Source of the DNA: a virus
Virus record (IMG/VR): IMGVR_UViG_3300017963_000747
Coordinates: 1 to 23,733 of that record
Strand: one strand, 5' to 3'
DNA: 23,733 nucleotides
The translations under genes and the position numbers were made by a program. Within the stretch, counting starts at the first letter, position 1. Every line of letters begins with the position of its first letter. The notes beneath the pieces were generated by a model that was not told the origin of the DNA, ran no database searches, and saw nothing but the letters and a program-made list of their open reading frames with translations. Shown here piece after piece: positions 1-23,733 of the stretch.

Positions 1-275
1 CCATGGACTATGCCCCAAAGCTTAGTTTAGCCGGTTACAATGATTGGCGATCGCCTACGGCTGGAGAGCTATTTGCTCTTATCGACTTCAGTAAATGTAA
101 TCCAGCAACGGACTTTCCAGAAACACCTAGCAAGTGGTTTTGGTCGTCGTCGTCCTACACGCCGATTCCGGACCACGTATGGCAAGTGTACTTCGCCAAC
201 GGCTACGTGAGCTACGGCGGCAAGTACTACGACCTCTATATCCGTTGCGTTCGTCGCGGAGGCCACTGGCTATAA
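1..275 (+). CDS. DUF1566 / Lcl C-terminal domain protein, 5' end outside window
   Basis: This is the C-terminal 90 or so residues of a DUF1566 (Lcl_C) protein, a C-type-lectin-like fold common in phage tail-fibre tips and surface binding proteins. The family signature is visible: AGYNDWRSPT, then ELFALID, then WFWSSSS, then W-x-V-x-F-x-NGYVSY and YIRCVR near the end. The ATG at 3 is very probably internal, because family members continue upstream (usually a W..A..YC segment before this point); the frame is open to the left edge. From about 141 onward codon choice changes to mostly C- or G-ending triplets, unlike the rest of the window; see the separate entry for 144-263. The protein ends in Trp-Leu, like three proteins at 17.6-19.1 kb. 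The family call is firm; a receptor-binding role is inferred from other phages. Confidence 0.8.
   Translation, partial: MDYAPKLSLAGYNDWRSPTAGELFALIDFSKCNPATDFPETPSKWFWSSSSYTPIPDHVWQVYFANGYVSYGGKYYDLYIRCVRRGGHWL
144..263 (+). other. Putative diversity-generating retroelement variable region (VR)
   Basis: Of the 31 codons from 144 to 236, 28 end in C or G, and many are tac, gac, cac, agc, ggc, gcc or aac. These are what adenine-specific mutagenesis of aac codons in a template repeat would give. GC is about 58 percent by hand count over 141-260, higher than its surroundings. The segment sits at the C-terminal end of a DUF1566 fold, a known retroelement target type, and stops at a GC-rich end (cgt tgc gtt cgt cgc gga), where an initiation site would lie. 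No matching template repeat or reverse transcriptase is in the window, so both would have to lie outside it. An ordinary DUF1566 tail with unusual codon use is the alternative. Confidence 0.45.
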
Positions 276-289
276 CAAGGGGTACTTCA

Positions 290-307
290 ATGTTTGAATG
301 GACATAG
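290..307 (+). pseudogene. Broken copy of the 5' end of the 555 gene (MFEWT-stop)
   Basis: An ATG at 290, preceded by an AAGGGG ribosome site at 277-282, begins the same reading frame as the membrane protein gene at 555, but codon 6 is TAG where the intact gene has TGG. Bases 290-318 match 555-583 at 28 of 29 positions, the single difference being the one that makes the stop. After 318 the two sequences diverge. This looks like a remnant left by a partial tandem duplication or by insertion of the 361 gene beside the original start. Translation here would give only a five-residue peptide. Confidence 0.55.
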
Positions 308-318
308 TGGGTGTTATT
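290..318 (+). repeat. Direct repeat, copy 1 (partner at 555-583)
   Basis: A 29-base direct repeat, 28 of 29 identical, that starts exactly at the ATG in both copies. The only mismatch is A306 against G571, turning a Trp codon into a stop in this copy. The copies flank the small gene at 361-555, so the arrangement resembles a duplication that brackets an inserted gene. Confidence 0.85.
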
Positions 319-360
319 GCTGGTGGCCTGAAACCTCCCAAAGTTAAAATAAGGAACACA

Positions 361-555
361 ATGAAAAACATTAATGACTTCAACCTTGAGGGAGTGCAAC
401 TGGACGGAGATGGTAAAAAGGGTAAAAAGGTTTTTGAGAACGATGATCAAGTGATGGATTTCTATAAATACCTTCAAGAATGCGAAGAGATTTTCAAATC
501 ATTTGAGAAGGCAAGGAAGAGATCTTTATACCTTGCCAACATAAGGCAGATCTGA
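361..555 (+). CDS. Small unknown protein, 64 aa
   Basis: A 64-residue lysine- and acid-rich protein beginning MKNINDF with no recognised family. The ATG at 361 is preferred over the in-frame ATG at 298 because AAGGA at 349-353 lies at good spacing, and because 298 falls inside the remnant repeat at 290-318. The C-terminal half (DFYKYLQECEEIFKSFEKA) looks like an amphipathic helix. Its stop overlaps the next start (TGATG at 553-557), so it is probably translationally coupled to the membrane gene. It sits between the two copies of a 29-base repeat, so it may be a later arrival. Confidence 0.6.
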   Translation: MKNINDFNLEGVQLDGDGKKGKKVFENDDQVMDFYKYLQECEEIFKSFEKARKRSLYLANIRQI

Positions 556-583
556 TGTTTGAATGGACATGGTGGGTGTTATT
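555..583 (+). repeat. Direct repeat, copy 2 (intact 5' end of membrane gene)
   Basis: Second copy of the 29-base repeat, forming the first nine codons plus two bases of the membrane HExxH gene. It is in frame and uninterrupted here. Confidence 0.85.
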
Positions 584-968
584 ATCCACACCACTAGCGT
601 GGTGGTTACAAGCCACACTACACGAGTCAAGCCACCTGGTTGTAGGCGTGCGAAGAAATGGTATTACACCTTTAAAGATAGTGTTGTGGCCTCATGTATA
701 CAAAAATCATTTTTACGGTGCTAGGCTTACATACTATGAAGGTAAGCATGATCCCAAAGGACTGATGCACATAGCTCCTATGTGGGTTGGCCTCAAAATG
801 ATGTTGTTTATCGGACTGTTAATGCTTTCAGCATCGCCACATATACGGACGATACTTGCGCCATTTTGGATCGTTGCATTATTTCATGTGTTGTCGTTTT
901 GGCGAGGGTATTTTTGGGGCACGGATGTATGCGATGGAAAGAGATGGAGGAAAGAATGTCTAAGATAA
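555..968 (+). CDS. Membrane protein with HExxH zinc-metalloprotease-like motif
   Basis: A 137-residue protein with a hydrophobic Trp-rich N-terminus (about residues 3-20), then HESSH at 23-27, the zinc-binding and catalytic pattern of many metalloproteases, and two more likely membrane segments around 80-118. The tail carries GTDVCDGKRW, where a third metal ligand such as D or H could lie. An HExxH motif inside or next to a membrane helix resembles intramembrane (M50/site-2-type) proteases, but the protein is short and I cannot place it in a family. AAGG at 543-546 serves as ribosome site. It overlaps the next gene by 13 bases. Activity is inferred from the motif alone. Confidence 0.6.
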   Translation: MFEWTWWVLLSTPLAWWLQATLHESSHLVVGVRRNGITPLKIVLWPHVYKNHFYGARLTYYEGKHDPKGLMHIAPMWVGLKMMLFIGLLMLSASPHIRTILAPFWIVALFHVLSFWRGYFWGTDVCDGKRWRKECLR

Positions 969-1177
969 AGGTTGAAATCGATTTAGATTTGGACCAGGCT
1001 AGTAGGTGCTTTTACGATTTATCGGACAAGGACCAACACAGCATTGTGGGGTCATGGATACAGTTCATGGTTCCATGTGATGTCGGGGAGTTTCTTCTTC
1101 GCTTTCTCGATCACGAAGATCAACTACCCGAACTCATTGAATACTTAGAGAAAAGGCTAAGAAAGGAGGCAGAATAG
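956..1177 (+). CDS. Small acidic unknown protein, 73 aa
   Basis: A 73-residue protein starting MSKIKVEIDLDLDQA with a helical, acidic C-terminus (PELIEYLEKRLRKEAE). The ATG at 956 has a strong GGAGG at 946-950; an earlier in-frame ATG at 782 would overlap the membrane gene by nearly 190 bases and has no such site. No family recognised. It closes the small cluster before the possible promoter at 1188-1213. Confidence 0.65.
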   Translation: MSKIKVEIDLDLDQASRCFYDLSDKDQHSIVGSWIQFMVPCDVGEFLLRFLDHEDQLPELIEYLEKRLRKEAE

Positions 1178-1187
1178 TTAAAACCAC

Positions 1188-1213
1188 TTGACTTTGTAAA
1201 AGATTACTATAAT
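1188..1213 (+). promoter_or_regulatory. Candidate sigma-70-like promoter, possibly giving a leaderless mRNA
   Basis: TTGACT at 1188-1193 and a perfect TATAAT at 1208-1213 lie in the 44-base gap before the 1222 gene. The spacer is only 14 bases, short of the usual 16-18, which lowers confidence. Transcription would start 6-8 bases after 1213, almost exactly at the ATG at 1222. That gene has no Shine-Dalgarno sequence upstream, which is what a leaderless transcript would look like. Confidence 0.4.
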
Positions 1214-1221
1214 ATCATAAT

Positions 1222-1800
1222 ATGAAAGAGGAAGATTTCGAAGAACACGAAGCTATAATCACAAGTAGAACAGATGTCATCAATAAGCAAAATGCTACGG
1301 ACATCTGGTCAAGAGTTGTACAGAAGGCCATAGACGATCTGGCTTTGTTCCTAAGAATGAAGCAAGATAACGAAAAGATGTCTGAAGAGGACATATCAAA
1401 TGCCACTTCTGCATATGGCTTCTTGTTCTCGGATGACTATACAATACCCTTTGACGATTACTACATAGATATATATTGTCCAGGCTGTGACGACATATGG
1501 ATGGACAAGATGAGCGATGCAGCTACTACCGCTAATATTACCTGTCCCTTATGCGGATATAAGACATCCTGGTCTTCCTTGGAATACCAGATTAGCAAAG
1601 AGCAAAACCTATGTGAAATTAGTCTACCTGAACTTCTGACCTACTGGGGACAGAATGATATTGAGGGATTCAGACGAGGGGCAAGAGAACGAATATGCCA
1701 GCTGGCTAAAGACAGAAGAAAGGCCCTAGAGACTAGACGGGCCAACATGAGGAAGAATGCTACCAGACAAAGAAATATGGGAAAACGCGCCGGGAAATGA
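1222..1800 (+). CDS. Zinc-ribbon protein, 192 aa
   Basis: An unknown protein with one clear zinc ribbon: CPGC at 86-89 and CPLC at 108-111, 18 residues apart. The N-terminal 70 residues are acidic and helical; the last 30 (RRANMRKNATRQRNMGKRAGK) are very basic and could bind nucleic acid. The motif YCPGCDDIW closely resembles KCPGCSAIW in the 5059 protein, so the two ribbons are probably related. There is no Shine-Dalgarno before the ATG, but a possible promoter at 1188-1213 would place the transcript start at the ATG. The 3' end overlaps the DUF3310 gene by 44 bases. Confidence 0.75.
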   Translation: MKEEDFEEHEAIITSRTDVINKQNATDIWSRVVQKAIDDLALFLRMKQDNEKMSEEDISNATSAYGFLFSDDYTIPFDDYYIDIYCPGCDDIWMDKMSDAATTANITCPLCGYKTSWSSLEYQISKEQNLCEISLPELLTYWGQNDIEGFRRGARERICQLAKDRRKALETRRANMRKNATRQRNMGKRAGK

Positions 1801-2002
1801 AGATAGACATTATTTCGGCCAAATACAACCAATAGAATTCATTGCAGATCAAGGCCTTGGTTTCTTCGAAGGCAACATAGTGAAATATGTTGCTAGACAT
1901 AGAAAGAAAGGTGGAATATTGGATTTAAAGAAGGCTAAATGGTATTTAGATCGTCTGATTGAGTTAGAAAATGCAAAGAATAAAAATAAAGACTCCACTT
2001 AG
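1757..2002 (+). CDS. DUF3310 (SaV-like) phage protein
   Basis: An 81-residue protein matching the DUF3310/SaV-like pattern: HYFGQIQPIEFI (18-29), then GLGFFEGNIVKYVARHRKKGG (33-53), then DLKKAKWYLDRLI (56-68). The family is common in phage replication clusters; I recall phage T7 gp1.7, a nucleotide kinase, being linked to it, so a nucleotide-metabolism role is possible but not shown here. The ATG at 1757 has GAGGA just upstream inside the preceding gene, which it overlaps by 44 bases in another frame. Confidence 0.8.
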   Translation: MLPDKEIWENAPGNEDRHYFGQIQPIEFIADQGLGFFEGNIVKYVARHRKKGGILDLKKAKWYLDRLIELENAKNKNKDST

Positions 2003-2174
2003 CACAGAAGATTCAATGTCATTTAAGGTAGAGTTAGAAAAAGATCTACCGCCAGAAAAGATATTGGCTAAGTTGCTTATTGCATTTATAAAGAGTTTCG
2101 CCAAAGAAGAACTACAAGCACGCCTAGAAAGAGGAGAGAAGATTGAAGAAGAAAGAAAAGAAGGAGAAAAGTAA
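1971..2174 (+). CDS. Small charged unknown protein, 67 aa
   Basis: A short protein, [19 protein letters not shown] at the start, with a long charged C-terminal helix ([29 protein letters not shown]). It overlaps the DUF3310 gene by 32 bases and recA by 32 bases. The start is uncertain: ATG 1971 has a weak upstream site, and ATG 2016 (52 aa) is just after the preceding stop and is an alternative. Its 3' end contains the ribosome site for recA, so translation through it would deliver ribosomes to the recA TTG start. No family recognised. Confidence 0.55.
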
Positions 2175-3147
2175 GGAAGCACTGGACATTCTGCTAGCAG
2201 CAGTTGATAAACAGTTTGGCAAAGGAGCCATTACTACTCTTGATCATCAAGCGCCATTTATTGCAGAAAACGTAATAGACAGTGGCTCTATTGGACTAAA
2301 TGCTGCATTAGGAGTTGGGGGCTACCCCAGAGGCAGAATGGTAGAAATCTGGGGAGCAGAGTCGTCCGGAAAAACTACTTTGTGTTTGCACGCTATTGCC
2401 TCGGAACAAAGAAAAGGCAATACATGTGCATTCATAGATACAGAGCATGCTCTAGACGCCCAATATGCAGAACAACTAGGCGTAGATATCTCTAAGCTCC
2501 TGGTCTCGCAGCCAAACTGCGGTGAAGAAGCACTAGAAATAGCAGATATGATGGCTAGATCGGGTGCCGTTAGCCTAGCAATTTTAGATTCTATTGCCGC
2601 TCTTGTCTGTAGAGCTGAGCTGGATGGCGAAATGGGAGACAGCCATATTGGGCTCCAGGCTAGACTAATGAGCCAAGCATGTAGGAAATTGGTGCCTACT
2701 TTGAAACAATCTAAAATGTGTCTGATCTTTACAAACCAAACAAGGGCCAATATAGGAGTAATGTATGGCAGCAATGTCACAGTAACAGGAGGAAATGCTC
2801 TAAAGTTTTATGCATCACAGCGACTAAATATACGAAGGACCGGCAAAGCAGACCAGAAAGAAAATATAGGAAACCAAACCAAGGTCAAAGTCGTAAAGAA
2901 CAAAGTGGCATCTCCGTTTCGAGAGGCAGACTTCAGAATTATATTCGGTAAAGGCATAGATCCACTGGCAGAAATCTTGGACCTGTCAGAAATTGACGGA
3001 CTTATAAAGAAGAGTGGTCCCTGGTACAGATACGAAGACATAGGTATTGGCCAGGGCAAAGAAAACACCATCTCTTACCTAAAAGACAACCCGGAGCTAA
3101 CCGACAAACTACGAAAACAAATACTCGAAAATAGGGGTTTGGCATGA
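2143..3147 (+). CDS. recA: RecA recombinase
   Basis: A complete RecA of 334 residues (E. coli RecA is about 350) that forms ATP-dependent filaments on single-stranded DNA and drives strand exchange. Walker A is GAESSGKTT at 71-79, the catalytic glutamate is E101 in DTEHALD, Walker B ends at D149 in LAILDS. Loop L1 region is [14 protein letters not shown] (161-174), and loop L2 is within [12 protein letters not shown] to [12 protein letters not shown] (198-225). The short C-terminus lacks the long acidic tail of E. coli RecA. The start is TTG with a strong GAGGAGAG at 2131-2138 inside the preceding gene. The stop overlaps the next ATG (ATGA). It probably supports phage replication restart and recombination. 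Confidence 0.95.
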
Positions 3148-3731
3148 AATTTGTTATTCCAAGGAGCTATACACAGCCCTTTATTAAACATGATGGATAC
3201 ACAAGCAGAGAACTAGATATTCGTTGGTTCAGTGAGATGTGTCTATCACACACAGGTTTCGACTCTGACGAACCACCGTTATCCTCAAGTCTCTATACTA
3301 AACTTCAGCCTATTGTTATTGTTCAACAATCGCCATATACGCCTAAAAGGAAACTACTAATATGGAAAGAAGAGAAGGTGACAGCATGTCTAAATGTAGA
3401 AATACAAAAGAAGGACCTTGTCCTAGTAAAACCAAGCCTAAAGGAGTCACTGTTCCTGGCAACAGAAAGAACAGTAATGGAAACATTCAACTGGCAGAAT
3501 CCGTCTGTCGACCCATCGCAACATGCGACAATATCAATAGTAGGCCTGTTCCACAGGCATTGTATTCTACACTGCGTCCTGTCATTTACGGCGAAGGTTC
3601 TATCGCTAACGACTCCAACAATAAAAGACAAGGAAACATCATGGAAGACACTAGAAGAGATTCAGGAAAAGAATATCAATACAACGACGGAATACTGTCT
3701 GGACATTCTACAAGAGACTGGGAAAAGATAG
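3144..3731 (+). CDS. Nudix-fold protein with a degenerate Nudix box
   Basis: A 195-residue protein resembling predicted NUDIX phosphoesterases: it opens [10 protein letters not shown] and has a central IVIVQQS strand. The segment [17 protein letters not shown] keeps the Nudix spacing (E, seven residues, R, aliphatic, E), but has T, T and N where the box REUxEExG has E, E and G. Later [11 protein letters not shown] and [12 protein letters not shown] match the family's second half. Nudix enzymes cleave nucleoside diphosphate derivatives; with a weakened metal site this one may be altered or inactive. It is coupled to recA by ATGA overlap and overlaps the MazG-like gene by 91 bases. The fold call is by eye and moderate. 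Confidence 0.5.
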
Positions 3732-4372
3732 CAGAAAGTAAAGACATAGGTTCCCTAATAATAGGAACCGGCGACTGGCGAAGAGAGAAGGGATTTGAAA
3801 CGGGATGGGCGAACTTTGCCGAAAAGCTTATGCTAATTATTACAGAACTCAACGAAACCACCGAAGCTTTTAACCGAGAGTGTAGCTACAACGAGATTCC
3901 GTGCCTCAGCTACCTTGGTATAGACGAAGACAATTATGTAGAAGAATGGATAGATGTAGCCGTTAGGACCATAGATCTAATTGAGGCATGTAATATAGGC
4001 ATAGGAAAAGGCACTGCCGATATCATTAGAAAAGAATATTCCGAAAGTATAACAGATCTAATTTTAAAAGAAGACTACGAAAGCCGAGAAGCTTTTTATG
4101 ACGACAATGTATATAATTGCTGGTCTGCCACATCAGATTTGGCCAAAGCAATGGAAGCCTTTAGAGACATTAACCTAAAAGAGATTAACGGCAAGATGCA
4201 ACCATATGGACCGACCAATGGTGCTGTAGACACAATCCGTTCTTGTCTGTCTAATGTAGTATATGCAACATACTCTACTGTTAGAGAAAGAAACAGATCC
4301 TGGTGGAGCGAATATGCTCGTAAGATGAAGAAGAACGAGCAACGCCCAGCTAAACATGGGAGAAAGAGATAA
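3641..4372 (+). CDS. MazG-like nucleotide pyrophosphohydrolase
   Basis: A 243-residue protein with the all-alpha NTP-pyrophosphatase pattern: FAEKLMLIITELNETTEAF (59-77) giving E69-x-x-E72, and EEWIDVAVRTIDL (101-113) giving E102-x-x-D105. These are the Mg-binding helices of MazG-like enzymes, which convert (d)NTPs to NMPs and pyrophosphate and are common in phages. The C-terminal 100 residues form a second unassigned helical region ending in a basic tail. The ATG at 3641 has AAGGA at 3630-3634; an in-frame ATG at 3362 would add 93 low-complexity residues inside the Nudix-fold gene and is rejected. It follows the Nudix-fold gene, forming a nucleotide-hydrolysis pair. Confidence 0.7.
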   Translation: MEDTRRDSGKEYQYNDGILSGHSTRDWEKIAESKDIGSLIIGTGDWRREKGFETGWANFAEKLMLIITELNETTEAFNRECSYNEIPCLSYLGIDEDNYVEEWIDVAVRTIDLIEACNIGIGKGTADIIRKEYSESITDLILKEDYESREAFYDDNVYNCWSATSDLAKAMEAFRDINLKEINGKMQPYGPTNGAVDTIRSCLSNVVYATYSTVRERNRSWWSEYARKMKKNEQRPAKHGRKR

Positions 4373-4378
4373 CATACA

Positions 4379-5005
4379 ATGAAGCTTAAAGACGTATATC
4401 CCATATGGAAGTGGTCATTTTTAGGCTGGGTCATCCCGGCTTTGCTGACATTTGGAGTGCTCGTTGCCATCATCGCCTGTGGTTCTGGTACATCAGCCAG
4501 CATAGTAGTAGGAATTTCTACCTGTATAGCCATTATAGTCCTCTGTGCAATGGGACTAGTGCTCCAGATCGATGCTCGACTGGAAATAATATCAGGAGTG
4601 TGGTTTTTCAATAAACCAATAGCATACAGAATTGATCCTGCTATAAAACCACCAAAAGACTATATAATTGCACGGTTCGTCCAGAGTATTGATAAGAACA
4701 TTACAACGGAAATATATGAAAAGCTTCATGCTGCTGGTCTATCGGTATCCCCGAAGGCCTGGGACCCTGTAACATTTGTTACCTATAAATCCGAAGGACA
4801 GGTAAAGGCTATTATTAATGGAATAGAACGCCGAGCCAGAGGACTACAAAAAGGTCACTGGTGCCAGATAGAATGGCGAGGCAACAGAGAAGAAGCACTG
4901 GCACTTACAAAACATGAACTGGCACATGTAATACTAAGGTTTTCGTATCCCCATTCTTCTGTCGAGGCGCAGCACAGGCTAATGAAAGAATATCTAAACG
5001 TATAG
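4379..5005 (+). CDS. Membrane-anchored HExxH metalloprotease-like protein
   Basis: A 208-residue protein with two predicted membrane helices near the N-terminus (about residues 10-33 and 41-64), then a soluble domain ending in TKHELAHVILRFSYPH, with H179, E180 and H183 as the HExxH zinc site and H192 or E196 as possible third ligand. The site sits only 25 residues from the C-terminus, so this is a minimal zincin-like domain. The topology suggests a membrane-tethered peptidase. It is the second HExxH membrane protein in the window, but is not obviously related to the 555 protein. Start chosen as first ATG after the MazG-like gene; the ribosome site is weak. Confidence 0.6.
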   Translation: MKLKDVYPIWKWSFLGWVIPALLTFGVLVAIIACGSGTSASIVVGISTCIAIIVLCAMGLVLQIDARLEIISGVWFFNKPIAYRIDPAIKPPKDYIIARFVQSIDKNITTEIYEKLHAAGLSVSPKAWDPVTFVTYKSEGQVKAIINGIERRARGLQKGHWCQIEWRGNREEALALTKHELAHVILRFSYPHSSVEAQHRLMKEYLNV

Positions 5006-5015
5006 GAAACTTGTC

Positions 5016-5069
5016 ATGACCTATAACAACTTACCAAAGGAAGTTGAAGGATTAGACAGTGTTAGATAA
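5016..5069 (+). CDS. Possible 17-aa leader peptide
   Basis: ATG at 5016 follows AGGAA at 5003-5007 and opens a 17-codon frame (MTYNNLPKEVEGLDSVR) that ends at TAA 5067-5069, 11 bases past the GTG start of the zinc-ribbon gene at 5059. It carries the GAAGG ribosome site of that gene. It could couple translation to the next gene or be a chance frame; nothing else supports it. Confidence 0.25.
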   Translation: MTYNNLPKEVEGLDSVR

Positions 5070-5355
5070 ATATGGAAATTGCCCCAGTTGTGGAGTGTCC
5101 TGGGACAATGGAGACATTCCAGACAAATACCGCGAGCATTACTCAGCGCCCTATAAGTGGAGCAAGTTGCTAGCAGTAGAAGTCCAAGACATATACGATG
5201 GTGTATTAATGTATAAATGTCCAGGCTGCAGTGCCATCTGGAGCAGGTTTGGCAACAGACTAATTTGGGAAGGTGGCAAATATTCAAACGAACAGTGGGG
5301 AACTATTGTTAACAAGGCTATACAAAGCTACCTTAGGTCAAAGACGAAAGGATAA
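5059..5355 (+). CDS. Small two-CxxC zinc-ribbon protein
   Basis: A 98-residue protein with CPSC at 8-11 and CPGC at 54-57. The second part, YKCPGCSAIWSR, resembles IYCPGCDDIWMD in the 1222 protein. The spacing of 42 residues between pairs is long for one ribbon but possible with an inserted loop. The GTG start at 5059 has GAAGG at 5046-5050, eight bases away. Function unknown; such proteins in phage replication clusters often bind nucleic acid or other proteins. Confidence 0.65.
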   Translation: MLDKYGNCPSCGVSWDNGDIPDKYREHYSAPYKWSKLLAVEVQDIYDGVLMYKCPGCSAIWSRFGNRLIWEGGKYSNEQWGTIVNKAIQSYLRSKTKG

Positions 5356-5359
5356 AAGG

Positions 5360-5707
5360 ATGGACAAAAGAACGAGCTATGCAGAGATATGGCTGTCTTA
5401 TTACAAACAGGGAGACGACTTTGGACAGCACGCTGAAACAGCTGAAACACTAGCAGAAGCCTTTGAAGATCACAGCGAACAGATGGCCAATGTGTCGGTC
5501 AAACTACATGAAATTAGCGAGATAGTATCCAAGTATCCAGAAGAAGAGATTACTGCAGCAGGCGATGGGCGTCTCATTTCAATAGAAGGGCCAGAAGAAC
5601 TAATAACAGAGTTAATCGAAGCTAATCTAGCCGAAGTACCGGAATGGGACACAGATTATAAAAGATACTCTGTCACATCCGCGACAATAGAAGAAGATAT
5701 TTCATAG
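5360..5707 (+). CDS. Unknown acidic protein, 115 aa
   Basis: No family recognised. The protein starts MDKRTSYAEIWLSYYKQG and is helical and acidic, with a long helix around residues 22-60 (AETAETLAEAFEDHSEQ). ATG 5360 is chosen because AAAGGA at 5347-5352 lies seven bases upstream and directly follows the stop of the zinc-ribbon gene; an in-frame ATG at 5273 lies inside that gene. A 30-base gap without a clear signal follows. Confidence 0.65.
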   Translation: MDKRTSYAEIWLSYYKQGDDFGQHAETAETLAEAFEDHSEQMANVSVKLHEISEIVSKYPEEEITAAGDGRLISIEGPEELITELIEANLAEVPEWDTDYKRYSVTSATIEEDIS

Positions 5708-5737
5708 CAGGCTGAGCTTTACTAACTGAGAAAAACA

Positions 5738-6379
5738 ATGGATATAGAAACATACGATAGAGCCCTAAAAACCAAAGACTACTACGAGTTCGCCGATTGC
5801 TTCGCAGAGGGATGCTCAAGATGTACCCTGGCAGAGCATGGCAGCGGGCCCATTCTCTATAGAGGGAATCCGAAAGCGGATATAATGCTTATTGGCGAAG
5901 CTCCCGGCATGATAGAGGAACGCATGGGCAGAACCTTCGTAGGACCTGCAGGCGAACTGCTAGACAAGATCTTCTCGGCTATTGGCCTAGACACCAATGT
6001 AGATCTATTTATTACAAACTGTGTATTCTGCCGTCCGACAGCTCCTGCTGGATCAGGAAAACAGAACTATACTCCCAAGAAAGAACAAATTGCTAGGTGC
6101 TGGCCATTCGTCGAGAAGACAATAGAACTAGTTAACCCAAAGATACTAATAGCTTGCGGCCGACCCGCCCTATGTACACTGATGGGCGACCCTAAGATGA
6201 AAATGGGTAAGTGGGAAGGCAGATGGCTAGTCCACAAGAGCACGAAGAAGCTATTTGTAATGACACATCCGGCTGCTGTCTTGCACCTAGCCAAGTGGCC
6301 TGAAGACCAGCAGTTAGCAAAAGAGAAGATCTGGGGCTATATGCAGTACTTCAGAGATACCTGGAAAGGAAAATGTTGA
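5738..6379 (+). CDS. Uracil-DNA glycosylase, iron-sulfur family 4/5 type
   Basis: A 213-residue uracil-DNA glycosylase that removes uracil from DNA to start base-excision repair. Motif 1 is GEAPGMIEE (53-61) followed by GRTFVGPAGELL (64-75); motif 2 is HPAAVLH (177-183). The four cysteines expected to hold a [4Fe-4S] cluster are C26 and C29 (CSRC), C98 (NCVFCRP) and C121 (ARCWPF). The overall length fits family 4. A phage enzyme of this kind would limit uracil in replicating DNA, which fits its place near MazG-like, Nudix and nucleotidase genes. The ribosome site before ATG 5738 is weak (GAGAA). Confidence 0.9.
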   Translation: MDIETYDRALKTKDYYEFADCFAEGCSRCTLAEHGSGPILYRGNPKADIMLIGEAPGMIEERMGRTFVGPAGELLDKIFSAIGLDTNVDLFITNCVFCRPTAPAGSGKQNYTPKKEQIARCWPFVEKTIELVNPKILIACGRPALCTLMGDPKMKMGKWEGRWLVHKSTKKLFVMTHPAAVLHLAKWPEDQQLAKEKIWGYMQYFRDTWKGKC

Positions 6380-6414
6380 TAAAGTAGGTGACTCGCGGAA
6401 CAAGGAGATAAATA

Positions 6415-7062
6415 GTGAACAATAAGCAGACTAAACAGAACGTAAAGGTGTTGGCAGAACAGGGAATACCTATGGCAACTGGCCCGACAATGCCTGGAAT
6501 GACCAATGGTGGAGATCAGCCAATAATATGGATAAATGACTTTAACGAAGAAGAGACACGAGACTTCTTTGAAAAATTTCAGTCTTTAGAAAGCGACGAT
6601 CAGGTTCATGCTATTCTAATCTACATAGATTCTTACGGCGGATCGCTCGATTCGCTATCTGCCATATGCGAACTAATGAGCAGTTCCCGCAAACAAATTG
6701 TTACCGCAGCAGTTGGTAAAGCAATGTCAGCAGGTGCAATGATGGTGTCCCTCGGGGCAGAAGGAATGAGATTTGCTGGCCCCACAACAACCCTGATGTA
6801 TCACCGAGTACAGATACAAGATATAGATGGAGATATTAATTTAGTACATTCAATGTCTGAAGCGATTATGAAAGAAAATGAGGCTTGGTTAAGACGTATA
6901 ATTGCTAGAACTAAAATGACCTGGAAAGGATTCAATAAAGAACTAAACGAGCGTGGTGGTGCATGGTACATGACCTCCAAAGAAGCTCTGCACCATGGCT
7001 TTATTGACAAGATCGGTATCCCAGCCATACGTACAATACAACAAACAAGGCTATACATGTAA
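6415..7062 (+). CDS. ClpP-like serine protease (ClpP/SppA fold)
   Basis: A 215-residue ClpP-family protein. The oxyanion region is IDSYGGSLDS (71-80), the nucleophile is S105 in GKAMSAGAMM, and the histidine is H130 in MYHRVQ. The usual Asp of the triad, which sits just before the strand leading into AxEAxxYGLxD, aligns with a Gly/Ala stretch here (ERGGAWYMTSKEALHHGFIDKI, 179-200), so the third residue may be missing or replaced. It begins with GTG and a textbook AAGGAGA at 6402-6408. It is coupled to dnaE by TAATG overlap. Whether it is a maturation protease, a host ClpP decoy or a regulator cannot be told from sequence. Confidence 0.88.
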   Translation: MNNKQTKQNVKVLAEQGIPMATGPTMPGMTNGGDQPIIWINDFNEEETRDFFEKFQSLESDDQVHAILIYIDSYGGSLDSLSAICELMSSSRKQIVTAAVGKAMSAGAMMVSLGAEGMRFAGPTTTLMYHRVQIQDIDGDINLVHSMSEAIMKENEAWLRRIIARTKMTWKGFNKELNERGGAWYMTSKEALHHGFIDKIGIPAIRTIQQTRLYM

Positions 7063-10000
7063 TGAAAAACTACGTTTCCTTACATACTCATTCCGACGTA
7101 TCTCTGAACGATGGAATAGCAACCGTGGATCAGCTTGCTGAACAAGCAGCAAAATATAACATGGAAGCTTTAGCCTTAACAGATCACGGCAGATGTGCGA
7201 ACCTATTACAATTCAAGGAAACCTGCGAAAAGCATAACATAAAACCTATATTTGGCATGGAGCCATATCTGGCTCCACGATCTCGTCACCTAAAGGAAAG
7301 AATAGAAGGCACCAGGCCAACCTACCACATAACCCTATTGGCTAAGAGCACCGAGGGATTACGTAATCTATTCAGACTATCTTCCATAGGTTGGACAGAA
7401 GGATTCTATTATAATCCTCGTATAGATATAGAATCACTCAAAAAGCACAGAGAAGGACTAGTTGCCTTGTCCGGCTGCTTGTACGGTCCCATCTCTCAGC
7501 TGTTTCTAGATCAGGACTACGGCGGCGACCAGCCAATGAATGAAGCTCATAGATATATAGACGAACTACTAGACATCTTTGGTGATGACTTCTACATAGA
7601 GATACAAGACCATGGCCTAGAGGCACAAAGAGCCTTGAATAATGCGCTATTTATGGCGGCTAGGCAAAAGAGCGTACCTCTAGTGACAACAAATGACATA
7701 CATTTTATAAAAAGATCAGACGCCGAACTGTACAAAGCCGTTGTAAGAATAGGATCTTCTATAGACACAGAAGCTACACAAATATATTTCAAGTCCTATA
7801 AAGAGCTAAAAGATGCCTTTGGTAAATATGGTCCTAAGTATCAGCAAGCTGGACTAGACGGACTAGCCAATACCCTGGAAATAGCAAAGAAATGTAATGT
7901 GTCCTGGGAATATGGCAAGACCATATGGCCAGTATATGACCTACCAAAAGACGAAACACCGGAGCAAAGACTTAGAGAAAAAATCAGAGAAGGCTTTAAA
8001 AGGCTCTTCGGCAAAGGTACAGAAGAATACATAGAACGAATCAAGCATGAGCTAGAAGTAATAGAAAGAATGGGATTTGCAACTTACTTTCTTATAGTGG
8101 CAGACTTCATTAACTGGGCTAAGAACCAAGGTATACCCACTGGCGCAGGTCGGGGTTCTGTAGCAGGAAGTCTAGTAGCTTATTGCCTTGGTATTACTCA
8201 AGTAGACCCAATACGTTATGGCCTATACTTCTCTCGTTTCCTAAATAGTTCAAGAGTATCGCTTCCCGATATTGACACAGATATCTGCTTCAGGCGACGA
8301 AAAGAAGTAATAGAGTATCTAGCCAATAAATATGGAAAGGACAAAGTTGCTCAAATTGGCACCTTCTCTGTCTTTAAACCACGGGGATCACTCCGAGACT
8401 TTGCACGAGCCTGTGGCTACGATATGAACGTCCAGAACAAGCTTGCCAACATGATTCCACCTGATATAGCAGGCAAAGCGTTGACTTTTGAAAAGGCTAT
8501 AGAAACCGAACCCCAACTGAAAAACACCGACTATCCAGAAGTAGTAGAGCTAGCAAGAGCAGCAGAAGGACTAAAGACAAGGGCAGGAGTGCATGCAGCT
8601 GGTGTTGTAGTCTCGGATAGGCCAGTAACCGACCATGTTCCTCTGTACTTAGGGAAACACGACGAAGTCGCCACGCAGTTTGACATGAAAGATGTTGAAA
8701 AGATAGGCTTAGTTAAACTAGATCTACTAGGCCTTGTCAATCTGACCATAATCCAAGACACAATTGATATTATTAAAGAAATACGCGGAGACAAAATAGA
8801 TATATCTACTATACCTGACGACGATCAGAATGTATTCACAGGTATCTTCCAGAAGGGAGATCTAGATGGTGTCTTTCAATTTGAAAACTCTTCTGGATTT
8901 AGAGATCTGTGTGTTCAGATTAAACCTGTTTCCATTGAAGACCTGGCCCTGATAAGTGCACTCTTCCGCCCAGGTCCACTGGATAGTGGACTGGTTTCTG
9001 AGTATGCCAAGAGACGGGCTGGAGCAAGCTTCGAGTATCCAATACCAGAACTCGAACCTGTCCTAGAATCTACATATGGCATAACCGTCTACCAAGAGCA
9101 AATAATGCGGATTTGCACTGACTTAGCTGGTTATACGGCACCGGAAGCCGATACGATGAGGAAAGTGATCGGTAAGAAACAACCAGATGAGATGGTTAAG
9201 CAAGAGAAAAAGTTTATTAACGGATGCACAAAGAACGGCATAGACAAAAAAGCAGCGTCCGATCTATTTAGGTCTATAGAAAATTGGAGCCTATACGGCT
9301 TCAACAAAAGCCATGCAATAGCTTATTCCGTAACATCATATCGCACAGCTTGGCTTAAATACTACTATCCAGAAGAGTTTTATACTGCTCTGTTTAATAG
9401 TACAATGGTTAAGAAGACTCAAGATAAACTAGTGAAATACATACACTCATGTAAAGATCGTGAGATACCCGTTATGCCGCCCGATATAAACCGATCACAA
9501 GCACTCTTCTCTGTTGATCAGGGAACAATACTGTTCGGTTTAGCGGGAGTAAAAGGGATCGGAGAAAAAGCTTGCAAAACTATACTAGACAAAAGACCAA
9601 GAGACGGTTATAGTAGCCTAGACTCTGTAGTAATTGCAGGCATAAACCAAGGAGTAATACGATCTCTAGTGGAATGTGGAGCATTAGAGGATATTACTGA
9701 TTTAGACAGAAAGCAGATAATAGAAATGCTCCCAGCCCTAATAGGCCATTATAGAAAAGTTAAGCGTTGGGAAGAAAGAAAAGAAAGATTCGAACAGAGA
9801 AATAAAGAGATCGCAGAGGCTATAGAAGCAGGGAAGAAACCTCTTCGTAGGCTACCTGCTTTACCACCAAAGCCTGAACCTCCGGAGATAGAAGAAAGCG
9901 AACCTCTTTCTAAGGAAGAAAAGCTTTCTATGGAAAAACAAACACTAGGATTTTACGTATCTGGTCATCCTATGGATGCATACCCACAGCTCATTGAAAT

Positions 10001-10463
10001 AATGCCTCATAATATTGAATGGTTAAGACAGGAAGCCATAAGCGGTAGCGAGGCAAGGTTACCAGTAGTCGTTTACTCCATAAAAGAGATACGGACAAGA
10101 AAACAGAAGAATATGGCCACTGCCATCATAGAAGATAAGACAGGCAGAATAGAAGCTGTTATGTTTCCCAAAGTATGGAAGAAACTCAAGCCCATAATCG
10201 AGGAGGACATGCCGGCAGTGTTCCATGGCAGAGTAGAAGTACAACAGATAGAGGACGAAGCATCCGTTGTAAGGCTGATCGTTCTAAATGTAATACCAAT
10301 AGTGGAAGATCATAATACTGAACTAGGAGACCTAAAGATTAACTTGCAAGATGGATCTGTAATTACATTCATACCGGATCAGAAGATGAACCGTTCAGAA
10401 TGGCAAAAAGCAGCAGCCATGGCACACAACATAGGAGAGATTTATGGCCCGTTGGAACGATGA
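7062..10463 (+). CDS. dnaE: DNA polymerase III alpha subunit (DnaE type)
   Basis: A full-length, 1133-residue C-family replicative polymerase. The N-terminal PHP domain keeps all nine likely metal ligands: H8, H10, D17, H42, E67, H89, C139, D212 and H214, unlike E. coli DnaE, where several are lost, so it may have its own nuclease or pyrophosphatase activity. The palm carries PDIDTD (D403, D405) and VKLDLLGL (D554), the catalytic aspartates. The thumb and fingers are followed by a helix-hairpin-helix region, then an OB domain with MATAIIEDKTGRIEAVMFP. It overlaps the exonuclease gene by 20 bases, suggesting the two products work together. This phage therefore carries its own polymerase. Confidence 0.96.
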   Translation: MKNYVSLHTHSDVSLNDGIATVDQLAEQAAKYNMEALALTDHGRCANLLQFKETCEKHNIKPIFGMEPYLAPRSRHLKERIEGTRPTYHITLLAKSTEGLRNLFRLSSIGWTEGFYYNPRIDIESLKKHREGLVALSGCLYGPISQLFLDQDYGGDQPMNEAHRYIDELLDIFGDDFYIEIQDHGLEAQRALNNALFMAARQKSVPLVTTNDIHFIKRSDAELYKAVVRIGSSIDTEATQIYFKSYKELKDAFGKYGPKYQQAGLDGLANTLEIAKKCNVSWEYGKTIWPVYDLPKDETPEQRLREKIREGFKRLFGKGTEEYIERIKHELEVIERMGFATYFLIVADFINWAKNQGIPTGAGRGSVAGSLVAYCLGITQVDPIRYGLYFSRFLNSSRVSLPDIDTDICFRRRKEVIEYLANKYGKDKVAQIGTFSVFKPRGSLRDFARACGYDMNVQNKLANMIPPDIAGKALTFEKAIETEPQLKNTDYPEVVELARAAEGLKTRAGVHAAGVVVSDRPVTDHVPLYLGKHDEVATQFDMKDVEKIGLVKLDLLGLVNLTIIQDTIDIIKEIRGDKIDISTIPDDDQNVFTGIFQKGDLDGVFQFENSSGFRDLCVQIKPVSIEDLALISALFRPGPLDSGLVSEYAKRRAGASFEYPIPELEPVLESTYGITVYQEQIMRICTDLAGYTAPEADTMRKVIGKKQPDEMVKQEKKFINGCTKNGIDKKAASDLFRSIENWSLYGFNKSHAIAYSVTSYRTAWLKYYYPEEFYTALFNSTMVKKTQDKLVKYIHSCKDREIPVMPPDINRSQALFSVDQGTILFGLAGVKGIGEKACKTILDKRPRDGYSSLDSVVIAGINQGVIRSLVECGALEDITDLDRKQIIEMLPALIGHYRKVKRWEERKERFEQRNKEIAEAIEAGKKPLRRLPALPPKPEPPEIEESEPLSKEEKLSMEKQTLGFYVSGHPMDAYPQLIEIMPHNIEWLRQEAISGSEARLPVVVYSIKEIRTRKQKNMATAIIEDKTGRIEAVMFPKVWKKLKPIIEEDMPAVFHGRVEVQQIEDEASVVRLIVLNVIPIVEDHNTELGDLKINLQDGSVITFIPDQKMNRSEWQKAAAMAHNIGEIYGPLER

Positions 10464-11298
10464 AGAAAAACAGATAGTTTATAACCTGCTAGAGGAAGAC
10501 AAGAGTTCAGATGAGATATCTGAAATCCTAAAGAAGAAAGGATACAAAAGGACCCCAGCATCCGTTCGTGGACTATACCTACGCAACCAACTAGAACACA
10601 ACAAGAAAGTAAACAATGAGAATGTACTAGGGGTAGCCAAACTCAATCCGTACAAGCTGAAGAAGGCTGAGCTACTAGAATTAATGACCAAGAAGTGCAA
10701 GCACCGTCATTATTATATGCAACACCCTGCTTGTTGGTTCAAAGAACGCGGTAAAGAACCCAAAGCAGGATACATCGACATAGAAACATCCAACCTTAAA
10801 GCAAACTTCGGTATGATTTTGTCTTATGTCATCAAGACACGAGACAAAGACGAGTACTTCCAAGGGCTTATTAAAAGAAAGGACATATTGGCAAAGAAGT
10901 TTGATAAGAAGGTTGTTGAAAAGCTTGTTACAGATATGTCCAGATATGACGTGCTTCTAGGTTATTGGTCGACAGGATTTGACCTTCCGTTCATTAGAAG
11001 CCGGGCACTTTATCACAATATTCCTTTTCCTGCCTATGGACACATCAAGCACAAAGATGTATATTACATGGTAAGGAACAAACTATGCTTGCATAGAAAT
11101 AGCCTTGAGTCGGCATGTAACTTCCTTGGAATTGAAGGAAAGAATCATGTTATAGGAAACCATTGGATGCTAGCACAAACCGGCGACAAGGAAGCACTGG
11201 AATATGTCCTGGATCACAACATCAGAGATGTGGAGATATTAGAGGAACTACATAAAAAGATAGAGATTTTTGTAAAGACAGCCAACAAGTCCATCTAG
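10444..11298 (+). CDS. DnaQ-like 3'-5' exonuclease with N-terminal Myb/SANT-like segment
   Basis: A 284-residue protein with two parts. Residues 1-50 (WNDEEKQIVYNLLEED to RTPASVRGLYLRN) resemble a Myb/SANT-like helix-turn-helix. Residues 108-275 are an RNase H-like exonuclease: D112 and E114 in YIDIETS (Exo I), D180 in WSTGFDLPF (Exo II), and D262 in HNIRDVEIL (Exo III). The last motif reads H258-x3-D262, the spacing of the DEDDy class but with His in place of Tyr. The YprB/RNase_H_2 group is the closest I recognise. Overlap with dnaE suggests a proofreading partner; a separate processing nuclease is also possible. Confidence 0.75.
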   Translation: MARWNDEEKQIVYNLLEEDKSSDEISEILKKKGYKRTPASVRGLYLRNQLEHNKKVNNENVLGVAKLNPYKLKKAELLELMTKKCKHRHYYMQHPACWFKERGKEPKAGYIDIETSNLKANFGMILSYVIKTRDKDEYFQGLIKRKDILAKKFDKKVVEKLVTDMSRYDVLLGYWSTGFDLPFIRSRALYHNIPFPAYGHIKHKDVYYMVRNKLCLHRNSLESACNFLGIEGKNHVIGNHWMLAQTGDKEALEYVLDHNIRDVEILEELHKKIEIFVKTANKSI

Positions 11299-11312
11299 AG
11301 AGGAGAGAGTTA

Positions 11313-11822
11313 ATGTCTGAAGAAAAGAAGGTTACGCCCCCTAGTCCTATACAGAATGCTATTGGTGTCATCATGCGTGCTGCACAGAGGAATAATCTTG
11401 CAGGAGTAGCACAGGCTATGGCAGGTATCGCCAATATATTTGATATGGGATTAATGCGCCAGCAGGGTCTTATTATGCAAATAATCAATGCTGTTAACTT
11501 CCATGCTGCAAACCTAGAGAGCCATCAGCTACAGCTAAAGCTTCTACAGAACCTCCTAAAGGAAAAAGACATAGTCTCAGAAGAGGAAATGAAGGAGAGG
11601 ATCAAGACAGACGTTGAAGACGAACTAAGGAAAAGAGAAGAAGAAGCAGCAGAAGAAGCCCAAAAGGCCCAAGAAGAGATAGAGAATAAGATCAAAGAGG
11701 CCAAAGACGAACTAAAGAAGGAGGCAGAGGAAGAGCTAGACGAAGAAGAACCCGAGTCGGACGTCATCCTGGCTAGCGAGAGAGAAGGAAGCGTCGTAAC
11801 CTTTCCTAGAAAAACAGACTAG
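11313..11822 (+). CDS. Unknown coiled-coil protein, 169 aa
   Basis: No family recognised. The N-terminal half (about 10-80) is helical and apolar (QNAIGVIMRAAQRNN, GIANIFDMGLMRQ), then a long highly charged Glu/Lys segment from about 85 to 150 that reads as a coiled coil, and a short acidic tail. ATG 11313 follows GAGGAGAG at 11299-11306. Scaffold-like or assembly-chaperone-like composition; position between the exonuclease and Cas4-like genes gives no clear role. Confidence 0.7.
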   Translation: MSEEKKVTPPSPIQNAIGVIMRAAQRNNLAGVAQAMAGIANIFDMGLMRQQGLIMQIINAVNFHAANLESHQLQLKLLQNLLKEKDIVSEEEMKERIKTDVEDELRKREEEAAEEAQKAQEEIENKIKEAKDELKKEAEEELDEEEPESDVILASEREGSVVTFPRKTD

Positions 11823-11853
11823 AACAAGCAACCCTCTAGCTAAAAGGAAGATT

Positions 11854-12768
11854 ATGTTTTCTTTAATAGAAGCAGAGAATGAGTTTTTAGTGCAACCAGA
11901 CGACCTGTCTATACCTAGACCAGGACTATGGCCGTCAGAAGCATCCGTAGAATATATAGAAGACGGCCAACGTATAGTAGAAGGTAGTTGCATGCGAGCT
12001 ATGGTATACAGAAATCTAGAGTATCCATCTGGCTGTAACGATCCGCTTCTGAATATGAAGGGCAAGATGGGTACTTCTTGTGAGAAGACTAATATAGAAA
12101 CCCATAAGCGAATGGGACTCTGGGTAGCGAATAACGTAAAATTCTTTCTTCCTGCATATGCTGTATCAGGAGAACTCGATGAAGTTATTAAGAACCCTAA
12201 CACGGGAAGACTGATTGGGCTAGAGATGAAGTCCTACTATGGACATTACGCCAATCAGCATATTCGTGGAGCCAAACGTCCTCCTACACCAGGTAAACCT
12301 AAACCAGGTCATTTCTTGCAAGCCGTTGTCTATGCTCATAACTTCGCCGATAAGCTCGAAGAGTACAGAATAGTATATACCGAACGCGGAGACGGCTACC
12401 GTGTTGAATTTGAAGTAGGAACATATCCAGAGACAGAGAAAGGGAAGAAGAAGAACAGGCCATTCTGGAAGCAAATAGAAGGACCATACTGGAACTACTA
12501 TTCCGACGATATCATTGCAGCACCATTCTTCTACGAAGACATATTAGCAAGATATGCACAAGCTTTGAAATATATCAAAGCTAGGCAAATCCCACCAAGG
12601 GATTTTGAAGAGGAATGGGATAACGAGAGGATAGAATGGATGTTTAGCCATAATAGACTAGGAAAAACAAAATATGAGGACTGGAAAAAACGCAAAAAGA
12701 GGCCAGGCGACTGGCAGTGCAAAAATATATACTGCAGGTACTACGAACAATGTAACAAAGATAGCTAG
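11854..12768 (+). CDS. Cas4/RecB-like PD-(D/E)XK nuclease with iron-sulfur cysteines
   Basis: A 304-residue nuclease of the Cas4/RecB group. C46 (GSCMRAMVY) and C289, C294, C300 (CKNIYC, then EQC) are placed as the four cluster ligands. The nuclease core shows H84, D109 in VSGELDEVI, E124-x-K126 in LEMKSYYG, and Q156-x3-Y160 in FLQAVVY. These are the complete RecB-motif residues, so it is likely active on DNA ends, like Cas4 or the AddB nuclease. There is no CRISPR array nearby, so a replication or recombination role is more likely than spacer capture. Its 3' end is shared with the start of the phosphoesterase gene. Confidence 0.82.
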   Translation: MFSLIEAENEFLVQPDDLSIPRPGLWPSEASVEYIEDGQRIVEGSCMRAMVYRNLEYPSGCNDPLLNMKGKMGTSCEKTNIETHKRMGLWVANNVKFFLPAYAVSGELDEVIKNPNTGRLIGLEMKSYYGHYANQHIRGAKRPPTPGKPKPGHFLQAVVYAHNFADKLEEYRIVYTERGDGYRVEFEVGTYPETEKGKKKNRPFWKQIEGPYWNYYSDDIIAAPFFYEDILARYAQALKYIKARQIPPRDFEEEWDNERIEWMFSHNRLGKTKYEDWKKRKKRPGDWQCKNIYCRYYEQCNKDS

Positions 12769-13345
12769 GCTATTCTTTAGTGCCGATCACCATTTCGGCC
12801 ACGACAAGATTCTACATCACCAGGCTGACAGTAGGCCTTATTCATCTCTACATGAGATGCATAAGGACTTTGTAAAGAAATGGAACGGACAAGTAGACCA
12901 TGATGACATTGTGTATTACTTGGGAGACTTATGTTATAAAAACCCTGAAAAGTATATCTCCAAATTAAATGGTGAGATTCATATAATTCCCGGCAACCAC
13001 GACAAATGGATACCAAAAGTACATCAGGGAATTAAGACAGGGCTAGTACGCAAGCTGACTTCAGCTTCTAATAAACCAGTAATGATTCATGGCCACATCT
13101 GTCTCCTGAAACATAAGGACGAGATGCTGGTCATGTGTCATTACCCAATGAGATCATGGCCACATTCTCACTTTGGAAGCTTTCATCTGCACGGCCATGT
13201 GCACAAGAAAATTGCCCCTTGGGGACTATCAATGGAAGTAGGAGTGGACAACAATAACGGCTATCTCTATACTTGGCAAGACGTTAAGACTGAGATGGCT
13301 AAACTAAAACACCAGCTAAAGGAGATAAAGAATGAAAAAGATTAA
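12674..13345 (+). CDS. Calcineurin-like metallophosphoesterase (COG4186-like)
   Basis: A 223-residue metallophosphoesterase with the full metal site: D38 and H40 (SADHHFGH), D85 (LGDLCY), N108 and H109 (PGNHD), H156 (CHYPM), H175 and H177 (GHVHKK). The substrate is unknown; the family acts on cyclic nucleotides, nucleic acids or other phosphoesters. The start is awkward: the first ATG, 12674, has AGGAA at 12660-12664 but gives a 31-residue lead-in overlapping the Cas4-like gene by 95 bases, and no ATG, GTG or TTG occurs in frame between it and the conserved SADHHFGH. A non-standard start near 12755-12770 is the alternative. Confidence 0.8.
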   Translation: MRTGKNAKRGQATGSAKIYTAGTTNNVTKIARLFFSADHHFGHDKILHHQADSRPYSSLHEMHKDFVKKWNGQVDHDDIVYYLGDLCYKNPEKYISKLNGEIHIIPGNHDKWIPKVHQGIKTGLVRKLTSASNKPVMIHGHICLLKHKDEMLVMCHYPMRSWPHSHFGSFHLHGHVHKKIAPWGLSMEVGVDNNNGYLYTWQDVKTEMAKLKHQLKEIKNEKD

Positions 13346-13496
13346 AAAAGTTATCTTCACCGCTGATAAGGAGACCATGAAAACCAAATGCTTTGCCATC
13401 TATACAGACGGAACAAGAGAAGAGGTAAACACAGAAAGACAGGATGTGATGGACTGGTTTAAGGAAGAAGAACTGCACCCAGGAGAAGAAGAATGA
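13332..13496 (+). CDS. Small unknown protein, 54 aa
   Basis: A 54-residue frame starting MKKIKKVIFTADKETMKT and ending in an acidic tail (EELHPGEEE). AAAGGAGA at 13317-13324 lies seven bases upstream, inside the end of the phosphoesterase gene, and its TGA overlaps the ATG of the nucleotidase (ATGA at 13493). Tight coupling on both sides makes it a real gene. No family recognised. Confidence 0.75.
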   Translation: MKKIKKVIFTADKETMKTKCFAIYTDGTREEVNTERQDVMDWFKEEELHPGEEE

Positions 13497-14125
13497 TTCT
13501 GCTAATAGACATGGACGGAACAGTAGTCGACTTTATATCCTCCGCCTTAAGGAAAGCAGAAGACATATGGAACATAAAGATAGACGAAAGTGAAGTAGCC
13601 GACTACAAGTTCGAGAGAATAGTTAGAAAGAAACTGAACGAAGTCAATCCTGGCCTCGGAGACGAGTACACCAGTTGGGAGATCTATCAAGCTCTTACAC
13701 TGAATGACCCCAGACTCTTCTTTCAAACACTAGCGCCGTACAAAGATGCCATTGAGTCTTTGGTTACCCTAAAGAAGATGGGACATCAGATTGTATTTCT
13801 AACTAAGACCACACCGCCTCATGGCGAAGCCATGAGCGGTAAGCTTGCCTGGTTAGAACGCTACATCAAACCAAGGTTAGAATACGATATAGTATTTGTA
13901 ATCGATACAAAAACAAAAGCACTAGTTGCAGGCGATGTGGTTGTCGATGACGACCCACGAGTGTTCAAGGCATTCTGGGAATCCGAAGCATTTTCGCCAA
14001 TCGACCCTCTTCCGACCATGATTTGTGTAGCTAGACCATGGAACCAGGAGTTCAGGAACAACCACCCAGAAATACCGGTAATTTATAATTTGAAGAATCT
14101 AGTAAAATCCATGGAGAAGATATGA
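13493..14125 (+). CDS. HAD-family 5'(3')-deoxyribonucleotidase-like protein
   Basis: A 210-residue HAD phosphatase of the NT5C type. Motif I is DMDGTVVDF (6-14) with D6 as nucleophile and D8 as acid/base; motif II is in FLTKT (102-106); motif III Lys is in TKTKAL (139-144); motif IV is VVDDDP (150-155). The NT5C family dephosphorylates deoxyribonucleoside monophosphates such as dUMP and dTMP. With MazG-like and UDG genes this would shape the nucleotide pool. ATGA overlaps link it to the small gene before and the primase-helicase after. Confidence 0.85.
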   Translation: MILLIDMDGTVVDFISSALRKAEDIWNIKIDESEVADYKFERIVRKKLNEVNPGLGDEYTSWEIYQALTLNDPRLFFQTLAPYKDAIESLVTLKKMGHQIVFLTKTTPPHGEAMSGKLAWLERYIKPRLEYDIVFVIDTKTKALVAGDVVVDDDPRVFKAFWESEAFSPIDPLPTMICVARPWNQEFRNNHPEIPVIYNLKNLVKSMEKI

Positions 14126-16572
14126 AAAGAAGATTAGTAGACCTTGAAGCCGCAGCTGCTGCTGTCAGGCCATTCTTGTCCCAGTATTTGCAAGAACATG
14201 GCATAAATACCGAGAAGAACTTCAGGTGCCTCAATCCTAAACATGAGGACAAACGGCCATCTATGACCATGAAACAGGATCCGGAACGAGCATTTTGTAT
14301 GTCTTGTTCTACTTTGTGTGACATATTTACAGCGGCACACTTCTTAGAAGGCAAACCTGCTAGAGGGAAAGAATGGATCGAAGAGAACCTCCTATACCTA
14401 GCAAAGAAATACGGCGTGCAAGTCGAAATGCAAGACCTGACCGCCGATGAAATATACGAATGGAGAACATATGCAGCCTATAGACTAGCAGCTGAATTGG
14501 TCGCAGATCCTGAATTTGGAGACTACAGTCTAGCTTCAAAAGAAATAACAAGGAGAGAATGGGACCCTGCCAAGCTAGCAAACTGGGGTATTGGCACTGT
14601 AAACTTCAATGAATTTAGAGACCGCCTTAAGAAGGCAGGGTTCGAACCTAACATCCTGAGGGGCACGGACCTAGATAGATCTAATCTATTCAATGAGAAT
14701 AATCTTATCTTTACTGTTTATGACGACCTCGGACGCCCAGTAGGTTTTAGTGCTAGAAACTTAAAGTATGACAAAGATAACGAAGACACAGGCTGTAAGT
14801 TCAACAACACCAAAGGCACAGGACTAACCTGCAATATCTTCAAGAAGAGCGAGAGGCTGTATGGATTTGATATTGCTAAAGAAGCTGGATCCCCTCTATA
14901 TGTGTTTGAAGGCCAAGCAGATGTTATAACAGCCCGCCACTTCGGTCTTATGAACTGCTGTTGTATGATGTGTGCTAGTCTATCCGACCATCATGTGAAC
15001 CTTCTCAAGAAGCACGGTGCATTCAATATAGTACTAGTCTTTGATGGCGATCCAGCCGGTAGAAAGGCAATAGAAAAGGCCATTGACGAGAAGTTCAGCA
15101 AACATAAAGACTTCCGGATAAAACTAATTCAACTACCAGACGGGACCGATCCAGACAGACTGTTGAGAGAAGAAGGAATAAGCAACTTCACTCAGCTAAA
15201 GAAATGGACTGCCTTTGAGTGGAGGCTATCGAAGCTACTAGAGGAACACAAGAACGACGAGGACAGCGCTAGAGAAATAGCAGAAAAGATGACCCCCATC
15301 ATCGCCCAAGAAGAGGGGTATATACGCCAAGAAGATATGTGTAAGCAAGTAGCCAAGATGACTGGCTATACACTGTCCACAATTACAGCAGAAGTAAAAA
15401 GACTCAGATCGGCAAAGGAGGCGAAGCTCCAGGCAAGACGCAGAGGAGTTGTAGAGGCTGCTTTAGACAAGGCTATGCATAATCCCGACGAGGCCGAAGT
15501 GGCCCTGGCTGAATGTCAAATAGACCTAGAGAATATAAAGAGAGAAGTAGATCCTGAGGGCGAGGGCACCACGCCCGTACTGGACTTTGTCCTGTCCCAG
15601 AAGGAGAAGGATGAGAACAAGACAGGAGAATTCGAAGGATACTTGCTTAGGCCAGAAGGTCTAGGAGGCATAGGATACAGGCTCAACGGCGACTGGAAGA
15701 AAGAAAACCTTATATATATTGGCGGAGTAGAACAGACCGGCAAGACCACGCTAGCCTCACAAATGGCTTATGAAATAGCCAGCAATCCTAAAAACAATGC
15801 TATTGTTATCTATCTCAGTATCGACGACGCAGCTAGATCTATTTTGTACAAATGGGTCTGTCAGGCAGCCGACAATCTTGCACTAGAGCTGAACCATATA
15901 GCTAGTCCAAAGTACTGGAGGGACCAAGGGTACAAAGGCCTCGATAAGCTCAGAGAGAGGGGGTACAAAAAGGTTGTCAATCTAATCAAAGACGGAAAGC
16001 TCATACTCAAGGATGCTACCAATGGAGGTTCTCTTCTGTATATAGAATCGCTAGCTAAACACTACCGATCAATAGCACCAGACCAGAATGTTGTACTAAT
16101 AATAGACAACTTCCACAAAATCTTCGAGCAAGCTAACGAGAGAAGCGTCGGCCACGAAAGAACCAAGAAGACTTCAAATCAGCTAAAGAAAATAACTACA
16201 ATACACAATCTAACAGTCATAGCAACTGCTGAATATAGAAAACAGCAACCTGGCGAAGATCCTAGCAATGTAGCCCTAGCCGAATCTCGTGCTCTCAGCT
16301 ATGATGCCACTGTAATTTTACATTTATATAATGACCTCCACTCAAATGGAGAAGACAAAGCTATATTGGTGCATAAACCAGGGGATGTACTGCTACCTCG
16401 CGTCAGGTGCCAATTTGGAAAGAATAAGGTTGCTGGATATGAAGGAAGAGAGTTCCTTGACTTCTTCCCAGCTTCCGCTACCATGAAAGCAATAGACCTT
16501 AAGACAGCAATGGAAGATCAGATGCTAAGACTAGAGTACCTTAAAGGAGACAATAAATGCAGAAGGTCCTAA
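14122..16572 (+). CDS. Primase-helicase (T7 gp4-like)
   Basis: An 816-residue fused primase and replicative helicase. A CHC2-type zinc site is C36-x4-H41 and C59-x2-C62. TOPRIM primase residues are E263 (FEGQAD) and D308/D310 (DGDPAG). A DnaB-like motor follows: Walker A GVEQTGKTT (535-543, K541) and Walker B with D662 (LIIDNFHK), then TVIATAEYRK. It would unwind the fork and lay RNA primers for the DnaE polymerase encoded upstream. The stretch from 360 to 520 is a helical linker rich in charged residues. Start overlaps the nucleotidase stop (ATGA). Confidence 0.93.
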   Translation: MKRRLVDLEAAAAAVRPFLSQYLQEHGINTEKNFRCLNPKHEDKRPSMTMKQDPERAFCMSCSTLCDIFTAAHFLEGKPARGKEWIEENLLYLAKKYGVQVEMQDLTADEIYEWRTYAAYRLAAELVADPEFGDYSLASKEITRREWDPAKLANWGIGTVNFNEFRDRLKKAGFEPNILRGTDLDRSNLFNENNLIFTVYDDLGRPVGFSARNLKYDKDNEDTGCKFNNTKGTGLTCNIFKKSERLYGFDIAKEAGSPLYVFEGQADVITARHFGLMNCCCMMCASLSDHHVNLLKKHGAFNIVLVFDGDPAGRKAIEKAIDEKFSKHKDFRIKLIQLPDGTDPDRLLREEGISNFTQLKKWTAFEWRLSKLLEEHKNDEDSAREIAEKMTPIIAQEEGYIRQEDMCKQVAKMTGYTLSTITAEVKRLRSAKEAKLQARRRGVVEAALDKAMHNPDEAEVALAECQIDLENIKREVDPEGEGTTPVLDFVLSQKEKDENKTGEFEGYLLRPEGLGGIGYRLNGDWKKENLIYIGGVEQTGKTTLASQMAYEIASNPKNNAIVIYLSIDDAARSILYKWVCQAADNLALELNHIASPKYWRDQGYKGLDKLRERGYKKVVNLIKDGKLILKDATNGGSLLYIESLAKHYRSIAPDQNVVLIIDNFHKIFEQANERSVGHERTKKTSNQLKKITTIHNLTVIATAEYRKQQPGEDPSNVALAESRALSYDATVILHLYNDLHSNGEDKAILVHKPGDVLLPRVRCQFGKNKVAGYEGREFLDFFPASATMKAIDLKTAMEDQMLRLEYLKGDNKCRRS

Positions 16573-16724
16573 TAACAATTGCTACCTTTATTGGGTTAGA
16601 AACCCTAAAGAATGGGCTCACAAAGGACAATTGGGCAGAAGTGGGCGAAGGAATATTAGACTTCATTCGTGGTTTTGCAAAAGGGACAAAGGAGGATAGT
16701 AATGATACCGAACAGAATATGTAA
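16557..16724 (+). CDS. Small unknown protein, 55 aa
   Basis: A 55-residue frame, MQKVLITIATFIGLETL at the start with a short apolar segment, overlapping the primase-helicase stop by 16 bases. AAAGGAGA at 16543-16550 lies six bases before the ATG. Its 3' end carries the GGAGG of the next gene. No family recognised. Confidence 0.6.
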   Translation: MQKVLITIATFIGLETLKNGLTKDNWAEVGEGILDFIRGFAKGTKEDSNDTEQNM

Positions 16725-16890
16725 TGACTGTGGCACAGAATTCACAGTCGCAGATGGCACAGAAGCCAATCAGGTCGAAGGACACTATGCTAAGTACATA
16801 TGTCCGAACTGCAGTGGAACAAACACTGCGCCGTTAGTCTCTACGGCAGTCGACGAGCGCAAAGCATTCGACTTCTGCGATGTCACATAG
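16702..16890 (+). CDS. Small zinc-ribbon protein, 62 aa
   Basis: A short protein with CNDC at 7-10 and CPNC at 34-37, a classic single zinc ribbon. ATG 16702 is chosen because GGAGG at 16691-16695 lies six bases upstream; an in-frame upstream frame from 16669 has no site. It overlaps the small gene before it by 23 bases. Function unknown; nucleic-acid or protein binding is likely. Confidence 0.7.
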   Translation: MIPNRICNDCGTEFTVADGTEANQVEGHYAKYICPNCSGTNTAPLVSTAVDERKAFDFCDVT

Positions 16891-16920
16891 AATAGTATAT
16901 ATTTCATTCGTAATCCTCTT

Positions 16921-17643
16921 ATGGCTAATACTATTGGCAAAGTCATGCTACTAAAGCCCATAGACGTATTAAACTACGTCTACTGTCCTATCTTACAAAA
17001 GAAGGAAAGCACTAGGCTGATCCCACCACTTACGCCCTTTGAACAGAACCTAAGACAAACTATCCTTAATGCTGAGAAGATAGCAGTAAGCAAAGAGAGA
17101 AGAGTTAACCTTAGAAAACTTAATAGAGCATGGGATAAGGTATACTGGCCAGCAGCAATTGCAGCTCATACACCTCCAGAAGAGATGAAGAAAACTACAG
17201 TAAAAGCTGCTGTAAAGTTCACAGACTACTGTAAATATGACATAAATACGCAAGAATACACCACAATTGCTGTCGACGTGCCTTCACAGATTAGACTAAA
17301 AGACTCTATCTTCTCAGCCAATATAGATCTGATTAAACTAAGCTTAAATAAGCCTAGTATAGTACTGGTAGACCTTACCAGAAAGAATATGAATGAGCAC
17401 ATGGTCTCTGGCGATCCCGCTATACTTACTACTGCCTATACCTTTTATAAAGGAGACTACACAATAATGTATATTTGTGTAGACCTTAGCGAGGACAAGA
17501 GCAAAACACCACTAGCAACTGCATTTTTTCAAAAAGAAGATATGGAAACAGCCCGCAGAATGCTGTATCATATTGAAAGTGGCATCCGTTCTGACCTTCG
17601 CTATCCTATGCCTTGGCTGTGTAAGGAGTGCAAAGCATGTTAA
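16921..17643 (+). CDS. Degenerate Cas4-like PD-(D/E)XK protein
   Basis: A 240-residue protein with Cas4/RecB-like layout: C22 (NYVYCP) near the start and C234, C237, C240 (CKECKAC) at the very end, spaced as an iron-sulfur site. The nuclease core is SANIDLI (D136) then VLVDLTRK (D151), where an ordinary member would read D-x-K but position 153 is Thr, and the usual Q-x3-Y is L169-x3-Y173. It probably keeps the fold and cluster but has lost or shifted its catalytic Lys. It is separate from the intact Cas4-like gene at 11854. There is no ribosome site before the ATG, and the 30-base gap upstream is AT-rich. The next gene overlaps its end. Confidence 0.55.
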   Translation: MANTIGKVMLLKPIDVLNYVYCPILQKKESTRLIPPLTPFEQNLRQTILNAEKIAVSKERRVNLRKLNRAWDKVYWPAAIAAHTPPEEMKKTTVKAAVKFTDYCKYDINTQEYTTIAVDVPSQIRLKDSIFSANIDLIKLSLNKPSIVLVDLTRKNMNEHMVSGDPAILTTAYTFYKGDYTIMYICVDLSEDKSKTPLATAFFQKEDMETARRMLYHIESGIRSDLRYPMPWLCKECKAC

Positions 17644-18056
17644 AAGATCAAAATATCTTCAGTTGCACCAAAATCGTTGCCTTCTTGCCAGACGGGGAAA
17701 GATATGCCTACAGTATGAACTATACTATTAGACGTTCCTCGATCAATGAGTACGAATGCACTGGTATATGGACCGGGCCAATGTATGAAATCACCGGAAC
17801 AGTTACATTCGGCGAAGAGTTCACTAACCCAGAAAAGCCTTTTAACATAGTACTTTCGACAGTGTTGGCTAATACCACAACCTCAAAGGAGACAAAAGTC
17901 AACTATATGGAGGTAAGAGACGTGGTCATAGAAGGAGCAGACACAATATTGCCAAACCAAGCATACAGCTTCTTCGCAAGAAGCATATCACCATGGAACC
18001 AAGACTATCCAGAGCAGAAATTCACAACAGAAAAGGACAAATGGGCATGGCTATAA
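17637..18056 (+). CDS. Unknown protein ending in Trp-Leu, paralog of the 18047 protein
   Basis: A 139-residue mostly beta-strand protein with no recognised family. Its layout matches the next protein: EITGTVTFGEEF (about 54) versus QIIGSVVFASSP, PFNIVLSTV versus TFEIVFRVF, and endings FTTEKDKWAWL versus SYTKEDMEWL. They look like distant duplicates, perhaps small virion or decoration proteins. ATG 17637 is preferred to GTG 17628 because AAGGAG (17623-17628) lies eight bases before the ATG. Its last codons contain the ribosome site and start of the next gene. Confidence 0.6.
   Translation: MLKDQNIFSCTKIVAFLPDGERYAYSMNYTIRRSSINEYECTGIWTGPMYEITGTVTFGEEFTNPEKPFNIVLSTVLANTTTSKETKVNYMEVRDVVIEGADTILPNQAYSFFARSISPWNQDYPEQKFTTEKDKWAWL
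18033..18056 (+). repeat. Trp-Leu tail junction, copy 1
   Basis: AAGGAC, then two ATG codons, then the codons for Trp-Leu and a TAA stop. The same bases provide the 3' end of one gene and the ribosome site and start (ATGGCTATA) of the next. It is a looser copy of the elements at 18437 and 19103. Confidence 0.5.
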
Positions 18057-18457
18057 AGCACACGCCAGAGAACACCAAAAGGTGTAAGATTAAGGGATTC
18101 GCTAGGCCAGTCAACTCCGCAGGTCATTACGCACAGCATAAAGCAACTAGAATAACATACCTAAGTTGTATAGAAGATATCGACTGCCAAATCATTGGCA
18201 GTGTAGTATTCGCCAGTTCTCCAGACCACCTACCGGAAACTTTTGAAATAGTTTTTAGGGTGTTTGATGCAAATGATAATGAAATATCTAGTATTGTTAT
18301 GAAAAACGTTCACCTTACTTCTAAAAACACAGAAGGTATAATAGATACAGAAATCGTAACAGTATACGGCTATAAAGCAACAAGTGTTGTGCCAGAAGTG
18401 GTAAATACCCAAACTACTGATTTTTCATATACCAAAGAGGACATGGAATGGCTGTAG
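18047..18457 (+). CDS. Unknown protein ending in Trp-Leu, paralog of the 17637 protein
   Basis: A 136-residue beta-rich protein starting MAIKHTPENT. Two in-frame ATGs lie close together (18041 and 18047); 18047 is preferred because AAAGG at 18032-18036 is ten bases upstream, against only four for 18041. Its start codon is read out of the Trp-Leu-stop codons of the preceding gene in a different frame. It ends KEDMEWL; that tail encodes GAGGAC and an ATG GCT GTA, repeating the junction type. No family recognised; it resembles the 17637 protein. Confidence 0.6.
   Translation: MAIKHTPENTKRCKIKGFARPVNSAGHYAQHKATRITYLSCIEDIDCQIIGSVVFASSPDHLPETFEIVFRVFDANDNEISSIVMKNVHLTSKNTEGIIDTEIVTVYGYKATSVVPEVVNTQTTDFSYTKEDMEWL
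18437..18457 (+). repeat. Trp-Leu tail junction, copy 2
   Basis: A 21-base element encoding EDMEWL-stop that contains GAGGAC and ATGGCTGTA. It matches 19103-19123 at 19 of 21 bases. Here the ATG GCT GTA frame reads only M-A-V-A before TGA, so the start is vestigial and the nuclease ATG at 18459 follows instead. Confidence 0.75.
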
Positions 18458-18458
18458 C

Positions 18459-18923
18459 ATGAAGAGATCAAGACTACCCAACAACACTGCCAAAAACGCT
18501 TCAAGTCTTCATAAGAAAGTAGGAGAACTACTTACATCTCCTATACTGGCAGGATATACGCCAAGACAGGAACTTAGAGTGTCTACGGTCAACCCAGAAT
18601 TCGGTTCCAATAGAGAGAAGTTCGACTGGGCGCTACTAGACATAAATGTAGTAATTGAGTGTATGGGCAGGCAACACGAAGTACCTACAGACTTCGGCAA
18701 GGGCGGCAAAGAAGAAGCAAAACGCAACCTGAAGGAGATCCAAGCCAGAGACGAAACCAAGAGACAGGCTGCATTGGATGCAGGCTGGGGATATGTAGTT
18801 GTTTATTGGTATGAGATAGAAGAAATGACCCCAGAAATCCTCTTAAAACGAATACTAAGGTCTATGTCTGTCCCGCCAGAACGAAAGAAATTTGGCCTTA
18901 AACAACAAGGAGAAACGCAATGA
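18459..18923 (+). CDS. PD-(D/E)XK endonuclease, Vsr/DUF559-like
   Basis: A 154-residue putative nuclease with the Vsr/DUF559-like core: REKFDWALLDI (D56, D61), VVIECMGRQH (64-73, with E67 and H73), then a helix with RDETKRQAALDAGWG (D98, K101), then strand YVVVYWYE. Such small nucleases in phages can be free-standing homing endonucleases or DNA-repair nickases. The N-terminal 45 residues (SSLHKKVGELL and after) may recognise DNA. It sits between two Trp-Leu tail proteins, directly after a vestigial start, as if inserted. Stop TAG 18455-18457 and ATG 18459 are one base apart; its own stop overlaps the next ATG. Confidence 0.65.
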   Translation: MKRSRLPNNTAKNASSLHKKVGELLTSPILAGYTPRQELRVSTVNPEFGSNREKFDWALLDINVVIECMGRQHEVPTDFGKGGKEEAKRNLKEIQARDETKRQAALDAGWGYVVVYWYEIEEMTPEILLKRILRSMSVPPERKKFGLKQQGETQ

Positions 18924-19123
18924 CACCAGATGGTATAGAAGTAGAACTCGGCAGGGACTTTAAAAAGGACATAACGCTTATTAAGATCAGGAAATATGAT
19001 GATAGAACCGGCGTTAAGAAAGGACTTATTGTCAGAATTAGCGATGAGCTTTGGTGCCATATTGGAGAAGGCATGGAATATGTTCAAACTACCCCCAAGC
19101 CGGAGGACATAGAATGGCTATAG
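18920..19123 (+). CDS. Small unknown protein ending in Trp-Leu, 67 aa
   Basis: A 67-residue protein starting MTPDGIEVELGRDFKKD, with alternating charged and apolar residues suggesting beta strands, and ending KPEDIEWL. The tail matches the 18047 protein (KEDMEWL) at protein and DNA level. ATGA overlap with the nuclease gene before it; AAGGAG-like AACAAGGAGAA at 18904-18914. It could be a cut-down relative of the two larger Trp-Leu proteins. Confidence 0.6.
   Translation: MTPDGIEVELGRDFKKDITLIKIRKYDDRTGVKKGLIVRISDELWCHIGEGMEYVQTTPKPEDIEWL
19103..19123 (+). repeat. Trp-Leu tail junction, copy 3
   Basis: A 21-base element, 19 of 21 identical to 18437-18457, encoding EDIEWL-stop and at the same time GGAGG (with the preceding base) seven bases before ATG GCT ATA, which opens the 19114 frame. 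Confidence 0.75.
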
Positions 19124-19227
19124 CAACAGGAAAGATCAGGATAGTCTCGGACGGTAAGACTATAAACACGGCAGTCTATACTGAAAATGGCGAAAAGAGT
19201 GGCTATGACAAAGAGAAAATATACTAA
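19114..19227 (+). CDS. Short 37-aa frame starting in the Trp-Leu junction, possibly truncated
   Basis: ATG 19114 has a near-ideal GGAGG at 19102-19106 and opens MAIATGKIRIVSDGKTINT, closing at TAA 19225-19227. The start is the same ATGGCTATA used by the 18047 gene. Only 37 residues remain and the PD-(D/E)XK gene begins inside it at 19187, so this looks like the front of a longer gene cut short by an inserted nuclease gene. A genuine small protein is the alternative. Confidence 0.45.
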   Translation: MAIATGKIRIVSDGKTINTAVYTENGEKSGYDKEKIY

Positions 19228-19801
19228 GGTAATCTGCAGCAAGTGTAAACAACCAGCCTTCTACCTGCCTAGCAAGTATGACATGAACATACCTATACTA
19301 TGTATAGCTTGCGGGTCGGGCAAGAAGAGAACTGTTAAGACTGCTGCAGCAAGATATGCCAATATAAAGAGAGGCAAGAGAGAAGATCTAGGAGATGACT
19401 TCTTTCGTTCTCCAACAGAAGCAAACTTTGCCAGGGCTTTAGTCTCGTTAAAGATCCCCTATGAATTTGAGAAGAGAGTCTTTACCTTCGCTAACTACGA
19501 GCGCAAGCCTTTTCAGTATATACCGGACTTCAAGATACTACCACACAAGTCAAAAAGCGCCTGGGGCAAGCAATTTACACCCGGCTGGTACGAGATCAAA
19601 GGATGGATGAATTCTGAATCCCGCAGCAAGCTCAAAAGGTTCAGGATTTGTTATCCAGAAGAAGCCAAGAAGATGACGGTTGTTGTTTACGCTAGATCTG
19701 ATAGAGCTGCAGCAGAGTTTTGTAAGAAAGAAGGCTTTAGAGTTCTGTATTGGGACGTAATACGTAAAGACTTCGAAGTGAAAATACCCACTTGGGAGTA
19801 A
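19187..19801 (+). CDS. Zinc-finger PD-(D/E)XK endonuclease
   Basis: A 204-residue putative nuclease. C17-x2-C20 and C39-x2-C42 form an N-terminal zinc site. The core reads FRSPTEANFARAL (E78), then FQYIPDFKI (P113-D114), then GWYEIKGW (E136-x-K138), then MTVVVYAR. This E, PD, ExK order is typical of resolvase or T7 endonuclease I-like folds and of some phage homing nucleases. ATG 19187 lies inside the 37-aa frame; ATG 19205 is a second choice and neither has a strong ribosome site. It is the second nuclease set among the Trp-Leu proteins. Confidence 0.7.
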   Translation: MAKRVAMTKRKYTKVICSKCKQPAFYLPSKYDMNIPILCIACGSGKKRTVKTAAARYANIKRGKREDLGDDFFRSPTEANFARALVSLKIPYEFEKRVFTFANYERKPFQYIPDFKILPHKSKSAWGKQFTPGWYEIKGWMNSESRSKLKRFRICYPEEAKKMTVVVYARSDRAAAEFCKKEGFRVLYWDVIRKDFEVKIPTWE

Positions 19802-19807
19802 TAGTTC

Positions 19808-20389
19808 ATGGCCTGGAAAATACCAGAAAGAGTAGCCAAGAAACTTAGGAAGTATGCTATTCCTCTGACATCAAAGGACTATAACTTCAGTTATCGTGTC
19901 CGTGTGTTTCATGCCTTGCTAAAACCGTTGCTAGGATGGGCACGAAAGTCCCTAAAAGAAGCTGGCCTAGAAGAACACGAGATAGATTCTGAGCTATACA
20001 TTATCTGTTGGCACCTGCTAAAAGAATACAAACCATACAAAAGCAGTATAGTGCCATATCTTAGAAAACAGGTGCCCTGGAAAATAGCAAGCCTGCTAGA
20101 GAGGATAAGGAAATGTAATACGGAAATACCCTCAGGGCTAATAACCAAACCCGAAGAGAGTTATTCTATGCCGAACGAGATATACCTCAGTGTGCCAAAC
20201 ATACTTTTTGAGGACCGCTGGCTCGGTAAAAACTTGCAAAAATGTCAAAAATATCTTATATATAGATTATTAGTAGCAGATAGTCACAAGAGAGAAGACC
20301 TTGCCGAAGATAATGCACTAGGAAGATGGACAATATTTAATCGAATATCTGAACTAAGAGATATTCTGAAAGAGAGAGGAGTCTCATGA
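19808..20389 (+). CDS. Sigma-70-like factor (tentative)
   Basis: A 193-residue helical basic protein. Residues about 30-100 (FHALLKPLLGWARKSL to EIDSELYIICWHLLKEYKP, then IVPYLRKQVPWKIASLLERIRK) resemble sigma region 2, which binds core polymerase and the -10 element. The last 50 residues (QKYLIYRLLVAD to GRWTIFNRISELRDILKERG) could be the helix-turn-helix of region 4. If correct, it would redirect host RNA polymerase to phage genes. GGAG at 19795-19798 precedes the ATG. The match is by pattern only and could be another helix-turn-helix regulator. Confidence 0.45.
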   Translation: MAWKIPERVAKKLRKYAIPLTSKDYNFSYRVRVFHALLKPLLGWARKSLKEAGLEEHEIDSELYIICWHLLKEYKPYKSSIVPYLRKQVPWKIASLLERIRKCNTEIPSGLITKPEESYSMPNEIYLSVPNILFEDRWLGKNLQKCQKYLIYRLLVADSHKREDLAEDNALGRWTIFNRISELRDILKERGVS

Positions 20390-20949
20390 AGCATCAGCTA
20401 AACATTCCAAAAGATTCAGTCAATCCTGAGACAGGCATGCTATTTCGTAATCCGTCGCATGCCGACATAGCAGAAGAAGCAGAAGACCAAAGCGAGATTG
20501 TAAAGTTTCTTAATGAAACTGGTCGCGTCAAGGAACGAATTGCCTTTACCTACGAAGACCTGGGCAACATACAAGGCCTTCCTGGTATGCTTGAGATCCA
20601 GGAAATGGACCGCGAAACACTGGAGGAATTCTTTAAAACCATGTTGCGCGTTAAGCCGAATATTCTTGATGTATATATCAACCTGGGTACCTACCCTGAC
20701 AGACAGCGGCATAGCAGTAGGTCTATTACCCTTCTGAATGCTAACAAACAGAGAACTATTGAGGAAACCGCATCTAGGTTTGCCGAAGTATTCAGTGATA
20801 GCAACATTGTAGAATTCCGCTATAGAATACAGAACCTTTCTCCTGGTCATTTTAGAACTGAAGCCAGTGCCATGGTAACTAATGACACAGCCTACGGAGA
20901 CAAAAAGCTTTTCAAACCCGAAGTAAGTATTGAGTATATAGCACCGTAG
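20386..20949 (+). CDS. Unknown protein, 187 aa
   Basis: No family recognised. It begins MKHQLNIPKDSVNPETG, has a helical acidic N-terminal half and a C-terminal half with strand-like stretches (ILDVYINLG, NIVEFRYRIQNL, PEVSIEYIAP). ATG overlaps the preceding stop (ATGA), and AGAGAGGAG at 20371-20379 is a good ribosome site. Its place between the sigma-like and glycosyltransferase genes gives no firm clue. Confidence 0.6.
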   Translation: MKHQLNIPKDSVNPETGMLFRNPSHADIAEEAEDQSEIVKFLNETGRVKERIAFTYEDLGNIQGLPGMLEIQEMDRETLEEFFKTMLRVKPNILDVYINLGTYPDRQRHSSRSITLLNANKQRTIEETASRFAEVFSDSNIVEFRYRIQNLSPGHFRTEASAMVTNDTAYGDKKLFKPEVSIEYIAP

Positions 20950-20957
20950 GGGGAGCC

Positions 20958-22907
20958 ATGCCCAAGGAGTTTGTCCACGGTGTCTTAACTCCAAATGCCA
21001 AGCCTAAACCAAGACGTGTAATCCGTTCAAAACGGAGAATAGAACAAGACACTGTAGCCCGTAGTCTAAAACAACTGCTAGCTGCCGACCGTCCAGAAAT
21101 CTGCATTGTAAGACGACTCGGGGGGATCGGTGATGTCATTATGACAACACCGGCTGTCAAACACATAAAGAGAGTCATCCCTCATTGTCATCTGGTATAT
21201 GCTACAGACCTGGGATATGCCCAGGGTGCTTTAGGCGATGTACTCAAGCACAATCCATACATAGATGAACTAATAGACTATAGAACAATTGGCAGTCGGC
21301 GGTTTCAGCTTTCTATAGACCTTACTGTTACAGGACTAAGCAGAGAACGTGGCAGGGAAATCCCGCCTAACAGAATAGACATGTTCGCTGAGAGAACAGG
21401 TGTGGATCTGCTTGACGATCCTCTACCTACCTATGTAATTACTGAGTCAGAAAGACAATGGGCTCAGGCCAAACTGGCAGACATAGGAAAAGGTAATGAT
21501 ATCAAGTTCATAGCCATACATGCCAGGAGCAATGATGTTCGCCGCACCTGGCCTTTACGCTATATAGATGAACTAATAGAAATGCTAGAAAAGCATGACG
21601 ATATCCACGTTCTTGTCCTTGACTGGAAGGAGAACCACAAGTGGCAAGGCAAGAACGTAACCCCACTTACCTACATGAATATTAGAAGAGTAGCTGCCAT
21701 AATTGACCAATGTAGTCTTGTTTTGTGTCCAGATAGCAGTATACTTCATCTGGCCGGAGCCCTAGAATGTAATATCTTATCTATATTCGGTACCACTTCT
21801 CCGGAAAGTAGGATAAATCACTACAGTCGCGCTTCGGCCATGTTAGCAGGATTACCATGTCAGGTCCCCTGTCCTTGTTGGTATCGTCCAACCTGTACCA
21901 AGACACCTGGAGCTACCATGGACTGCTTCTTAAAGATAAAGCCTGAGGCAGTATACAAAGCAACTATGCTAAAACTAGAAGAGAAGAGTGAGGCTAAAAA
22001 GATACATGCTATGGAGACCGAAGGGATGAAGAAACATGCAATTCTCGTAAAGAGACGACATGGTGGTTTCGGCGATATTGCAATGAGCCTCACCGGAATA
22101 GAGGCCTTGAAGAAAGCCTACCCAACTGCTGATATTCATTATGCTTTACCGAAAAAGTATCATGAAGTTGTGGAAAATGCTCCCCTGGTATCTTCTATAA
22201 TCGATGCTGGCAAGAAGATGAGCACCAAGCAGTATAAAATGATAATAGACATCTCTTCTTGCTGTGCTTATTATGAGTTTAACAGACTCAAGTCAAAGAA
22301 GAAGGTAGAAAAGAGCAGAGTAGAAGTGTTTTCCGAAGCACTAGGCGTGAGAAGTCATCTTCCTGACCTTTTGCCACGGTACTACCCAAGGAAAGAAGAA
22401 ATAGACTGGGCTAAAAAGTTTCTAGGAAAGACAAACAAACCAAGAGTGGCTCTGGTTCTCAGGGCTGCAGAAGAATACCGTAACTGGCCCATAGAGAACT
22501 ATGAAGAACTGGCGCATAAGCTCAGAAACAAGACTCAAACAGTTATTATAGATCCTGAAAGAATATGGGACTTTAACCATGTAATTGATGCCTGTGGGTT
22601 TTCTTTTCGCAAGGCTGCTGCCATTGTTAGTCAGTGTTCAGCTGTTGTTACTCCTGATACCTCTCACCTTCATATAGCTGCAGCACTAGGTATACCTACA
22701 GTAGCACTGTTCGGCCCTATTGACCCCAGTGTCAGATGTAAAGGGTACCCCAAGGTTAAAGTGGTAACAGCAGGCCTGGATTGCAGTCCTTGTTGGCGTA
22801 GTGCCCTGAACAAATGCGAAAATACCCAGAGAATAGATGGTTATTCCAGATGTATGATGGACATACCGGTAGAGGCAGTCTATGACCAACTACAGAACCT
22901 GTTGTAA
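20958..22907 (+). CDS. Tandem GT9 (heptosyltransferase-type) glycosyltransferase
   Basis: A 649-residue protein made of two GT9 units, the family of ADP-heptose:LPS heptosyltransferases. Unit 1 starts RRLGGIGDVIMTTPA (52-66) and ends with CPDSSILHLAGAL and FGTTSPESR; unit 2 starts KRRHGGFGDIAMS (about 365) and ends with TPDTSHLHIAAALGIP and FGPIDPSVR. Each unit is followed by a Cys-rich CxPCW-type segment found in many family members. Donor and acceptor are unknown; modification of host surface sugars or a virion protein is possible. ATG 20958 follows GGGGGAG at 20949-20955. It overlaps the next GT9-like gene by 26 bases. Confidence 0.82.
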   Translation: MPKEFVHGVLTPNAKPKPRRVIRSKRRIEQDTVARSLKQLLAADRPEICIVRRLGGIGDVIMTTPAVKHIKRVIPHCHLVYATDLGYAQGALGDVLKHNPYIDELIDYRTIGSRRFQLSIDLTVTGLSRERGREIPPNRIDMFAERTGVDLLDDPLPTYVITESERQWAQAKLADIGKGNDIKFIAIHARSNDVRRTWPLRYIDELIEMLEKHDDIHVLVLDWKENHKWQGKNVTPLTYMNIRRVAAIIDQCSLVLCPDSSILHLAGALECNILSIFGTTSPESRINHYSRASAMLAGLPCQVPCPCWYRPTCTKTPGATMDCFLKIKPEAVYKATMLKLEEKSEAKKIHAMETEGMKKHAILVKRRHGGFGDIAMSLTGIEALKKAYPTADIHYALPKKYHEVVENAPLVSSIIDAGKKMSTKQYKMIIDISSCCAYYEFNRLKSKKKVEKSRVEVFSEALGVRSHLPDLLPRYYPRKEEIDWAKKFLGKTNKPRVALVLRAAEEYRNWPIENYEELAHKLRNKTQTVIIDPERIWDFNHVIDACGFSFRKAAAIVSQCSAVVTPDTSHLHIAAALGIPTVALFGPIDPSVRCKGYPKVKVVTAGLDCSPCWRSALNKCENTQRIDGYSRCMMDIPVEAVYDQLQNLL

Positions 22908-23733
22908 GCCCAGAACTAAGGCACCAAGGATATACAAAAAGGTTTATTTAACTCTTGGTGGCGGACTGGGAGATGTAATATACGATTATTTAGGTGGTCA
23001 TAGATTCTGGAATAAGCTTGAACCACTCAAAATTGCCCATCCTGAGATACGAATTAAAGTAATGTCCTCTACGCACAATCTGCAATCGCTAGAACTTATA
23101 AGATATAATCCATACATAGACCGAATGGAAGAGTATGGGTGGCAAACAGACGGAAAGCCAATTTTCAAGCGTAATGCTGGTGGCTATATAAACATAAAAA
23201 ACATCAAACAAGAACTATCAAAACTTCCTTCTAGGCCTCCAGGAATATATCTAAACCAAAGAGACAAAGAAACCGTAAGTAATATATCTTCCCAAGGGAG
23301 CTTCATCTTTATACACCCATTTGCTGGACTACAAGATCGTATGCCTTACAGGCCCTCTAGCCAATTTGTCCCGATTATTGACAATATAATAAAGAATACG
23401 AACCACAATGTGGTAATAGTTGGTTCTAATCACATAAGAAACAATATGAAGAAAAAAGTCGACATACGCGAAGAGTTCTCTTATGAAGGAGATAGAGTCT
23501 TTAATTTAGTTAACAAACCTGAGATGAATGTACGTGTGGCCGTTAAGCTAGCCCAAAGAGCACATGGGTTCTTAGGAGCATGGAGCTGCTTCTCTTGTAC
23601 ATTTTGGGCCCTCAAGAAAAAATCCATGGTGCTCGTTCCAATGAGCAAGAAAGATAAACTTGCTAAACGTTTTAAACCTGGTGGCAGATGGCACCGCCGT
23701 GGCATTTGCAAAGCGGTCTATATAAAAGAAGAC
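22882..23733 (+). CDS. GT9-like glycosyltransferase, 3' end outside window
   Basis: An uninterrupted frame of 284 codons from ATG 22882 to the right edge with no stop. It begins MTNYRTCCKPRTKAP, then has YLTLGGGLGDVIYDYLGG (residues 23-40), the phosphate-binding start of the GT9 fold, then FIFIHPFAGL and a C-terminal lobe with LAQRAHGFLGAWSCFSC, where family members have a D-x-S motif. It is more diverged than the two fused units before it. GAGG at 22872-22875 serves as ribosome site inside the preceding gene. Confidence 0.6.
   Translation, partial: MTNYRTCCKPRTKAPRIYKKVYLTLGGGLGDVIYDYLGGHRFWNKLEPLKIAHPEIRIKVMSSTHNLQSLELIRYNPYIDRMEEYGWQTDGKPIFKRNAGGYINIKNIKQELSKLPSRPPGIYLNQRDKETVSNISSQGSFIFIHPFAGLQDRMPYRPSSQFVPIIDNIIKNTNHNVVIVGSNHIRNNMKKKVDIREEFSYEGDRVFNLVNKPEMNVRVAVKLAQRAHGFLGAWSCFSCTFWALKKKSMVLVPMSKKDKLAKRFKPGGRWHRRGICKAVYIKED

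Follow-up and report, generated by a model that had tools for sequence, protein, structure and literature searches.

Does the gene that is cut off at the left end of this viral fragment carry the variable repeat (VR) of a diversity-generating retroelement (DGR)? The record IMGVR_UViG_3300017963_000747 is a linear IMG/VR fragment of 23,733 bases, which was analysed over its whole length (the window), and base 1 is the end of the record. The features concerned are the following:

3 to 275, + strand: terminal portion of a DUF1566/Lcl_C (C-type-lectin-like) gene, matched by PF07603 and truncated on the 5' side by the contig edge
273 to 275, + strand: stop codon of the DUF1566 gene
141 to 260, + strand: putative DGR variable repeat, defined by the codon shift, the template register and NNC codons at 9 of 9 template adenine-codon sites; its ends are approximate
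156, 171, 174, 189, 195, 204, 210, 213, 216, 219, 225, 228, 231 and 234, + strand: NNC codons

The assignment of the gene to DUF1566 in the original prediction was borne out by a PF07603 (Lcl_C) match of 73.9 bits (cut-off 34.9; E = 1.7e-20) that covers profile positions 33-117 of 117; some 32 N-terminal positions of the profile are missing and the record thus begins inside the gene. The match exceeds the curated cut-off and places the domain at the C-terminus of the gene, as is looked for in a lectin-like DGR target. That the fold is a known target of these elements agrees with the literature: DUF1566 was the commonest DGR target domain in one survey (PMC4159848) and has also been named as such elsewhere (PMC6642488).

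The codon usage of the gene changes in its C-terminal part. The reported count of 28 C/G-ending codons out of 31 between 144 and 236 proved exact and is unmatched by the other genes of the window: the larger ones have a mean GC3 of 0.41, and the highest count in any other 31-codon stretch was 22 (5,294 frames). When the encoded amino acids were taken as given and the synonymous codon use of the window itself served as reference, 27 of 30 codons ended in G or C with 12.2 expected (P = 1.7e-8, z = 5.6), the next-largest z elsewhere in the window being 3.6. The 5' part of the gene (3-143) is ordinary in this respect (15 of 43, with 17.0 expected), and the switch starts at the conserved W-S-S motif, which is also where the VRs of the verified cases start. 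Over the C-terminal motif GC3 amounted to 0.84 in the window and 0.83 in one verified pair, and did not exceed 0.74 in other DUF1566 genes. The GC-rich stretch at the end of the repeat, which had been taken to resemble the end for initiation of mutagenic homing (IMH), is real:

241 to 259, + strand: A-free GC-rich run of 19 bases, a possible IMH end, which also encodes the family motif R-C-V-R

It constitutes weak evidence, because the same bases encode the R-C-V-R motif that is common in DUF1566 proteins. A cruciform 3' of the repeat like that of the Bordetella phage was sought between 231 and 340, where a scan for perfect hairpins (stems of 6-12 bp) had no result.

We then compared the repeat with templates of verified DGRs, for which the following core was used:

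183 to 230, + strand: 48-bp core aligned with the template of locus L033, with fixed GTG, TTC, AAC, GGC, GTG, AAG and TAC around NNC codons

The window reads CAA GTG TAC TTC GCC AAC GGC TAC GTG AGC TAC GGC GGC AAG TAC TAC and the template, which is located on a 112-kb IMG/VR virus (G011), reads AAC GTG AAC TTC AAC AAT GGC AAC GTG AAC AAC AAC AAC AAG TAC AAC. The two differ at 12 of the 23 template adenines and at only 2 of the 25 other bases, whereas the best of all other positions of the window (n = 47,365) had 8 non-A mismatches and the mean was 19. L033 is not the template of this phage, but it is a template of the same design. The pattern of fixed and NNC codons is likewise in register with the other verified template/variable pairs (L027, L046, L043, L040 and that of Burkholderia phage Magia).

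The skeleton of the repeat can be written as GTGNNCTTCNNCAACGGCNNCGTGNNCNNCNNCNNCAAGTAC. A DNA search pattern was also built from the fixed codons inferred for the window, the sites inferred to vary being entered as NNC. Among 2.9 million viral contigs it recovered 21 matches, of which those within DUF1566-like genes were L015, L018, L021 (two), L027 and L033. L027 and L033 are members of template/variable pairs with 0 non-A and 15-16 A differences, and L018 is itself a template, with a VR (L046) at 0.8 kb. An RT (RVT_1) is encoded on each of the viral contigs of L018, L027 and L033 (G008, G010 and G011, respectively), with the motif IGNLTSQ, IGNITSQ or IGNLTTQ, i.e. IGN(L/I)T(S/T)Q, which we take to be of the DGR type. 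In G011, G010 and G008 (L038, L037 and L036) the template immediately precedes the reading frame of the RT and is in frame with it, so that translation may add it to the N-terminus of the RT ORF. The strict pattern had no match in prokaryote genomes; a relaxed version recovered five loci there, of which the two in low-GC DNA (L040 and L043) had templates with 0 non-A differences and the three at 62-69% GC had no template locally. In low-GC DNA the skeleton hence pointed to a DGR in 5 of 7 loci. The exceptions, G007 and G009, are linear fragments of 42-50 kb with repeats of this kind, on which no RT or template was found. The 50-kb viral contig G009 carries two such DUF1566-like VRs (L021; 1817-1855 and 7998-8036, minus strand), which share the skeleton and differ in their NNC codons.

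The verified examples were partly retrieved by the NNC pattern itself and are biased to that extent; the unselected negatives were taken from family searches, with DUF1566 genes sampled in two phyla (60 and 59 genomes). NNC was scored at the nine positions occupied by adenine codons in the verified templates, and the window had it at all nine. Below 50% GC, scores of 8-9 were found only in verified templates and VRs, and genes without a found template scored at most 6; at more than 58% GC, scores of 8-9 also occurred in genes for which no template was found (L008, L041, L042 and L056). Repeats with a template may score low (5-6 for L095 and L111, the pair of the latter being judged by eye from two reading frames) and the test is therefore specific rather than sensitive. 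The comparison shows that the NNC signature is specific for DGR repeats below 50% GC. DUF1566 proteins that are not associated with a DGR (Leptospira, Pseudomonas phage U9) have the same domain and C-terminal motif as the window, but in low-GC genomes their genes lack, unlike the window, the all-NNC pattern at the template sites.

Taken together, the sequence comparisons make it likely that 141-260 is the VR of a DGR and encodes the C-terminal region through which a large tailed phage's DUF1566 protein binds its ligand. The original prediction of a DGR target is thus supported by the same fixed codons, NNC sites and register as in verified pairs, a combination that is specific below 50% GC; the support is indirect and falls short of proof. 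Following established DGR biology (PMC8144416, PMC4159848), a template repeat with AAC codons at the variable sites would be transcribed elsewhere in the phage genome, a DGR RT would copy the template RNA and misincorporate at its adenines, and the resulting cDNA would replace the repeat. The fixed codons would preserve the fold while some nine to fourteen NNC codons vary, and a lectin-like binding surface would be diversified, most plausibly for host attachment.

The nearest known systems are the viral DUF1566-like DGRs L033/G011 (IMGVR_UViG_3300021387_001464), L027/G010 and L018/G008, which have the same fixed codons and NNC sites in a C-terminal repeat. They differ from the window in that template and RT are present near the target, and these viruses were not collinear with the phage in any comparison made. 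Burkholderia phage Magia, found among the weak tblastn matches to the window protein, has a DUF1566-like repeat at the C-terminus, the NNC sites of which are in register with those of the window; it differs by Gln for Val/Lys at fixed sites, by a high-GC genome and by a complete cassette (two targets, Avd and RT), in which the DUF1566-like and lectin-fold genes directly precede the annotated Avd-like protein and the RT. The founding example of these elements is the DGR of Bordetella phage BPP-1 (Mtd, Avd, Brt). The likeness to it would lie in a C-terminal lectin-like target that is varied at adenine-derived NNC codons (PMC6642488 and general knowledge), whereas the target protein is a different one and the window showed no downstream hairpin, template or RT. 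The DGR system itself is well known. If the VR reading is correct, a phage lineage with a long genome and its own DnaE, primase-helicase and RecA joins those that diversify a probable receptor-binding protein, and a fragment that lacks template and RT can still reveal a VR, through NNC codons that are in register in a low-GC genome.

Another origin of the signature would be that the C-terminal part was recombined in from a high-GC phage or bacterium, has kept the codon usage of the donor and is not a DGR target now. High-GC genomes give the same NNC pattern with no template found nearby (L008, L041, L042 and L056). In Pseudomonas phage U9 (58% GC over the part that was read) the DUF1566 gene ends in a similar way, with 8 of 9 NNC and 75.9% identity over 54 bases of the repeat, and the record of this phage had no RVT_1 match. 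However, the resemblance to U9 covers few bases and lacks significance (E 0.6), the searches brought up no high-GC donor with an extended match, the fixed codons correspond in detail to those of a viral template (L033), and the switch begins at the W-S-S motif as in verified VRs. We therefore consider such a transfer unlikely.

The statement that template and RT are missing from the window agrees with the searches made of the record. In the 23.7-kb window no template of the repeat was found, the best candidate having 34 non-A mismatches out of 120, and no RT was recognised among the window proteins scanned. A general scan for repeat pairs whose differences all fall at adenines of one copy (TR/VR pairs) yielded no pair; in Magia, used as positive control, it recovered the template and both VRs with 0 non-A differences. 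Little can be concluded from these negative results, because in verified viral DGRs the distance of template and RT from the target is no more than about 1-2 kb, and only the right side of this target can be read. Roux et al. noted that their own RT-neighbourhood search was blind to remote targets (PMC8144416), and targets separated from their RT are therefore to be expected on fragments. Searches of the viral contigs revealed no close relative of the DUF1566 protein of the window and no match to the 26-base end of the repeat.

Relatives of the phage were instead found with DnaE and the primase-helicase as queries, which retrieved collinear contigs with about 52-60% identity in these proteins: G134 (110 kb), G138 (115 kb), G139 (64 kb), G140 (174 kb) and two short ones. 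Neither PF07603 nor RVT_1 was found in the collinear relatives (contigs of 64-174 kb), and the relatives of RecA, about 30% identical, had no DUF1566 either. Synteny extends to the left as far as gene 1222; farther left, the place of the window's DUF1566 gene and short genes is taken in two relatives by a large protein, read from its sequence as a ribonucleotide reductase. Because synteny stops at gene 1222 and the relatives differ beyond it, the left 1.2 kb of the window is an accessory region, and any DGR, if one exists, would be accessory and gained together with its target. Relatives without a DGR weaken the case slightly and do not contradict it, because RT and target are absent together. 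One further RT, encoded on G135, was rejected as a DGR RT (QGSPASP motif, no TR/VR pair); this contig shares a short stretch of the gene at 555-968 and is not collinear with the window.

The lack of RT and DUF1566 in the collinear relatives, and of RT and template beside the repeats of G007 and G009, would also fit a former VR, of which the template or RT was lost by the phage (an orphan, frozen repeat) or which is served in trans by a DGR of the host or of a co-infecting phage. We regard this as improbable, as all these records are fragments and the verified viral DGRs have template and RT within some 1-2 kb on the contig of the target. There is a slim chance of a stand-alone hypervariable target in a lineage without a DGR of its own, diversified in trans by template and RT of the host or another phage. 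A chance fluctuation of codon usage in an ordinary DUF1566 gene, for which one could cite the moderately raised GC3 (up to 0.74) of some DUF1566 genes without a found template, is practically negligible in view of the P value of the codon shift, the lack of a comparable stretch in the window and the specific register with verified templates.

Some observations on the left accessory region and on the relatives stand apart from the proposed VR. A 29-bp direct repeat (290-318 and 555-583, 97%) shows that the start of the gene at 555-968 is copied just past the DUF1566 stop, where the copy carries a premature TAG; this duplication suggests rearrangement in the left accessory region. On the contig of G138 a low-complexity Gly/Tyr/Asp repeat ORF (Ala/Thr in another frame) is found at the end (L139, around 19490-19820, minus strand), about 5 kb beyond the homologue of gene 1222. 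The dnaE gene is uninterrupted in the window and is interrupted by inserts of about 1.0-1.2 kb in G134 (L117, 5115-6350) and G140 (L138); recA, also uninterrupted in the window, is interrupted likewise in G140, where the inserts span 13296-14510 and 6843-7883 of L138. These inserts are probably inteins or introns. The product of the gene at 555-968 is small, has a HESSH (HExxH) motif and no Pfam match, and is probably a membrane protein; a similar-looking small protein with HELIH is encoded on G139 (L140, 9827-10339).
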